64,000 bases of DNA from Candidatus Kuenenia stuttgartensis (GTDB taxonomy: Bacteria > Planctomycetota > Planctomycetia > Gemmatales > Gemmataceae): contig CAMCLK010000009.1 of assembly GCA_945875585.1 (NCBI GenBank), positions 43,879 through 107,878 on the forward strand. The letters are read 5' to 3'. The notes beneath the pieces were generated by a model. It did not search any database, had not been told where the DNA came from, and saw only the letters and a list, made by a program, of their open reading frames with translations. A program made the translations under genes and the position numbers. This document shows positions 1 through 64,000 of this stretch, in pieces (within the stretch, counting starts at the first letter, position 1; every line of letters begins with the position of its first letter).

Positions 1-809
1 GGGGCGGAGTCATTGGTCTTCTGGTCATGGCCGTGGCTTTTTACTTCACAGGTGATATCCGGCAGGCCAAGTTCATTGCCGACAAGGTCGGGCCTATCGT
101 CAACAAGGCGGTACCTCAACGCCCTGCCGAGAACCGTTCTGTAGAACGCAACGACCGCACCCTTGAGTTCTCGAAGAAAATCATGGGTTACACCGACAAG
201 GCTTGGACGGAAGTCTTTGAAATTCACGGCAAACGCTACCAGAAGCCAACAATGGTGCTTTTCACAGACAAGGTCGACAGCGAGGGTTGCGGCGTTGCAC
301 CGTCCGCCGTGGGCCCCTTTTACTGCCCGGCCAGCCGGAAAGTTTTTGTAGACCCGTCGTTTTTCGATGAGTTGGAAACCAAGCTGAAGGGATCCAAAGC
401 CGATTTTTCGAAGGCCTATGTGATAGCCCACGAGGTTGGCCACCATGTGCAAAACCTGCTTGGTTACAACACAATGGTTGATCAGTTCCGCAAACGTGAA
501 GGCGAAAACGCTGGTATTCGACTCGAATTGCAGGCGGATTACTTGGCGGGTGTTTGCTGGAACAGGGTGGAACGCGTGCGATCGATCATTGAGCCTGGCG
601 ATGTGGAATCGGCCATCACCACAGCCAAGGCCATTGGCGACGATAGGTTGCAAAAAAGCGCCAAGGGTTGGGTTAACCCTGAGAGTTTCAACCACGGCAC
701 CTCGGCACAACGTCTGAAATGGTTCACGGAGGGTTTGAAAACGGGTGACGCGGAAAAGAGCGCACTAGATCGTTTTTTCAACCCCAATGTCCGTCCACTT
801 GATCTGTAA
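1..809 (+). CDS. YpfJ/Zn_peptidase-type neutral zinc metallopeptidase, 5' end cut off
   Basis: Membrane-anchored putative neutral zinc metalloprotease (PF04228 type). The zinc motif HEVGHH lies about 135 residues after the Met at 27. A downstream ELQADYLAG segment supplies the expected third-ligand Glu and the family's typical Leu-Gln-Ala-Asp context. The frame stays open to base 1 and reads a Gly-rich then hydrophobic stretch (GGVIGLLV) ahead of that Met. This matches the Gly-rich linker and single N-terminal membrane helix of the family, so the Met at 27 is probably internal and the gene begins outside the window. Substrate unknown. Family assignment is confident; the start is not visible. 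Confidence 0.88.
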   Translation, partial: GGVIGLLVMAVAFYFTGDIRQAKFIADKVGPIVNKAVPQRPAENRSVERNDRTLEFSKKIMGYTDKAWTEVFEIHGKRYQKPTMVLFTDKVDSEGCGVAPSAVGPFYCPASRKVFVDPSFFDELETKLKGSKADFSKAYVIAHEVGHHVQNLLGYNTMVDQFRKREGENAGIRLELQADYLAGVCWNRVERVRSIIEPGDVESAITTAKAIGDDRLQKSAKGWVNPESFNHGTSAQRLKWFTEGLKTGDAEKSALDRFFNPNVRPLDL

Positions 810-841
810 TAGCATCTACTCCTGCCAGAGAGGGCTGTCCC

Positions 842-2041
842 ATGTTCCAAGGCTACGCTCCAGATCCTGTTCCCGATGACAAAAATAACGATATCGTTGA
901 TCTGGGCCATCACCATACTCTGGAACCTGACCGCATGACTCCGGTCCAGTTCATGGAGTCGCTAAAGAAACGCACGCCTTACCCTTGGGTCACGCCCGCC
1001 TTGATTGTCATCAACGTGCTGGTGTTTGCCCTGATGGTGATTTCTGGCGTCGATCCCATGAAACCAACGGTGGCGGACCTGTTGGCTTGGGGAGGAGATA
1101 AGGGCATTCGTGTGAATGAAGGTCAGGTCTGGAGATTGTTGACAGCGACGTATTTGCACGCTGGCATTATCCATCTTCTTGCCAACATGGTTGGTCTTGC
1201 CGTGGTCGGACAATTGGTCGAGCGATTGACCGGGTCCGCCGGATTTTTGCTGATGTACACCTTTGCTGGACTGGCCGGCAGCATTGCCAGTGTCACCTGG
1301 AATCCACAAATTGTGGGGATAGGGGCTTCAGGAAGTGTATTTGGTGTTTATGGCGCACTTCTTTGTTACGTGATGTTAAGATCGGACAGTATTCCGGCTG
1401 ACTTGATCAAGGAGCACTCGAAGGGGCCGTTGATTTTTGTTGTTTACAATCTCGTCTATGGCGCCATTCAGCCCGGTATCGACAATGCCGCGCATGTCGG
1501 CGGATTTTTAGCCGGGGCAATGGCAGGGTTGGTGCTGTCTCAGCCATTTCCAGTAACTGGAAGCCCCTCGCGCCTTGGCCGCGATTCAGCGTTGTTCATG
1601 ATTGCGGGGGTGACGTTGCTTGGTGGTTTGTTGGCATTCAGCAGCCTGCGTGGCAACACGGTGGATGTTGACAAGGTGTTGGCGGAAGTGACTCAACTGG
1701 AGCAGAAAGCGATCGACAGCAACAACGCCATGGCCAACCGCATGACGTCCGCAAAAATTGGTAATAATGAAATTATCAGCATTCTGAAAACCGAGATCCT
1801 ACCCGCGGGACAAGATGCCGCGCGCAAGGCTCACATGGTTGCGCCAAGTGTGGTTCTCCAGCACCGAGATCGGATTAATCGATATGCTAAATATCTCGAT
1901 TTGCGTGTGGCGGCGTGGCAGAAACAACTGCAAGGCTTTGAAAATGACGACGCTGAACCGCTCAAGGAGTTTCAACGACTGTGGAAACAGGCGGAGAGTG
2001 AATCGATGGCCTTGATTGCTGAAGCGGCGAAAACAAAATAG
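842..2041 (+). CDS. Rhomboid family intramembrane serine protease
   Basis: Polytopic membrane protease that cleaves substrates inside the bilayer. The catalytic serine sits in GASGSVFG (Ser163), and the dyad histidine in NAAHVGG (His218). The HxxxN-type segment of TM2 (HLLANMVGL) is also present. About six membrane segments span residues 45-265. The last 120 residues form a soluble, charged, probably helical tail that is not part of the rhomboid core. A modest purine-rich Shine-Dalgarno (AGAGAGGG) precedes the ATG. It lies 32 bp after the metallopeptidase on the same strand, so co-transcription is likely. Substrates cannot be read from the sequence. Confidence 0.93.
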   Translation: MFQGYAPDPVPDDKNNDIVDLGHHHTLEPDRMTPVQFMESLKKRTPYPWVTPALIVINVLVFALMVISGVDPMKPTVADLLAWGGDKGIRVNEGQVWRLLTATYLHAGIIHLLANMVGLAVVGQLVERLTGSAGFLLMYTFAGLAGSIASVTWNPQIVGIGASGSVFGVYGALLCYVMLRSDSIPADLIKEHSKGPLIFVVYNLVYGAIQPGIDNAAHVGGFLAGAMAGLVLSQPFPVTGSPSRLGRDSALFMIAGVTLLGGLLAFSSLRGNTVDVDKVLAEVTQLEQKAIDSNNAMANRMTSAKIGNNEIISILKTEILPAGQDAARKAHMVAPSVVLQHRDRINRYAKYLDLRVAAWQKQLQGFENDDAEPLKEFQRLWKQAESESMALIAEAAKTK

Positions 2042-2061
2042 CGTAACGCGGGGTTGGTTCC

Positions 2062-2466
2062 ATGATAACTCTGTTGGTCTCTGTCTTGGTTTGTCTTGGT
2101 GATCCCAAGGCCAACCTCGAGGCAACTGCAGCGGCTTATGATCTGGCTGTTTCCAAGGCTGATGTCGCCGCGCTAGACACCATACTTGCTCCAGAGGTGG
2201 TGTTCACCACGGCATCAGGCCGCGTGATGGACAAGAAGGCTGTGCTGGCCATGCTGGGTTCACCAGACACACGTTATGAGTCGGTAACGTCTGATCAGGT
2301 GGTTCGTACGGTGAGTGGAGATACGGCTATTGAAACAGGCCGCGCGCGCGTCAAGGGAATGCGTCGCGGCCAGCCGGTGAACGAAATTCAGCGGTACACG
2401 GATGTATGGATTCTGAGAAAGGGCCGATGGTTGTTGCTGGCGGAGCACACCAGTCTTTTGCCATAA
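2062..2466 (+). CDS. SnoaL/DUF4440-like (NTF2 fold) protein
   Basis: Protein of 134 residues with an NTF2-like/DUF4440 pattern: an N-terminal helix region (AAAYDLAVSKADVAALD), an APEVVFTT strand, central strands around TAIETGRARV, and a terminal WILRKGRWLLLAEHTS strand pair typical of this fold. The first 12 residues are hydrophobic (MITLLVSVLVCLG) and may be a short signal or anchor. It starts 20 bp after the rhomboid stop and is probably its operon partner. NTF2-like proteins may be enzymes or simple ligand binders; no catalytic residue can be assigned here. Confidence 0.7.
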   Translation: MITLLVSVLVCLGDPKANLEATAAAYDLAVSKADVAALDTILAPEVVFTTASGRVMDKKAVLAMLGSPDTRYESVTSDQVVRTVSGDTAIETGRARVKGMRRGQPVNEIQRYTDVWILRKGRWLLLAEHTSLLP

Positions 2467-2512
2467 ATCATCAAAATTGAATCAAGCTGTGTTTGTTGTG
2501 GCTGATTTTGTA

Positions 2513-2926
2513 TCAGCGCAAATCGATATCCCACCGATTGGTGCCCGATTTCAGCTCTAATTGCAAGGGTGATGTTGCAGGATCACTGTAGTTGGATGGC
2601 ACGGAAAACCATCTCGAAGTGTCGGTTTCTTTGGTGGGAGCATCCCCTTTTTTGCGGGAACGGGTTTGGGTTTTTCTGGGGTCGATGCTGGAAACAGCAA
2701 CTTTAGCCGAACCAATCGGGATACCCGTAATGCGATACGCGCCATCTGGGCCGATTGTGCCTGAATGAGTGCCGCCATCCTTTCCAACCACGGTAACGGA
2801 ACCTGAGGCGACGATTTTGCGTTGGTAAGAAACAGTTCCTTCCAAATCTGCCATACTTCCGGAACACCCTGTAATGCACAGCAGTAGAACCAAGAGCAGA
2901 CATGACCTTGCAATTGAATGGTACAT
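2513..2926 (-). CDS. Small lipoprotein with a carboxypeptidase-regulatory-like fold
   Basis: A 137-residue predicted lipoprotein. A hydrophobic N-terminus ends in the lipobox ITGC (Cys near residue 21). It is followed by a beta-sandwich-like segment, EGTVSYQRKIVASGSVTVVGKDG then GPDGAYRITGIPIGSAKVAV, that resembles the carboxypeptidase-regulatory/transthyretin-like modules often found behind planctomycete DUF1559 genes. It starts 7 bp after the DUF1559 gene on the same strand and is almost certainly co-transcribed with it. Function unknown; probably an outer-surface or periplasmic structural partner. Confidence 0.72.
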   Translation of the reverse strand: MYHSIARSCLLLVLLLCITGCSGSMADLEGTVSYQRKIVASGSVTVVGKDGGTHSGTIGPDGAYRITGIPIGSAKVAVSSIDPRKTQTRSRKKGDAPTKETDTSRWFSVPSNYSDPATSPLQLELKSGTNRWDIDLR

Positions 2927-2933
2927 GTGAGTC

Positions 2934-3836
2934 TCAGTTCAGTGATGGATCTGGTATTTCACCACCAGCACGCGTTGCAAGGGCTGGAATTACCGATCCA
3001 ACCTGATACGTCATGAAGCGGACAGATCCATCCGCGAAAGCCATGGTTGCTCCTCCCGTATGGAAACTCCAGGGGTGCATGACATGGCAATTGGCGTCGT
3101 AAGTTCCAGAAGGATTGCCAATGTAGCTATTCGTATCGGCAGAGCGCGCGCCCGGGCCAAAATAAGCAGGCACGGGGCAGTTGGTACCTGCGCCAGACAA
3201 CAGTGTGGTATTGCGTAGGCCGATTCCAACATCGCCTTCGTCGTAACTGTCCCACCAACCCCAACCCCAATTGGCACCTAGCATCAGTGGTGGGCGTTCA
3301 GCCACCACAATCGTTGAGCTAGACCCATCGGTGATATGGGAAATGGCAGTTTTTGAATTTAGGTACATAATGCCTTCATTTCCCAAAGTGCTGTACCCTT
3401 CAACAGCCAGATAACTCGAATAACCATGGTTGTCGAGTGGATTCACGAATTTTCCGGAACGGGGATCTGATGGACAGGCATAGGTTTTCAGCACGTTGTC
3501 GTAACCAGCTTTTTGTTGCTCGACAAAAGGCAGGATATGCCGCATCCAACCAACCGCGGCATTGAACCCGGACGTTGGATATTGCCACGAAGGGCCGCTA
3601 GGGGTTCCAGGATTTTCCACCATTCCCGGCCCAACACAGGGTGGAAAGGCACCGAATTGCCCATGAAAGGAATGGAGTGACAGACTGATTTGTTTCAGGT
3701 TGTTGGTGCAAGCCATACGATTGGCTGCCTCCCGGACTTTCTGAACCGCTGGAACAAGTAAACCTATCAGGACAGCGATTATAGCGATAACAACAAGGAG
3801 TTCGATCAGCGTGAAACCAACTCGATGCTTGACCAT
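2934..3836 (-). CDS. DUF1559 protein with type-IV-pilin-like N-terminus (copy 1)
   Basis: About 300 residues. It opens with a short basic stretch and [17 protein letters not shown], a prepilin-peptidase cleavage and transmembrane segment. The DUF1559 hallmark [16 protein letters not shown] follows, and the C-terminal box [15 protein letters not shown] (here [13 protein letters not shown]) is present. DUF1559 proteins are greatly expanded in planctomycetes and are presumed exported pseudopilin-like surface or secretion components; no reaction is known. I chose the ATG at 3836 because GAGG lies 6 nt upstream. An in-frame ATG at 3854 is possible but lacks a visible Shine-Dalgarno. First gene of a two-gene unit with the lipoprotein behind it. 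Confidence 0.93.
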
Positions 3837-3997
3837 GGCAAGCCTCGTTTTCAAACGAAAATGAACTATTCATTAATGGCATTATTTCCTGTGTCATGCA
3901 ACAAGAAATAATGCGAAAAAGAATTGCAATTGCCCTTTCTGGTTCGCCTTGTCAGGCGCGATCATCAGTATAAATGTTTACCAAAACACCTGAATAA

Positions 3998-5326
3998 TCA
4001 GGGCATTCTTAACGCGGCATGATTTTCCAAAGGCAACTGAGCGGTTTCAGTGACCCGGTCCAAAAAGGCTGCGTTGCAACCGTGCATGACAATTTCAGCC
4101 ACCTGAAAATCGCTGAAGTGCGCGCGTAGTGCTGCCACAGTCGTATCCGTGATGGTCCATGGGGCAACAGCCATTTTTTGAGCCAGCGTGATCACCGCCC
4201 GATCCTTGTCGGACAGGGTGCTTGCATTGCTGTCGATCCGTTTCAATTCATCCATTCCGATTCCGGCAGCAGCCATGCGTTTGGCAATCAGGTCGAGCAT
4301 ATACCATGCGCGATCTTGCCGGGCTGTTGTCCAAGCCACCAGAAGTTTGGAGCGCAAATCGAGTTTGCCTTTGGTTTCGGCTGCTTGAAGGACGCTGATT
4401 TTGCTCTTGTTGGCTACCGGGAAAGTTTTCAAAAGCCTGACCCAAGCTGGTTCAGCATCGCCCGGTGCCAATGGCAAAACAGGATCACGCCGTGCAACCA
4501 ACTTGAGATGGGCGGCTAGGCCATCGAACGGCTCGAGTGGCGGCCTGGCAGAATCGGTTGCTTTCATGGGTGCTAAACTTGATTTCTGTTTTGCAAACAG
4601 GTCCGAAGTTGGGGTTAGGAAAGAGTCGAGTTCAACATTGGGTTTGGTTTGATCAGTCCGGCGGAAAAACGCACCACTTTCCTCGGCGGGAATATTCAAG
4701 GTATCTGTCCAACGATTGGTCGAATTGTAGCCTGCTACAGACTGTGTTATTTCATTGATTTGCATGGGAGTGAAATGTTTTCCTAGCGCAGCAACGTCAC
4801 TTCGATTCACCAAATGTGGGCCACGTGTCAGCTTCAGAGTGAATTCGAAAGCGGCGCGATCGGCCGGTTGGATTTTTTCCCAGTTGCCATCGAGAGAAGC
4901 AATTTCGTCATCCGACAAACCCGCGACCGCGAGTTTGTGTTCCTGATGACCGAGTCAGTAAAAGCAGTCGTTGGCGCGAGAGCTGATCCAGAACAATTTT
5001 ACCTTGAATGTATTGTCCAGACTGAACGCTGGATCTGCTGGCCTTGCCGGAGTTGCCGCGCCAGTAGTGGCTGTACGGGGTGTTCCGGAAAGTGATTCGC
5101 GCAATTCCTCGGCAATGTAGTAAGCGCGAAATCGGCCGTTATTGACCCGCGACAATCCTCCAGCATTGGCGTCTGGTGCAGGTGGCATGGGAATACGTGG
5201 CGTGGCTTTTTTGTGATTCTCAAGGGCTTTCTTCGATTCATCCCGTGTGGAGGCGGCTCTTGGCGTTGCCTCCACCGGCATGGGTTGTTGAACAAGAATC
5301 AACCACGCGATGCTTAATTCGATCAT
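3998..5326 (-). CDS. Carboxymuconolactone-decarboxylase/AhpD-like protein, probable selenoprotein (in-frame TGA)
   Basis: One continuous frame from ATG 5326 to the stop at 3998, broken only by TGA at 4955-4957 (codon 124). Before it: a short hydrophobic leader, a Pro/Ala-rich linker, then NTFKVKLFWISSRANDCFY. After it, in the same frame: LGHQEHKLAVAGL and some 300 further intact residues. These include a second CMD-like half (DRAWYMLDLIAKRMAAAG, DRAVITLAQKMA, FQVAEIVMHG). CMD/AhpD-fold oxidoreductases carry a CxxC redox pair at this place, so the TGA replaces the resolving Cys and yields CxxU with His three residues later. A SECIS-like hairpin follows directly. The start overlaps the upstream lipoprotein stop (ATGA). 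If TGA is read as stop, the product is a 123-residue fragment. Selenocysteine is an inference; a point mutation or base error is the alternative. Confidence 0.8.
4907..4950 (-). promoter_or_regulatory. Candidate bacterial SECIS element behind the in-frame TGA
   Basis: Counting from the base after UGA, bases 18-25 (CAAACUCG) pair with 32-39 (CGGGUUUG) and close a six-base loop CGGUCG. An outer helix pairs GUCAUC (5-10) with GAUGAC (43-48). Bacterial SECIS hairpins lie in the coding sequence immediately after UGA, with a short apical loop containing G residues; the E. coli fdhF loop carries GGUC. Here GGUC falls at bases 27-30, within the distance range known for bacterial elements. SelB binding is inferred. 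Confidence 0.7.
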
Positions 5327-5718
5327 GGCATGTTCTCCTCACGGGTGATGGCTCGATTTGGTCGGGTGACAACCCTATAGGCTACCTTGCGCGATTTATT
5401 ATCTTTGGAACCGTCGCCTTTAAGCGATAGATTGACCACAAAACTAATACCCGCCCCAACCACTTTGCCATCTCCTTCGATGGAATAGTCGGATAGTGAT
5501 GTTCCACGGGCAAATACATCGTCCTGAAAATACACAGGAGGTTTGGCTTGAGCCATCACGTTTTGCCGACTCCCGTTTTTCCACGCCTCAAGAGCTGTGG
5601 TAATGGTGGCTTTGGCCTCCTCCGGAGTGGTGGCTAATCCCATGGTTGACTGACCGCCGCAGCCTGAAACAAGTACCACCAGCAACCCCGCCAACCATTC
5701 AATTCTAAAATGAATCAC
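5323..5718 (-). CDS. Predicted lipoprotein between DUF1559 and the selenoprotein candidate
   Basis: A 131-residue protein with a hydrophobic leader ([13 protein letters not shown]) ending in a lipobox, then a helical [18 protein letters not shown] stretch and a beta-rich remainder. I start it at the GTG at 5718, which overlaps the stop of the DUF1559 gene (GTGA). The frame is open further upstream, but that extension is antisense-like Cys/His/Arg-rich sequence inside the DUF1559 coding region and would bury the signal peptide. The 3' end overlaps the next ATG (ATGA). The three genes therefore look translationally coupled. Function unknown. Confidence 0.78.
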
Positions 5719-6665
5719 TGGGCTACCTCCCCGCCGGTGGCAGAGCCCATGGCGCGCCAAGTGGCCAGGCTGATTGACTGGGAGACAAATCGAAGCGATC
5801 CATCGCACATCACCACATTCACACCGCCAGCGTGGTTGCTGTCGGCTGTTGTGGCAATGCGCCCGGGCGGATACATGCAGGAGTTGCTGAAGGGGCGGGT
5901 TGAATGGAAATAAACGGTGGTGGAGTGGTATCCATACAACCATGGGGCGCCAACATCAGACATGCCTTGATAAAGTAGATTCTTAGTGTCGAGTGAGTCC
6001 GCAATTGTCTGGGCCTCGTCAGCCGTGGTAGGGTATAAACCTTTGACCTGTCCTAGGTAAAATGTATCAGAAACGCTGGAAATGCCATTATTGTAATCAC
6101 CCTTGCGGTGCTCGCTTAGGGCGGCGGTGTTGGAGCTTCCATCAAGAATGTCCGCGAACCTAGTTTTGCTATTGAGGTAAAAAGGTCCATTGGGAGCTGG
6201 CATTCCAAAATTCGGGTCGGAATTCAACGTTGGTGGTAGGCCCCAAAGGATGCCAGAACCTTGGCTGACTCGGTAGTTGTTTCCCGCCCAGCCCGCCGGA
6301 ATGGCGTTGAACGAATCGGAAGGGCACAGGAATGTTTTGATGGTCATGGCTCTGGGGTTGTTGTTTGCCGCAGCGTTCCAGCTTTGGGTGAAATCGATCT
6401 GCTTGAAAATGGCATCCTGTTCCAGATAAGGCAGTAGATACGAATGGGTAGATAAAGACAGGGCGTCGCGGCCAGCAGGAAAAGCCCCTTGGGCTCCATG
6501 ATAACTTTGCAGTGCCAGTCCCATTTGCTTCAGATTGTTGGAGCAGCTCATCCGGTTGGCAGCTTCACGAACCTTTTGAACAGCGGGGACAAGTAGACCT
6601 ATAAGGACGGCAATAATAGCAATAACAACGAGCAGTTCAATCAATGTAAAGCCTTGGCGCTTCAT
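5715..6665 (-). CDS. DUF1559 protein with type-IV-pilin-like N-terminus (copy 2)
   Basis: A 316-residue DUF1559 protein. It starts [17 protein letters not shown], with AAGGAG 7 nt upstream of the ATG at 6665; the open frame above this has no pilin-like logic and is rejected. The [16 protein letters not shown] hallmark follows the membrane segment, and [12 protein letters not shown] near the end is the conserved C-terminal box. It heads a three-gene coupled unit: DUF1559, lipoprotein, and CMD-like selenoprotein candidate. This arrangement suggests that the oxidoreductase acts outside the cytoplasm with a surface or secretion partner, but that is only context. Confidence 0.94.
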
Positions 6666-6829
6666 GGCGCATCTCCTTAAAATAGTGCGATGGAACATAT
6701 AATGGATTGCCTTGGGCGGATGCCTTGAGCAAAACCATGGATTTATTGATGGTGCCACTCGCTATGGGTTTCCATGCGATAACGCATGCCCATGCCGCTG
6801 GCTCTGACAGATTGGAAACGCAATGTTAT

Positions 6830-7231
6830 TCAGGAGCGTGGGGGGTCGAGAAGCGGCAGCAAATGCTCGTCGCCGGCGTACAGGGTGGGAGGGATTTGTG
6901 GTAGCAGGCGCGAGGCCTGACTGATGGTGAGTCCGACGGTGCTGCTGAGGCAATCGCTTGGAGGAATTTGCAACCGGTTAGTGGCTGGGTGGTTGTCTGG
7001 TGCTGGAGCTTTTCGGCACGACGGCCCCTGACACGGGGGCGTGGAAGGCGGGACAGGAATAGCTGGTATTTGATGTGCTTGAATCAGGTCCGGGGGAGGG
7101 GAACTACCCCTTGGCCACGAATGAACGCCGTCCCCGCAACCAGCATGTACTGAGGGCGCAACTGCACCGAATGCCAGCATCGCAATAATGCTGGTCAGAA
7201 ACCATCGCGCAGATGGAAGGTGAGTGCACAT
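6830..7231 (-). CDS. Small secreted Pro/Cys-rich hypothetical protein
   Basis: A 133-residue frame with a credible signal peptide (WFLTSIIAMLAFGAVAPSVHA, cleavage after AHA-like VHA). A low-complexity region rich in Pro and Ser with several Cys follows. I do not recognise a family. No strong Shine-Dalgarno is visible upstream. It lies alone between the MscS gene and the DUF1559 unit, all on the minus strand. The signal peptide is the main reason to believe it is real. Confidence 0.5.
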   Translation of the reverse strand: MCTHLPSARWFLTSIIAMLAFGAVAPSVHAGCGDGVHSWPRGSSPPPDLIQAHQIPAIPVPPSTPPCQGPSCRKAPAPDNHPATNRLQIPPSDCLSSTVGLTISQASRLLPQIPPTLYAGDEHLLPLLDPPRS

Positions 7232-7292
7232 GGGGTTCTACCAGACATGACAACAATTTACCGTAACCTTTGCTTGGTAGAGAGTCAAGCAT

Positions 7293-10064
7293 TCAGCTTT
7301 GTGAATTGATCACGATCTTCAGGCCCAATGCTTGAGCCTTCTCAAGAATGGCTAATGTCAGTTCGCTTCTTAAATCCCTCGCCTGATCTGATTTTCCACG
7401 CACGTATGTCACCACGCGCAGCTCAACACCTTTCTCGGAGATGCCATGAAGTCCTACTTCAAGCCGTGATTCTTCAATATTTGGCCGTGCTGACAACATG
7501 TTGTGTGTTTGCTGCTGCAGTTCCATCAGTGCGGAGGGTGGTGATGCAGGGTCGAGGAATACCTGGGTGATGACCCGCTGGTAAATCCGCATGGCCTGAT
7601 TGTTGATATTGCCCCCTGCAACTGTGGCGTTGGGAAGGATTAAAATGGAATCTTCCTTGGTACGCAGACGCGTGCTTCGGAAGCCAACACCTTCCACGGT
7701 TCCTTCATGTGTGCCAATGACAACTTTGTCGCCCACGGCAAAGCTTTTGTCAGCGAACAGCAGCATGGTGGCAAAAAGGTTTTTCAGTGAATCTTGGGCA
7801 GCAAGTGATACAGCCAGTCCAACCACTCCAAGGCCTGCTAGAAAGCGTCCCAGCAGTGCCCCTTCGTCAAAGCATGAAATCAGGTAAATCATGGCGGCAA
7901 TAATCAGCAGTATTTTGAACAGCCGGGTAATAAACGGAACAATCAGATCCTGAAAGCCTTTCCGGCGTGTTGAAGAACCATGGCGGGCGGAGACTGAGCG
8001 GACAAAATCGGCGAGGCCAATGCCAGCCCAAATCACCACACCAGCCAGCAAAAACTTGTCGAATGTATACAAGAAAGAAGCCAGACTGATGGGTAGGTCT
8101 AGGAAAGGCAACAAAAAATAAGTCAAAATAATGATAATGAATATGCGGAATCCTATCAAATTGATTCGTAATTTTTTGGAATCGTGATCTGTCACCGACA
8201 TTGATATCCGCGCAACGATTGGATCGAAAAGCCAATGCTGCAAGTAAAAGAAAAAGAACAAAGTTCCAATTAAAACTGGAATGCCGATCCATTGCCAGAT
8301 GGACAATTCCAAGTAACGGGTTCGCAGAAATTCCGGCATATGCCAGCGGATCCACAAACCCGGAGTTGATTTAAACGATGGCACGCGCAAAAAAGGCTCT
8401 TCAAGATCGTCGGCTACCTTAAGGTCTTGCATCAGGTCGATGGCGGTATCCAGATTTCGGACTGTTGTGTCGGAAAAGCGCCAGCCCGAATCTAGTTGAT
8501 CGGCGCGCCTCGACAGGATGATTCTTCCCAAAGGTCCACGGTGCCATAGGTAGCGGGGCCCCTCTGCTTCTGATGGAATCTCATGAAAATAGACCCGACC
8601 GATTCGGTCCACTACCAGTTTCAGTTTTGCTGCCAACACCGGACCGAGATTGCTACGTGCCGAAACCGGTATTTCCGAAAGGTCCAAACAAGCTGCGGCA
8701 GCCGCGTAGCGTTTTTCATTCATGGCGCGCAGGAACGTGACGAACGTTTCACGAGGCGATGAGCGGCCAGCACTCAGTTCGGTTGGTCCTCGTTCGGAAA
8801 CTGCCAAGTTGTCGTACATCGATGATATTCGCACTACAGTATCACGGTTGAAGCACCATCTACCATCGGATCTTTTCGACAGTTGTATTTTCAAAGCCTT
8901 GTCGCCAAGCGTCACAGGTGCGGACGTCCAACGGTCATCGATTTCGGCCAGGATGGGTTTGACCTTTCGCAATAGAACTTCGAGTTTTTCCGCCAGACGT
9001 GGGCCCTGTCTTTGGGCTTCGTCAGATGGAAGATACGATAGATCAAGCAAGGAGGCCGCGGTCTCCATATGGCTGTCATCATGCTCGGCATCATCGATGG
9101 ATCGTAGAAAAGCGCAGAGCACGTTACGGGGAGATGAAAAATCCTTTGCTAACCCTATTGGCGCTGCTTGATCTTCGAGATCCTGTAATGGATTGATGAC
9201 AGATTTAATAATGTGCCAACGAGCATCAATAGGGCGGTCCTTGACCGCTTCATATAATTTTGAGATTTGCTGGACGCACAACGCGTTGAACACCCATCGA
9301 TCAGGTTTTTCATCAACCTTGATCCTTTCCGACACGACGAAACCTTCGAGTCCCGCATACCAAAGATATGGTGGACGCGACGCCTCGACTGGAACATCCT
9401 GAGGAAACACAAATCCAAGACGCTGTATAGAGAGTCCCAGCATCCATGCCAATCGTTTACCTTCTGACTTGCGTTGTTCACTGGGGATATCCCGCAAATC
9501 GAGACATTGTGCCGCGGCCTCGTAGTCTTCAGCAAGGAGTCGTTTTATAAAAGTTGCAAAAAGCTCTGTTGGTGTTCCGAGATGATCTTCCAATTGATTT
9601 GTTTGTGTTTCGCGTTGATTCCAAATCTTTATCGATTCCTCGTGCAAGGCTGGCAATCCAATAGCTGTGGCGCGGTCGAACCGCCATGATCCGTCAGCAC
9701 CCTTGGCAAGCGTCAGCCGATGCGTCCCTAGCGACCATAGATTCGACACCTTGCCATCGTTTGTCGCATTTGCCTTGACGAAAGGCGGTGAAATAATGTC
9801 GAGTATTTCAAGAAGCATTCCTATTAATTTGCGTTTCTCGTCGGGATCGATTCCTTCTGGAAAATCAACCATCGTCAGGGCTGCAATCATCGACCCTTTG
9901 ACGTTGAGTTTGATGGCTTCGGCAGCAAAACAAAAACTTTCCAGTGCTTTGCGCGGTGTGCTCAGGTCCACTGGAATACCGGTTGGAATCTCCGCAACTG
10001 GCATTTGAGCTGAAGCGCCAGGCAAAAGCATGATGCCTAATATAAACGAGGCGTAATTCAGCAC
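7293..10064 (-). CDS. Large MscS-family mechanosensitive channel with repeated periplasmic domain
   Basis: A 923-residue protein starting at GTG 10064 behind AGAGG, with a signal peptide ending near GASAQ. Residues about 30-570 hold a unit that recurs near 33, 161, 308 and 433, each opening with a (S/T)PRxxxxxF-like helix and an xxAAxCLDLxxIP segment. Membrane helices follow from about 585. The channel core is at 735-920: GLGVVGLAVSLAAQD pore helix, LLFADKSFAVGDKV and ILPNATVAGGNINN, all diagnostic of MscS. Such channels release solutes on osmotic downshock. The repeated N-terminal domain is not part of classical MscS and may sense or bind something in the periplasm. It has 30 bp to the PLD-like gene upstream and may share its transcript. 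Confidence 0.92.
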   Translation of the reverse strand: MLNYASFILGIMLLPGASAQMPVAEIPTGIPVDLSTPRKALESFCFAAEAIKLNVKGSMIAALTMVDFPEGIDPDEKRKLIGMLLEILDIISPPFVKANATNDGKVSNLWSLGTHRLTLAKGADGSWRFDRATAIGLPALHEESIKIWNQRETQTNQLEDHLGTPTELFATFIKRLLAEDYEAAAQCLDLRDIPSEQRKSEGKRLAWMLGLSIQRLGFVFPQDVPVEASRPPYLWYAGLEGFVVSERIKVDEKPDRWVFNALCVQQISKLYEAVKDRPIDARWHIIKSVINPLQDLEDQAAPIGLAKDFSSPRNVLCAFLRSIDDAEHDDSHMETAASLLDLSYLPSDEAQRQGPRLAEKLEVLLRKVKPILAEIDDRWTSAPVTLGDKALKIQLSKRSDGRWCFNRDTVVRISSMYDNLAVSERGPTELSAGRSSPRETFVTFLRAMNEKRYAAAAACLDLSEIPVSARSNLGPVLAAKLKLVVDRIGRVYFHEIPSEAEGPRYLWHRGPLGRIILSRRADQLDSGWRFSDTTVRNLDTAIDLMQDLKVADDLEEPFLRVPSFKSTPGLWIRWHMPEFLRTRYLELSIWQWIGIPVLIGTLFFFFYLQHWLFDPIVARISMSVTDHDSKKLRINLIGFRIFIIIILTYFLLPFLDLPISLASFLYTFDKFLLAGVVIWAGIGLADFVRSVSARHGSSTRRKGFQDLIVPFITRLFKILLIIAAMIYLISCFDEGALLGRFLAGLGVVGLAVSLAAQDSLKNLFATMLLFADKSFAVGDKVVIGTHEGTVEGVGFRSTRLRTKEDSILILPNATVAGGNINNQAMRIYQRVITQVFLDPASPPSALMELQQQTHNMLSARPNIEESRLEVGLHGISEKGVELRVVTYVRGKSDQARDLRSELTLAILEKAQALGLKIVINSQS

Positions 10065-10095
10065 AAATATGACCTCTTAGAGCAGTAGATGCCGC

Positions 10096-11313
10096 TTATT
10101 TGCCACCGAATTTGGGAAAGCTTGTCAGATTGAACGGAAAACCAGATTCCGGTTTCACACCCGGTGTTGCTGGCTGGCCCGCGGGTGGCGTGTACCCAGC
10201 GAGGCCTGCTACCTTCTGGAATTCGCCCTCGAATTTCGAGGCAATATCAGCATTGTGCAGAATTACCATATTCTCGTCGTTGGTTCTGTCGGCATTGTTC
10301 GAGAAATTGAAAGATCCAGCCACTACAACCTCGCCATCCACAATGATCACCTTGTGGTGCATATTGCGGGGGTTGGCGTCTAGGAATACCGGAAGTCCGG
10401 CTTCTTTCAGCTTCTGATATTCCGTGTGGCCACTGGAGGTTTGGCTTTTTTCAAACACCCCTGCAACCTGTACGCCGGCGCGGGAGCGCTCGAGCATGGC
10501 TTGACCTATGCCTTCATGCGTGAAGCTAAAAGCCAAAAAGTGAATAGACTTTGTGGCTTTTTTAACCGTGTCGATCACGTGGGAGGCACCCTTGTCGTGG
10601 GTGGAGAAATAGTTCTCCGCCGGAAAGTCGCTTGTGATCTGTACCAGTGGATTGGGAATTTTGCCAAAGGCTGGCGCGCCACCGAATTTACGCTGTTCGA
10701 ACATCCATTTGAATTTGGTGGAATAGTTTTCCGCCAACCGCGTATTCTCGAAATACATGCCGTTATTGTTGTTGCGGTAGGCGCAGTTCTCTGTGAAGTT
10801 CATCGAACCGGTCCAGATCGCTTTTCCGTCGAAAACCATGAACTTGTTGTGCATGAGCGCGCTAGGGCGCTGGTCGTCCACCACGGGGACATTCACGGCC
10901 CGCAGCGCTGTTACGCCACTTTCCCCAATATAGTCTGTTTCCGTTACCAACCGCACCTTCACGCCGCGTTGCACGGCTTTAGTCAGTGCCGCGACAATGA
11001 CTTTATTGTCGAGTTCAAAGCAGCAAACATCGATAGTTGCCTTTGCCTCGTCGATGTAGCCACACAGCATGCTAGCCGGGTCGCCCGCTACGGGACCATT
11101 GTTTTCAGGCTTGGTGAAATACACCCGAACCGGTTGCGCAGACTGGTTGTCAGGGCCCGATTCGCCCTTGAAGATGGCAACCTCTTCCTGGACTTTTTTA
11201 GCACCCCACACCAGCCACTGGATCTGTTCACTGGTGAGGTAGCCTGTTCCACCCGCTCCCAATGCGATTAACGACCAGATCCAGCCGAAGGTGCTTTTCT
11301 TTTTCCTTGCCAT
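10096..11313 (-). CDS. Phospholipase-D-like (HKD) family protein, membrane anchored
   Basis: A 405-residue protein with a membrane helix near its N-terminus (WIWSLIALGAGGTGYL) and two PLD catalytic motifs: HNKFMVFDG...GSMNFTENC (His near 155) and HHKVIIVDG...GSFNFSNNADRTNDEN (His near 320). Two HKD copies form one phosphodiesterase site. Members include phospholipases, nucleases and cardiolipin-synthase relatives, so the substrate is open; the single-domain-pair layout resembles the bacterial PLD-like nuclease branch. I take ATG 11313 because GGAGG lies 5 nt upstream; two earlier in-frame ATGs lack this. It sits 37 bp after a small hypothetical gene. Confidence 0.9.
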   Translation of the reverse strand: MARKKKSTFGWIWSLIALGAGGTGYLTSEQIQWLVWGAKKVQEEVAIFKGESGPDNQSAQPVRVYFTKPENNGPVAGDPASMLCGYIDEAKATIDVCCFELDNKVIVAALTKAVQRGVKVRLVTETDYIGESGVTALRAVNVPVVDDQRPSALMHNKFMVFDGKAIWTGSMNFTENCAYRNNNNGMYFENTRLAENYSTKFKWMFEQRKFGGAPAFGKIPNPLVQITSDFPAENYFSTHDKGASHVIDTVKKATKSIHFLAFSFTHEGIGQAMLERSRAGVQVAGVFEKSQTSSGHTEYQKLKEAGLPVFLDANPRNMHHKVIIVDGEVVVAGSFNFSNNADRTNDENMVILHNADIASKFEGEFQKVAGLAGYTPPAGQPATPGVKPESGFPFNLTSFPKFGGK

Positions 11314-11350
11314 GAGGGCCTCCATGCCCGAACACTTCAAAATTAATCTA

Positions 11351-11683
11351 TTAGGACATCAACTGCATTTTCATGGCCACGATCAGATCACTGGCGCTTC
11401 CCAGCGTCTTGTTGGGCCATGCCCAGCCCAGGCCGGCTGCTTCCTGTCTGGCTTGGTCGGTATCACCATCCTGAAAATGCGCCGCGATGCGCGCGAGGGA
11501 ACGGCCGTTCTTTCGGGTTTTTGCAACCTTGATTCCGGCCTCGTCCTCGTTGGCGGATTTCGCGACCAGAGATTTCACGGCACTGGTCATTTGCTCGACA
11601 AGGCAGGACGCGGCAGCCTCATCGAGGTCGCCGGTCAATCCTTCATCTTCGAGCACCAATTCAACAAATGCCTGCGGATCCAT
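11351..11683 (-). CDS. Small acidic hypothetical protein upstream of the PLD-like gene
   Basis: A 110-residue soluble protein (MDPQAFVELVLEDEGLTG...) predicted mostly helical, acidic at its N-terminus and with no signal peptide. It is likely transcribed with the PLD-like gene, which begins 37 bp later. I do not recognise a family. Codon use resembles its neighbours, which supports a real gene. The Shine-Dalgarno is weak. Confidence 0.55.
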   Translation of the reverse strand: MDPQAFVELVLEDEGLTGDLDEAAASCLVEQMTSAVKSLVAKSANEDEAGIKVAKTRKNGRSLARIAAHFQDGDTDQARQEAAGLGWAWPNKTLGSASDLIVAMKMQLMS

Positions 11684-11884
11684 GATCTGTCACAACCCCC
11701 CATGAAAGCTTTGGCTGAGCCATAACCCGAACGGCCAAGCCAAGTCCATGCGAAATGGTGTGAGGGAAATGGGGGGTGTTTAAACTAATGGTTCGGGGTG
11801 ATTCATCCCACAGAAAGGGTGATTGCAACCAGATGCAACATCTGGATCAGTATAGCTTTAGAGTGGTTTGGCAAAGAGGCGGGA

Positions 11885-12319
11885 CTAATCTTTCTTGCGT
11901 CGGAGCACCGCAAGAACGGTTTCCTCGGACCCTGCCTTTTCGAAACCGGCAGGCCTTTCTCGGCCTCCACCCACAAACAGGCAGATATGCAGGGCGTCGC
12001 CTTCTATTCGGTATATTCCTTCTCGTAGTGTGTGCTTGTCATCTCCATCGGGCGTCTTCAGGTCGATCAATTTTGGCTGAGTGGTTGGATCGATCAGGGC
12101 CACAAGGATTGGATTGTCGTTTTTGGTGATCTTCCAAGTCGTGCCGTTGATGGTGATTACCGGTCGATCGTCGGGCTTGATTTCATTCATCTGCCCGTTG
12201 GCATCCAGTCGTTCAAGCACCCATTCGCCTTTCAGCGATTCCAGCTCCTTGACGGCTTCCTTGGACAACGGATCGCCAGCCAGCGCAAACAATGAAATCA
12301 GTAAGGCCGGCATGAGCAA
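11885..12319 (-). CDS. TIGR03067 domain protein
   Basis: A 144-residue exported protein: short signal peptide (MLMPALLISLFALAG), then LKGEWVLERLDANGQ..., ITINGTTWKITKN, the DPTTQPKLIDLKT segment and IYRIEGDALHICL. This order is the signature of the planctomycete paralogous domain TIGR03067, thought to form a lipocalin-like beta barrel; no ligand is known. It lies 19 bp behind the TIM-barrel gene and appears to be the last gene of the sulfatase operon. Confidence 0.88.
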   Translation of the reverse strand: MLMPALLISLFALAGDPLSKEAVKELESLKGEWVLERLDANGQMNEIKPDDRPVITINGTTWKITKNDNPILVALIDPTTQPKLIDLKTPDGDDKHTLREGIYRIEGDALHICLFVGGGRERPAGFEKAGSEETVLAVLRRKKD

Positions 12320-12338
12320 ATCTCCAGTTGATTCTCGT

Positions 12339-13232
12339 TTACGCTTCCAGTGCGCGGACCGCTTCCGCTATCCCTTCGGCGGGAGAGCGGGTGGGAATAA
12401 ATTCATGCCCCACCCACCCGGAATAATTTTGGCGCACCAAAGCGCGTCCTATTGCTGCATAACCAATTTCCTGCCCTGCGTCGAGTTCACCCCGACCGGG
12501 ATTTCCTGCCGTGTGGATATGCCCAATGATGTCGCGCATCGATTCTAACCGGCGAATAATGTCGCCGTGCATGATCTGAACATGATAGACATCGAACAGA
12601 AGCTTCAATCGGGGCGAATCGACCTGCCGAATAAGCGAAGCGACCCAATCAATGTCGTCGCCTTGATAACCGGGGTGGCCCTTCATCGGATGATCGGACA
12701 CCCGGGAATTCAAGTGCTCGATGCAAACCGTCACACCGACCTTTTCGGCATGGCGGGCCAACAATTTCCAACCTTCCAAGCAGGAGCGTGCAGCCTCTTC
12801 GCGGGAAATCATTCCGCTTTTAGGGTTGCTGGCATCCCGGTATTGAAAACCAACGAAGCCAATCGATGACTTGATCCCCTGCGCCGCGCATTTGTCCAGC
12901 ATGGCACTGGATTTTGCCAGCAACTCTGGGTGCAGTGCCTTGTTGTTCCATGCCCGCATGAACGACTTATCTGTGCCGGAAGGCCCAATGGCACAAATCA
13001 ACCCATGCTTGGCCAATACTGGCCAGTCTTCCGGCCCAATCAGTTCCACGGAGCCGCATCCGGCAGCTTTGGCTTTCACGCACAGGGTGTCCATGTCCCA
13101 CTTTTCACCGTGCGAACGGAAGCACCAGCCAACAACCGAATGACGCATGCGAAGCTTTTCAGGAACATCAACCGCGGTCGCGGCCAGACAGGCTCCCGCA
13201 GAAAGCGCCATGGCGTTACGTCGGTGAAGCAT
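12339..13232 (-). CDS. Xylose-isomerase-like TIM-barrel protein (hydroxypyruvate isomerase-like)
   Basis: A 297-residue sugar phosphate isomerase/epimerase-like TIM barrel. Visible metal-site pieces are VCIEHLNSR (Glu), LLFDVYHVQIMHGD (Asp/His) and GHIHTAGNPGRGELD; the GHIHTA and DVYHVQ segments are typical of the hydroxypyruvate isomerase branch. The N-terminus (MLHRRNAMALSAGACLAAT) looks like a degenerate Tat-type or lipoprotein-like leader, as is common in planctomycete members. AAGGAG precedes the ATG. It begins 18 bp after the sulfatase, suggesting a shared role in sugar or sulfated-glycan use. The true substrate is unknown. Confidence 0.85.
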   Translation of the reverse strand: MLHRRNAMALSAGACLAATAVDVPEKLRMRHSVVGWCFRSHGEKWDMDTLCVKAKAAGCGSVELIGPEDWPVLAKHGLICAIGPSGTDKSFMRAWNNKALHPELLAKSSAMLDKCAAQGIKSSIGFVGFQYRDASNPKSGMISREEAARSCLEGWKLLARHAEKVGVTVCIEHLNSRVSDHPMKGHPGYQGDDIDWVASLIRQVDSPRLKLLFDVYHVQIMHGDIIRRLESMRDIIGHIHTAGNPGRGELDAGQEIGYAAIGRALVRQNYSGWVGHEFIPTRSPAEGIAEAVRALEA

Positions 13233-13250
13233 ATCAAATTCTCCTTTGAA

Positions 13251-14705
13251 TCAGCGTATTTTAAGGTCGGGAAGGGCTTGACCAATACCCATGTCGATGG
13301 GCATTGGATCGGGAATCAGTCCAATTTCAGCCTTGAGTTCCGCGAGACGTTTTTCCAATTGTGAGCGGACGCGCGCCATGGCTGGGTCCGCTGCGCGGTT
13401 CACCCGTTCGTATGGATCTTTTACAAGATCGTAAAGTTCTGGTTGATGTCTGTCGGGCGATCCGTCTCCATGCGGGTAACGCACATATTTGTACTGGTCG
13501 GTGCGTACACCCCGAACATTTGGCGTGTAGGGGAATTGCTTTTCGTAATCGTAGGCATACACCCAAGCATCGCGCCATCGTGTGGCGTCGCCACGGGCCA
13601 ACGTAGCCCACGATCTCCCCTGTGTTCCCGGCAAGCTTGTGGCACCACACACATCGAGAATGGACGGAGCCAGATCGGTTGTAAGAACCATGCGGTCTTC
13701 GATGGTACCCGGCTTGAATCCCTTATAGCGTGCCAGCAAAGGAATACGAATCGATGGTTCGTGCATGGTGCGTTTGTCAACCATGCCATGCTCGCCATTG
13801 AGCAGACCGTTATCTCCCAGAAAGACCACCAGCGTGTGGTCCAGTTCGCCTCGTGATTCCAGTTGCGCCAGCAAACGGCCAACACTGTCATCAACGCTGA
13901 GGATAGTACCCCAGTAAGATCGCGTCATGGCCTGAAAGTCGCGTACGGCCTCGGGTGATCGGTCTGGAAATTTCTTGCGGAAATCGAAAAGGGGACCATA
14001 GATTCCGTGCCATGTGTCCAGTCGCTGCCGAATCCAAGTGGGTTTGTCGTCTAGATGAAAGGCGCTTTCGGGATAATCCACTTTCACCGAATCGAAGGCG
14101 TGGGCATATTTCGGTTCGGGAACATAAAAGCTGTGCGGTGCCTTGTGGCCAACCATCAGCATCCAAGGCTGGTCTGCTTTTTTGTTTTTTAGCCAGTCGA
14201 TGGCCAGATCGGTAACTACTGATGTGTAGTATCCTGGCACTACTTTGCGTTCGCCATTGATATTCCATTCAGTGTCGAAATATTTTCCTTGCCCCTTGTG
14301 CGTGGCAAAAGCGTTGAATCCAGGCCTTTTACTATCGTTGTTTTCGCCCATGTGCCATTTGCCGAAGTAAGCTGTGGAATAACCGGCTGCTTGAAGAGAT
14401 TTTGGGAATGTGGGCAGATCGGCGGGCAGTTCGGTGAAGTTGTCGCGTACGCCATGCTTGTGGGCATAACGCCCCGATAGCAAGCTGGCGCGACTGGGCG
14501 AGCACAGCGAGGTGGTGCAGAAGGCATTTTTGAACAGGACACCTTCCCGGGCAATCCTGTCGATGTGGGGTGTTTTCAGGTGGGGATGCCCCGTACAGCC
14601 CAAGCAGTCCCATCGCAGATCATCGCACAGGACAATCAGCACATTGGGGCGGTCGGTCGCCATGGGGGCAATAAGCAAGGAAAGCAGAGTAATGGCCACA
14701 GTCAT
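13251..14705 (-). CDS. Type I sulfatase (N-acetylglucosamine-6-/iduronate-2-sulfatase-like), exported
   Basis: A 484-residue sulfatase with a signal peptide ([16 protein letters not shown]). The metal site begins at [13 protein letters not shown], and the modification motif C68-S-P-S-R is followed by [13 protein letters not shown]. The active enzyme needs oxidation of Cys68 to formylglycine. VFLGDNG and the long C-terminal domain are typical of the iduronate-2-sulfatase-like group of planctomycetes that attack sulfated polysaccharides. ATG 14705 is chosen because AAGAGG lies upstream and the signal peptide follows immediately; the longer open frame is rejected. It leads the operon with the TIM-barrel and TIGR03067 genes. 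Confidence 0.93.
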
Positions 14706-14895
14706 TTGAATGCCTCTTGGGAACCCAACGACTTTATCCGCAAAATTGGCCGTAGGCAATCAGGCCAGATTGGCGATTGCCTTGAACACACCAAAGACAC
14801 ATCCATTCATTGAGATGATGGTTTGATTGCTGGGCAGTCTCGGCCAAATGAACCAAAACAACATAAACTTCACTACAGAACGAATAAATTTAGCT

Positions 14896-14901
14896 TAGAA
14901 T
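14896..14901 (+). promoter_or_regulatory. Possible -10 element giving a near-leaderless mRNA
   Basis: TAGAAT lies only 7 nt before the ATG at 14909, in an AT-rich stretch unlike the flanks. No Shine-Dalgarno is visible. If this hexamer is the -10 box, the transcript would begin at or just before the start codon. The -35 region is poor. Confidence 0.35.
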
Positions 14902-14908
14902 AGAGTTC

Positions 14909-15388
14909 ATGAACGTCGATCTGGTGCTTGAAACATTGGGCCGCAATCAAGTGGACTTCCTGCTGATTGGCGGGATGAATTTCCTTTTGAGGCATGAACC
15001 AGTTCTGACATTTGACATTGATGTTTGGGTCAACGATACCCAGATAAACCTTGACCGATGCGAGTTGGCCATGATTGACCTTGATGCGTCATGGGGTGCC
15101 ACTGAAGAAACTTGGCGTCCGGTAAAAGAACAAACCGGTTGGACACGCCGGCAGAGTGTTTTTTGTCTTGTAAGTCCCCATGCCAGTGTCGATGTGTTCC
15201 GAACGGTTGCGGGGCTAGCTTCCTGGGCAGAATGCAAGGCGCGTGCCTACAAAGGGAAGACCAAATCAGGAGTGGAATTTTTCGGCTTGTCCGATGCGGA
15301 CATGGTCGCCTGCCAATTGGCTCTTCCGTCTGGTACTCGCAAATATTCCCGAATTGAAGCATTACGGAAGGCCATGGGAGAAATCTGA
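14909..15388 (+). CDS. Nucleotidyltransferase-fold protein (AbiEii/MNT-like)
   Basis: A 159-residue protein with an N-terminal nucleotidyltransferase core: DFLLIGGMNFLLRH then TFDIDVWV, that is, the GG-x-hydrophobic helix followed by the D-x-D metal-binding strand; SPHASVDVF supplies a third acidic strand. Such minimal enzymes occur alone or as toxin or antitoxin members (AbiEii, MNT/HEPN). The start codon of the next gene overlaps its stop (ATGA), so the two are coupled. It may modify tRNA or proteins with nucleotides, but the target cannot be deduced. Confidence 0.72.
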   Translation: MNVDLVLETLGRNQVDFLLIGGMNFLLRHEPVLTFDIDVWVNDTQINLDRCELAMIDLDASWGATEETWRPVKEQTGWTRRQSVFCLVSPHASVDVFRTVAGLASWAECKARAYKGKTKSGVEFFGLSDADMVACQLALPSGTRKYSRIEALRKAMGEI

Positions 15389-15630
15389 TGAATGATCAGG
15401 ACTTTCAGCCTGCTCGACCTATTGATCCCGCCCTGCTCGCTGCCGAGGAGGCCAAGCGGATCCGTGTGTGGGACCGGGAAGAGCGTCTGCGGGTGATTTT
15501 TGAGACCATTAATTGGGCCGAGTCCCAACCCGGAGTCAGCCGCAACAACAAAGAGTCGTGCCTGCTGAGGCAGCAAGAAATCCTTCGGAGCATGGGAGAG
15601 CTTCCGGATTCGGAGCAAGCTAAATCATGA
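15388..15630 (+). CDS. Small partner protein of the nucleotidyltransferase gene
   Basis: An 80-residue, charged, probably helical protein (DPALLAAEEAKRIRVWDREERLR...) with no signal peptide. It begins inside the stop codon of the nucleotidyltransferase gene, so translation is coupled. I do not recognise a family. The position suggests a partner or regulator, possibly the second half of a toxin-antitoxin-like pair, but nothing in the sequence proves this. Confidence 0.6.
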   Translation: MNDQDFQPARPIDPALLAAEEAKRIRVWDREERLRVIFETINWAESQPGVSRNNKESCLLRQQEILRSMGELPDSEQAKS

Positions 15631-15652
15631 CGTTTGTGTCAATTCATCGACT

Positions 15653-16573
15653 TCAGGACAATCCCGCAATTGCGGCAAGTGCGGCGGAGGTATCGCTGGC
15701 GGCTTCAGCAATCCGGTCTTTCCAGTCGGGCGCATTGGACGGGCCGGGGAACAAAATCGCCCGGGAACTGTTGATAACGGCGCCGGTGCCATCGGCCCGG
15801 AATGCCGCTTTCAAGCTTTCAAGAGATGCGCCCTGTGCGCCGTAGCCGGGAACCAATAGCGGTACGCGCGGACATGCCTGTCGCGTCCAAGCCAACTCCT
15901 CCGGGTAGGTTGCGCCCACCACGGCGCCAACATCACCCCAACCGGAGGCATCAACTCCTGGTTGGTTCCATTCCGCTACCCTGTGGGCGACATGTTTCCA
16001 CAACGGCTCTTCGTCACAGACAAGATCTTGAAACAACCCCGCGCCCGGGTTGCTGGTCCTCACCAAAACAAACAATCCAGCTCCGGATTTGCGAGCCTCG
16101 GCAATGAACGGCGCAACCGCATCTTCGCCAAGGTACGGATTCACGGTTAATGCGTCGGCTTGCCATACGGAAAGGGTGGCATTGCCAAAGGCGGTGCCGC
16201 CAAAAGCGGCTTCGGCATATGCTGTGGCGGTGCTGGCTATATCACCGCGTTTGGCATCGAGAATCACTAACAGTCCCATGTCGCGCGCCCGGGCAATAAT
16301 GCGCCGCATGGCTTTCAGTCCTTTCGGACCACAACCCTCGAAAAACGCCATTTGTGGTTTCACAATTGCCGTGAACGGTGCCACCAATTCCAGCACGGAG
16401 AGGCAGAAGCTTTCGTAGGCTGCCGCGGCATTGGCCATGTCGTGGGGACGATTGCCATCTCCATGGGCCAGTCTCAAGGCCAGGGGAAGGCTTTCCCACC
16501 GCGGGTCCAAGCCGACACAAAGCGGCGTTCTGGCACGGCGAACCGCTTCGTCGAGACGTGCTCCAAAACTCAT
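15653..16573 (-). CDS. pyrF: Orotidine 5'-phosphate decarboxylase (type 2)
   Basis: Final step of UMP synthesis: decarboxylation of OMP. Of 306 residues, LCVGLDPRWESLP opens the barrel, VKPQMAFFEGCGPKG follows, and the catalytic LDAKRGDIASTA motif (Lys/Asp tetrad) is intact; LVPGYGAQGAS is the phosphate-binding loop. The length and PQ.AFFE form are those of the longer type 2 enzymes. ATG 16573 overlaps the upstream epimerase stop (ATGA), so coupling favours this start over the longer open frame. Confidence 0.95.
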   Translation of the reverse strand: MSFGARLDEAVRRARTPLCVGLDPRWESLPLALRLAHGDGNRPHDMANAAAAYESFCLSVLELVAPFTAIVKPQMAFFEGCGPKGLKAMRRIIARARDMGLLVILDAKRGDIASTATAYAEAAFGGTAFGNATLSVWQADALTVNPYLGEDAVAPFIAEARKSGAGLFVLVRTSNPGAGLFQDLVCDEEPLWKHVAHRVAEWNQPGVDASGWGDVGAVVGATYPEELAWTRQACPRVPLLVPGYGAQGASLESLKAAFRADGTGAVINSSRAILFPGPSNAPDWKDRIAEAASDTSAALAAIAGLS

Positions 16574-17601
16574 GGCTGTTTTGCTCCAGAGGCTTGCTGA
16601 ACGAGGCGGGCAGTAACTGGAAGATCGGCCAAGTGCCACCGAAGTGTTTTATCGATACCGTCTGCAAGAAGCATAGACGGGTTCCAGCCAAGCTCTTCTT
16701 GAGCGCGGCGGATAGAAAACCTGCACGACCGGGTGACAAGGCCTACGTTGTAGCGTGTCAAATGGGGCGGCCTTTTCATGCCGTTCAATTTACCAACCAC
16801 TTCGCTGGACCAGCCAAGAAAGTACGCAAGCCAGTGCGGAAGTTGGATTTTGACTCGGGGGCAGCCAAGTTCGTCGGCAATCAGGTCCATAAACTCCCGC
16901 AGGGTTGCCTGACCCGGGCTGGTCAAGTTGAAAGCCCGTCCTGCCTTTCCATGCAGCAATGCCCGTACGCACCCATCCGCTACGTCGCCGGCATAAATGA
17001 GGTTGAGGAGGTTCTTTCCATTCCCCACCAGCGCGACCTTGCGCATGGTGAATGCATTGATCACGCGCGGCAGCGTTACGCGGTCTCGCGGACCATAGAT
17101 CCAGCTGGGACGTACGCGAACGACTTCGCCGGGGTAATTTTCCCAAATCCGTTCGGCGGCGATTTTGGCGAGGCAGTAGTGATTACTCGAACTGACCCGC
17201 TGGCCCAGTGGCTGGTCTTCGTCAAATTCCCCGGGTCCGAAACGGGGGTGTCCATAAACGGTCACAGAGCTCACATGCAGAATACGTTTCACGCCTTCAT
17301 TTCGGCAGGCAGCGAGTAGATTCGAGCAGGCACCCGCAACCTGCGCATGGATTTCAGCGGGTGGCCCCCATTCGCCAACTTTGGCAGCGCAATGAACCAC
17401 ACGCTGAATACCAGCCAAAGCCTGCGGAAGCGTTGTTGGATCAAGCAGGTCGCCCCGCCTGACGGGGACGTTCAATTTCCGAAGAAAAGAGCAGTCGCTT
17501 GAATCTCGCGCCAAAGCGACAACCTGTTCGCCCCGGGCTACCAATTGTTCGACGACGTGACTGCCCAGCAGGCCCGTAGCCCCGGTCACCAGAATGCTCA
17601 C
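16570..17601 (-). CDS. NAD-dependent epimerase/dehydratase (extended SDR, 3-beta-HSD-like)
   Basis: Of 343 residues, the Rossmann nucleotide-binding motif is VTGATGLLGSHV, followed by RGDLLD, VVHCAAKVG and HVSSVTVYG. The catalytic pair is in HYCLAKIAAER (Tyr-x-x-x-Lys). The VRPSWIYGPRD segment and VGNGKNLLNLIYAGDVADG are typical of extended SDRs of the sterol/3-beta-hydroxysteroid dehydrogenase-like branch, which in bacteria often act on sugar nucleotides or hopanoid-type lipids. Translationally coupled to pyrF. Substrate not assignable. Confidence 0.9.
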   Translation of the reverse strand: MSILVTGATGLLGSHVVEQLVARGEQVVALARDSSDCSFLRKLNVPVRRGDLLDPTTLPQALAGIQRVVHCAAKVGEWGPPAEIHAQVAGACSNLLAACRNEGVKRILHVSSVTVYGHPRFGPGEFDEDQPLGQRVSSSNHYCLAKIAAERIWENYPGEVVRVRPSWIYGPRDRVTLPRVINAFTMRKVALVGNGKNLLNLIYAGDVADGCVRALLHGKAGRAFNLTSPGQATLREFMDLIADELGCPRVKIQLPHWLAYFLGWSSEVVGKLNGMKRPPHLTRYNVGLVTRSCRFSIRRAQEELGWNPSMLLADGIDKTLRWHLADLPVTARLVQQASGAKQP

Positions 17602-17722
17602 AAAAGCGCCACCTCCAGCAGTGGACCCTGTTCCCGAGTGGCGGGAAACCTAGCCTGATGGTTATAGGATACACGAATCGAATCGGTTGGCGTTGTCAGA
17701 GCCTTATGGAGATCAGCCACAC

Positions 17723-18349
17723 ATGCGCGTTGGCTTACTGGGTGGTTCGTTCGACCCAGTGCATATTGGGCATCTTGCCATGGCTGAAATGGCTCGGGAC
17801 CGGGCCGGATTTGATCAGGTCTGGCTCATCCCGGCAACGGCCCCACCTCATAAGCCAAAGGCGGTTCTTGCCCCATTTCAGTCGCGCCTAGATATGCTTC
17901 AATTGGCTTTGGCTGGCCACGAAACAGTTCACCCTGAGGCCATCGAAGGCTCGCTCCCGCAGCCCAGTTACACGCTCAATACGGTCAAGGCGCTGCGTGA
18001 ACGTCATCCAGAGAACACATTTTCACTAATCTTGGGTAGCGACACGTTGCTTGACCTGCCCAACTGGCACAAATGCACAGAACTTTTGCAGAATGTGGAA
18101 TCGGTTGTGGTGATGCCCCGTCCGGGTTCTGTGGTTCCATCTCCGGATGAGTTGCGTCAACGGCTAAAATCCGATATTCCTGTGATAACTATGAACGATC
18201 TTCCGGTTCTTGAAATCAGTAGCTCATGGCTCAGGCGTTCGCTCGAGAATGGGCATTCGATTCGGTTTTTGGTACCCCGTTCCGTTGAGCAGTTCATAAA
18301 AGAACATGGTCTTTACGGTTTTGGTACTTTGGCTCGAGGTTCTGGATGA
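17723..18349 (+). CDS. nadD: Nicotinate-nucleotide adenylyltransferase
   Basis: Transfers AMP from ATP to nicotinate mononucleotide in NAD synthesis. Of 208 residues, the nucleotidyltransferase signature GGSFDPVHIGHLAMAE at the N-terminus, IPATAPPHKP, and the C-terminal ISSSWLRRSL (ISSTxLR-type) are all present. I begin at ATG 17723, immediately before the GGSFDPVH core; the longer open frame adds an unconserved leader. The gene lies divergently from the epimerase across about 120 bp and overlaps sdhC by 4 bp. Confidence 0.93.
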   Translation: MRVGLLGGSFDPVHIGHLAMAEMARDRAGFDQVWLIPATAPPHKPKAVLAPFQSRLDMLQLALAGHETVHPEAIEGSLPQPSYTLNTVKALRERHPENTFSLILGSDTLLDLPNWHKCTELLQNVESVVVMPRPGSVVPSPDELRQRLKSDIPVITMNDLPVLEISSSWLRRSLENGHSIRFLVPRSVEQFIKEHGLYGFGTLARGSG

Positions 18350-19155
18350 TGACCTGCGCTCATCCGCTCTGTTCCTCCATCGTTCGCAAGGGGATCGTCG
18401 GTTTGACCGGCGCCTTGATGATCGTGTTTGTTTTGGGGCACATGACCGGCAATTTGCTGATCTTCCTGCCACCCGAAGCAATTAATTCCTACGCCGAATT
18501 TCTGCATGAAGCTGGCCATGGAGCCCTGATCTGGCTCAGCCGATTGGGTTTGCTGACCATTTTTGCGGTTCACATCGGACTTACCATCAGCCTGAAATAT
18601 GAGAACAAAAAGGCACGGCCGATTGCTTATGCCACCCATCAGCCGTTGGCAAGCAACTGGGCATCTCGTCACATGTTGCTTACAGGCTTGGTGGTGATGC
18701 TGTTTGTTGTTTATCACTTGCTGCATTTTACCGCAGGTGTGACCGACCACAGTGCTGACTGGCGTAGGCCCATCGGTGGACCGGGTCGCCCTCATTTGCT
18801 GGATGTGCATTCTATGGTGGTGAACGGTTTTCAGAATCCTTACATCGCGAGTTTCTACATCGTCTGTCAGATCGTTCTGGGGATGCATCTTTGGCACGGC
18901 GGATCTAGCTTGTTTCAGTCGCTGGGTATCAATCGGGGCTTTTGGAAGCGCATCACAGCGTGGGCTGGCCCGGTTGTCGCTGTGGTTGTTGTGGTAGGCA
19001 ACTGCTCGATCCCCATAGCCATTCAGGCACGGTTCATCCAATGCCATGCCGATATTGAAATGAAAAAAGCGGAAATAGATTCCAAGAACGGCAAGCTTCC
19101 TCGACTGTGGAGCCCAGCCAATGGTGGTTCTGCCTCCGCATCCCAACCGCACTAA
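18346..19155 (+). CDS. sdhC: Succinate dehydrogenase cytochrome b558 subunit
   Basis: Membrane anchor of complex II. The 269-residue protein has about five hydrophobic helices, with haem-ligand candidate histidines in [28 protein letters not shown] and GMHLWHGG. This is the Bacteroidetes/Bacillus-type b558 architecture that works as a single anchor subunit with two haems, which agrees with the absence of sdhD. The start overlaps nadD (ATGA) and sdhA follows closely. Confidence 0.92.
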
Positions 19156-19187
19156 GTACCGATCAAGACCCGACGAGGTGGCACCCC

Positions 19188-21095
19188 ATGCAGCTAGACG
19201 CCCGATCACCCTCCGGTCCCCTGTCCGAAAAATGGGACCGCTGCAAGATGGACATGCGGCTGGTCAATCCCGCCAATAAACGCAAGTACCATGTTCTGGT
19301 GGTGGGAACAGGACTGGCTGGCGCGTCGTGCGCGGCGTCCTTGGCCGAACTCGGTTACAATGTCTCCACATTTTGTTATCAAGATTCTCCTCGCCGCGCG
19401 CACTCCATTGCGGCGCAGGGCGGTATCAATGCCGCCAAGAACTATCGCAACGACGGCGACTCTGTCGAACGCTTGTTCACTGACACCATCAAGGGTGGAG
19501 ATTACCGTTCACGCGAAGCCAACGTTTACCGATTGGCCCAAGTCAGCCGGAATATCATTGACCAGTGCGTGGCGCAGGGTGTGCCGTTTGCCCGGGAATA
19601 TGGCGGCCAACTCGACAACCGAAGTTTTGGCGGCGCGCAGGTGTCCCGCACCTTTTACTGCCGTGGCCAAACCGGGCAACAGTTGCTCTTGGGAGCGTAT
19701 GCGTCGCTGAACAGGCAGATTGCCCAAGGCCGGGTGAAATCGCACCCACGCCATGAAATGCTCGACGTTGTTTTGGTGAATGGTGTCGCCAAGGGAATTA
19801 TTGTCCGCGACATGGTGACTGGCCAAATCGAGCGTCACTCTGGTGACGCGGTGGTTTTGGCCACAGGTGGTTACGGGCCGGTTTTTTACCTGTCCACCAA
19901 CGCCAAAGGATGCAACGTCACGGCGACTTTCCGCGCCTACAAGCGGGGCGCGCTGTTTGCCAACCCGTGCTTTACCCAAATCCATCCGACCTGCATTCCA
20001 GTTACTGGTGATTATCAGTCCAAATTAACCCTGATGAGCGAGTCGCTTCGCAATGACGGGCGCATCTGGGTGCCAAAGAGCAATGGGGCGCGCAAGCCCG
20101 ACACGATTACCGAATCAGAACGCGACTACTTCCTCGAGCGAAAATATCCGAGTTATGGCAATTTGGCTCCCCGCGATATTTCATCACGCGCCGCCAAGGA
20201 GGTCTGCGATAATGGCCTTGGTGTGGGCGAGGGCGGACGTGGCGTGTACCTTGACTTCGCCGACGCCATCAAGCGTTTGGGCGAAGACGCCATCCGCGAA
20301 CGGTACGGCAATCTTTTTGATATGTACGCTCATATCACCGGGGAAAACCCATACCGGGTTCCCATGCGCATCTACCCCGCGGTTCATTACTGCATGGGTG
20401 GGCTGTGGGTTGATTATCGGTTGATGAGTAATCTTCCCGGTCTTTTTGTGCTGGGAGAGGCCAATTTCTCCGACCATGGCGCCAACCGTTTGGGTGCCAG
20501 CGCCTTGATGCAAGGATTGGCCGACGGGTATTTTGTGGCTCCCTACACCATCACCGACTATCTCGCGGGTGTGAAGCCGGGCGTTGGCACGGAAGGCGGC
20601 GAGTTCGCGGAGGCCGAGGCTCGTGTTGGCTCTCACATGAAGCGATTACAAGATACAAAAGGCAAGGTTTCTGCCCAAGTTTTCCATCGCGAATTGGGCA
20701 AAATGGTGTGGGATCATTGTGGTATGGCCCGCAACCGTGCCGGGCTGGAAGGAATGCTCCGATCCATCCCCACACTCCGCGAACGGTTCTGGCGTGAAGT
20801 CTCCGTGCCCGCCACTGCCGGAGGTATGAATCAGGCCCTCGAATATGCCGGCCGTGTTGCGGACTTCATTGATTTTGCCGAGGTGTTGGCAACCGATGCC
20901 TTGACGCGAGAAGAATCGTGCGGCGCGCATTTCCGTGAAGAGTACCAGACAGAAGACGGCGAAGCGAAACGCAACGACGCCGATTACAGTTTTGTTTCAG
21001 CCTGGGGCTACAACGGTGAAAATCAGGCCCCGGTGCTCACCCGGGAAGCCCTCCAGTACGAGTTCGTCAAACCCAGCGTGCGGAGCTACAAATAA
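19188..21095 (+). CDS. sdhA: Succinate dehydrogenase flavoprotein subunit
   Basis: Catalytic FAD subunit oxidising succinate to fumarate. The 635 residues contain the FAD-binding [19 protein letters not shown] and the histidyl-FAD segment [15 protein letters not shown]. Substrate-site stretches [25 protein letters not shown] and [13 protein letters not shown] are also present. ATG 19188 is chosen: GAGGTG lies upstream, and the 27 extra codons of the longer frame overlap sdhC without homology-like content. It overlaps sdhB by one base (TAATG). Confidence 0.97.
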
Positions 21096-21841
21096 TGAAA
21101 CTCCACCTCAAGGTCTGGCGGCAGTCAGGCCCCCAGGATAAGGGCCGATTCGAATTGCACACCATCGATGGTGTCTCTTCCGATATGTCGTTTCTTGAAA
21201 TGCTCGACGTCCTCAATGACCGGTTGCTTGCCCAAGGCAAGAGCCCGATTGCCTTCGATCACGATTGCCGTGAAGGCATTTGCGGATCTTGTTCGATGAT
21301 GATCAACGGTAGGGCTCACGGTCCCACGCGCGGAACCACTTGCCAGACCTACATGCGCAATTTCCACGATGGCCAGACAGTGGTTATTGAACCTTGGCGT
21401 GCCCGCGCCTTTCCTGTGATGTGCGATCTTGTGGTCGATCGTTCGGCATTCGACCGCATTCAGCAGGCGGGTGGTTATGTGTCGGTCAACACGGGTGGAG
21501 CCCAGGACGGCAACTGCCTGCCAGTTCCCAAAGACGACGCTGAGCGGGCCATGGATGCTGCCCAGTGCATTGGTTGCGGGGCGTGTGTTGCTGCCTGTAA
21601 AAATGCCAGTGCCATGCTTTTTGTTGCAGCCAAGGTATCGCATTTAGGGCTGTTGCCTCAGGGCCAACCGGAACGCGCCGGTCGTGTTTTAGCCATGGTT
21701 GCCAAAATGGACGAGGAAGGTTTTGGTAATTGCACAAACCAGTATGAATGCGAAGCGGTTTGTCCCAAATCCATTCCTGCCGACTTTATCGCTCGCATGA
21801 ACCGCGATCACTTGGGTTCTTCACTGATTCCATCGGAGTAG
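21095..21841 (+). CDS. sdhB: Succinate dehydrogenase iron-sulfur subunit
   Basis: Electron-transfer subunit of complex II. Of 248 residues, the [2Fe-2S] ligands lie in CREGICGSC and the Cys of GTTCQTYM; the ferredoxin-like C-terminal half has [12 protein letters not shown] and [10 protein letters not shown] for the [4Fe-4S] and [3Fe-4S] centres. Completes sdhCAB. The start is inside the sdhA stop codon. Confidence 0.96.
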
Positions 21842-21845
21842 CGTC

Positions 21846-22937
21846 ATGTCCCAAGACGCCATTCGCCGCGTGGTTCAGGTTGATCTTGGGCCACGAAGTT
21901 ATCCCATCGCCATCACCACGGGCCTTGATGATCTGCCCCAACAATTGTCCGCCCGTTTGAAAACCCGCCGTGCTTTGGTCGTGGCCGATGCCAATGTTGC
22001 TCCACGCGCCCGTTCTGTGATGGAGCGACTCGCCAATGCTGGTTGGCGTGCTGATGCCGAGGTTTTGCCATTCGGAGAGTCCACTAAATCGATTCCAGCT
22101 TTGGCTCAACTGTATTCCGCGCTGGCCCGCCTTCCCGCAGACAGGTACACCGCGGTAATTGCCATTGGTGGCGGGGTAATCGGTGATTTGGCTGGTTTTG
22201 CCGCGGCAACTTTTAACCGGGGCATTCCTTTGGTTATGATGCCAACCACGTTGTTGGCAATGGTTGACAGTTCGGTGGGCGGGAAAACGGGTATCAACCT
22301 GACGGAAGGCAAGAACTTGGTTGGAAGCTTCCACCAACCGTCGTTGGTTTATATCGATCTCAATGCCTTAGAGACGCTTCCCGGTCGTGAGTACCGCAGT
22401 GGGTTTGGCGAAATTGTCAAATATGGTGTAATCCTGGACCCGGACCTCTTTTCCTATGTGGAAGAGTCTGTGCCGCTGCTGTTGCAGCGGGACCCCGGTG
22501 CTGTTTCCCGTGTTGTTGGCCGCTCGTGCGAGCTCAAAGCAGAAGTGGTGCGGCAGGATGAGCGTGAAGAAACTGGTATGCGCGCCATCCTGAACTACGG
22601 TCATACATTCGCCCACGCCTTTGAAAACGTCCTTGGTTATGGCGCTTGGTTGCATGGCGAAGCCGTTTCTGCGGGAATGGTTTGTGCGGGAAGACTGGCG
22701 CGGCGGCTTGGTTGGGTGGATGATGAGTTCTGCAATCGGCAGGAAAGACTGCTCGAGCGGCTACGCCTGCCCATTACTCCCCCGGATGTTTCGCCCGATG
22801 AACTGATTGCCATCATGAAGCGGGACAAGAAAAACCGGGAAGGTCGAACCCGGTTTATCTTGCCCAGACGCATGGGTGAAGTGGTGCTGCATGAAGGCGT
22901 GCCCGAATCAGACGTGCGATCCGTTTTGGCCATCTGA
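21846..22937 (+). CDS. aroB: 3-dehydroquinate synthase
   Basis: Second step of the shikimate pathway, converting DAHP to 3-dehydroquinate with NAD and a metal ion. In 363 residues the NAD-binding GGGVIGDLAGFAAATFNRG and the phosphate/substrate region (VGGKTGINL, KNLVGSFHQP) are present. The metal-binding Glu in EIVKYGVI and two His-containing segments, LNYGHTFAHAFE and WLHGEAVSAGM, are complete. It begins 4 bp after sdhB, so it is part of the same run although functionally unrelated. Confidence 0.96.
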   Translation: MSQDAIRRVVQVDLGPRSYPIAITTGLDDLPQQLSARLKTRRALVVADANVAPRARSVMERLANAGWRADAEVLPFGESTKSIPALAQLYSALARLPADRYTAVIAIGGGVIGDLAGFAAATFNRGIPLVMMPTTLLAMVDSSVGGKTGINLTEGKNLVGSFHQPSLVYIDLNALETLPGREYRSGFGEIVKYGVILDPDLFSYVEESVPLLLQRDPGAVSRVVGRSCELKAEVVRQDEREETGMRAILNYGHTFAHAFENVLGYGAWLHGEAVSAGMVCAGRLARRLGWVDDEFCNRQERLLERLRLPITPPDVSPDELIAIMKRDKKNREGRTRFILPRRMGEVVLHEGVPESDVRSVLAI

Positions 22938-22985
22938 CTCCAACAGGAACAGAAATACTCTTTCCCTCCTCTCCGAGATCGTGAC

Positions 22986-25900
22986 ATGAATCGCTTGCTG
23001 TCGATTTTTTCTCCAACCCTCCAAACAACGGGCATTCTCACGGCTCTGGCGATCGCCATTGTCTTGGGTTCCCGTTCCGATGGGTCTCAGGCGGGTAATA
23101 CCAAACCAGCCGCGGCAGAGGTGCTACAGTTCGCCAAGGGCGAACGCATTGCCTTGGTTGGAAACAGCACCGCCGAGCGTATGAACCTGTTCGGCCACTT
23201 CGAGACATTGCTCCACTTGAACAATATCGGGCAGGAACTGGTATTCCGGAATTTCGCTAGACCAGCGGATGAGGTTTCGAACCGCCAGCGTTCAGCGGAC
23301 TACACGAAGATCGATGATCCTCTTGCAGCCTTCAAACCCGATATGTTTCTCTGTTTCTTTGGATTCAATGAATCGTTCGCGGGGCCGGGCGGCATCGCCA
23401 AATTTAAAAATGATTACGAGCGTTTCATCGACGAATACACAGGCAAATACCCGCGTGGAGATGCCAAGAAGGCCCCACGCTTCCTTTTAGTGTCGCCTGT
23501 GGCTTTTGAGCCCACCGGAGATCCTCTACTTCCCGCGGGAAGCGCCGAAAATGCCAATCTGAAGCTTTACAGTCTGGCAGTTGAAGAGGTCGCCAAAAAA
23601 CGTGGTATTCCCTTCGTTCAACTGTTCGATGCCACGCAGGAAGCTTTTGAAGCGAAGCCGGGCATGCAGTTCACCATCAATGGCTGCCATCTCAACGATG
23701 CCGGAGATCGTTTGGTCGCGGCATTATTGCTTAAAGGCGTGATGGGGGCTCAGGCAACCACAATTCCCGAAGTTTCAGACAAGAAATATTCGGAATTGCG
23801 CGCGGCCGTCAATGACAAGTCATGGCTCCATTCGCAAGACTACCGCATGGTGAATGGTTGGTATGTCTACGGTGGCCGTCGCACATTCGATACGCAAACA
23901 TTCCCGAAGGAATACGCCAAGATTCGCGCCATGGCCGCGGTTCGCGATCGCTATTGTCACGACATTGCTGCAGGCAAAACCGTGGCGGCCAAGCCGGATG
24001 ATTCCGGCACAGGCGATTTGTTTGTTCCTGAAACCCGATTTGGTGATCCCCGTCAAAAGTACTCCGAAGCCGAAACCTTGCGCTATTTGACCCCAGAGCA
24101 ATTTATCAAGGATACGACTGTTCCACCCGGTTTTGAAATCAAGCTGTTTGCCGACGAAACAAAATTCCCAGACATTGCCAAGCCTGTGCAAATCAATTTT
24201 GACAACAAAGGCAGGTTGTGGGTTTCGTGCATGCCGAGCTACCCGCAGTGGAAGCCAGGCGACCCGCGCCCGGGCGACAAGCTCGTCATTCTGGAAGACA
24301 CCAACGGTGATGGTCAGGCTGACAAGAGCACTGTTTTTTACGACAAACTTCACTGCCCGACGGGTTTTGAATTTTTCAATGGCGGCGTTTTGGTGATGGA
24401 CCAGCCACGCATGTTGTTCCTCAAGGATACCGACGGAGACGATAAGGCGGATCTCGTGGTTCACCTTCTCGATGGTTGGGCCACAGACGATACCCACCAC
24501 ACCTGTGGCGCGTTTGAATGGAACAACGCTGGTCTGCTTCATGCCCTTGAAGGCATCGCCACCAGCACCACGCTCGAGACTCCATGGGGGCCGCATCGCT
24601 CGGCTGGCACGGGTGGTGCTTATGTGATGGATCCGCGCACGCTGAAGATTCGGCAGTTTGCTCTGCCTGGCCAGTACAACATGTGGTGCTACGTATTCGA
24701 TGAGTGGGGCCAGGGAATTGTTGGCGATGGAACAACGGCCAACCACCATTGGGATACGCCGCTTTCAGGAGCTCAGTTCTCAGGCCGCAAGGGCTTGGAA
24801 ACTGTTTTCAATCAGGAAGGCATGCGCCCGGCGCTAGGGTGCGAATGGCTGGTGAGCAGGCACTTCCCCGACGATGTGCAAAAGCAGTTTACCTATGCCT
24901 GTGTTATCAACATGAACGGCATGCCTCGGTTCACCATCGGAGACGACGGATCGGGCTTCAAAGGCCAACGTGTGAAGAAAGACAACAAGGCAGACGACCT
25001 GATCAAGTCCACCGATAAGCATTTTCGTCCAGCCGACCCACAGATTGGTCCGGATGGCGCCCTGTGGTTTGGCGACTGGGCCAACGCCTTGGTGGGCCAC
25101 ATGCAGTACAGCCAACGCGACCCGAGCCGCGATCATGTGAGGGGCCGCATTTACCGCCTTGTGGCCAAGGGCAGGCCGTTGTTGAAGCCTGTAACACAAT
25201 TTGGCAAGTCTGCCGCGCAAATCCTGGAACAGTTGCGCGAGCCTGAATGGCGCACGCGCTACCGTGCTCGCCGCGAACTGCACGATCGCCCAGTTACCGA
25301 GGTGAAGCCAGCAGTTGTGGCTTGGCTTTCCAGCCTCAAGGCCGACGACAAGGAATACGATCGGTTGCGTTGTGAAGCCATGTGGGTCCTTGCCGGACAC
25401 CATGCAGTTGAGCCCGACCAGATCAAGTCTTTGCTTGGAGCTCAGACGCCCCAAGCCCGCGCGGCAGCGGTTCGCGTGCTGTCCGATGAACGCGACCGTA
25501 TGCCAGAGGCGTTGGCGTGGTTCAAAGCAGCTTCTGGAGACAAAAACGATCGCGTGAAGCTTGAAGCGGCCCGCGCGTTGAGCCTGTATCCTTCATCAGA
25601 CGCCATGGCGGCAGTTCTTGATATTGCCAAGGCTCCTATGGATAATTGGTTGAAATATACCGTTGAACACGCTTTGGCAGCCAATGAACCGGCATGGCGC
25701 GCGGATTACCTTTCCGGGAAATTGGCCAAGGGAAATGCCCCCGGCCAAAAAGTATTGGCCGATATTCTTGCTTCGTCCAAGGCTGGTAATGTTGCGGTGC
25801 CTTTCCTCAAGACGTTGCTCAGTCAGGAAGACACTTCAAAGGAAACGCGCAACAAAGCCATGACGGCACTGACGGCACTCAAGGGTAATTCCAACAAGGG

Positions 25901-26294
25901 TCGCGAGGTGTTTGTGCGTGCTTGTACGGCGTGCCACAAAGTTGGGAATGGGGAAGGGAATGAGTTTGGCCCTAACCTGCACCAGGTTGCCACTCGTTTG
26001 AAAGACCGTTACAAGCTGGTGGAATCTGTGATCGACCCGAATGCCGAAGTGGACAAGAAATATCTATCGACCCGCATCGCGACATCCCAAGGCAAGATTT
26101 ATTCAGGCCTTGTGATATCTGAAAATCCGAAGGAAGTGGTGCTTTTCGATGGCAAAGAAAAACGCGCCATTCCAGTAGCCGATATCGAGGAGCGGGTTCA
26201 GCTTAAGCAGAGCAGCATGCCCGAAGGCCTTGCAGGCGCCATGGCGCCTGTCGAGTTCCTCGACCTCATGGAATATCTGGCCACGTTGAAATGA
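22986..26294 (+). CDS. Giant PVC-type c-type cytochrome: SGNH hydrolase-like domain, propeller, HEAT region and haem domain
   Basis: A 1102-residue exported protein. Order: signal peptide; SGNH/GDSL-like domain about 40-260 (IALVGNSTAERM, CFFGFNESFAG, NGCHLNDAGDR as the Ser, Asn and Asp/His blocks); TIGR02604-type membrane-bound dehydrogenase propeller about 380-740 (PPGFEIKLFA, FDNKGRLWVSCMPSYPQW); HEAT-like helices about 740-960; and a C-terminal cytochrome with haem motif CTACHKVG followed by FGPNLHQVATR and the TIGR02603 ending. These planctomycete proteins are presumed periplasmic oxidases or carbohydrate-processing proteins; no activity is established. It starts 48 bp after aroB. Confidence 0.9.
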   Translation: MNRLLSIFSPTLQTTGILTALAIAIVLGSRSDGSQAGNTKPAAAEVLQFAKGERIALVGNSTAERMNLFGHFETLLHLNNIGQELVFRNFARPADEVSNRQRSADYTKIDDPLAAFKPDMFLCFFGFNESFAGPGGIAKFKNDYERFIDEYTGKYPRGDAKKAPRFLLVSPVAFEPTGDPLLPAGSAENANLKLYSLAVEEVAKKRGIPFVQLFDATQEAFEAKPGMQFTINGCHLNDAGDRLVAALLLKGVMGAQATTIPEVSDKKYSELRAAVNDKSWLHSQDYRMVNGWYVYGGRRTFDTQTFPKEYAKIRAMAAVRDRYCHDIAAGKTVAAKPDDSGTGDLFVPETRFGDPRQKYSEAETLRYLTPEQFIKDTTVPPGFEIKLFADETKFPDIAKPVQINFDNKGRLWVSCMPSYPQWKPGDPRPGDKLVILEDTNGDGQADKSTVFYDKLHCPTGFEFFNGGVLVMDQPRMLFLKDTDGDDKADLVVHLLDGWATDDTHHTCGAFEWNNAGLLHALEGIATSTTLETPWGPHRSAGTGGAYVMDPRTLKIRQFALPGQYNMWCYVFDEWGQGIVGDGTTANHHWDTPLSGAQFSGRKGLETVFNQEGMRPALGCEWLVSRHFPDDVQKQFTYACVINMNGMPRFTIGDDGSGFKGQRVKKDNKADDLIKSTDKHFRPADPQIGPDGALWFGDWANALVGHMQYSQRDPSRDHVRGRIYRLVAKGRPLLKPVTQFGKSAAQILEQLREPEWRTRYRARRELHDRPVTEVKPAVVAWLSSLKADDKEYDRLRCEAMWVLAGHHAVEPDQIKSLLGAQTPQARAAAVRVLSDERDRMPEALAWFKAASGDKNDRVKLEAARALSLYPSSDAMAAVLDIAKAPMDNWLKYTVEHALAANEPAWRADYLSGKLAKGNAPGQKVLADILASSKAGNVAVPFLKTLLSQEDTSKETRNKAMTALTALKGNSNKGREVFVRACTACHKVGNGEGNEFGPNLHQVATRLKDRYKLVESVIDPNAEVDKKYLSTRIATSQGKIYSGLVISENPKEVVLFDGKEKRAIPVADIEERVQLKQSSMPEGLAGAMAPVEFLDLMEYLATLK

Positions 26295-26315
26295 TGTTTG
26301 GTTATCAGGTGGGGG

Positions 26316-26543
26316 TTACTCCCCTCCCGGTGCCGGACTGTTGAGTGCTGTTGCTGTTCCTACCGACGAGGAAGGTGTTGAAGCACCCGATCGGTAGGCC
26401 TGCGCTCTTGAAGGGTCGTGAGGAAGTCCACCGCTGGCTAGTAACGGATCCATTTTAGGCGTGGCTACTGTTGGAGTTGGCCCCTGAGTGGTTTTGCACG
26501 CTGGAACCAACAATACCAGTCCCAGCCACCATGCGCGATCCAT
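26316..26543 (-). CDS. Short lipoprotein
   Basis: A 75-residue product from ATG 26543, preceded by GGAGGG. Hydrophobic MDRAWWLGLVLLVPAC ends in a lipobox (VPAC). The remainder is Pro/Ser/Thr-rich and probably disordered. The longer in-frame start would place an unlikely leader ahead of the signal. Faces the giant cytochrome gene tail-to-tail. Function unknown. Confidence 0.55.
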   Translation of the reverse strand: MDRAWWLGLVLLVPACKTTQGPTPTVATPKMDPLLASGGLPHDPSRAQAYRSGASTPSSSVGTATALNSPAPGGE

Positions 26544-26696
26544 GACATGCCCTCCGCCACCAATGGGAACGGACAAATCTGCCACGTGGCGGCGTGTCGG
26601 TTGGAAATCTCTCTAAACTTGAGTGATTTTTTCTAGGCGTTCAACCGAGTTTCCGCCAAGGGCGGAATAAACGGATCTTTCAGTGGTTCAACGCGA

Positions 26697-26936
26697 TCAT
26701 CCACAGGTTTCGAGGTATTCCACCCCGTTGCGTTCCAGTGCCAAGTGCGCTTCGATTTCCAGAAAAAGCACCCGATTGGGCCCCATGCACGAAGCGCAGG
26801 CGCCGTGGAGCCTCACCATGGCTGCTGGGCCATCGATGCCAACGACTTCGACCCTTCCGCCATCTGGGCCAAAATGGTCGGTAGCAACCGCGTCGCAAAT
26901 CTGCTGGATGCGCTCCAGCCGGGTATCGATGGTCAT
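26697..26936 (-). CDS. NifU C-terminal-domain-like protein
   Basis: A 79-residue protein equal to a lone NifU/Nfu domain: helix at the N-terminus, DGGRVEVVGIDGPAAMVRLHG then CASCMGP, the conserved CxxC that can bind a [4Fe-4S] cluster for delivery. The final helix includes IEAHLALERNG. The start overlaps the ribF stop (ATGA), so it is coupled to flavin kinase. Probably an Fe-S carrier for flavin/Fe-S enzymes; the client is not known. Confidence 0.83.
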   Translation of the reverse strand: MTIDTRLERIQQICDAVATDHFGPDGGRVEVVGIDGPAAMVRLHGACASCMGPNRVLFLEIEAHLALERNGVEYLETCG

Positions 26937-27871
26937 GGCAACGGCTCCATCGTGGCTTTGGCCATGGCAATGTCGCGGTTCAATTGTTGAACCAATAAGT
27001 CTGGGCTTGCGAATCGAGCTGGTTCGCGAAGCCGGGCGACAAAGTCGAGTGTGAGAAGTTCACCGTACAGATTGCCTTCAAAACCAATCAGATGGGCTTC
27101 AACGCGGGGTATTTTCACCCCAAATGTTGGAGATGGTCCTAAATGCACGGCTGCTGGCCAAGTATGGCCATTGGCCAAAATAGCTTTTGCGGCGTAAACG
27201 CCCGGGCCGGGTACCAGAGTTGCGCATGATAAGTTTGCCGTTGGGAATCCCAATGTGCGGCCACGCTGGTCACCCGTGACAACAGTGCCCCGCAGGCGGT
27301 AAGGCCGGCCCAGCAGATTACCTGCCAGACAAACATCGCCCGACTCGATTGCCATGCGAATACGCGTGCTGGAAACAGCTTCTCCGTTAAGAGTCACGGG
27401 CGCCGTCTCGATTAATTCCAGTCCCCCACGCTGGCAGAGTTCGCTCAGGGTTTGCATGGTTCCGGAGCGGCCTTTACCAAAACAGAAATCCGGGCCTTCC
27501 ACCAGCCCTTGGGCAGCCAAGCCATTAACAACGACACGGTCAAAAAACTCCTGTGCCGAAAGGCCGAGCAGTTCCGCCGTGGGAGCAATCGCAACCGCAT
27601 GGTTGGCGCCAATCGTCCTCAAGGCATCGAGGCGGTCTGCCAACAAGGTTAATGGTGCTGGGGCAGGCAGATCGGGCCGTAGCACGGCCCTGGCATGCGG
27701 TTCAAAGGTTACTGCGACAACTGGCACGCCAGAACCTAATCGTGCGGCCAAATCGCGCGCAGCAGCAAGCAGTGCCGCATGCCCCAAGTGTGCGCCATCG
27801 AAATGGCCCAGCGTCACAACGCCTTGGCGGCATTCGGGCGGAAAAACGGCCAATGGATCGAGAACTGTCAT
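26933..27871 (-). CDS. ribF: Bifunctional riboflavin kinase/FAD synthetase
   Basis: Makes FMN and then FAD. The N-terminal FAD synthetase half contains GHFDGAHLGHAALL (HxGH nucleotidyltransferase motif) and EGPDFCFGKGRSG. The C-terminal kinase half has GRPYRLRGTVVTGDQRGRTLGFPTANL, the expected PTAN metal-binding site. The usual length is about 310, as here (312). ATG 27871 is preferred; a GTG at 27880 is possible. Its 5' end lies about 40 bp from the divergent RNase P RNA gene, so promoters overlap. Confidence 0.95.
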   Translation of the reverse strand: MTVLDPLAVFPPECRQGVVTLGHFDGAHLGHAALLAAARDLAARLGSGVPVVAVTFEPHARAVLRPDLPAPAPLTLLADRLDALRTIGANHAVAIAPTAELLGLSAQEFFDRVVVNGLAAQGLVEGPDFCFGKGRSGTMQTLSELCQRGGLELIETAPVTLNGEAVSSTRIRMAIESGDVCLAGNLLGRPYRLRGTVVTGDQRGRTLGFPTANLSCATLVPGPGVYAAKAILANGHTWPAAVHLGPSPTFGVKIPRVEAHLIGFEGNLYGELLTLDFVARLREPARFASPDLLVQQLNRDIAMAKATMEPLP

Positions 27872-27912
27872 AATGAGCACATTCTAGCAAAGTCCTGTGA
27901 TAGGATGATGTA

Positions 27913-28360
27913 GATGCTGGGTCGGCTGGACTGTCGCTGCCCGAGGCGGAGAATTCTTCGACCGTCGGGGGGAGGAAAGTCCGGGCTCCATAGGGCGCGG
28001 TGGTGGCTAACGGCCACCGTTCGAAGGCAACGTTATAGGGGAAACCCCATGCGCGTTGCTGAAGGACAGGGAAAGTGCAACAGAAAACGAACCGCCGGCC
28101 ACGTTCGCGTGGTGGTAAGGGTGAAAAGGTGGGGCGGCTCAGCCGCTTAATGTAAGAGCCCACCAGCAACCGGGTGACCGGTTGGCTTGGTAAACCCCAC
28201 CGGGAGCAAGACCAAATAGGAGGGGAGGGCCTGCCCGGCCCGTTAATACTCTCGGGTAGGTCGCACGAGCCGACGGGCAACCGTCGGACTAGAGAAATGA
28301 CCGTCACTCGGGGTGATGAGCCCCGGGAACAGAACCCGGCTTACAGGCCGGCCTGGCATC
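27913..28360 (+). ncRNA. rnpB: RNase P RNA (bacterial class A)
   Basis: Catalytic RNA that trims the 5' ends of tRNAs. Conserved blocks in order: GAGGAAAGTCCGGGCTCC (CR-I), ACAGAAAACGAACCGCC, GGTAAGGGTGAAAAGGTG, ATGTAAGAGCCCACC and, near the 3' end, AGAGAAATGACCGTC with ACAGAACCCGGCTTACAGG (CR-V). I set the ends by helix P1: bases from 27913 (GATGC...) pair over about 15 bp with those ending at 28360 (...GCATC). A plausible -10 (TAGGAT) sits at 27901-27906, 7 nt before the 5' end. Confidence 0.97.
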
Positions 28361-29085
28361 TTCCATTCATGACCACGGCTGCGTACCCTCCCGAATTCGT
28401 CAATCAGCAAAATGGTGGGGCTGGTCGCGGTGTCCCACGCATAGCGGGTTCGGGATGTCGCATCGGCGACGCGTTTTAATTGTGTCAGTCCGGGTTTTCC
28501 AAGGATCGCCTCAGCTCCCTGACCTTGACACACGGTTACCACATCGACCCCGGGGTGCGCTATGGCCCAAGCATCGAGGGCGGGAAGTTTACCCCAGCAA
28601 GCAAGGCATTCAGGAGAGAAACAGTAAATAATAGCTGGTCGGCCTGACACTGAAGAATCAATCCCCTCCACACGTGACAGAATCTCGGAACCGTGGCTGC
28701 TTTCCGCCCCATCGACAATGGTGTCTAACCGCCGTGACCGGGCCTGAAGGGAAAGAACCGTTTCATGAAGCCGGTCGCGTTCTTCTTCGGAAAGACCGGG
28801 GTGCGGCAGCATTTTGCCGGGTATTCCCTTTTCTAAAATCGTATTGAAGCGTTCTCGGGTGAGCGTTGGCCATGGATCACGAAACAAGGCGAACTGACCA
28901 AGCGATGTGCCATCGGCGCGGCCATGGCACTGGGAGCAGCGGCTATTGAACAATCGGTCTGGATCCGCGGTGGCTGTTATTTTAGGCCGTTCTGCGGGCC
29001 GTGGATTACAACGCGCACGGTACCACCAAACGCTTCCCCCGCCCGCGACAATCGCAAGCAGGGCGAACAAACATTTCAGAACCAT
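28243..29085 (-). CDS. Membrane-anchored c-type cytochrome fused to a thioredoxin-like domain
   Basis: About 280 residues from ATG 29085 (a GTG at 29100 is possible). N-terminal anchor CLFALLAIVAGGGSVWWY; a small cytochrome domain with haem motif CSQCHGRADG and the distal-Met region PGKMLPHPGLS; then a thioredoxin-like domain with IIYCFSPECLACWGKLP, a CxxC redox pair, and SPTILLIDEFGRV. Suggests electron transfer or thiol chemistry outside the cytoplasm. The last roughly 39 codons are antisense to rnpB, so the C-terminus is shaped by another gene. Lies directly after the BNR-like gene. Confidence 0.75.
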   Translation of the reverse strand: MVLKCLFALLAIVAGGGSVWWYRARCNPRPAERPKITATADPDRLFNSRCSQCHGRADGTSLGQFALFRDPWPTLTRERFNTILEKGIPGKMLPHPGLSEEERDRLHETVLSLQARSRRLDTIVDGAESSHGSEILSRVEGIDSSVSGRPAIIYCFSPECLACWGKLPALDAWAIAHPGVDVVTVCQGQGAEAILGKPGLTQLKRVADATSRTRYAWDTATSPTILLIDEFGRVRSRGHEWKMPGRPVSRVLFPGLITPSDGHFSSPTVARRLVRPTREY

Positions 29086-29092
29086 TCGGGTA

Positions 29093-30415
29093 TCAATCAC
29101 AGCAACAGGCTCCGCTTGAACCCGGCAATACCCGCCGAACAACCATGGATCGACACGTTTCGCCTTGCTCGAACCAAGCCACAAGCATTCCCGAGACCGG
29201 ATCGATGACTGCCGATGGCCGGGTTGGAGATCCAGTCAATTCTGAAACTGTTCGGGCTTCGGCCCAAGATCCAGCGCGGCTGTTGCTGAAACTGGAAACC
29301 ACAACGGTTCTTCGTGTTCCATCTTCGAGGAACGACTCAAGCCAGACGGCCCCAAGGGCATCGCCCGTTGCTGCAAGGCGTGGTTGCGATTGTTCACCGT
29401 CGTGCACCGTTGGCAATCGTTTGGCTGCCCATGGCATGGCTTCCGGTGCGCCTGATGCCACAAATGCCTGCCGCTTCTGATCTGCCGCATCCATCCACGC
29501 CACATGAATCGACGTGGATGTTTGCGCCAGCGACGGTCCGTCGTGTGGACATGACTGGAACTTCCACCGTCGCTCCGAAGCTGGCCCAAGCAGTTGAAAG
29601 GAATCGGCACCCTTGGGGCGACGGGCCAAGTGGATATCGCGGCACTCGTCTACCGAATGACGGTAAGCAACCCATGCGTCACCCGAATTAGATATCATTG
29701 TTTCCATATCGCAACAAGGGCAGATGCCTTTGCCGTTTGTGCCCGCGTCGACACGCATGGAAACGGGCGTTTCCGATGAGTGTCTGTACGAGGCAAACGG
29801 TTGTTGGCCTGAACCACGGTTATCGAGCCAAGCGGCCAACAACTGGCCATCGGAACCGGCAGCCAGAGCTGTGTAGTGGATTTTGCGCACCTCATTGCCA
29901 TGCAATGTAACAGGTTCTGAAAATGTCGCGCCATCTGTCGTGGTACAGACAACAAGGCGTGGACTGTCTTTGTCACCGGGTTCGCACCAAGCCAGGTGAA
30001 ACTTACCGCCGCCCCATGCCAGACGGGGAAGTGGTTGTGATTCCATCAGCCGATCCTGTCCACCCATTTTCATCATGTGGCGGTGGACGGGGATAGTGCA
30101 GACAGGGCGAGGATTACTAAACGAAAGACCCCTGTCATGGCTGACAGCAACAAGAATGGTATTGGTATCTTCTTGGGTGCGCGAATTGCACGCGATCAGC
30201 ACCATACCTTCGGGAGACGCGGCCAATGCAGGCCGTTCGCGGTCAAGTGCCAAGTCGGCTTTGGTCAACGTGAAACGGGCCACTTCCAACGGTTGGGGGT
30301 TGGCGCACGATGAAGCTGAAATTTCGCAGTCTGGACAAGAGCTGGCTGGAAGCAGATACCAAACACCAGCACCCCCGGCGGATGCCAGGAGTGCGCACAA
30401 CAACAAAAATCGCAT
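29093..30415 (-). CDS. Exo-alpha-sialidase-like (BNR repeat) Cys-rich exported protein
   Basis: 440 residues from ATG 30415, preceded by GAGGAG. Signal peptide (FLLLCALLASAGGAGVWYLLP), a Cys-rich start, then repeated VSHDRGLSFSNP, TTDGATFSEPV and AWLD/AWMDAAD segments typical of sialidase-like beta propellers. A conspicuous GICPCCDMETM lies near the middle. Similar CxCC-containing propellers elsewhere are thought to bind metal, so true sialidase activity is unlikely. The longer upstream frame is rejected. It is followed by the cytochrome/thioredoxin gene and preceded by DUF1559 copy 3. Confidence 0.75.
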   Translation of the reverse strand: MRFLLLCALLASAGGAGVWYLLPASSCPDCEISASSCANPQPLEVARFTLTKADLALDRERPALAASPEGMVLIACNSRTQEDTNTILVAVSHDRGLSFSNPRPVCTIPVHRHMMKMGGQDRLMESQPLPRLAWGGGKFHLAWCEPGDKDSPRLVVCTTTDGATFSEPVTLHGNEVRKIHYTALAAGSDGQLLAAWLDNRGSGQQPFASYRHSSETPVSMRVDAGTNGKGICPCCDMETMISNSGDAWVAYRHSVDECRDIHLARRPKGADSFQLLGPASERRWKFQSCPHDGPSLAQTSTSIHVAWMDAADQKRQAFVASGAPEAMPWAAKRLPTVHDGEQSQPRLAATGDALGAVWLESFLEDGTRRTVVVSSFSNSRAGSWAEARTVSELTGSPTRPSAVIDPVSGMLVAWFEQGETCRSMVVRRVLPGSSGACCCD

Positions 30416-30440
30416 TGCTACAAACTCCTCTGGACCCGGT

Positions 30441-31541
30441 TCAGTTGATGGACGCGGTTTCGCCACCCATGCGCGTTGCCATGCCGCGCCACGCAATTGG
30501 ATCGACCGTGTTGGTGATGAATCTCACGGAACCATCGCACAACCCTGCATTGACCCCGCCTGAATGGCGGCTGCGGGCGGCAAACCAACCACGGCCGTGG
30601 GCACCGCAATCCGTCGCTGGATCGTTTGGCAGCAGACCCGTGTTGAAAACGCTGTTCCAGTCGCGGCCACCCCAAAACCATGTGCTGCCACGCATCACGC
30701 CCCAAGCGCGTGTGCCTGTATCGCACTCGGCGGGTCTCGATGTGACCAGTGCCCCACCCCTCAACCAACCGCCCGGCAAGGCGCTGTTGGAGGCAAACGT
30801 TCCTGTATTCAGGGCCACATAATGACGCCCTGAAACGTCTGGTGGTGTGGCGCTGCTGGCAGGAGCAGGGAGGCCGGGGCCGAGCAGGCATTCAGATGTC
30901 ATGAGGGTATTGGAAGAGCCATCAAGAATGTCTTTGTAGGTGACTCTTGCGCCATACCAAAACACCCCGTCCGTTGCGAATTGGGCATCGTAGTTGACTT
31001 GCGCGGCAGATGCTGTGCCACTGCCCATGTTGAAAACATAATTCGTCCCGGCCGACGTGAACGTGGCGGGCGTTGCTGTTCGCGATTGGTTGGCAAACAA
31101 CGGGTTTTGCCCATCGCTGGGGCAGAGGAATGTTTTTACCACCGTGGAGCATGCGGCATCATGTAACGGGTTGATATCACCTCTCCAGCCGCTCAGTGTG
31201 GCTGGTTTTGTGTAATCAATCAGGTTTTGCAATTGTGCCTGCTCGATGTAAGGAAGCACGTTGGCTAGCACGCCGAAGGCGTAGGAAGCATTGATTTGCC
31301 CGGCTGGAGCGCCATCGGCAAGTGCGGGAAAATAGCCCTTGGTCGATTCATGGTTGATGGCTCCCAACACAATCTGCTTGATATTGTTGGTGCAACTCAT
31401 GCGGTTTGCGGCTTCGCGCACTTTCTGAACGGCCGGTACAAGCAGGCCAATCAATACCGCAATAATGGCAATAACTACAAGCAATTCAATCAATGTGAAG
31501 CCATGGCGCACGCGGCGCCACAATCGAGTGGTGTGTGTCAT
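30441..31541 (-). CDS. DUF1559 protein with type-IV-pilin-like N-terminus (copy 3)
   Basis: 366 residues from ATG 31541 with GGGGAG upstream. Basic leader MTHTTRLWRRVRH, then [35 protein letters not shown] and a C-terminal VNAGLCDGSVRFITN box. It is followed within about 25 bp by the BNR-like gene and then the cytochrome/thioredoxin gene. Thus DUF1559 again leads a unit of exported proteins, as in the selenoprotein unit. Role unknown. Confidence 0.93.
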   Translation of the reverse strand: MTHTTRLWRRVRHGFTLIELLVVIAIIAVLIGLLVPAVQKVREAANRMSCTNNIKQIVLGAINHESTKGYFPALADGAPAGQINASYAFGVLANVLPYIEQAQLQNLIDYTKPATLSGWRGDINPLHDAACSTVVKTFLCPSDGQNPLFANQSRTATPATFTSAGTNYVFNMGSGTASAAQVNYDAQFATDGVFWYGARVTYKDILDGSSNTLMTSECLLGPGLPAPASSATPPDVSGRHYVALNTGTFASNSALPGGWLRGGALVTSRPAECDTGTRAWGVMRGSTWFWGGRDWNSVFNTGLLPNDPATDCGAHGRGWFAARSRHSGGVNAGLCDGSVRFITNTVDPIAWRGMATRMGGETASIN

Positions 31542-31662
31542 GTTTCTAGACTCCCCGTAAGTGTTTGTTGATGCCCTGTATCGACACACCCGCAATGCAG
31601 GTGCGTCGGATGCTTGAATGAATTTGAACGACCTAATTGAGGCGTTCTCAGTTCAGCAGGGG

Positions 31663-32130
31663 TCAACCACGAGGAGGCGGCGGAGTCGGCACATCGTTAC
31701 GAGATTGGGGAGCCGCCATAACTAAGACAGAATAAAATGACGGTTGTGAAGAAAGGGTAGGAACAGGAAAAATCTGAATCCATAACGGTCCGCATGAACC
31801 GGAAGCAGAGACGCCTTCATCCCCACCGCGGCAACCACGGGCTGCCACGGCTGGAACAAGTTCAAAACGAGAAGGAGCAGGCGCCGCCGCTTCATTGGAA
31901 CTGGTAAAATCAACGGTTTCTGTGGAGCAGCAACTAGTGCCACAGCAGCAAGGCACGGGTTTTTCAGGCGGGGCACACGGGCATAGGCGTACCGTGCCAC
32001 CTGAACGAGAGGTTACCACTGCTGATGGAACAACAATGCTTCCCGCCAGTTGCAACAACGACATCACGACTAAAAAGACGCAGGTCGCGCCTTTTTTGCT
32101 AGTGCCTGAAATCGATGGACGGATTTCCAT
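31663..32130 (-). CDS. Cys-rich secreted hypothetical protein
   Basis: 155 residues from ATG 32130. A signal-like segment (CVFLVVMSLLQLAGSIVV) precedes a Cys-dense region (CPCAPPEKPVPCCCGTSCCS) and a Pro-rich end. Twelve or so cysteines in a short protein suggest metal binding or disulfides; I recognise no family. No strong Shine-Dalgarno is seen. Lies between RNase D and DUF1559 copy 3 on the same strand. Confidence 0.45.
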   Translation of the reverse strand: MEIRPSISGTSKKGATCVFLVVMSLLQLAGSIVVPSAVVTSRSGGTVRLCPCAPPEKPVPCCCGTSCCSTETVDFTSSNEAAAPAPSRFELVPAVAARGCRGGDEGVSASGSCGPLWIQIFPVPTLSSQPSFYSVLVMAAPQSRNDVPTPPPPRG

Positions 32131-32180
32131 GAATCTATCGTGACAACGCCGGAGTGCATCTGTCAATGATGCATCTACGA

Positions 32181-33383
32181 TTATTGTCCGTTTACCTCAA
32201 ACCATGTGAGGTGTTTGTCGGATTCAAGGTTGAGACGAAAGGCCACCCGACCATCCAGAACCGCAAGAAGCCTTGGCAAGACGTGTTTTCGCCGCCATCC
32301 CGTGATAAGTAGCCCTTCGGTGGGTTCTGCTGGGCCCGTTAGCCGGCAGCGCAGCAAGTCGCGGATTTCACCCATGGTGCATGTCAGGCCCGGCGCGAGT
32401 TTCATTTCCGCGCACATTGCCATGAACACCGTCTGCAATAGCCCTGAAAGCGCTTGAACGTGCGTTGCTTCTGAATCTCGTTCCAAAACCTCGGGCCACT
32501 GGTCTTCTGGAATCGCGTCGGCTGCTTCCACCGTCGCCAGAATGCCATCGATATCTTTTTTTGATAAGCCCCGCACCATTTGCAGGTCGCCCGGACGCCC
32601 GGGGTGTCGTCGGGAAATTTCCACAAGAAGGTCGTCCCGCATGACGGTACGGACGGGGCGGTTGGCTTCGTGGGCACGGGTTTCACGCCAAGCATGCAAT
32701 GCCCGCAACAGGCACAGCTGACGGCGATCTAGCTGACTCGAACCTTTTACCTTCCGCCATCGCTCTTCGCGGCCGGCAATAATTTCGGGATCTGTCAATT
32801 CAACAAAACGAGCATGTTCTTCGCGCGCCCACTCAAGCCTGTCCAGTTCCGCCAATCGGGCATTCAAGCGATCGTTGATTTCGAGCAGATAACGTACATC
32901 ATCATAAGCGTAATTGCGTTGCGCCAATGTCAATGGCCGCGCCCGCCATTCTGTCAGCGTTTCCGACTTGCTGAGGCGGTGTCCCAATACGGTCTGCACA
33001 AGCGAAGCCATGCCCGTTGGAAAGCCCATGCCCAACATGCCGGCGGTTATCTGCAGATCGATCAGGTTTCCGGGGGGGGTACCCGACCACTGCCGGCACA
33101 GGCGTACCTCTTCCCGCCCGCCGTGCACAATAACGGTATTCGCGGGGTCTGCCACGAGCTTCCAGAACGGGGTCACGTCTTGGATGGCGATCGGATCCAC
33201 GAGATATAAGGCGTCTCGTGTTGCTACCTGAATGAGGCATAGAACCGGGATGTATGTATCTTCACCCACAAATTCTGTATCAAACGCAAACTCGCGACAC
33301 TGGCCAAGGTCTGAGACCAATGCCAGAAAATCGGACTTGTCAACAATCATTCGCTCGGCGAGCGCCGGTCCGGGAGAGGCCAT
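32181..33383 (-). CDS. rnd: Ribonuclease D
   Basis: 3'-5' exoribonuclease for tRNA and structured RNA trimming. In 400 residues the DEDDy exonuclease motifs are visible: FAFDTEFVGE (motif I), a motif II region around LIDLQIT, and NYAYDDVRYLLE (Tyr/Asp of motif III). HRDC domains follow (LCLLRALHAWRETRAHEANRP, then a second helical region). Typical RNase D is about 375-400 long. A Met 11 codons later (33350) is an alternative start. Confidence 0.92.
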   Translation of the reverse strand: MASPGPALAERMIVDKSDFLALVSDLGQCREFAFDTEFVGEDTYIPVLCLIQVATRDALYLVDPIAIQDVTPFWKLVADPANTVIVHGGREEVRLCRQWSGTPPGNLIDLQITAGMLGMGFPTGMASLVQTVLGHRLSKSETLTEWRARPLTLAQRNYAYDDVRYLLEINDRLNARLAELDRLEWAREEHARFVELTDPEIIAGREERWRKVKGSSQLDRRQLCLLRALHAWRETRAHEANRPVRTVMRDDLLVEISRRHPGRPGDLQMVRGLSKKDIDGILATVEAADAIPEDQWPEVLERDSEATHVQALSGLLQTVFMAMCAEMKLAPGLTCTMGEIRDLLRCRLTGPAEPTEGLLITGWRRKHVLPRLLAVLDGRVAFRLNLESDKHLTWFEVNGQ

Positions 33384-33462
33384 GGCGTTCTCTACAATCT
33401 TGGCATGTCAGACATCCGGTTGCAGACTACAACGTGAAGGAGATCATGCAAAGGGGCAGCAT

Positions 33463-33726
33463 ATGTTGGAAACGTTGTTGAACCATAAGGTTGTTATCGA
33501 TTTGGGCAGCAAATACGTCTGTTTGGGGACGTTACTATCCATTCAATCCGATTATCTGGAACTGAAAAACGTGGACCTGCACGACCTGCGCGACACCGAC
33601 ACATCGCGCGAAAACTATGTCGCGGCGTGCCGTTCGACCGGCATCAAGCGCAACCGCCGCCGGCTGATACTTTTTCGTCGCGACATTGTTGCCATTTCGC
33701 TGCTTGAGGACGTGGTTGATGATTGA
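33463..33726 (+). CDS. Small conserved planctomycete-type protein
   Basis: 87 residues: MLETLLNHKVVIDLGSKYVCLGTL, then beta strands and a basic segment IKRNRRRLILFRRDIVAIS with an acidic tail. Start at 33463 is chosen because AAGGGG lies upstream; the frame is open further back but only in sequence antisense to rnd. The short beta-strand pattern with a Gly in a tight turn could be an Sm-like or SH3-like barrel, which would fit RNA binding, but this is only a guess. Confidence 0.65.
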   Translation: MLETLLNHKVVIDLGSKYVCLGTLLSIQSDYLELKNVDLHDLRDTDTSRENYVAACRSTGIKRNRRRLILFRRDIVAISLLEDVVDD

Positions 33727-33867
33727 TGGCTATGAGGGGCTGGAAAGGGGTTTGAAGTTTCATATGCCGAGAGTTTTTGTAAAGTCTTGCATCAGATTAA
33801 TATACGATTAAGAATGAATATATTGTTGCATTTGTGGCTAAGAGCTTGGTCGCTTAGGAGAACTTAC

Positions 33868-34734
33868 ATGCGTTCCATTGTGTTTGCTCCGATCGTGATC
33901 CTGATGGTGGTATTGCAGTCGGGTTGTAATGATCTGCCCGATGTACCGGGTAACCAACCCAAGGTTTTGACAAACTCCATCGGCATGAAGTTAGTGCTAA
34001 TCCCCAAAGGCAAATTAATGATGGGTTCGCCGCCGGATGAAAAAGGTTCGGAGGAGGATGAACGTCGTCATGAAGTGACCATCAGCCGCGATTATCACCT
34101 TGGTATTCACGAGGTCACGCAGGCTCAATACAAGAAGATCATAGGTAAAAATCCAAGTCATTTTCAGGGAGATGCTGTAGCCGAACGGCATCCGGAAACG
34201 AATCGCGTGGTGAAGGAAGTGGATAGCGTCAACCACCCAGTTGAACAAGTTTCTTGGAGCGATGCTGTTGAGTTTTGTCAGCGGTTATCGGCATTACCGG
34301 AGGAAAAAAAGGCCGGGCGGGTTTACCGTTTGCCTTCGGAGGCGGAATGGGAATATGCGTGCCGGGCGGGCAGCCAAATGGCGTATAGCTTTGGCAGTGA
34401 TGAAAAATCGTTGGTTAATTTTGGCTGGTATGATTCCAACTCCAAAAGAATGACCCACGCCGTTGGTTTGAAGAAGGCAAACGCTTGGGGTCTTTACGAC
34501 ATGCATGGAAATGTTTGGGAGTGGTGTGCCGATTGTTACGGTGAATACCCCAAGGCATCCGCAACCGACCCCCGCGGCCCCGAAGATGGCTCGAGCCGCG
34601 TCTTCCGTGGTGGCAGTTGGGGCGTCGGTGCCGTGGACTGCCGGTCTGCGGTCCGCTTCAGGGACGACCCGTCGTTTCGCTGCATCGGCCTTGGCTTTCG
34701 CGTGGCCCTGAGTTCATCTGGAATCCCCAAGTAA
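33868..34734 (+). CDS. SUMF1/FGE-fold lipoprotein, possible diversity-generating-retroelement target
   Basis: 288 residues from ATG 33868 (AGGAG upstream). Lipobox LQSGC, then NSIGMKLVLIPKGKLMMGSP, the DYHLGIHEVTQAQYKKI block, RLPSEAEWEYACRAG, and LYDMHGNVWEWCAD: a complete SUMF1/C-type-lectin-like fold. True formylglycine-generating enzymes carry two cysteines near GGSF(L)C; here GGSWGVGAVDC lacks the first, so sulfatase activation is unlikely. The last 38 codons match the pattern of a diversified variable region (see findings). The AT-rich upstream zone and GC-rich end contrast with neighbours. Confidence 0.9.
   Translation: MRSIVFAPIVILMVVLQSGCNDLPDVPGNQPKVLTNSIGMKLVLIPKGKLMMGSPPDEKGSEEDERRHEVTISRDYHLGIHEVTQAQYKKIIGKNPSHFQGDAVAERHPETNRVVKEVDSVNHPVEQVSWSDAVEFCQRLSALPEEKKAGRVYRLPSEAEWEYACRAGSQMAYSFGSDEKSLVNFGWYDSNSKRMTHAVGLKKANAWGLYDMHGNVWEWCADCYGEYPKASATDPRGPEDGSSRVFRGGSWGVGAVDCRSAVRFRDDPSFRCIGLGFRVALSSSGIPK
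34600..34725 (+). other. Candidate DGR variable region
   Basis: Within the C-terminal FRGGSW...GFRVALSS block, codons at the positions that are usually Asn in this family are GGC, GTC, GCC, GTC, TTC, TGC, ATC and GGC. They all end in C and are all reachable by changing the two A bases of AAC. The intervening codons for CRSA, R, DP and LGFR are kept. That is the expected trace of adenine-specific mutagenic retrohoming. No template copy is visible in the window. Confidence 0.5.
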
Positions 34735-34899
34735 AAGTCGGGGTGGTGAACAGGTAGTGAGCGGAGGCGGTTGACGGAGGCACGGAGGTCGCGGTGCGGA
34801 GCCCGCGACCGGAGCTGCCGTAGTTAACCGGCGGAGCGCAAGCAGGTTCGCGATCGAATTTGCAGCGCGCAATCTCTCAATTTCATAGTCGTAAGAAAC
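34735..34899. other. GC-rich gene-free stretch with inverted repeat
   Basis: No gene. Contains several GGAGG-like purine runs and an inverted repeat: GGTCGCGG (34787-34794) and CCGCGACC (34803-34810), eight base pairs around an eight-base spacer. No U-tract follows, so it is not a classic terminator. Its position 50-75 bp behind the candidate variable region resembles the hairpin that assists target recognition in some retroelements. Confidence 0.4.
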
Positions 34900-36390
34900 T
34901 TACAGCCCCAACGCCGCATCGAGATCCGGATTGTACCTTGGATCGCTGGAAGTGGCGGTGGCGGGCGCCGCGGGTGGTTCCAGCGGTTCACCCAGATGCT
35001 TGGCAAGAATGGTTGCGGCCGAAAGTAGGCGCTCTTTGCGGATGCCTAGCATAGCTTCAATTTCAGATCCCAAGGTGTTGGGGCGAACCACCGCCATGCG
35101 TTCCAGCAGCATCCGATGCTGGCGCCGCACTAAGTCGATAGACAAAGGCGACAGAAGGTCGATTTCCAGATAAATACGGGCGCTTTCTGGATCCATCTCA
35201 CTATTTTGGCTGGATGGTGATATCGGATTTCCCGCCGATGGCTGAGCTGTCAGGCCGAGGCCCCGCTGCAATTCTTCAAGAAACTGAACTTCCTTGGTAT
35301 TCCGCGAACCCGCGGCATCGGCAATCCGGCAGCAGAGGCGGTAGAGTTGTCGGCGCTGATCCATGCCCAGGCATTCGAGATCAGCCCAAAGGTCGTTCAT
35401 CCGTGGTTTGCCGGCGGCGCGGGCGCAGTCGGCAATAAGGGGTTGCAGATCGGGATCCTTGCCAAACTGCTGGTGCAACTGGTCCATCAAGATCTGCTCT
35501 TCACTCTTGGCAAAATTACCGTCGGCGTAGGCGGTGGCGACGGCAACACGGACGACGAGGTCGAACTGTTCGCGTTTGCTCAGAACATGTGGGGTCGAAA
35601 TGGCTGGGGGCGGTGCAGGTGGTTGAACGGGACTTGTAACTGGAGTGGGAGCAACCACCTGAGGTTTTGCGGGAGTCGGGGGTGCTTTTTTGCTGCCGGT
35701 GGGTGGTTCAAACGGTACCAGTCCTTGGGGCAGTACCGGAGGTTCGCGGAACGAAAGCAAAACCTGACGCCTGTACCAGCGCGCGAGTTCCGAGACGGGA
35801 AGGAGATCCATCAATTGGCTTTGAGAGGTCCATAGATCGCGCAGCTTGGTTTCGGTGCTATCTTCGAGAGCTACTTTCAATCCTTCAACCTGTCGGCGTG
35901 CTTCGTATCCGGGACCTTGGTCCGCTTTGGGGAGAGATTCGTAAACCTTTTTTCTGCAAACAGCCACGGCAGAGCGGATCAAACCAGCCCGTACAGGGCC
36001 GATGCCATCGATCGATTGCAGCTGCGAATGATTTCCCGCGGCCTGAACCGTTTGGATTCCAGCACTTTTAAGCTTGTCCACGGTTCCCGGCCCGATGTTG
36101 TCTTCTTGCGCCAAGGAATCGACTGAAAGGCTTCCCCACGCTTCAGCAGTGGCTTTCGACCAAACTTTGCCAATACCAGTGGCATATTCGCCAGCGGCAG
36201 CGCGCACATTGGCCAAAAGGGAGCGGCACTTTCCTTGCAGCTGTGACTCATAAGACAGAACATCCCGCGCCCACCGGTATTCAGGGCGTTTGGCATACTG
36301 CGCATGGCGGTAGGCGGTCCAGCCGCCAGCAATGGCAGCAACGAGTAAGGCAATCAGCAGAACAACCACCAGCGTGACCAATCCCGGCAT
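34900..36390 (-). CDS. Membrane-anchored helix-hairpin-helix/TerB-like protein
   Basis: 496 residues. TM at 5-27 (VTLVVVLLIALLVAAIAGGW), then a helical region. Helix-hairpin-helix motifs follow near 100-150 (NIGPGTVDKLKSAGI and IDGIGPVRAGLIRSAV), then a Pro-rich linker, and a helical TerB-like domain near 270-400 (LVVRVAVATAYADGNFAKSEEQIL). This order of cytoplasmic HhH and TerB-like modules resembles planctomycete proteins of unknown role. GGAGGA precedes the ATG. It lies alone, divergent from the ribosomal operon. HhH may bind DNA or mediate protein contact. Confidence 0.7.
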   Translation of the reverse strand: MPGLVTLVVVLLIALLVAAIAGGWTAYRHAQYAKRPEYRWARDVLSYESQLQGKCRSLLANVRAAAGEYATGIGKVWSKATAEAWGSLSVDSLAQEDNIGPGTVDKLKSAGIQTVQAAGNHSQLQSIDGIGPVRAGLIRSAVAVCRKKVYESLPKADQGPGYEARRQVEGLKVALEDSTETKLRDLWTSQSQLMDLLPVSELARWYRRQVLLSFREPPVLPQGLVPFEPPTGSKKAPPTPAKPQVVAPTPVTSPVQPPAPPPAISTPHVLSKREQFDLVVRVAVATAYADGNFAKSEEQILMDQLHQQFGKDPDLQPLIADCARAAGKPRMNDLWADLECLGMDQRRQLYRLCCRIADAAGSRNTKEVQFLEELQRGLGLTAQPSAGNPISPSSQNSEMDPESARIYLEIDLLSPLSIDLVRRQHRMLLERMAVVRPNTLGSEIEAMLGIRKERLLSAATILAKHLGEPLEPPAAPATATSSDPRYNPDLDAALGL

Positions 36391-36420
36391 GCGTCATTCC
36401 TCCGCTTCCGCGTCCCCAAC

Positions 36421-36449
36421 TTGACCGACTCTGGGGGTACTGTTAATAT
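36421..36449 (+). promoter_or_regulatory. Sigma-70-type promoter of the rpsL operon
   Basis: TTGACC at 36421-36426 and TAATAT at 36444-36449 are separated by exactly 17 bases, close to the housekeeping consensus. Transcription would begin near 36456, about 60 nt before the rpsL start, leaving a short leader. Confidence 0.7.
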
Positions 36450-36516
36450 AGTGGCTTGCCAAGCGGCACTCTGAACGCTTGGGCTGATCTCCAACGTACT
36501 CAGGTGACCAGGCATC

Positions 36517-36894
36517 ATGCCGACGATCAACCAGCTCGTGCGCAAGCCTCGCGTCGTTCAGCGCAGCAAGCCCAAGCACCCCGCTTTGTTAGGCTGCCCT
36601 CAAAAGAAGGGCGTCTGCGTTCAGGTGAAAACCATGACGCCGAAAAAGCCTAACTCCGCCATTCGTAAAATCGCCCGTGTGCGGTTAACGAACGGAATCG
36701 AAGTGACGGCTTACATCCCCGGTGAAGGGCACAACCTGCAGGAGCACAGTATCGTACTGGTGCGCGGCGGTCGTGTGCGTGACCTTCCTGGTGTGCGCTA
36801 CCACATTGTTCGTGGTGCGCTGGATAGTCAGGCAGTTCAAGATCGTAAGCAGGCTCGTTCGAAGTACGGTGCCAAGCGGGAAAAGGGCAAGTAA
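36517..36894 (+). CDS. rpsL: 30S ribosomal protein S12
   Basis: 125 residues, standard length. Basic N-terminus [12 protein letters not shown], then the decoding-site motifs [11 protein letters not shown] and [11 protein letters not shown], and the terminal [11 protein letters not shown]12 shapes the decoding centre; the Lys of TPKKPNSA is the classical streptomycin-sensitive position, here Lys. First gene of the str operon, followed by rpsG. Confidence 0.99.
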
Positions 36895-36929
36895 GCCTCT
36901 AGCGATTCCAACGGGAGCGATGAAACGAC

Positions 36930-37400
36930 ATGAATAAGAGAACCGCCAGCATCTCGAAGCTGATGCCCGATCCTCGGTTTGGCAGCAAATTAGTCAGCAA
37001 GTTTGTGAACTGCCTGATGTTGGATGGCAAAAAAGCCACCTCCACACGCATTTTCTACATGGCTATGGACATGATCGAGAATCGTATGCCTGGCATCGAT
37101 CCTCTGGAAGTGTTCAACGTAGCCATCGAAAACGTCAAACCTGCTGTTGAAGTGCGCAGCAAGCGCGTGGGTGGTGCCAACTACCAGGTTCCTATGCAGG
37201 TGAACAAGGTTCGCCAGCAGAGCCTGTCTATCCGCTGGCTCATCGGTGCTTGCCGTTCCAAGAGCGGCCGCCCAATGTTTGTGCGCCTTGCTGAAGAACT
37301 CATGGCAGCTTTCCGCCGCGAAGGTGAAGCTGTCGCCAAGCGCGAACAGACCATCAAGATGGCAGAAGCCAACAAGGCATTCAGCCACTTCGCTTGGTAA
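36930..37400 (+). CDS. rpsG: 30S ribosomal protein S7
   Basis: 156 residues, normal for S7. Recognisable segments: PDPRFGSKLVSKFVNCLMLDGKK, ENVKPAVEVRSKRVGGANYQVP and RWLIGACR, plus the C-terminal EANKAFSHFAW. It binds 16S rRNA in the head of the 30S subunit. It starts 35 bp after rpsL and is followed by fusA. tufA does not follow in this window. Confidence 0.98.
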   Translation: MNKRTASISKLMPDPRFGSKLVSKFVNCLMLDGKKATSTRIFYMAMDMIENRMPGIDPLEVFNVAIENVKPAVEVRSKRVGGANYQVPMQVNKVRQQSLSIRWLIGACRSKSGRPMFVRLAEELMAAFRREGEAVAKREQTIKMAEANKAFSHFAW

Positions 37401-37490
37401 TGACGCCGCACTGGCGGCTCAGCCGGCCTTTCCCGCGCGGGCGGGTAAGCCGGCTGAATTTGTTTTTGCACCCGCTTGCCGGAGCCGGTG

Positions 37491-39686
37491 ATGGCCAAGT
37501 CTTCTCTCGACCTCACCAGGGTTCGCAACCTGGGAATTATTGCCCATATCGACGCAGGCAAAACCACCACAACCGAACACATTCTGTACTACGCCGGGGC
37601 CATCCACAGGCTTGGCGCGGTCGATAGCGGTAACACAACGACCGACTACGACGAAGAAGAGCAAGAACGCGGCATCACGATTTATTCCGCCTGCATTCCC
37701 CTGCAGTGGAAAGGGTGCGTCATCAACCTGATCGACACCCCCGGGCATGTCGATTTCACAGCCGAAGTCGAACGCAGCCTGCGTGTGCTCGATGGTTGCG
37801 TGGTGGTGTTTGATGCCCAGAAAGGCGTGGAAGCCCAATCCGAAACGGTGTGGAGGCAAGCCGACCGCTATGCAGTTCCGCGCCTTGCCTTTATCAACAA
37901 GATGGACGTGGTGGGCGCCAATTTTGATAACGCAGTGGCGGAAATAGGCGAGCGTCTCGACGGCCGGCCCATTCCTATTGTCATTCCGGTGGGTGCCGGC
38001 GGAGCCAACGATTCGAGTCATCCGTTTGAAGCGGTGATCGATCTGATCGACCAAAAGCTCATCCGGTACGACCCGAAAGATTTCGGTAAGACATTTCAGT
38101 TGGAGCCCATTCCCGAGGAGATGCTCGACGAGGTGGCGACCAGGCGCGCCGCGCTGTTCGATATCCTCACGGAAGACGACAAAGCCGATCTTATTACAAC
38201 AACAGTTCTTGAGGGGGGCGAGCCCGATCCCGCGAAGGTGAGATCGTTGCTGCGCGAGGCGACGCTGGCCAGAAGACTGCAACCGGTGCTGTGCGGTTCG
38301 GGCCGCGAGCATATCGGCGTGCAACTGCTTCTTGATTCAGCCATAGCCTATTTGCCCTGCCCGCTGGACCGCCCCGCCGTTTCGGGCACATCACCCAAGA
38401 AGCGTGATCGGGAAGAAACGCGCAAAACAGATCCAAAAGATCCATTTTGCGGTCTTATTTTCAAGATCGTCGCCGACTCCCATGGCGAACTTGCCTTTGT
38501 CCGCGTTTATTCAGGCGTTCTCAAGACGGGAACACGCTCGCTGAACGCCACGCGCGACACCAAGGAATTGATCACAAAAATTTACCACACCGAAGCTGAT
38601 CCTTCCAAACGCGACGAGCTGACGGAAGCGCTCGCGGGCGATATTGTCGCCGTGGTTGGCCTGAAGGAAGCCGTGACAGGCGACACGTTGTGCGATCCGT
38701 CGCAACCGATTCTGCTGGAACGAATCCGTTTTGCGGAGTCTGTGGTCAGCCAGTCTGTTGAACCCGAGTCGGGTGCCGACAAACAGAAGCTTGCCGATGT
38801 GCTGGAAATCATGCGGCGCGAGGATCCGACGTTCAACGTTAAGACCGATCCTGAAACAGGTCAGACTCTGATGTCTGGCATGGGCACACTGCATCTGGAA
38901 ATCAAACGCCATCGCATGCAACGCGACTTCCAGTTGAAAATCCGCGTCGGTAAACCGCGCGTGAGTTATCGGGAAACCTTGCGCGAGGCTTGCGAAATCG
39001 AAGGCGAATGTCAGCGGGTGACAGGGAACGGCCAAATCTTCGGCCGTGTGAAGGTTAAATTTGAGCCTATTCCGCTCGATCAATACTCCAACGCTCCTGT
39101 GGCTGAACCGGATCCGGAACCTACTAAAAAGTCCAAATCGGGCCGGAATGCCCCTGCCAAACCCGCGGGTCAGGAACTTGTGCGCGTCCGCTCCATTCTC
39201 AAGCACGACACACTGCCCGAACCGATGGAGCTTGCCGCCATTGAAGGTTTGCGTTCCGCCTTGCAGTCGGGCGAATTGGGATATCCTGTCATGGGTGTCT
39301 CGGCCACACTCATCAAGGCAGACTTCGACCCCGCCACTTCGACGGATATGGCCTTTGGAGTCGCGGCATCGGATGCTGTGGCCAAGGCGCTGCGCCAGAA
39401 CATTATGCTACTTGAACCGGTGATGAAACTGGAGGTTTCCACTCCAGAGGAATACCTTGGCCCTATTACTGGCGATCTGAATTCCCGCCATGCTGAAATT
39501 CGCGATATCATATTGCGCGGCAAGCTGCGGGTGGTGGAAGCCCTTGTTCCCATGGCGAGGTTGTTCGACTACGCGGATAAGATCCGCAGCCTGTCGAAAG
39601 GCCGCGCGAGCAGCACCATGGAACCGTGCGCTTATGCGCCTGCTCCGGACGAAGTGTTGCAAAAAATGCTCAATCCTGAATTTTGA
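37491..39686 (+). CDS. fusA: Elongation factor G
   Basis: GTPase that drives translocation. 731 residues from ATG 37491 (GGAG upstream). G-domain motifs: AHIDAGKTTTTEHILYY, RGITIYSACI, DTPGHVDFTAEVERSL and NKMDVVGANFD. Domain II/III regions follow, with GMGTLHLEI in place of the usual GMGELHLE. A Pro/Lys/Ser-rich insert (about 537-561) interrupts the domain IV area. The C-terminal end has LSKGRASSTMEPC where most EF-Gs carry MSQGRA-like loops. Could be a divergent EF-G paralogue, but its place behind rpsLG supports the housekeeping gene. Confidence 0.94.
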   Translation: MAKSSLDLTRVRNLGIIAHIDAGKTTTTEHILYYAGAIHRLGAVDSGNTTTDYDEEEQERGITIYSACIPLQWKGCVINLIDTPGHVDFTAEVERSLRVLDGCVVVFDAQKGVEAQSETVWRQADRYAVPRLAFINKMDVVGANFDNAVAEIGERLDGRPIPIVIPVGAGGANDSSHPFEAVIDLIDQKLIRYDPKDFGKTFQLEPIPEEMLDEVATRRAALFDILTEDDKADLITTTVLEGGEPDPAKVRSLLREATLARRLQPVLCGSGREHIGVQLLLDSAIAYLPCPLDRPAVSGTSPKKRDREETRKTDPKDPFCGLIFKIVADSHGELAFVRVYSGVLKTGTRSLNATRDTKELITKIYHTEADPSKRDELTEALAGDIVAVVGLKEAVTGDTLCDPSQPILLERIRFAESVVSQSVEPESGADKQKLADVLEIMRREDPTFNVKTDPETGQTLMSGMGTLHLEIKRHRMQRDFQLKIRVGKPRVSYRETLREACEIEGECQRVTGNGQIFGRVKVKFEPIPLDQYSNAPVAEPDPEPTKKSKSGRNAPAKPAGQELVRVRSILKHDTLPEPMELAAIEGLRSALQSGELGYPVMGVSATLIKADFDPATSTDMAFGVAASDAVAKALRQNIMLLEPVMKLEVSTPEEYLGPITGDLNSRHAEIRDIILRGKLRVVEALVPMARLFDYADKIRSLSKGRASSTMEPCAYAPAPDEVLQKMLNPEF

Positions 39687-39699
39687 TAGGCCGGTCAGT

Positions 39700-41928
39700 T
39701 CAGGAATCGAGCCACTGCCGGCTATTATTGTCTTCGCTCAGCATGAGTGCCACAAAAGCCCAGTCGGATGCGGAAACTTTCGCCGCGTTGGCGGGTTGGG
39801 TTGCTGCGGTTTGATCCGCGGTGGTTTGCGGAACTGCTGGCGTTGAAAATACAGGGATAACGTGGACGACGTGCAGTTGTTTTGGATCGATTCCGCGTGT
39901 TCTGGAGCGCCCAGCCCCGGCTCCTGCTCCGGGATCGCGTTCAGCGCCGCCTAAAGGGGCATTACGCGATCGTCCAATGATCTGATTGACAAACCCTGCC
40001 CAGCCAGTAGCCGTCATGAAAACGGCATGATTCTGAAAATCCGCCAATTCTTCAGCAGGGTTGCGCGGCAGGTAGATCGAGAGGCCTCCCGAGGTTCGCG
40101 CATCTGTTGTGCGCGCCTCGATGGTATTTTCCAGAGCGGTCATCACCTGTCGCGCCATGGATTTCAGGTCAGCGCTTGCCCCGTCGGTGCTTACCAGTTC
40201 TTTCATGAATCCACGGAGGTCGCGGTAGGCATTTTCCGTGTACATACCCACGTTTGAAGCCGTGAGGATACGGCGCATAACCGCGAGGTCGGTTGCGGTG
40301 GACTGCGCCGCCTGCGTGGTGAATGCCAGAAGGGCGGAGGCTAGCGCATCCATACCCGATAGCCGGATGCCGGCCATGGTGGATTCTGTACTTCCGGCAG
40401 TGGCGGAACCATAAGCTGCCACCATGCTGCGGACAACCTCTGCCGGGAGGATATTGGAATTGGCCAGAGACGCGAACGCCTGAGCGTAAGGGAAACCTGA
40501 TCCGTCCACATTTTCTTGGCTTGCGACGAGGAAATTAGCGCTCTGTCTGAGGCCATAGGCATTTTCAGTCATGGCCATCATGCAGGCGTCGTAGGCAAGG
40601 ATATCTGGTTTCCATCCTCCCTGCGTGGCTATCGCCGCGGTGGCTTCCATGATGGTGAGATGATCGCCGGACTCGGAGTCGTAGTTGCTTCCGCCCAAAC
40701 CACTACCATGATTCCACATCACAATGGCCGTATGTTCCGCGGGGGCGACTTGCCTTCCCCAAGATAGGAACGAAGTTAAGGTTGCGGGGTCGCCGCTGTT
40801 GCGTTCACCCAGAATATCGAATCGCGTGGCAACAACGTTTGGGTTTGAGTCTGGAATAATCAGTGCCTGCCCAGACGAACCCCATGCGGTTTGTGTGCCG
40901 TTGCCGGTTGCCATGGGAGCCTGGTTCCACTGGTCCCAGAAAACCCCAATGCGCACACCTGTTGGCAATCCCGCTGCCAGCGTTTCCAGTTCGTTGATAT
41001 CGGCGTTGCTGAAGTCGGCCAGATCGCCCGAGGTCATGTAAACAAGAACGGTCCACGAGCCTGTTGAACCTGCTGGAGTAGGGGGCGGGGCTTCGGGCAG
41101 GGGCACAACGGGCGGTGGTGGTGGTGGAGCAAGGCCAGCATCGAGCCGGAGGGAATAGTCGGGGTTGATGGCTCCGCGCACCCCGGAAATTTTCAGGAAG
41201 TAAGAACCCGCGGCCAAACGGGAGAGATCGATCGACTGCATGTTATCGCTGCCCGAGGCAGTGGACATGGACGCGCCTGACGAGCCATACAATTCAAAAA
41301 TAAGCCGGCCCTGCGTGGCGTTGGTGGTCAGCCGGGCAGACGCGCCCCGATTGAACGGCTGAACGATATTGATTTTATACCAATCGGAGTTGTCAGCCAT
41401 AGTCAGGCCGTTAATGCTGCGGACTCCAACCAGATCGCCCAGAACCGACGCAGCCGCAACGGTGTTGTTGCTGATGTTATTAGCATCGTAAACGTCGTCT
41501 GGAAGTCGCGCCTGCACGGAGATTGAGTATGCTCCGCGGTCGAATTTTTGGTTTGTTACCCCGACATAATAAGCCTGCCCAGCCACCATGCTGACAGTGA
41601 GAAGGCTACCTTTGACAGCAGGTGTGGCATTGTCGTTGAGGGCCAATCGCTGTCCGCGGAAATTATAGAGAGCGGCAACAGGATCGAGATTCGCACCCGC
41701 TGCCGGATTGGCCCGGATTTCGTAAGTGGCCGTCCAGCGCGGCACAATCATGAAATAATCGACTTCAGAGGAAGCGATGGAACCGCGTACCAGCGCACTG
41801 CCGTTCACGTTCAGATTGATGCCTGCTGAGGAAGGTATGCGAACCAATGGTGCCAATTGAGAGGCCGTCGGGGTGCACCGGGCTTCAAGAAGTTCAATCG
41901 TTAGAGCGCAGCGGAATGGGCGTCGCAT
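39700..41928 (-). CDS. Clostripain (C11)-family cysteine peptidase with pre-peptidase-type domains
   Basis: 742 residues from ATG 41928. The N-terminal IELLEARCTPTA is a planctomycete surface-protein N-terminus. Two PPC/DVUA0089-like beta domains follow (about 40-150 and 160-270: DYFMIVPRWTATYEI, DWYKINIVQPF; GSYFLKISG), then a Pro-rich linker and the C11 peptidase with SWTVLVYMTSGDLADFSNAD, catalytic His in MWNHGSGLGG (about 403) and Cys in YDACMM (about 446). GGGAG precedes this ATG. A longer frame start at 41976 would lie just behind a promoter-like -10. Probable extracellular endopeptidase, Arg/Lys-specific in relatives. Confidence 0.9.
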   Translation of the reverse strand: MRRPFRCALTIELLEARCTPTASQLAPLVRIPSSAGINLNVNGSALVRGSIASSEVDYFMIVPRWTATYEIRANPAAGANLDPVAALYNFRGQRLALNDNATPAVKGSLLTVSMVAGQAYYVGVTNQKFDRGAYSISVQARLPDDVYDANNISNNTVAAASVLGDLVGVRSINGLTMADNSDWYKINIVQPFNRGASARLTTNATQGRLIFELYGSSGASMSTASGSDNMQSIDLSRLAAGSYFLKISGVRGAINPDYSLRLDAGLAPPPPPPVVPLPEAPPPTPAGSTGSWTVLVYMTSGDLADFSNADINELETLAAGLPTGVRIGVFWDQWNQAPMATGNGTQTAWGSSGQALIIPDSNPNVVATRFDILGERNSGDPATLTSFLSWGRQVAPAEHTAIVMWNHGSGLGGSNYDSESGDHLTIMEATAAIATQGGWKPDILAYDACMMAMTENAYGLRQSANFLVASQENVDGSGFPYAQAFASLANSNILPAEVVRSMVAAYGSATAGSTESTMAGIRLSGMDALASALLAFTTQAAQSTATDLAVMRRILTASNVGMYTENAYRDLRGFMKELVSTDGASADLKSMARQVMTALENTIEARTTDARTSGGLSIYLPRNPAEELADFQNHAVFMTATGWAGFVNQIIGRSRNAPLGGAERDPGAGAGAGRSRTRGIDPKQLHVVHVIPVFSTPAVPQTTADQTAATQPANAAKVSASDWAFVALMLSEDNNSRQWLDS

Positions 41929-41976
41929 CCCAGACTCCCGAGAACTAAGCAGGGCCGTTCCCTCTTTGGAAATCAC

Positions 41977-42006
41977 ATTCTAGCTGGAGCCTAGTTCACC
42001 AATCAA
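41977..42006 (-). promoter_or_regulatory. Promoter-like sequence for the C11 peptidase gene
   Basis: On the minus strand TTGATT and TAGAAT are separated by 18 bases. The -10 ends at 41977, so transcription would start about 40 nt before ATG 41928, which supports that start. Confidence 0.4.
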
Positions 42007-42078
42007 CAGGTGCAAGCGACAACTTGAGAAAAAATTCGGATTCTCAGCATATGCAGGGCGAATTACCACGCGAATATA

Positions 42079-42954
42079 TCAGGAGATTGCCCAGAATGTG
42101 TATGCTGCTACTGCCAGCACGCTTGCGATGGCTGTCCAGAAAACCACCGCTGTGAGTATTGAGCGCAACTGATTTGGCCGACTGCCATTGATGAACAGGA
42201 CATGCATGTGGCGTACTTCGGCAAGGAGTGACTGCGGTTGGGGTGGATGGGTCAGCCAGCGGGCAAATCTGGAGATCCATGCGCGTGGGACCGATACCCC
42301 GCGTTGGCGTGCCAGTTTCCTAAGGCTGGCAGATGTCGGTTTGGTGGGAGGTAGCGCCCCTGTCAACGCAAACCACATGGAAACTGCCAAGGCAAACGAA
42401 TCTTGACGGGGGTCGGTTGGTGATGGGGAATCGAGCCAGGCGTAACCTTTGGTACAGCGAATGGCTGGAGCCACATGAATTGGGCTACCGATATGAACGG
42501 CCATGCCGAAGTCGGCCAGCCATGGCTGTCTGGCTGAAGTATCGACAAAAAGGATATTGTCGGGGGTGATATCGCGATGAGCCACTCCCGACCAATTCAA
42601 GCCAACGACGGTTTGCGCCAGCAATTCAAAAATGGCGATCAGTTCATGCGCGGGCAATGGCGCCAATTCGGAGAGGCGGATTGGTAACCATGGCAAGACC
42701 ATGCCATCGCCAATGTTGTCTGACCAAGAGTGCAGGACTGGAACCGCGCCGGGAATATCGAGTGAGGCCTGAATGGCCATTTCCCTGCGGAAAAGATCCG
42801 CCGGAAACTGCCCTCCTGAACCGCGCGTTTTGATGGCTCTTTCAATTCCGCACGAATCCAGCGCGCAAAGCACAAGGCCGTGCGCGCCAATGGCGTGCAC
42901 GGCCTTGAGTGTGTATCCCGTTGGCAAAGGCACTGGGTCCAAGTATGGCCTCAC
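42079..42954 (-). CDS. Serine/threonine protein kinase with C-terminal membrane helix
   Basis: 291 residues. A Hanks-type kinase: AIKTR lysine, catalytic loop HRDITPDNILF near 125 (HRD.xxxxN) and ADFGMAVH (DFG) near 150. The activation segment GYAWLDSPSPTDPRQDSFALAVS is short and the glycine-rich loop is weak (IGAHGLVL), so it is a small variant. One membrane helix at the C-terminus (VFWTAIASVLAVAAYTFW). Substrate unknown; lies between hypothetical genes and the C11 peptidase. Confidence 0.87.
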   Translation of the reverse strand: MRPYLDPVPLPTGYTLKAVHAIGAHGLVLCALDSCGIERAIKTRGSGGQFPADLFRREMAIQASLDIPGAVPVLHSWSDNIGDGMVLPWLPIRLSELAPLPAHELIAIFELLAQTVVGLNWSGVAHRDITPDNILFVDTSARQPWLADFGMAVHIGSPIHVAPAIRCTKGYAWLDSPSPTDPRQDSFALAVSMWFALTGALPPTKPTSASLRKLARQRGVSVPRAWISRFARWLTHPPQPQSLLAEVRHMHVLFINGSRPNQLRSILTAVVFWTAIASVLAVAAYTFWAIS

Positions 42955-43000
42955 GCAATAACCATAGTCGATGGGAGATCCATGAGAGCCAAAAAAGATC

Positions 43001-43576
43001 CTAGCGCGCGCCCTTTTTGAACAGTGCTTTGAATTCCGCTTCGGATTCAGCAGCCAAGGCTTCAGGTGCTACCTGACTGACTCGCAAGCCTGCCTGAATG
43101 ATGGTGGCCGCGGCGTCGCCGATTTTGCCGCCGCGCGCTTCGCAGAATTCGCGCAACTGGCTCAACAAGGCTCTTTGGTCATCGCCATTGCGGGTCAGAA
43201 GGGTGACCAGCATGTGGGCGCCAACGCGCAGCAGTGTACCTTCCGTAAGGTCTTGCTGTTTTGCAAGGACCTTCAGGGCAGTACCCGTTGGGCTAGAGGC
43301 CAAAATGGGCCGGTCTTCTTCATTGGTGTCGATTTGGTTGGTAAACACATGCAGGTAATCGAGAATTGCCTGCACAACCAGATCGCGCATGCCACGGCGG
43401 CCAACATAAAGATCAATAAGGTCAACTACAGAGCGGGGCAGGTTGACAACTACCCGATCCGTTGAGTTTTCATCTTTTTGGCGCCAAATCAGTTCTGGAG
43501 TTTTGCCCATGCTAGGCATCACATCCTCAACCAAACGATCCCACGTAGAATCCTTCACTGCGGTCTTTGCTGCCAT
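43001..43576 (-). CDS. Hypothetical protein with ribbon-helix-helix-like segment
   Basis: 191 residues, soluble. Residues about 40-75 (DRVVVNLPRSVVDLIDLYVGRRGMRDLVVQAI) show a beta strand followed by two helices, like a ribbon-helix-helix DNA-binding unit, and the rest is helical (LREFCEARGGKIGDAAATII). No signal peptide. I do not recognise the family with certainty. It sits near the kinase and a further hypothetical gene. DNA binding is only inferred. Confidence 0.6.
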   Translation of the reverse strand: MAAKTAVKDSTWDRLVEDVMPSMGKTPELIWRQKDENSTDRVVVNLPRSVVDLIDLYVGRRGMRDLVVQAILDYLHVFTNQIDTNEEDRPILASSPTGTALKVLAKQQDLTEGTLLRVGAHMLVTLLTRNGDDQRALLSQLREFCEARGGKIGDAAATIIQAGLRVSQVAPEALAAESEAEFKALFKKGAR

Positions 43577-43668
43577 ATCCCTCTATCCACCTTTAAAATA
43601 AGCCAAGACGACATATCGAGTATAGGAAGTAGGCTCAAAAACGCCAGTGCGGTTTGCGAGAAAACCAA

Positions 43669-44229
43669 TCAGTCGATTGATTGAAACCGCCAAATTGGTA
43701 TGTGCGGTGGAAGTAGGCCCGCCTGAATAGCTTGTTCACCTATTAGGTCACGCAGATTTCGCAAAGCTTGCCGGCGATATACAATGTAATAGCTCGAGCA
43801 CATGGAATCGTGTGCCAGATCCCAGATCCGGTGGAGGTTATCCGTTTCGTGCATCACGGCTTGTAAGACATGGGCTTGCGCCAAATCCACACAATGTCGT
43901 CTTTCAAGTTCCTGACGGAATTGCCTGTTGAAAGCCAAATTACGTGACAATGTGTCTGAATCGGGCAAAAAATCGCTAACACAGAGGTAGGGTGCGTTGA
44001 GTAACTCAATACGCCTGCGCCGCAGCAAGCGAACATCATTGGAAATATCATCATCCCGTCCAAGAATGTACGGGCGCTCACGAATATCCATGATCTCGAG
44101 GGATTCGGCGAAATCGGCTAGTGGCTCTCGCAGTAATTGAATCCATGGGGCGGGAGCGATGCCATCTGGAAAGGGATCATCCGGTCCGGTCAACAAAGCA
44201 AGGCAGATCATTGCATCGAAAGGAAGCAT
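43669..44229 (-). CDS. Hypothetical protein of 186 residues
   Basis: A soluble protein rich in Arg, Leu and Asp, containing the repeated basic helix LLRRRRIELLNAPYLC and C-terminal HIPIWRFQSID. No recognised domain, no signal. A -24/-12-like sequence lies upstream on this strand (44366-44382). AAAGGGGTG precedes the ATG. Codon use resembles its neighbours. Confidence 0.55.
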   Translation of the reverse strand: MLPFDAMICLALLTGPDDPFPDGIAPAPWIQLLREPLADFAESLEIMDIRERPYILGRDDDISNDVRLLRRRRIELLNAPYLCVSDFLPDSDTLSRNLAFNRQFRQELERRHCVDLAQAHVLQAVMHETDNLHRIWDLAHDSMCSSYYIVYRRQALRNLRDLIGEQAIQAGLLPPHIPIWRFQSID

Positions 44230-44365
44230 GACTCACACCCCTTTAGCTGATGACGCCCGGAATTGTTTTTCCAGGCTTGAACTACAAAACCATGATTTCT
44301 CCAACGTTCACACAGGCATGCACTACCAGCACCTATCAATTCCGGAGTGCTCTCAAGTGCGTTGA

Positions 44366-44382
44366 TGCACTCCCCGTGCCAA
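44366..44382 (-). promoter_or_regulatory. Sigma-54-like site on the minus strand
   Basis: On the minus strand the bases read TTGGCACG-GGGA-GTGCA. GG and GC are separated by ten bases as in a -24/-12 promoter, with one mismatch (G for T) in the -12 block. It would direct transcription toward the 186-residue hypothetical gene with a leader near 125 nt. Confidence 0.4.
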
Positions 44383-44614
44383 TTCCCAAGACATTGATTC
44401 GAATGTGTGCAATTCATGAAGAACGCCAAGGCCAATGAGACTCTTGGCATGCGCGCCGTTTTGGGTTGTGCCCAACCTTAGTGCCTACCGTGCTTGCCTG
44501 TTAAGCAGACCATGCCTTTGGTGGAAACAGTTGGGCTGTTACCCGCAGGTTATTTTCCCGGTGAAAAGCTCGCATCTTCTTGGAATTGCTGGCATGCAGG
44601 CGATTTTCAAGCCT

Positions 44615-44631
44615 TTGGCACGTGGTATGCA
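44615..44631 (+). promoter_or_regulatory. Sigma-54-type promoter of amt-glnB
   Basis: TTGGCACG-TGGT-ATGCA: GG at 44617-44618 and GC at 44629-44630 are ten bases apart, as the -24/-12 consensus requires, with only one mismatch (A for T). Start of transcription would be near 44642, 35 nt before the amt ATG. Nitrogen-regulated genes commonly use this sigma factor. Confidence 0.65.
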
Positions 44632-44676
44632 CAGTGCACTCTTGCCTGTTTATTTACCCGGGAGGAGTTTGTACTC

Positions 44677-47049
44677 ATGAAGCGTATGCTCTGGTTCTTA
44701 GTGGCCGGTTGCGTCTTGTTAGGCGCGGTTCCCGCCATGTCTCAGGAGAAGGAATCTTCAGCACCCGCCGCTGAAGACCTTAAGAAATCAATCCAAGCCT
44801 TGGAGAAGCGTCTTTCAGCCCTTCAAAAGGAAGTGGGAAGTTCGGCTGCTGCTGCCAAGGACACAACGGCCCTGAAAAAGCTCGAGGGGTTTGTCAAGGA
44901 AACTGTTGAGACTGCATCGGGCAAGTTTGCGGCTTCTGAAAAGAAGTTGCTGGAAGTGGCGAAGAGCGCTTCGGAAGCCAAGGCCACTGCGTTGTCTACC
45001 AAAACCATGGTTGACGAGGCAGCAAAAGCTCCGAAATCCGACCCTGAAACCGCAACCAAGATCGAATCCCTTAAAAAGGATCTTGAAAAAGCATCCGCTG
45101 ATGCCGCCAAGGCTACTGGCGATGTCGACGGCAAAGCAACCAATGCTTTGAAAGCTGGCGATACCGCATGGATGCTGGTTTCCTCGGCGTTTGTGCTGTT
45201 GATGGTTCCAGGACTGGCACTCTTCTACGGCGGTATGGTGCGCAAGAAGAACGTGCTGGCCACCATGATGCAAAGCATGGCTGCTTTGGCCATCGTTGGA
45301 GTCTACTGGGTGGCATTTGGTTACGGACTGGCTTTCGGGCCTTCCGTTGGTGATTACGGTATTATCGGTTGGTCGTGGAAGCTGTTCTTCCTCAACGGTA
45401 TCAAAACCGATGAGTACCTTCCGGCTTACAACGTTACCGTTTATGCACACGTGATGTTCCAAGGCATGTTCGCCATCATCACCCCGGCGCTGATTTCGGG
45501 TGCTTTGGCCGAGCGTATCCGCTTTGGACCCTATGTGATCTTCATGATTCTGTGGGTGACCTTTGTTTACTGCCCACTAGCTCACATGGTTTGGGCATTC
45601 GACTGGTTTTATGATGTTCCAGTTGATGTTATCAAAGGACTTGGCGGATCGGCTGTTGGATATTTGGGCAAAATGGGCGCCCTCGACTTTGCTGGTGGTA
45701 CTGTGGTTCACATCGCCGCGGGTGCAGCAGCTCTCGCCGCAATTCTTGTGCTCCGCAAACGTCACGGTTACCCCGAGCAGCCTGTTCACCCAAACAGCTT
45801 GGTTCTCACGCTGACTGGTGCTGGCCTTCTGTGGGTTGGCTGGTTTGGCTTCAACGGCGGAAGCGCAGTGATGAGCAATGCGCTGGCAACTTCGGCCTTT
45901 GCAGCCACCCAGGTGGCAGCAGCGGCAGCCGGTTTGACATGGATGCTTGTCGAATGGCTCTGGAGGGGCAAACCCACCGCGCTCGGATTGGCATCAGGCA
46001 TTGTTGCTGGTCTGGTTGCTGTGACCCCAGCATCTGGTTTTGTAACCATCTCGGGCGCTGCCGCTATCGGAGCTATCGCGGGTGTGGTCTGCTACCTTGC
46101 GGTCTTTATGAAGTCCAAGCTTGGTTACGATGACAGCCTTGATGCTTTCGGTGTGCACGGTGTTGGTGGATTTTTGGGCGCTGTTTTGACGGGTATCTTC
46201 TGCTTCTCATCCGTCAACTCGGCAGGCACCGATGGTTACTTTGCCTACCAAGTTCGCGACAGCCGCATTGCTGAACTGAAGGGATCAACCAAGTACGCTG
46301 ATGTCGCCGCTATCGAAAAGGCAACACCTGCCCTTGAAGAAGCGAAAACCAAGGCGGCCGAAGCTTTTGATGCCGCGAAGACCGCTTTCTCTGATGAAAA
46401 AGTGGACAAGAAGAAAGAGGCTTTGAAGGGGCCGATGGAAGCAGCATACGGTGCCATGGCTGAGGCCGACGCGAAGTTGGCCGAAGCAGGCGAGCTCAAG
46501 GGATTGCTGGAAAAGAAGGAATCTTTGGCCAAGGATGACAAGGGTCCTTTCACCCAGCTTTTCATTCAGGTGTACGCTTCCTGCTTCGCCTTGGTCTACG
46601 CGCTGATTCTGAGCGCTGGACTCACCTTGGGGGTTCACGTCCTCACCGGCATGAACTTCACCACGGATCTGGAATCTGAAGAGGAAGGTCTGGATACCTC
46701 CGAGCACGGCGAAGTTGGTTTCGATATCGGGCCATCTTTGCTTACAGCAGCAGATCGTCCCGGACCGATGCCTCGCCCTGCCATTGCGCCTCCATCGGGT
46801 GGCAAGCGATTCAGCCTGTCGGTGGAAGGCGTCAACACAACGCTTCTCCATAAGGCATGGTCGGATCTTTGTCAGGAAGGCCCGGCTCCTGTTTCTGGCG
46901 AATTCAAAGCCATCTATCCCAATGTCAGCACTGTCACGGGGAACAAGTTCCGGTTTTCGAGCGGTGATCCTTCCGCGACACGCGATGCCATGACCAAGCT
47001 GCTCCAGCGTTCGCTGGGTGCTGGAATCAAGGTCAGCGTGGAAGCCTAA
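44677..47049 (+). CDS. amt: Ammonium transporter with N-terminal coiled coil and an insertion before the last helix
   Basis: 790 residues from ATG 44677 (GAGGAG upstream). Signal peptide about 1-22, then a Lys/Glu/Ala coiled-coil region to about 160. The Amt channel begins at GDTAWMLVSSAFVLLM and includes FYGGMVRKKN, ISGALAERIRF and the twin-histidine sites FAGGTVVHIAAG and DAFGVHGVGG. Between about 527 and 623 an insert rich in Ala, Lys and Glu interrupts the channel before the final helix (FIQVYASCFALVYALILSAG). A C-terminal domain of some 130 residues follows. Typical Amt is 400-450 long, so about half is added. It carries NH4+/NH3; the extra parts may mediate sensing. Confidence 0.95.
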   Translation: MKRMLWFLVAGCVLLGAVPAMSQEKESSAPAAEDLKKSIQALEKRLSALQKEVGSSAAAAKDTTALKKLEGFVKETVETASGKFAASEKKLLEVAKSASEAKATALSTKTMVDEAAKAPKSDPETATKIESLKKDLEKASADAAKATGDVDGKATNALKAGDTAWMLVSSAFVLLMVPGLALFYGGMVRKKNVLATMMQSMAALAIVGVYWVAFGYGLAFGPSVGDYGIIGWSWKLFFLNGIKTDEYLPAYNVTVYAHVMFQGMFAIITPALISGALAERIRFGPYVIFMILWVTFVYCPLAHMVWAFDWFYDVPVDVIKGLGGSAVGYLGKMGALDFAGGTVVHIAAGAAALAAILVLRKRHGYPEQPVHPNSLVLTLTGAGLLWVGWFGFNGGSAVMSNALATSAFAATQVAAAAAGLTWMLVEWLWRGKPTALGLASGIVAGLVAVTPASGFVTISGAAAIGAIAGVVCYLAVFMKSKLGYDDSLDAFGVHGVGGFLGAVLTGIFCFSSVNSAGTDGYFAYQVRDSRIAELKGSTKYADVAAIEKATPALEEAKTKAAEAFDAAKTAFSDEKVDKKKEALKGPMEAAYGAMAEADAKLAEAGELKGLLEKKESLAKDDKGPFTQLFIQVYASCFALVYALILSAGLTLGVHVLTGMNFTTDLESEEEGLDTSEHGEVGFDIGPSLLTAADRPGPMPRPAIAPPSGGKRFSLSVEGVNTTLLHKAWSDLCQEGPAPVSGEFKAIYPNVSTVTGNKFRFSSGDPSATRDAMTKLLQRSLGAGIKVSVEA

Positions 47050-47059
47050 ATTGGTAACC

Positions 47060-47086
47060 GGAGGGCCGGTCAGTACCCGGCCCTCC
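47060..47086 (+). terminator. Hairpin between amt and glnB
   Basis: Ten-base-pair perfect stem: GGAGGGCCGG (47060-47069) pairs with CCGGCCCTCC (47077-47086) around a seven-base loop, followed by CCCTTTCTC. A weak T-tract suggests attenuation or mRNA protection between the two genes rather than full termination. Confidence 0.6.
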
Positions 47087-47132
47087 CCTTTCTCTTCCTC
47101 CACTACCCGATTTTGACTGGAAGGCACGAAAC

Positions 47133-47486
47133 ATGAAACTGATTGTTGCGATTATTCGACCGGAGCGTCTCGAGGCCGTACAGGTAGCTCTCAACAGCAT
47201 TGACGTGTACCTGATGACGGTAACAGAAGTACGTGGGTGCGGCCGGCAGCGCGGTCACACGGAAGTTTACAGAGGATCCGAGATTCAGCCCCGTCTTCTG
47301 CCGAAGCTGAAAATCGAGATCGCCATCACCGATCCATTTGTTGAAGCCACTATCGAGGCGCTTGTGCACGGATCCAGAACCCCGGAAACCGGCAAGATTG
47401 GCGACGGCAAGATTTTTGTCCTGCCACTTGAAGATTGCATTCGCATCAGGACTGGCGAGCGTGGCGGCACAGCTATCGGGCCCTGA
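47133..47486 (+). CDS. glnB: PII-family nitrogen regulatory protein without Tyr51
   Basis: 117 residues, normal for PII/GlnK. N-terminal MKLIVAIIRPERLEAV, T-loop start GCGRQRGHTEVYRG, then SEIQPRLLPKLKIEIAI, and B-loop TGKIGDGKIFVLP with RIRTGERG. Position 51, the Tyr uridylylated in enteric PII, is Ile here (Tyr46 is retained), so the usual covalent switch is absent. ATP and 2-oxoglutarate binding elements look intact. Directly behind amt, the typical glnK-amtB pairing but in reverse order. Confidence 0.95.
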   Translation: MKLIVAIIRPERLEAVQVALNSIDVYLMTVTEVRGCGRQRGHTEVYRGSEIQPRLLPKLKIEIAITDPFVEATIEALVHGSRTPETGKIGDGKIFVLPLEDCIRIRTGERGGTAIGP

Positions 47487-47518
47487 TATTTATTAAGTAC
47501 TGCTCGTTGCCCACGAGC

Positions 47519-47555
47519 AAGGGTCGGCCGTTCCAACTGGAACAGCCGACCCTTT
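47519..47555 (+). terminator. Strong terminator-like hairpin after glnB
   Basis: AAGGGTCGGC then GTTCC pairs with GGAAC then GCCGACCCTTT across a four-base loop, with single mismatched bases. It lies 30 bp after the glnB stop and would end the amt-glnB transcript. Confidence 0.7.
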
Positions 47556-47608
47556 GTCATTTCGCTATACAATCTGTCAGACGCCCATGCCACTTCTGGA
47601 TCAATCAC

Positions 47609-48907
47609 ATGATTGCTTGCATTCTCTTCGCGGTTTGTGGCCAAACGACCACACTTCTGGACACGTATATTTCAACCAAAGACAGTTCCTTCAAGTGGAA
47701 CCTTGATTCTGTCACAGACGTTCCACTGGTTGGCAAGGTGCACCACCTGAAACTTACGTCGCAAACGTGGCAGGGAATTGCCTGGCAACACGACTTGCTG
47801 CTCTTTGAACCAGCAGGAACTGCTGGCTCTGAAACGATCATGATGCTCAATACCGGTGGCAAGCCAAGTGGGGGTGGGCGCGCCTTGGGTATTGCCATTG
47901 CTGGCCGGCTGAGAGCGCCACTCGCTGTTCTATTTCAGATTCCCAATCAACCTCTCTACGGAAAAACCGAGGATGGGCTGATTGCTGAAACATTCGTCCG
48001 TTTTCTCGAAGGAGACGGTAAAGACGGCTCCCTGCCACTGCTGTTTCCCATGGCGAAATCGGTCATGCGAGGCATGGATGTACTGGAAGAATATACCGCC
48101 AAGGCTTGGCCCAAGCCCGCGAAAAAATATGTGCTGACAGGTGCCAGCAAGCGTGGCTGGACAACTTGGCTTACCAGTGCCGTTGATTCCCGTATCGTGG
48201 GTCTGGCTCCCATGGTTATCGACACCGTCAACATGCTGGTACAGTTCGATCATCAGGTCAAGTCATTCGGGGTTCCCAGCGAACAGATCAAGGACTACAC
48301 CGAGCGCAAACTTGTTCCATTGCCCCCGGGCGCCAATGCCAAGAAGCTTTGGAGCAGCGTGGATCCATATCTTTATCGCGAACGCTACAAGCAGCCAAAG
48401 TTTATCGTCAATGGCGCCAATGATCCTTATTGGACTGTCGACGCGCTTAACCTTTACTGGAACGAATTGCCCAGCAGGAAGCACGTGCTGATCGTGCCCA
48501 ATGCCGGACACAATCTTGACGAAAAGTCTGACGCGGCTCCCCAGAAGGTTGACAGGGCGCTAGCCAGCCTCGCGGCGTTTGGCCGCGCCACCATCAAGGG
48601 GACGTCTTTGCCGGATTTCCAGTGGACTTATACTGGCAAAGAAAAGAATGTCAGGCTGTCAATGACCGGTCCCGCCCAGCGCATGGAGCTTTGGACAGCC
48701 GAAGCGCCGACACGCGACTTCCGTCAAGCCAAGTGGAAGAGCGAGAGCCTTCCGTTGATGGAATCGTCTCCTGCCGCAGCTCAGGTGGAATTGAAGAGCC
48801 CGGAAAAGGGATATAAGGCGTTTTATGGCATGGGTGAATTCAAAGACGGCCCTGACACTTTTTGGTTGAGCACCCAAGTCAAGGTTCTGGGAACCGAGGC
48901 CGACTGA
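47609..48907 (+). CDS. PhoPQ-activated pathogenicity-related (PqaA-type) alpha/beta-hydrolase
   Basis: 432 residues from ATG 47609. A short signal-like start (MIACILFAVCG) precedes LLDTYISTKDSSFKWNL. The core shows the family pattern: HDLLLFEPAG, MMLNTGGKPSGG, KKYVLTGASKRGWTTWLTSA (nucleophile Ser in GASKRG), MVIDTVNMLVQFDHQVKSFG and PKFIVNGANDPYWTVDAL. Family members are predicted exported hydrolases; relatives are peptidase- or esterase-like with unknown substrates. It follows the terminator of glnB, so it is likely transcribed alone. Confidence 0.88.
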   Translation: MIACILFAVCGQTTTLLDTYISTKDSSFKWNLDSVTDVPLVGKVHHLKLTSQTWQGIAWQHDLLLFEPAGTAGSETIMMLNTGGKPSGGGRALGIAIAGRLRAPLAVLFQIPNQPLYGKTEDGLIAETFVRFLEGDGKDGSLPLLFPMAKSVMRGMDVLEEYTAKAWPKPAKKYVLTGASKRGWTTWLTSAVDSRIVGLAPMVIDTVNMLVQFDHQVKSFGVPSEQIKDYTERKLVPLPPGANAKKLWSSVDPYLYRERYKQPKFIVNGANDPYWTVDALNLYWNELPSRKHVLIVPNAGHNLDEKSDAAPQKVDRALASLAAFGRATIKGTSLPDFQWTYTGKEKNVRLSMTGPAQRMELWTAEAPTRDFRQAKWKSESLPLMESSPAAAQVELKSPEKGYKAFYGMGEFKDGPDTFWLSTQVKVLGTEAD

Positions 48908-48930
48908 GTTGTTGCCGCAGGCAGGAAAAA

Positions 48931-48974
48931 AATAAAGGCTGGACGATGCTTCTTAGCACTGTCCAGCCTTTATT
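48931..48974. terminator. Bidirectional terminator between PqaA-like gene and trxA
   Basis: AATAAAGGCTGGAC (48931-48944) is perfectly inverted at 48961-48974, giving a 14 bp stem with a 16-base loop. AAAAA precedes it on one side and the T-rich arm serves the other direction, so it can end both convergent transcripts. Confidence 0.8.
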
Positions 48975-49027
48975 GATATCGGGGATGAAGTTCATTCACC
49001 CCCTACTATTTTGCTGCGGTCGAAGGG

Positions 49028-49357
49028 TCAGGATACCAGACCGTCGAGAACACGCTCGTAAGCTGTTTGTGGCTGCACACCAACCAACCGGTTGATTTCC
49101 GCGCCGTTATTGAAAACAAGCACGGCAGGGATGCCCGAGATTTTGAACTGAACAGCGATATCGGGGGTCACGTCCGTGTTCAGTTTTGCAACCTTGACTT
49201 TACCATGATACTTGGCGGCCAGTTTCTCAATGGTTGGCCCAAGGGCACGGCAGGGCCCGCACCAGGGAGCCCAGAAATCGACCAGTACTGGTACCGTGCT
49301 GGAAACCACTTCTTGGTTCCAGTTGTCGTTGGTCAATGTCAAAACACCTTCGGCCAT
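49028..49357 (-). CDS. trxA: Thioredoxin
   Basis: 109 residues. Active site FWAPWCGPC at residues 28-36 (Cys33, Cys36), conserved Asp27, cis-Pro in ISGIPAVLVF, and NGAEINRLVGV near the end. Disulfide reductant for cytosolic enzymes. ATG 49357 is chosen because GGTGGAG lies 9 nt upstream; two in-frame ATGs further up are less well placed. Confidence 0.96.
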   Translation of the reverse strand: MAEGVLTLTNDNWNQEVVSSTVPVLVDFWAPWCGPCRALGPTIEKLAAKYHGKVKVAKLNTDVTPDIAVQFKISGIPAVLVFNNGAEINRLVGVQPQTAYERVLDGLVS

Positions 49358-49444
49358 GGTTACCATCTCCACCCGGAGGTTGCGTGTGTCGCAACCGTGA
49401 ACTTTTTAGTATAGGAGGCTGATCCAGCATTCCACCACGAGTTG

Positions 49445-50080
49445 TTACTCGACTTCAGGAACTTCCTGACCGGTCAGCGGGCGTGGGCTGTCTGGACGTA
49501 CTTCGCGGCCATCTTTGCCTTCGATACGCAGAACGTCGAATCGCGCCAGCAATGGCTTCAGATCCAGAATGGCGCTCGCGCAGGCACGAAGTTCTCCGCC
49601 AATCGACTGTTCGATGGTGGCTACTTCGACCCGGATGCCACGACGGCGCAGACTGATGCCCAAGTGAGCAAAGTCTGGATCGCCCGTGAGCAGAACCACG
49701 GTATCGGGTCGGATCTGGTTGACCAGATCGAGTGCATCTACAGCCATCAGCAAGTCGACGTCGGCCTTGTAATGGTTGTCGCCACTTGGAACGCCGTCCT
49801 TGGTAATAACCAGAAAACCATGGATGCGCAGCCAGTGGACGAAGCGCAGTTTACGGGCTCGCAGTTCCTGAAATTCCGGTACGAAAATAGGCGGCAAACC
49901 AACATAAACCACGATTTCGCCAACGGCTTCAGAACCATCACCCTCGTCGAGCAGGTATTCGCGGACCGCAATCCAGTCGATGCTCTTGTTGAGGCTTCGG
50001 GCCGCTGACAACAGGTGAGATTCATCAACCAGAGCAAGAATGCGTTGGTTTGATCGGGAATTGGTGGGAGTTTGTGACAT
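49445..50080 (-). CDS. NYN-domain (LabA/DUF88-like) protein
   Basis: 211 residues. PIN-like NYN fold: RILALVDESHLLSAARSL near the start supplies the first acidic residue, KADVDLLMAVDALDLV the middle Asp cluster and TVVLLTGDPDFAHLGISLRRRG the TGDPDF motif, all typical of LabA/NYN ribonuclease-like proteins. ATG 50080 is used; the longer start lacks support. Probably an RNA-binding or RNase-type protein; catalytic activity is inferred. Confidence 0.85.
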   Translation of the reverse strand: MSQTPTNSRSNQRILALVDESHLLSAARSLNKSIDWIAVREYLLDEGDGSEAVGEIVVYVGLPPIFVPEFQELRARKLRFVHWLRIHGFLVITKDGVPSGDNHYKADVDLLMAVDALDLVNQIRPDTVVLLTGDPDFAHLGISLRRRGIRVEVATIEQSIGGELRACASAILDLKPLLARFDVLRIEGKDGREVRPDSPRPLTGQEVPEVE

Positions 50081-50226
50081 GTGGCTAATTCCATGAATTC
50101 GGGCAAACAATACAAAAATTGACTATGGAGGGAGACAATACCAACGGTAATCCTTGAAAAGGTGCCGTTGGGTCAAGGACACCCAACATAACTCTTAAGA
50201 TTATGAAGCCTGTGTGTAAAGGCAAC

Positions 50227-51264
50227 CTAGTTCCCATGCCATTCTCGGTCATGGGGACCATCGTAGGCGGCGAGCACACGCTGAACCAAGGGGTGGCGCA
50301 CAATATCCAGTTCGCCCAGTTCAACAATGGCCAAGTGGTTGATCCCATGAAGGCGCTCAACGGCATCCAGCAGGCCGCTGCGGGTGGAAGGTGGTAGATC
50401 CACTTGGGTCATGTCACCTGTAACGATGATCTTGGAGCTTTGTCCCATGCGCGTAAGGAACATTTTCATCTGAGCCACAGTCGTGTTTTGCCCTTCATCG
50501 AGAATAATCGCGGCCTGATTCAGTGTGCGTCCGCGCATGAAAGCCAGCGGGGCAATCTCGATGATGTCGTTCTCGATGTAGCGTTTGACCTGTTCGGGGT
50601 CCATCAGGTCATTCAACGCATCGAACAGGGGGCGCAGATAAGGGTTCACCTTCGCTGCGATATCGCCCGGGAGAAATCCTAGCCGTTCGCCTGCTTCCAC
50701 AGCTGGCCGAACGAGCACGATTTTCTTCACTTGGGTTTGGCGCAGAAGGCTGACAGCCATTGCTACTGCCAACCACGTTTTCCCGGTACCGGCAGGCCCG
50801 TAGCAAATAACGATATCGTTTTCACGCAGGGCCTTGAGGTAGCGCGCCTGACCATCGGTCCGGGCGCGCACAGCCCTCAGGGCCATGGAAACCGATGGTT
50901 GTTGAGCTCCATGGTGGTGGTGCGGTGCTGGGTTGGAAGCGGGCTGAGCAGGCACAGGCTGTGGCTCGGGACGATCGGGGACCAGCGTCAGAATGCGCCC
51001 TTCGCCTCCCAAGGATCTCTCCATTATCACACGCACACCTTCCATGGTGAGCGATCCTACCTTGCGCAGTTCTGCGCGCAGGGCATTGAACACTTTTTCA
51101 GCTTGATCCACGGCTTCTTCGGAACCACGGATGAGAATCTGGTCGCCTCGACCGATCACCTGAACACCCAGAGTCTGCCTTACTTCCTTCAAAAACTGGT
51201 CGCGGCCGCCAAAAAGCAGCTGGGCTTCGTCTCGGCTATCAAGTGGAACGACTGTTTCCTTCAT
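50227..51264 (-). CDS. phoH: PhoH family ATPase
   Basis: 345 residues from ATG 51264. KH-like N-terminal region (LGVQVIGRGDQILIRGSEEAV), His-rich linker near 125-130, and the P-loop ATPase: GPAGTGKTWLAVAMA (about 155), Walker-B-like IILDEGQNTT (about 253), and TGDMTQVDLP. Often associated with RNA metabolism. Starts 2 bp after cdsA; the open frame running upstream through cdsA is not used. Confidence 0.94.
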   Translation of the reverse strand: MKETVVPLDSRDEAQLLFGGRDQFLKEVRQTLGVQVIGRGDQILIRGSEEAVDQAEKVFNALRAELRKVGSLTMEGVRVIMERSLGGEGRILTLVPDRPEPQPVPAQPASNPAPHHHHGAQQPSVSMALRAVRARTDGQARYLKALRENDIVICYGPAGTGKTWLAVAMAVSLLRQTQVKKIVLVRPAVEAGERLGFLPGDIAAKVNPYLRPLFDALNDLMDPEQVKRYIENDIIEIAPLAFMRGRTLNQAAIILDEGQNTTVAQMKMFLTRMGQSSKIIVTGDMTQVDLPPSTRSGLLDAVERLHGINHLAIVELGELDIVRHPLVQRVLAAYDGPHDREWHGN

Positions 51265-51266
51265 GG

Positions 51267-52157
51267 TCACGTTGTCCTCGCCGCAAACATTTCCACGGAA
51301 ACAAACCAAATATAGGCGACCGGGCCAGCCAGCAGCAGGGCATCGACCAGATCGAGTATTCCGCCAAACCCTGGCAGCAGTGTGGAGGCATCCTTGGAAC
51401 CCTGATCCCGCTTGATGAGCGATTCCACCAAGTCGCCAAGAACTCCCGCCAATCCCACGGTAACACCAAACATGGCGGCAACCCATGGGCCAGGCAGAGG
51501 TGTGCGCCCCGGTGTCAGGAATTCGTTGAGGACCACAGCCACGATCACGGCCAAAGCCAAACCTCCGGCAAACCCTTCCCAGGTTTTTCGGGGGCTCAGG
51601 AGGGGCGCCATCTGATTGCGTCCGGAATACTTTCCGACAAAATAAGCACCCACATCGCCCGCCTTGGTAACTGCAAGTGTCAGAATCAGGGCGGACAAAC
51701 CGGGTTGGGAATGTTCTGTCCCGCCCAGCCAGCGGAGGTGAGCTAAAGAAGCTGGAAGAAGTCCCAAATAGGCGCCTCCCCATCCGAGCAGAGCGAGGTG
51801 AACCACATGGTGCCCTGGCCCTTTGTAAAACGCCATGCACAGAAGGAAGTGGCCTACCAAGACCGCCAGATAAACACCTAACAGGATCTGCCAACTCGCT
51901 GCCGCGCCATCCTTTGAACCAAATGCGCGCGTGGCCCAAACCGTGCACAGGAGAATGGCAACAGTAGCCGACATCCCTATTCGGGAAGGTCTGAAAGGTT
52001 CCGGTATCAGCGACGCCAATTCCCACGCCGACGTGCAGAAAACTCCGAGGGCCAGAACCAGTAGGAATGGGCAATACGGATAGAATTGGTGATCAATAAT
52101 CAGGGTGCCTACAAAGGCTGCCAAGAGCAGGGCGCTGGTTGCCAGACGGGTTCTCAT
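51267..52157 (-). CDS. cdsA: Phosphatidate cytidylyltransferase
   Basis: Makes CDP-diacylglycerol from phosphatidate and CTP. 296 residues with about eight membrane helices; the CDS signature at the C-terminal end is KDQGSKDASTLLPGFGGILDLVDALL, and SPRKTWEGFAGG is the conserved loop. Overlaps uppS by 4 bp (ATGA). Confidence 0.94.
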   Translation of the reverse strand: MRTRLATSALLLAAFVGTLIIDHQFYPYCPFLLVLALGVFCTSAWELASLIPEPFRPSRIGMSATVAILLCTVWATRAFGSKDGAAASWQILLGVYLAVLVGHFLLCMAFYKGPGHHVVHLALLGWGGAYLGLLPASLAHLRWLGGTEHSQPGLSALILTLAVTKAGDVGAYFVGKYSGRNQMAPLLSPRKTWEGFAGGLALAVIVAVVLNEFLTPGRTPLPGPWVAAMFGVTVGLAGVLGDLVESLIKRDQGSKDASTLLPGFGGILDLVDALLLAGPVAYIWFVSVEMFAARTT

Positions 52158-52939
52158 GCCACACCACCTGGCGCGGCAAGACCGCCAAAACGCCTCTCAC
52201 GGCCTGCGTAATCACGCAACGCCATGTGCAAGGTGCCAATGTCAAACTCGGGCCACCGGCACGGTGTGACCCATATTTCCGCATACGATATCTGCCATAA
52301 TAGGAAATTGCTCACCCGCATCTCGCCCGCTGTTCTAATCAGCAGGTCGGGATCGGGCATGCCCGCTGTCTCGAGGGCGCCAGACATCGCGGCCTCATCG
52401 ATCGACCCTATCGAAAGTTCGCCACGGACCACTTGCGATGCCAGTCGCTTGCACGCATCGAGGATTTCCTGCCTGGCTCCATAATTAATGGCGAGGCACA
52501 GGCCCATGCCGCTGTTGTTGCGCGTCAGTTCCTCGTTGAAGCGGATCTCCTCGAGGACCGCTTCTCCCAGACCGTCGCGATGCCCAATCACATGAAAGCG
52601 GATATTTTCGCGGCTCAGCATCTCCCGTTCGGAAACCAGATATTCCTGCAGCAGGGCCAGAAGGAAATCGAGCTCTTCCCGCGGGCGCTTCCAGTTTTCG
52701 CTGGAAAGGCAATACAGCGTCAGCTGGCTGAGGCCCAGCCGGCAACATTCCTCGATAGTTGTCCGAACGCTCGTAACGCCATGGCTGTGGCCTTCCACAC
52801 GACGCTGTCCCCGTTGCTGGGCCCAGCGGCCATTACCATCCATGATGATCGCGACATGGTTGGGCAACCGATGAGGGTCGAGACCCACACTTCGGGCATA
52901 CTCTGCCCTTTCGGATTCCATCGGTTTGATCCGGTTCAA
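52154..52939 (-). CDS. uppS: Isoprenyl (undecaprenyl) diphosphate synthase
   Basis: Chain-elongates isoprenoid diphosphates to the lipid carrier for cell-wall synthesis. 261 residues: HVAIIMDGNGRWAQQRG (Asp metal site), GHSHGVTSVR, TLYCLSSENWKRP, DLLIRTAGEMRVSNFLLWQ and EIWVTPCRWPEFD. The open frame begins at a TTG (52939) with GGAGGGG just upstream; an ATG at 52921 is the alternative. Precedes cdsA and phoH in a plausible membrane-lipid cluster. Confidence 0.94.
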   Translation of the reverse strand: MNRIKPMESERAEYARSVGLDPHRLPNHVAIIMDGNGRWAQQRGQRRVEGHSHGVTSVRTTIEECCRLGLSQLTLYCLSSENWKRPREELDFLLALLQEYLVSEREMLSRENIRFHVIGHRDGLGEAVLEEIRFNEELTRNNSGMGLCLAINYGARQEILDACKRLASQVVRGELSIGSIDEAAMSGALETAGMPDPDLLIRTAGEMRVSNFLLWQISYAEIWVTPCRWPEFDIGTLHMALRDYAGRERRFGGLAAPGGVA

Positions 52940-52979
52940 ACATGCCCCTCCGACATCGTTCCCGTCATCAACAATTATC

Positions 52980-54266
52980 TCATTCTACCGACAGAGTCTG
53001 CGCGCGATCGGGGCCGACGGAAACATGGCGGATCGGAACACCAACCAGCTGTTCCACACGGCGCACGTAATTGCGCGCCTGCACAGGCAGTTCCATCCAT
53101 TTTCGGCAGCCTGTTATGTCTTCTTCCCAGCCGGGAAGCGTTTCGTACACAGGCTCGCACCGTGCCAAGGTCACGGCATCGGCCGGGAACCAGTCGCGTT
53201 GCTCGCCACGGTCTAGATACGAGGTAGCCACTTTCAGTTGTGGCAATCCGCTCAATACGTCGAGCAGCATCAACGCAACAGTATCAGTGCCGTTGATCTG
53301 CGCGGTTGTTCGCGCTGCGACAGCGTCAAACCAGCCGCAGCGGCGAGGTCTGCCCGTTACGGTTCCATATTCCCGGCCAATCCGGCGAATGCGTTCGCCG
53401 ATGCCGTCTGGGCCGTCGTTGAGTTCGGTGGGGAATGGACCGCCACCTACTCGGGTGGTGTAGGCCTTGATCACGCCGATGACCTGATCCAGCCAGCGGG
53501 CTGGAAAACCACTGCCGCTGGTTAACCCCGCCAAAGTGCTGTTGGAGCTGGTCACGAATGGGAAGCTGCCATGGTCGATGTCCAGAAGGCTTCCTTGCGC
53601 TGCTTCGAACAGCATACGCTTGCCTTGCTGGCGCGCCTTGTGCAGATATTCCACCGTATCCACAACCAGTGGACGCACATAGTCGCCATGGGCCCGGTAT
53701 TCCGCCACCAGTTCGTCTACCGAGAATTGCCGAGCTTCTGGGCTCAGGGCTGCCAGCATGGAATTTTTGCGAGGCACTACTTCGCGCAAGCGGGCAACGA
53801 GGCGATCCACCTCAAGCAAATCGAGAATACGTACCGCCAAATGGCGCCCAACTTTGTCGGCATAACAAGGCCCGATACCCCGGCCTGTGGTACCAATACG
53901 GTCGCTTGAAGCGGCTTCGCGGAGTCGTTCTTCTTCTTGGTGATACGGGAAGATCACGTGGGCCCGGTCGCTTACCTTCAGGCGGTCGAGCACATTCAGG
54001 CCAGCTGCCTCGAGGCTGGCAACTTCCTCGGCCAGACGCGGAGGAAACACCACCACACCATTGCCAATAATGGCTGTCATTTCCCGGCGGACTAGGCCCG
54101 TGGGGAGAAGGGAAAGTTTGTAAGCCTTTCCATCAACCACAACGGTGTGGCCAGCATTGGCGCCGCCGTTAAACCGCACGACAATATCGTGCTGCCCGCC
54201 AAGCAGATCCACGATCTTGCCCTTGGCTTCATCACCCCATTGCAAACCGACGACGCAACTGTGCAT
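52980..54266 (-). CDS. purA: Adenylosuccinate synthetase
   Basis: Joins IMP and aspartate, using GTP, on the route to AMP. 428 residues from ATG 54266: VVGLQWGDEAKGKIVD near the N-terminus, GGANAGHTVVV, IGTTGRGIGPCYADK and GCRKWMELPV. The longer upstream frame is non-conserved. Lies divergent from the cinA-like gene across 159 bp. Confidence 0.97.
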   Translation of the reverse strand: MHSCVVGLQWGDEAKGKIVDLLGGQHDIVVRFNGGANAGHTVVVDGKAYKLSLLPTGLVRREMTAIIGNGVVVFPPRLAEEVASLEAAGLNVLDRLKVSDRAHVIFPYHQEEERLREAASSDRIGTTGRGIGPCYADKVGRHLAVRILDLLEVDRLVARLREVVPRKNSMLAALSPEARQFSVDELVAEYRAHGDYVRPLVVDTVEYLHKARQQGKRMLFEAAQGSLLDIDHGSFPFVTSSNSTLAGLTSGSGFPARWLDQVIGVIKAYTTRVGGGPFPTELNDGPDGIGERIRRIGREYGTVTGRPRRCGWFDAVAARTTAQINGTDTVALMLLDVLSGLPQLKVATSYLDRGEQRDWFPADAVTLARCEPVYETLPGWEEDITGCRKWMELPVQARNYVRRVEQLVGVPIRHVSVGPDRAQTLSVE

Positions 54267-54425
54267 ATGACAACTCTGATCTCGCCGGTGGTAACAGATC
54301 CCGCCGTGCAAGAGATTGACCTACCTGCGGAGAGGGTTTTCGGCAAGCATGACCAGCATTCGTTGCTTGCCTCGTTTCAGGATGACACCATCTTAAACAG
54401 TACTTTCCATTAGGGCACACACTCA

Positions 54426-55673
54426 ATGATCAAGGCTGAAATCATTTCTATTGGAAGTGAACTCACATCCGGCCGAAACCTCGATACCAACAGCGCTTGG
54501 CTCAGCAGGGAACTGGCTGAACATGGAATCGAAGTGGGTTGGCACACCACGATTGCCGACGATCGTGCCGCTAATCGGGACTGTTTTGCTCTGGCTACCC
54601 AGCGGGCAGGCTTGGTGATCAGCACGGGTGGGTTGGGGCCAACTCTCGATGACCTCACCCGCGAAGTCCTCGCAGAACTAGCTGGCGTGTCGCTGGAGTA
54701 CCACGAGCCCTCGTGGCAGCATATTGAAGGCATTTTCAAAAACCGAGGCCGCCAAATTCCCGAACGCAACCGTGTTCAGGCTATGTTTCCCCAAGGCTCG
54801 GAAGTGCTTTTCAATGCCCGTGGCACCGCGCCCGGAATCTGGATGCGCGTGGGCAGCGCCATTGTCGCGGCTCTACCCGGTCCGCCCCGTGAAATGGTGG
54901 GAATGTTCAAGGATGAAGTAGCACCTCGGCTGGCAACTTCCGGTCTGGCGCGTGGGGTTCTCGTGCAGCGTCGTATCCACACCTTTGGCGAAGGTGAATC
55001 GGCCATCGAGGCTAAAATTCCCGACCTTACTCGCCGGGATCACGTTCCTGAGGTGGGTATTACCGCCAGCGACGCCACCATCACATTGCGCATTTTCGGC
55101 AAAGGGCCCGACCGCGCCGCAGCACTCGCGCAAATTGCGCCCATTGAGGAGGTCATTCGCGAACGTCTAGGAAACCTGATCTATGCCGCCGACGACGAGG
55201 AATTGGAGCAGGCGACTGCTGATGTCCTTGAACGCTCCCACTTGACATTGGCCATTGCCGAGGGAGTGACCGGTGGGCAGGTGGGAGCCATGCTTGATCG
55301 AGCCCATTGGCAACGGCGGTCTTTTTTGGGGGGAATCATTGCTCACGGCCAGCCCGGGGAAGTGTTGGCCGGATTGCCCGAAACCACTCGCATGGCGCAC
55401 GGGTCACGCTCATCCGCGGCAGCCATCGCCATGGCGCATGGTGTACGTCTTCTCATGGGAGCGGACCTTGGATTGGCCACGACGGGCATTGCCCGTGCCG
55501 AAGAAGCTGGACCCGGGCAAGAACCCGGACAGGTATGGATTGCCCTGGCCTGGGATGGAGGCGAAGCGGTTTTTGAACACCACTGGTTTGCCTCACCCGG
55601 TGAAGTTCGTTCGCGCACCGCCAAAAAAGCCATCAATCAGCTTCGGCTGCACCTTCTGGAACATTTGACATGA
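54426..55673 (+). CDS. cinA: CinA-family nicotinamide-nucleotide amidohydrolase-like protein
   Basis: 415 residues. MoCF-like N-terminal domain: AEIISIGSELTSGRNLDTNSAWL, TGGLGPTLDDLTREVLA, ALPGPPREMVGMF. The C-terminal amidase-like domain (LTLAIAEGVTGGQVGAML...) is atypical: the usual catalytic Ser/Thr region SCTGG appears as GVTGG, and the Ser is missing. Such proteins recycle NMN in pyridine nucleotide salvage; activity of this copy is doubtful. The next gene overlaps its stop (ATGA). Confidence 0.85.
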   Translation: MIKAEIISIGSELTSGRNLDTNSAWLSRELAEHGIEVGWHTTIADDRAANRDCFALATQRAGLVISTGGLGPTLDDLTREVLAELAGVSLEYHEPSWQHIEGIFKNRGRQIPERNRVQAMFPQGSEVLFNARGTAPGIWMRVGSAIVAALPGPPREMVGMFKDEVAPRLATSGLARGVLVQRRIHTFGEGESAIEAKIPDLTRRDHVPEVGITASDATITLRIFGKGPDRAAALAQIAPIEEVIRERLGNLIYAADDEELEQATADVLERSHLTLAIAEGVTGGQVGAMLDRAHWQRRSFLGGIIAHGQPGEVLAGLPETTRMAHGSRSSAAAIAMAHGVRLLMGADLGLATTGIARAEEAGPGQEPGQVWIALAWDGGEAVFEHHWFASPGEVRSRTAKKAINQLRLHLLEHLT

Positions 55674-57241
55674 CGTTCAACCACAACCATACCGATACCC
55701 ACCACCACAGCTTGGCGCGTTTGGCTGGAAATCTCATCATCCTCATCGCTGTGGGGCTGGTCGCCGGGCGTATGGCTCTTGTGACACGCCTGTACGAGCC
55801 CGCAACATTTCGCAAAGCAGCCGACCCAGGATTTACCCCTGCTTGGCCCGCCGCGCGTCCGGATGCCACCCCGTTTATCAGCTCCAACGACCGCAGCCGC
55901 TGGGCCACTGTGCGTTCGCTTGTGGAAAATGGCACATTTGTTGTGGCCCGTCGAGATCTCGACCTTGTTCGCGCAACAGCACTGCTGCCACTATTTCAAA
56001 CCACTTGGCCCGGCGCGCTGGCATCGTCCGGAGCGGCCCATCGTTTGCGTCTGGCAGCCGACCGAGGCTTCCTTTTCGAGGAGGAAGGGTGGCGAACGGT
56101 TGATCGCGTATTAGATCCTAAAACACTGGAATACTATTCGAGCAAACCACCCCTGCTGCCCACACTTGTGGCGGGCCTTGCCAAGCCGCTTCATCTGCTG
56201 TTCGGCTGGAAGCCTTCGACTCATCCTTTTGAAATCACGCGCTTTGTTTTGTTGCTGATCAACCTGCTGCCATGGTGGCTTTACTTAGCCGTCTTTCGCG
56301 ATCTGCTCGAGCGCCTTCCAGGCACCGATGCTTCCCGGCTGATACTTCTATCCATGGCTGGTCTTGGCACTCTGGTCCAGCCATATTTGATAGTTTTCAA
56401 TAATCATACCCCGGGCACTTTTGCCGTGCTCTTTGCCACCGCAGGCATGGCTAGGATCTGGCTCGCGCAGCCACACCATCCTGCGGGTTGGATTTGGCAT
56501 CTGGTTACGGGCTTGTGCGCCGGGTTTGCCGTCACCTGTGAACTTCCTGCACTGTCCTTTGCTGCCCTGATAGGTCTTGCATTGGTGATTCGGTCTCCAC
56601 GCGGCGCGCTAACAGGCTATTTGCTTGGTCTTGCTGCGCCACTTGTGGCCCTTGTGGCCCTGAATGTCATTAGTTTGGGACAAATCAAACCCGCATATGC
56701 GGAATTTGGTGGCCCATGGTACGAATACGAAGGCAGCAGCTGGTACGACCCGGGGCATCTCAAGCGAGGCATCGACTGGGCGCGACGTAATCTTGGCGAA
56801 TCTTTGGGTTCCTACGCATGGCACCTAATCATTGGCCACCACGGACTTTTTTCACTCACGCCGTTCTTTCTGCTGGCACTTCCCGGAGCTTGGCTGGGCC
56901 TACGCCATCGCCAGCAGGGCTCTGGCCAGGGTTTGCAGGCTTTGCTGGGTGCCATGGCAATGATGCTTACTATCATTCTGTTGGCATTTTATCTGTATAA
57001 AAGCGATAATTATGGGGGCAATTGCTGTAGCGCCCGCTGGTTGCAGTGGCTCACACCGCTATTACTTCTGGCTGCCACGCCTGCCGTCACATCACTGATG
57101 GGATCGCGCTCCGGCCGCTGGTGCATCATGCTACTTGTGGCGATATCGGTCGTATCAGCATCGGCAGCGTCTGGAAATCCGTGGCGCAGGCCTTGGCTTT
57201 ACGATCTCATGAAATGGTGCGGTTGGCCCGGATACGAATGA
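55670..57241 (+). CDS. Polytopic membrane protein, glycosyltransferase-39-like
   Basis: 523 residues with 10 or more hydrophobic helices, an N-terminal cytoplasmic stretch rich in His (HNHTDTHHH), and a long extracytoplasmic loop near 70-160 with YYSSKPPLLPTLVAGLAKPLH. The YSSKPPLLPTL segment resembles the first loop of membrane mannosyl/arabinosyl transferases (family GT39/83), but I cannot assign the family firmly. Coupled to the cinA gene and followed by the CPBP protease. Confidence 0.65.
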   Translation: MTFNHNHTDTHHHSLARLAGNLIILIAVGLVAGRMALVTRLYEPATFRKAADPGFTPAWPAARPDATPFISSNDRSRWATVRSLVENGTFVVARRDLDLVRATALLPLFQTTWPGALASSGAAHRLRLAADRGFLFEEEGWRTVDRVLDPKTLEYYSSKPPLLPTLVAGLAKPLHLLFGWKPSTHPFEITRFVLLLINLLPWWLYLAVFRDLLERLPGTDASRLILLSMAGLGTLVQPYLIVFNNHTPGTFAVLFATAGMARIWLAQPHHPAGWIWHLVTGLCAGFAVTCELPALSFAALIGLALVIRSPRGALTGYLLGLAAPLVALVALNVISLGQIKPAYAEFGGPWYEYEGSSWYDPGHLKRGIDWARRNLGESLGSYAWHLIIGHHGLFSLTPFFLLALPGAWLGLRHRQQGSGQGLQALLGAMAMMLTIILLAFYLYKSDNYGGNCCSARWLQWLTPLLLLAATPAVTSLMGSRSGRWCIMLLVAISVVSASAASGNPWRRPWLYDLMKWCGWPGYE

Positions 57242-57266
57242 TCCTGCCGTGCCGGAGTTTTTTCCC

Positions 57267-58169
57267 ATGAGCGAATATCCCACAACGGGCCGGTTGCCAC
57301 ATCCCAGCCTGCCTTGGGCTCTGTTCTGGATTGCCGGTTACATCGGTTTCACGCAGATTCCCGCAGCCATGCTCGCGGTGGTTTGGGTTGTCGCACTCAT
57401 GCTGCTGGTTCCACCCAGCGCGTCAGAGCTGCAAGCGAGTGAATCCAATCCCCTGATTTTACCAGGTATGTCATCGGGTCTTGCCATGGGGCTTGCCTTG
57501 GCCCAACTGCTTTCGTGGGTTTATAGCATCATTCTGTTACGGGTTCTTGTAGGTAGGAACTGGATCCGTGAAATAGACCTTGATCGCATTCCTCGCCTTG
57601 CCGATACCATTGCCGCCTGCGCTCTTGTGCCAGGCATGCTCCTTGTGGGCAACAGCCTGCTGGCACTTCTGCCCGCAAATCCCAAGCCGGGTGATGCCAT
57701 GCTCGGGAAAGAGACTTTAGCTCAATTTGAATCTCTTATCCGTGCTTGGCCGTGGTGGATGGCTGTGCTCATTGTTGCTGTTGGGCCTGCCCTAGGTGAA
57801 GAACTCTTTTGCCGGGGATTTCTGGGCCGGGGGCTGGTGGCTCGTTACGGCACCGTTGCTGGAATTGGCCTCACCAGCATACTGTTCGGCGTGATGCACA
57901 TCATTCCCGCGCAAGCCATGTATGCCGGGCTATTGGGCATATTATTGCACGGCCTTGCGTTGTCGGGCCGTAGCCTGTGGCTGGCAATGCTAGCGCATTT
58001 TCTCAACAACGCCCTCAGCGTGATGGCCGCCTGCGACGACAGCCCGCTGAAACCGATGCTGGCTGCGGCACAGCAATACATTGAGGGGCAGCCCGGTCTT
58101 TTTCTGGCTGTAGGCGTTGTCATGTGTGCAGGCGTGATGCGGCACTTGCAAAAAGATCGTGGTCGGTGA
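57267..58169 (+). CDS. CPBP (Abi/CAAX)-family intramembrane glutamic protease
   Basis: 300 residues, about eight membrane helices. Active site pair GEELFCRGFLGRGLV (Glu-Glu near 177) and FGVMHII (His near 209) with HFLNNALSV later, all diagnostic of CPBP proteases (Rce1-like). ATG 57267 has GGAG upstream. Substrate unknown. Follows the membrane protein by 25 bp. Confidence 0.9.
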   Translation: MSEYPTTGRLPHPSLPWALFWIAGYIGFTQIPAAMLAVVWVVALMLLVPPSASELQASESNPLILPGMSSGLAMGLALAQLLSWVYSIILLRVLVGRNWIREIDLDRIPRLADTIAACALVPGMLLVGNSLLALLPANPKPGDAMLGKETLAQFESLIRAWPWWMAVLIVAVGPALGEELFCRGFLGRGLVARYGTVAGIGLTSILFGVMHIIPAQAMYAGLLGILLHGLALSGRSLWLAMLAHFLNNALSVMAACDDSPLKPMLAAAQQYIEGQPGLFLAVGVVMCAGVMRHLQKDRGR

Positions 58170-58238
58170 TTCCCGCCTGCCTTTGGTCGGTTAAACTAAT
58201 AATTACAATCGAGATTTTTGCCAGGCGGAGCCCATGTC

Positions 58239-60536
58239 ATGCTGTTTTTCTGTGCCATGCTCATGGTTCCCTGTGCCACCGACGGGGCTTCCATTTACCG
58301 CACGCAGTGTCAGTCGTGCCATGGGGCCATGGGGGAGGGAACCAAGCGGTACAAAAAATCGCTTTCAGGCGACCTTGCTGTGCCTCAGTTGGCCCGTCTG
58401 ATCCGCGAAACCATGCCAGAAGGCAAACCGAACACCCTTTCAGAAACTGATGCGAAAGCAGTCGCTGCTTTCGTTCATGGAACTTTTTATTCAACAGCCG
58501 CCCGCGAACGCAATCAGCCCCCTCGCATTGAATTGGCACGTCTCACCGTGCCGCAATACCGCCAGTCACTTGCCGACCTGCTTGGTTCGTTCCGCTTCGG
58601 ACCCAAACAGGAACCTGCCGAAGGTCTGAAGGGCGAGTATTTCAAAAACCGTGGTTTCGGAAATGGCGACCGTGTGCTCGAACGTGTCGATGCGGGTGTT
58701 AACCTGCCGCTAGGTGTGGAGAGCCCTGTGCCGGGTAAAATTGAACCACACGAATTTTCCATGCGCTGGACGGGTTCAGTGGTGGCCCCGGAAACAGGTG
58801 ATTACGAATTTATTATCCGAACGGAGCATGCCACGCGCCTGTGGGTCAACGATGTGCAGACCCCAATCATCGATGCCTGGGTAAAATCTGGCTCCGACAC
58901 GGAATACAAGGGAAGTGTGAGGCTTTTGGCGGGAAGGGCCCATGCGCTGCGCCTCGAATACTCCAAGGCCAAACAGGGCGTGAACGATTCCAAAAAGACC
59001 GACAAACCGTCTCCCCCTGTTCGCTCATCCATTGCCTTGCTCTGGCGCCGCCCCGACATGCCGCCCCGATTGGTTCCACCCCACGTACTTAGGTTTTCTA
59101 GCGCGGCTTCGGTCTTCGTATCTTCCGTGGCTTTTCCTCCCGATGACGGCAGTCTTGGATGGGAACGCGGATCGGCAATTTCAAAAGCATGGGACCAAGC
59201 GGCAACGGATGGTGCGCTTGAAGCCACAGCCGCAATCATGAACAAGATCGATGAATTCTCCAAATCGAAACCAGCCGATGCCAACCGTTCCGACAAACTC
59301 AAGGCATTTTGTAGCCTGCTTGCAACACGGGCGTTCCGCAGACCCATAAGCCCGGAGATTCAGGCGCTCTACATCGATAGAAATTTTGCCAGATCGCCCG
59401 ACCCGGAAACCGGCACACGCCGAGCCGTGCTTGCCATTCTGAAATCTCCTCGGTTCCTCTATCCGGAACTCGAGGGACAAACCGATAACCATGCCATCGC
59501 GGCCCATTTGGCACTCACCCTGTGGGATGGCCTGCCCGATCAAGCACTTAATGATCTGGCCGCCGCGGGCAAACTCAAACAACCCGATATTCTCGAGCGA
59601 GAAACGCGCCGGATGATTGCAGACGCTAGGGCCCGTACCAAAATGGCCCGATTCTTCCAGCACTGGTTGCGAACCGACCATGCCAGCGACCTAGGCAAAG
59701 ACGCCACTCGATTCCCCGGTTTTACCCGCGATCACCTAGCTTCGCTGCGTGAATCGTTGGAATGGCAGCTCGACCGGTTTTGGTCTTCCGAATCCACCGA
59801 TTATCGTTCCCTTTTCGAAGGCCACAATGTGCCTCTCGATGGTAAACTAGCAACCTTTTACGGCGCCACCCGGCCTGTCGATGCTCCCTTGGCCGACCTC
59901 CCACTTCCCAACCAAAGCCGCGCCGGCGTATTAACCCATCCCTATGTTCTTGCAGTGCATGCTTACGGATCGGAAACATCGCCCATTCACCGGGGCGTGT
60001 TCATGGCGCGTAACTTGTTGGGCGTGGGGCTCAAACCGCCACCCGAGGCTGTCGCTCCTCTTGCGCCAGACTTGCACCCTTCGCTCACCACACGCCAACG
60101 CGTGTCTCTACAAACAAAACCAGCTGCCTGCATCTCGTGTCATAGCCTTATCAACCCCCTAGGATTCACTCTTGAAGGGTTCGATGCGATTGGCAGGGTA
60201 AGAACTCTCGACAACGGCAAGCAGGTGGATACCTCAGGCGCCTACCTCGACCGGACTGGTATCAATCACAGTTTTAAAGATCCATTGCAACTAGCAAAAT
60301 TCCTGCGTGAAAGTCCCGAGGCGCACGATGCCTTCGCGGAACAGGTGTTTCACCATCTGGCTGGCCAACCGGTACGTGCTTACGGCGCCGACCGTCCCAA
60401 AGCCCTGCGGGAACGATTCGCAGCAGATGATTACAGCGTGAAAAAACTATGTGCAGCCATTGCCCTGGCTACGCTCACTACTGAAGCGCCGCGCGTGGCG
60501 GGCTCGGCTCCGGCGCCATCAAGGCCTGCCAGGTAG
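58239..60536 (+). CDS. DUF1592/DUF1588/DUF1585 c-type cytochrome with PA14 domain
   Basis: 765 residues from ATG 58239 (GGAG upstream). Signal peptide, then a cytochrome motif CQSCHGAMGEG, followed by DUF1587-like material. A PA14-like beta domain follows (about 130-245: GLKGEYFKNRGF, RWTGSVVAPETGDYEFIIRT, RLWVNDV). DUF1592 (about 370-480), DUF1588 (HRGVFMARNLLGVGLKPPP) with CISCHSLINPLGFTLEGFD, and the DUF1585 end come last. A standard planctomycete multidomain protein presumed to act on carbohydrate in the periplasm. The last 18 bp overlap the convergent HEAT-like gene. Confidence 0.92.
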   Translation: MLFFCAMLMVPCATDGASIYRTQCQSCHGAMGEGTKRYKKSLSGDLAVPQLARLIRETMPEGKPNTLSETDAKAVAAFVHGTFYSTAARERNQPPRIELARLTVPQYRQSLADLLGSFRFGPKQEPAEGLKGEYFKNRGFGNGDRVLERVDAGVNLPLGVESPVPGKIEPHEFSMRWTGSVVAPETGDYEFIIRTEHATRLWVNDVQTPIIDAWVKSGSDTEYKGSVRLLAGRAHALRLEYSKAKQGVNDSKKTDKPSPPVRSSIALLWRRPDMPPRLVPPHVLRFSSAASVFVSSVAFPPDDGSLGWERGSAISKAWDQAATDGALEATAAIMNKIDEFSKSKPADANRSDKLKAFCSLLATRAFRRPISPEIQALYIDRNFARSPDPETGTRRAVLAILKSPRFLYPELEGQTDNHAIAAHLALTLWDGLPDQALNDLAAAGKLKQPDILERETRRMIADARARTKMARFFQHWLRTDHASDLGKDATRFPGFTRDHLASLRESLEWQLDRFWSSESTDYRSLFEGHNVPLDGKLATFYGATRPVDAPLADLPLPNQSRAGVLTHPYVLAVHAYGSETSPIHRGVFMARNLLGVGLKPPPEAVAPLAPDLHPSLTTRQRVSLQTKPAACISCHSLINPLGFTLEGFDAIGRVRTLDNGKQVDTSGAYLDRTGINHSFKDPLQLAKFLRESPEAHDAFAEQVFHHLAGQPVRAYGADRPKALRERFAADDYSVKKLCAAIALATLTTEAPRVAGSAPAPSRPAR

Positions 60537-61649
60537 TTTGTTTTCTTGGGCGTAGGCGTCCCATTTTTTGAGGGCTTCCAGTCGCTTGTCCTCGGCAAGG
60601 AAACCCATGTTGTAGGTTGAACCTACCTGAAAAGCCTGCCCTGCCGTGGCAAAACCGAAACCGTAATCCTTGTGAGATTGACCAGTTAGGTGCACTAGAA
60701 TGGCCAGGGCGACATCCCGGACCTGAACAGTACCCATTTCCCTTGGCCGCACTTGGAAATTGTTCATATGCGCTGAATCTGATAAAAGAGGTGCAATATC
60801 GGGTATATTCTCCCGTGTACCCAGCCTGCCAATCAGGCTGCACGCCACACCGCGGCCATGCGGTTGCAATCGACCACTTTTAAGCAAGTCGCGTGCCAGC
60901 AACACTCCTTCTTTCAATTCCAGATTTTGGCACAGGTACAGGCTCTGCATCTGAGCTTGAATATCAACCTGAGAGCGCATCCAACTAGTCACCAAGGTTC
61001 GCAATCCCTCATGCACTACCGCGCCGTTCTTACCGCTTAGGGCGCCCTGAATGTTCTGCCCGTATAAAAGGCTGGTGACCAACTGTAACCGGTCAGACTG
61101 GACCCGCGCCTTCGGATGCTGCGCCGCAAACATGACCGCAGCTACGTCGTTGACCGTATACGGATTAACCATGGGCGAATTGGCTCTGATTATCCTTGGC
61201 GAATTTAATTGCAGTGACTGGACTTTGGCGAAAATGGTGATGGCCGCTCGGTCCGGGTTTAATTCTACCTCTTCGATAAAACCGGGATCCGAGGCCCAAA
61301 TATCTGCATAAAATTTACGTGTTTCCGGACGCTCTTTCGGTAGCAACGTGCAAAAGCGATCCCACCCCGGCAGAGTGCCCGTCCCCTTCTGGAATTTGCC
61401 AAGCTTGTTTTGATGATCTGCTTCCCGCAGACCCTGAACCAAATTACGGCAGCGCCGGCGAATCTCGGGATCCGCATGGTTCAAACCAAATTCAATGGAC
61501 GATAGAGCCGGAAGGCCCAATCGCGATAACTCCGACTCGGCCAATTCGCGCGTGGCAAAATCATCGGAGCCCAACCGCTGCACCCATGTTTCAGGCGTGG
61601 ATTCGGTATCGGCCAAGAAGACCAGCAGCAGCCATCCCGCTAGGATCAT
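60519..61649 (-). CDS. HEAT-like-repeat exported protein
   Basis: 376 residues. Signal peptide (MILAGWLLLVFLADTES), a helical N-terminal part (VQRLGSDDFATRELAESELSRLG then ADPEIRRRCRNLVQGL) typical of planctomycete HEAT-like domains, and a C-terminal helical half. Function unknown. It overlaps the convergent DUF1592 gene by 18 bp, and no terminator lies between them. Confidence 0.75.
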   Translation of the reverse strand: MILAGWLLLVFLADTESTPETWVQRLGSDDFATRELAESELSRLGLPALSSIEFGLNHADPEIRRRCRNLVQGLREADHQNKLGKFQKGTGTLPGWDRFCTLLPKERPETRKFYADIWASDPGFIEEVELNPDRAAITIFAKVQSLQLNSPRIIRANSPMVNPYTVNDVAAVMFAAQHPKARVQSDRLQLVTSLLYGQNIQGALSGKNGAVVHEGLRTLVTSWMRSQVDIQAQMQSLYLCQNLELKEGVLLARDLLKSGRLQPHGRGVACSLIGRLGTRENIPDIAPLLSDSAHMNNFQVRPREMGTVQVRDVALAILVHLTGQSHKDYGFGFATAGQAFQVGSTYNMGFLAEDKRLEALKKWDAYAQENKLPGRP

Positions 61650-61736
61650 GTCACACCGCCCATCCTTCTGTTACCACACTATTTAGTTTAAGGTGGCTGT
61701 CTGCATGTCGCAACTCACCGCCGGGAATCTATTGCC

Positions 61737-62816
61737 ATGAATACCCAATACCTCTTCCGCGCCCGTCGCCAAAGGCTGCTCACCGCTATCGGTTCTGATG
61801 CCACTCTCTGGTTCGCCCATCCCGATACCTTGCGTTACCTAGCCGGTTTTCACGTTGATCCTTTTTCACTTGGCCACGGCTTTGGCGGGGTTCTGGCTCT
61901 GAAAACCGACGGCAGCACGACTCTCTGGTACGACGATCGGCTTCCCGATTCGGTCGGAGCGGCCTGCGTGGATCAGGCAATCATCGTTCCGTGGTACGAC
62001 GGCATCACGCCTGCGCGGGGCCTTCGTTCGCAAGCCGTGTTGAATCACCTACCCAACGAGTGGCCGGGCTGCTTCCACGACTTTCCCGGCCGGTCCGACA
62101 GTCTCTTCAATTGCGTCGAAATCCTAGCCAACCTGAGGCGCTGCAAAGACGAACATGAAATTGCCGTGCTGGAACAGTGCTGCCGGGCTGGAGAAGTCGG
62201 CCATGCATGGGCCCGCGCCCACCTAGAGCCGGGAATGACTGAGCTGCAGCTGTATGCGGGCATCAATCGCGCTTGCACACTGGCGGCTGGCCATGCCGTG
62301 ATTGTGTATGGAGATTTTGCGGTGTCGCCCGGCCCTTCACGCAAGGGCGGCCCAGCCACAGACAGGGTCATTCGCCCGGGTGATCTGGTCATTGTTGATT
62401 TTTCCGTTGTTATCGGTGGGTACCGCAGCGATTTCACCACCACTCTGTGTGCTGGTGTGCCCACCAAAGCACAAAAACATCTGCACGCCACGGCAATGGA
62501 AGGCATGCGTCGGGGCGAAGCCAAGTTGTTTCTAGGTGTTTCAGCCCACGACGTGCATGCTGCTGTATTTTCAGCATTTGCAGATGCTGGAATGCCGGAA
62601 GCGTTTCCCCATCATGCGGGACATGGAATAGGGCTGTCGCATCCGGAGGCGCCGTTTTTCGTGCCCGGTTCCACGGAAATATTGGTGGAAGGCGACGTGG
62701 TGACGCTCGAGCCGGGAGCCTATGTGGCGGGAGTGGGTGGCTTACGTATCGAGCACAATTATCTGATCACAGCCAATGGCCCCAGGGTGCTGAGCGGGCA
62801 CGACCTGGGGCTGTGA
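61737..62816 (+). CDS. M24 family metallopeptidase (Xaa-Pro aminopeptidase-like)
   Basis: 359 residues: an N-terminal creatinase-like domain (about 1-130) and a pita-bread catalytic domain with metal ligands in VIVDFSVVIGGYRSDFTTTLC (two Asp), HHAGHGIGLSHPE (His), VTLEPGAYV (Glu) and LRIEHNYLI (Glu). Cleaves N-terminal residues, probably before Pro. No clear Shine-Dalgarno. Ten bases separate its stop from the convergent DUF1080 gene. Confidence 0.93.
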   Translation: MNTQYLFRARRQRLLTAIGSDATLWFAHPDTLRYLAGFHVDPFSLGHGFGGVLALKTDGSTTLWYDDRLPDSVGAACVDQAIIVPWYDGITPARGLRSQAVLNHLPNEWPGCFHDFPGRSDSLFNCVEILANLRRCKDEHEIAVLEQCCRAGEVGHAWARAHLEPGMTELQLYAGINRACTLAAGHAVIVYGDFAVSPGPSRKGGPATDRVIRPGDLVIVDFSVVIGGYRSDFTTTLCAGVPTKAQKHLHATAMEGMRRGEAKLFLGVSAHDVHAAVFSAFADAGMPEAFPHHAGHGIGLSHPEAPFFVPGSTEILVEGDVVTLEPGAYVAGVGGLRIEHNYLITANGPRVLSGHDLGL

Positions 62817-62825
62817 AGCCGGGCG

Positions 62826-63452
62826 TCAGTCCAACTTTTCCATGGTGATGGCGCGGAAGTGGATCTCGTGGCCTTCGCTTTGGAAGCCTACGGGGCCTTC
62901 TTTCAGGGGTGATGAGCCTGAAGCCACGCGCTCGTTATTCACAAACACGACCACACCGCCGTTCTTGTCGCATTCGATACGGGTGGTGTTCCACTCGCCG
63001 AACGGTTTGCGCACCTTTTCAAGGGCTTTCACGTCAAAAACGTTGTCTGTAACTTTGACTCCCATGGGGAAAATCTTGCCATGGTCCTTGTACCTGCCCT
63101 GTGGTTCCAGGCTTACTGGCCAAATCTTGTTGAGTGGTTTCTGCATGTGGATAAGGGCGCCCGAATTGCTATCGGGGGTGCTACCCACGGGATAGCGCCA
63201 ATCGAACTGGAACTTGTAGTTCGAGTAGCTGGCTTCGGTACCAAGGTAAGAGAGAAGTTTCCCTTTGTTGACGATGATGCCGTCGGTCACAACCCAGTTT
63301 TCCAAGGGTTTGATGGAAACTTTTGACTTGGGATCGGCGAAGATGGTCCAGCCATCGAGGTTCTTGCCGTTGAAAATCGGCTCGGGTTTGGCGGCGCGGC
63401 TAAATCCGGCGAGGCCGACAAAGACAAGGGCGAGCGCGGCGAGGCGCAGCAT
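62826..63452 (-). CDS. DUF1080 (3-keto-disaccharide hydrolase-like) protein
   Basis: 208 residues with signal peptide (LRLAALALVFVGLAGFSRAA). FNGKNLDGWTIF, NWVVTDGIIVNKGKLLSY, YKFQFDWRYP, SNSGALIHM and PVGFQSEGHEIHFRAI are the standard DUF1080 lectin-like jelly roll. These are abundant in planctomycetes and thought to act on glycans; recent family knowledge links some to 3-keto-glycoside hydrolysis. Exported. Confidence 0.92.
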   Translation of the reverse strand: MLRLAALALVFVGLAGFSRAAKPEPIFNGKNLDGWTIFADPKSKVSIKPLENWVVTDGIIVNKGKLLSYLGTEASYSNYKFQFDWRYPVGSTPDSNSGALIHMQKPLNKIWPVSLEPQGRYKDHGKIFPMGVKVTDNVFDVKALEKVRKPFGEWNTTRIECDKNGGVVVFVNNERVASGSSPLKEGPVGFQSEGHEIHFRAITMEKLD

Positions 63453-63582
63453 GGTGAAAACTCCGGTGATAAGGGTTGTGAGGCTTGTGGAGCCTTATCG
63501 TAAAGCCTGATGGATCCATACTCAACAACCAGCGAGCGTGAATTGACGAAAGCCAGTCATTCCCCTAGCATCGAGTATTGCA

Positions 63583-63669
<87 letters not shown>

Positions 63670-63867
63670 TTTATTTTCAATCACTGCCTTAAACCCTTAT
63701 ACAGCAAGAACTTAAAACCATAAGATTTGCCTTATATGGCAACTGGGCCAATCGTGGGCCAATCAGACCCTTTTCTAGCCACTCACACTCTCCACAAAGA
63801 CAGGCTTTCGAGGCTCGGTGCCAGTAACTCACTGGCTTACATAACCAACCTCGACCAGCCCCCAACA
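63670..63867. other. Gene-free stretch between tRNA-Ser and the recombinase
   Basis: No gene seen. It contains a close pair GGGCCAATC (63746-63754 and 63759-63767 approximately), four to five bases apart, that may be a short direct repeat, and several hairpin-prone bases. Attachment-site sequence may be present, but the other boundary is outside the window. Confidence 0.4.
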
Positions 63868-64000
63868 TCAGCCGTTCCCCGGGATCTGTTCAGACCTGGG
63901 CAACAACCGAATGGACGACATGAGCTTCTTCGCATCAGCGCTATTCAAATGGTAATAGTGCATCACCATGGCGCTGTTGCGGTGCCCCAGCCACTGCTGC
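63868..64000 (-). CDS. Tyrosine recombinase/integrase, C-terminal 44 residues only
   Basis: The minus strand reads QQWLGHRNSAMVMHYYHL and then a polar tail ending at 63868 (TGA). LGHRNSAMVMHYYH is the C-terminal catalytic block of phage-type tyrosine recombinases: the His/Arg of LGHRN and the Tyr nucleophile a few residues later. The rest of the gene lies beyond the right edge. Its end faces the tRNA-Ser gene, a common integration target. Confidence 0.85.
   Translation of the reverse strand, partial: QQWLGHRNSAMVMHYYHLNSADAKKLMSSIRLLPRSEQIPGNG

What the first reader, a model, noticed from the sequence alone, without database searches (positions are those of the whole stretch)
4907..4960. Probable selenocysteine codon in a CxxU AhpD/CMD-like oxidoreductase
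Seen: one frame runs from 5326 to 3998 with a single TGA at 4955-4957. That TGA replaces the codon for the second Cys of a C-F-Y-C-type redox motif. Directly downstream lie an eight-base-pair stem with a six-base loop containing GGUC and an outer six-base helix. Known: bacterial selenoproteins are decoded from UGA with a SECIS just after it, the E. coli fdhF loop contains GGUC, and AhpD-like selenoproteins are known. Inference: this gene makes a selenoprotein. The 300 or so residues after TGA show no decay. The unit (DUF1559, lipoprotein, this protein) would be an unusual setting.
Basis: partly seen in the sequence, partly recalled or inferred. Interest (0 to 1): 0.9.

Follow-up and report, generated by a model that had tools for sequence, protein, structure and literature searches.

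The report
Two-domain AhpD-like selenoprotein in planctomycetes
In this planctomycete genome (likely of the Gemmata family) an in-frame UGA codon, found at the same place in ten related genes and followed in most of them by a conserved RNA hairpin, very likely encodes the rare amino acid selenocysteine in the active site of a two-domain redox protein that is predicted to be exported and whose closest database relatives are cut short at this codon.

The parts
3998..5326 (-). selenoprotein gene, 442 codons plus stop, internal UGA read as Sec (predicted)
   Evidence: 48% identical to a Gemmata Cys protein through both sides of the UGA
4955..4957 (-). in-frame UGA, codon 124, predicted Sec of C121-F-Y-U124
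   Evidence: TGA at the aligned codon in 11 of 42 distinct genes, TGC/TGT in 31
4964..4966 (-). codon of Cys121, first residue of the redox pair
   Evidence: Cys in all 56 of 62 alignment rows that reach this residue
4915..4938 (-). SECIS hairpin: 10 pairs, loop GGUC at 4928-4925, 26 nt between UGA and loop
   Evidence: meets the loop, stem and spacing limits of the bSECIS model quoted in PMC13188914
4907..4950 (-). outer six-pair helix (4950-4945 with 4912-4907) around the hairpin; not seen in most relatives' folds
4652..5029 (-). first AhpD/CMD domain (residues about 100-225), carries C121 and U124
4007..4429 (-). second AhpD/CMD domain (residues about 300-440), Cys and Sec positions held by Ala340 and Met343
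   Evidence: internal repeat aligned; structure; Ala or Ser at 340 and Ala or Met at 343 in 62 of 62 rows
5267..5326 (-). hydrophobic N-terminus, signal-peptide-like (weak in this copy, clearer in relatives L073, L075)
   Evidence: sequences; judged by eye, no predictor run
5323..5943 (-). lipoprotein gene (ORF as listed; true start probably inside, before the lipobox-like LVSGC), its stop overlaps the start of the selenoprotein gene (ATGA)
   Evidence: homologue between DUF1559 and this gene in 13 of 17 loci
5715..6758 (-). DUF1559 gene with N-terminal methylation motif, first gene of the unit
   Evidence: PF07596 174 bits, PF07963 33 bits; homologue upstream in 17 of 17 loci, 47-80% identical

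Best explanation
The gene at 5326-3998 is very likely a selenoprotein gene: its single in-frame UGA is predicted to be read as selenocysteine by the SelB and the UCA-anticodon tRNA-Sec that this genome encodes, guided by a hairpin whose GGUC loop begins 26 nt downstream. The product would be a fusion of two AhpD/CMD helical domains. Shown by sequence: the first keeps Cys121-x-x-UGA124, the second has Ala and Met at those places. Inferred: the protein is exported, as its hydrophobic N-terminus and its coupled neighbours (a lipoprotein and a pilin-like DUF1559 protein) suggest. Inferred: the Sec124 selenolate attacks a hydroperoxide or a disulfide substrate outside the cytoplasm, Cys121 resolves it as a selenenylsulfide, and a thiol donor resets the pair, while the second domain completes the pseudo-dimer and may bind a partner or ligand, as in Sestrin.
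For: Machinery: SelB 380 bits (cut-off 242), SelA 492 (268) directly beside it, SelD 291.5 (125), tRNA-Sec 68.6 (47) with TCA anticodon. Homology: codon 124 is TGA in 11 and Cys in 31 of 42 distinct full-length genes. Constraint after UGA: pN 0.24-0.28 against pS 0.69-0.84 between the window's gene and four relatives, like the upstream part (pS saturated, so only the direction counts). SECIS: 9 of 11 TGA against 0 of 31 Cys genes; of 94 codon columns with one invariant, degenerate amino acid in those nine genes 6 use a single codon, and four of the six are CTC GCG GTC GCG of the hairpin; column pair 24-39 is GC 11, CG 2, AU 1, GU 1, covariation score reached by 1 of 500 shuffles. Two Cys genes that encode the same LAVAG peptide (L063, L065) form only five of the six pairs. 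SelA is over cut-off in 10 of 11 genomes with the TGA form; the eleventh is 59% complete. Fold: pLDDT 88.9, pTM 0.89; AhpD-like chains found by sequence profile, best 2ijc at 6.5e-11.
Against: 2 of 11 TGA genes (L086, L087, one genus) lack the conserved hairpin at that place. Only one of six column pairs shows change on both sides (196 of 500 shuffles reach that), and partners slid by +3 columns show two. No selenium or protein data. The AhpD proton relay is not intact: by counting from the first Cys, the places of PA0269 Glu36 and His55 hold Val109 and Gln128 here, with a His one residue earlier, so peroxidase activity is not assured. The window's own signal peptide is weak. Two same-genus genomes (81% complete each) have SelA but no match to this gene. 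The confidence given is for the Sec reading; for the functional steps it is about 0.5.
Confidence: 0.93

Rival explanations
1. The UGA is an ordinary stop; the 123-residue N-terminal piece and a 306-residue protein started at TTG 4918 are separate products, or the gene is a pseudogene. Database entries of close relatives read it this way.
For: TGA is a normal stop here (26 of 41 mechanical ORFs of 200 aa or more in the window end in it); deposited relatives begin just after it (P0002, P0003, P0004, P0017, P0025 at 305-306 aa).
Against: The break falls inside the active-site motif and inside one helical domain; the same TGA stands in 11 genes as far apart as 42% identity; the hairpin goes with TGA, not with Cys; pN is well below pS on both sides.
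Confidence: 0.02
2. Sequencing or assembly error in this genome.
For: The window lies in a fragmented assembly (113 contigs).
Against: A database protein 97% identical over 69% of the query, with 159 member sequences, starts 13 residues after the same point (P0002), and ten other distinct genes have TGA there.
Confidence: 0.005
3. A selenoprotein, but not a peroxidase: a thiol-disulfide or dehalogenating redox enzyme of the AhpD fold acting on some other exported substrate, for instance its own operon partners.
For: The AhpD relay Glu and His are not in place; the debrominase Bmp8 is among the profile and structure matches; the operon partners are extracytoplasmic by type (inference).
Against: AhpD-like proteins with measured activity reduce hydroperoxides (PA0269, weakly, PMC3141380; Sestrin2, PMC4674687; passages read).
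Confidence: 0.4

Closest known systems
AhpD-like and CMD-domain selenoproteins (CxxU) of the Sargasso/GOS surveys, listed with models such as TIGR01926 and NF041238 in PMC13188914
   Same: CMD fold, Sec in the second place of CxxU, SECIS just after UGA (PMC1088965, PMC2398784, PMC13188914: passages read)
   Different: Two fused domains with Sec in the first and a degenerate second; below the cut-off of each of the four NCBIfam models it matches (TIGR01926 64.2 against 81.8; NF053654 25.8 against 310; TIGR04030 27.3 against 233; TIGR00778 13.6 against 27.8); conserved DUF1559-lipoprotein unit; predicted export
Human Sestrin2 and the fused AhpD-like bacterial proteins compared with it (PMC11429811, PMC4674687: passages read)
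   Different: 12% identity; this protein has no PF04636 match at E <= 1, 9 of 62 family members have weak ones (best E 3.3e-5), and the two seen in detail lie in the first domain below cut-off; no DDYDY motif; the two bacterial analogues with a Cys-free domain named in the passages have it first, not second
PA0269 of Pseudomonas aeruginosa (2ijc/2o4d), single-domain AhpD-like weak hydroperoxidase (PMC3141380: passages read)
   Same: C-x-Y-C motif and fold; best profile match among solved structures (6.5e-11)
   Different: One domain, Cys not Sec, relay Glu36 and His55 not conserved here

Membership tests
Bacterial selenoproteins | in-frame UGA aligned with Cys of homologues | tested here: met
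   31 of 42 distinct homologous genes have TGC/TGT there, 11 TGA
Bacterial selenoproteins | bSECIS: 3-9 nt loop with G in the first two places, 4-16 pair stem, 16-37 nt from UGA (model quoted in PMC13188914) | tested here: met
   loop GGUC, 10 pairs, 26 nt; missing at this place in 2 of 11 TGA relatives
Bacterial selenoproteins | SelA, SelB, SelD and tRNA-Sec in the genome | tested here: met
   all four over curated cut-offs
Bacterial selenoproteins | selenium in the purified protein | not testable with these tools
   bench only
CMD / AhpD-like superfamily (PF02627) | model score over the gathering cut-off | tested here: inconclusive
   this protein 22.6 against 23; 60 of 62 members match at E <= 1 and P0006 scores 36.4
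CMD / AhpD-like superfamily (PF02627) | all-helical AhpD fold with CxxC/U on a helix | tested here: met
AhpD proper (proton relay of five residues) | relay Glu 12 residues before and His 7 after the first Cys | tested here: not met
   Val109 and Gln128 there; position 109 is Val or Thr and 128 is Gln in 56 of 56 rows that reach them; Tyr123 kept, His127 one place earlier
TIGR01926 peroxidase-related | score over 81.8 bits | tested here: not met
   64.2 bits
Sestrin (PF04636) | two AhpD-like domains, active first, degenerate second | tested here: met
Sestrin (PF04636) | PF04636 score and acidic hinge (DDYDY) in the second domain | tested here: not met
   no PF04636 match for this protein at E <= 1; no DDYDY in the sequence

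The most novel reading that the evidence does not exclude
Gemmata-family planctomycetes make an exported, selenium-dependent protein of Sestrin architecture: a Sec-armed first domain and a catalytically dead second domain that senses a ligand or docks onto a surface complex of DUF1559 pilin-like protein and lipoprotein. It would be a bacterial redox sensor built like Sestrin, with the same domain order, whose redox residue switches between Sec and Cys from species to species.
Probability: 0.12. Interest if true: 0.8.

Novelty: new variant of a known kind. Interest (0 to 1): 0.52.

Why it matters
It adds a two-domain, probably exported branch to the AhpD-like selenoproteins and shows that the closest deposited members are cut at the active site. 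Sec and Cys forms alternate among relatives within the order, most of which keep SelA (27 of 30 genomes of the order that carry the gene and were tested), inside one conserved operon, so the gain from Sec over Cys can be measured on matched natural pairs. The same order of active and dead domain as in Sestrin gives a bacterial model for how a fused AhpD dimer might take on a second role.

Tried and rejected
Ordinary stop, pseudogene and sequencing error: rejected (see rivals). Global reassignment of TGA: rejected, TGA ends 26 of 41 mechanical long ORFs of the window. Chance hairpin: rejected. Other genes with this SECIS in the same genome: the R1 search (150 of 4256 first-look candidates scored) found the window's own site (64.6 bits) and seven weak matches (17 bits or less); a read-through check around the seven gave two open frames, neither convincing; selenoproteins with other SECIS types were not excluded. 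RNAalifold on 18 more distant AhpD-like TGA genes gave no common structure; several show a GACCTCC-GGTC-GGAGGTC type hairpin by eye, one base nearer the UGA, so they were kept out of the pair count, which rests on 15 of the 33 TGA sites aligned. A displaced hairpin CGG-GGUCU-CCG in L086/L087 is only a suggestion (centroid of L087; both stretches fold no better than shuffles). Sestrin homology by sequence: profile against PDB up to E 10, no Sestrin chain; PF04636 over cut-off in 0 of 102 genomes of the order, 8 weak matches, all to model positions 10-106 in frames of 136-282 codons; 20 of the 62 members scanned singly, 2 with weak matches. Rows dropped before the 42-gene count: matches not spanning query residues 40 to 390, and repeats of one sequence held in two collections. 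A literature statement on this two-domain family was not found (open-licence library only); supplementary selenoprotein lists, such as S9 of PMC4807772, could not be opened. Searches served the setting and the fold. Database homologues: 120 of 342 were listed. A second structure job was not used.

Full report
Observation. On the minus strand a frame of 442 codons runs from ATG 5326 to the stop at 4000-3998 and holds one TGA, at 4957-4955. It is codon 124 in N-D-C-F-Y-TGA-L-G-H-Q-E-H. The mRNA after it folds into 10 pairs closed on GGUC (4938-4915) within a six-pair outer helix (4950-4945 with 4912-4907), -20.8 kcal/mol, z -2.9, 0 of 200 shuffles as good.

Where. One genome of its family has the same match values as the named record of Gemmata sp. 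IIL30 (L054 and L083), and the nearest named records are Planctomycetota MAGs, so the host is likely a Gemmata-family planctomycete (inference).

Machinery. The window's genome (4.66 Mb, 113 contigs, 93.7% complete) has SelB (380 bits, cut-off 242), SelA right beside it (492, cut-off 268), SelD (291.5, cut-off 125) and a tRNA-Sec (68.6 bits, gathering 47; ARAGORN reads anticodon TCA).

Homologues. The protein search returned 342 relatives, 120 listed. I aligned 61 of them: 55 full-length ones (407-456 aa) have Cys at the place in 54 and Trp in one (P0114; possibly a TGA read by another code), and six cut ones do not reach it. The closest are cut: P0002 (97%), P0003 (87%), P0004, P0017 and P0025 start 13 residues after the UGA, and P0011, P0008, P0105 and P0112 start further in, which is what gene callers do with a Sec gene. 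At DNA level I compared the codon in 42 distinct full-length genes: 11 TGA, 31 TGC/TGT. The other ten TGA genes are four at 63-65% identity to the window's (L079-L082) and six at 42-49% (L060, L064, L084, L086, L087, L073). A further 24 TGA sites lie in related AhpD-like genes among the fetched loci.

SECIS. At homologous columns 9 of 11 TGA genes have all six pairs around a GGTC loop; 0 of 31 Cys genes do (2 of 31 have six pairs with another loop; one, L065, has the loop with five pairs). In the nine genes 94 codon columns have an invariant, degenerate amino acid; 6 of 94 use one codon only, and four of the six are codons +8 to +11, CTC GCG GTC GCG; the other two are twofold Phe and Cys codons. 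In the Cys genes these codons vary. With six related TGA sites added (15 rows), 97.8% of cells pair against 32-54% when partners are slid by 1-3 columns; one column pair shows GC, CG, AU and GU, and the covariation score is reached by 1 of 500 shuffles. Against: the number of pairs with change on both sides (1) is reached by 196 of 500 shuffles and exceeded by the +3 slide (2). The rows were chosen around the hairpin, so the percentage leans towards it. Loop size, stem and 26-nt spacing meet the bSECIS model of PMC13188914 (passages). Against: L086 and L087, from one genus with SelA, lack this hairpin.

Evolution. On a 42-gene tree with the trait residue masked, Sec and Cys need at least 5 changes, 3 forced by well-supported branches, 5 in the bootstrap range. 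SelA is over cut-off in 10 of 11 genomes with the TGA form (the other is 59% complete) and in 17 of 25 with the Cys form; none of the six genomes of the class outside the order has SelA over cut-off, and all six carry Cys. So absence of the Sec trait can explain Cys outside the order but mostly not inside it. The direction of the changes cannot be told.

Active site. Compared with PA0269, Cys, Tyr and Cys/Sec are kept, but the relay Glu place (by counting, outside the printed alignment) is Val109 and the relay His place is Gln128, with His127 beside it (relay residues from PMC3141380). The reaction is therefore open: hydroperoxide reduction is the leading guess, disulfide or other redox chemistry the rival.

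Setting. I tested 17 of the loci held, the 11 named ones and six others. DUF1559 lies upstream in 17 of 17 (L065 and L089 appear to be one genome), Sec and Cys forms alike; the lipoprotein lies between in 13 of 17 (in L072 after the gene; not convincingly found in L073, L086, L087). Stop of the lipoprotein and start of the selenoprotein overlap as ATGA in the window. N-termini of relatives look like signal peptides (L073, L075), by eye only. So the product likely works outside the cytoplasm.

Verdict. On sequence evidence a real selenoprotein of a known superfamily, in a new two-domain, operon-bound form whose closest deposited relatives are cut. The literature seen holds AhpD-like CxxU selenoproteins (PMC1088965, PMC2398784, PMC13188914, passages) and Sec machinery in Planctomycetes including Gemmata obscuriglobus (PMC4807772, section 17 read); searches showed nothing on this two-domain family.

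Noticed in passing
L079 7311-8669 (TGA 8337-8339) and L080 to 8762 (TGA 8424-8426): In two relatives a second two-domain CMD gene with its own TGA and the same CTCGCGGTCGCGGG hairpin follows; in L079 its ATG overlaps the stop of the first. Its domain order is reversed: Cys-free domain first, Sec domain second.
   Followed up: partly
L086 6253-6315, L087 6247-6309: Two TGA members of one genus lack the conserved hairpin; a later CGG-GGUCU-CCG hairpin with a possible compensatory outer pair (G-C to U-A) may replace it.
   Followed up: partly
G447, G448 (same genus as the window's genome): Both have SelA but no match to this gene; each is 81% complete, so loss and missing sequence cannot be told apart.
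   Followed up: no
database proteins P0002-P0004, P0017, P0025: Deposited relatives of 305-306 aa begin 13 residues after the UGA: likely mis-annotated selenoprotein fragments.
   Followed up: yes
database protein P0114, motif N-N-C-H-Y-W: One full-length relative has Trp at the Sec place; possibly a TGA translated with a code that reads it as Trp.
   Followed up: no
L063, L083, L085, L089: These relatives carry a second, more distant Cys-type two-domain CMD gene (N-C-Q-Y-C) 1.4 to 2.9 kb further on the same strand.
   Followed up: no
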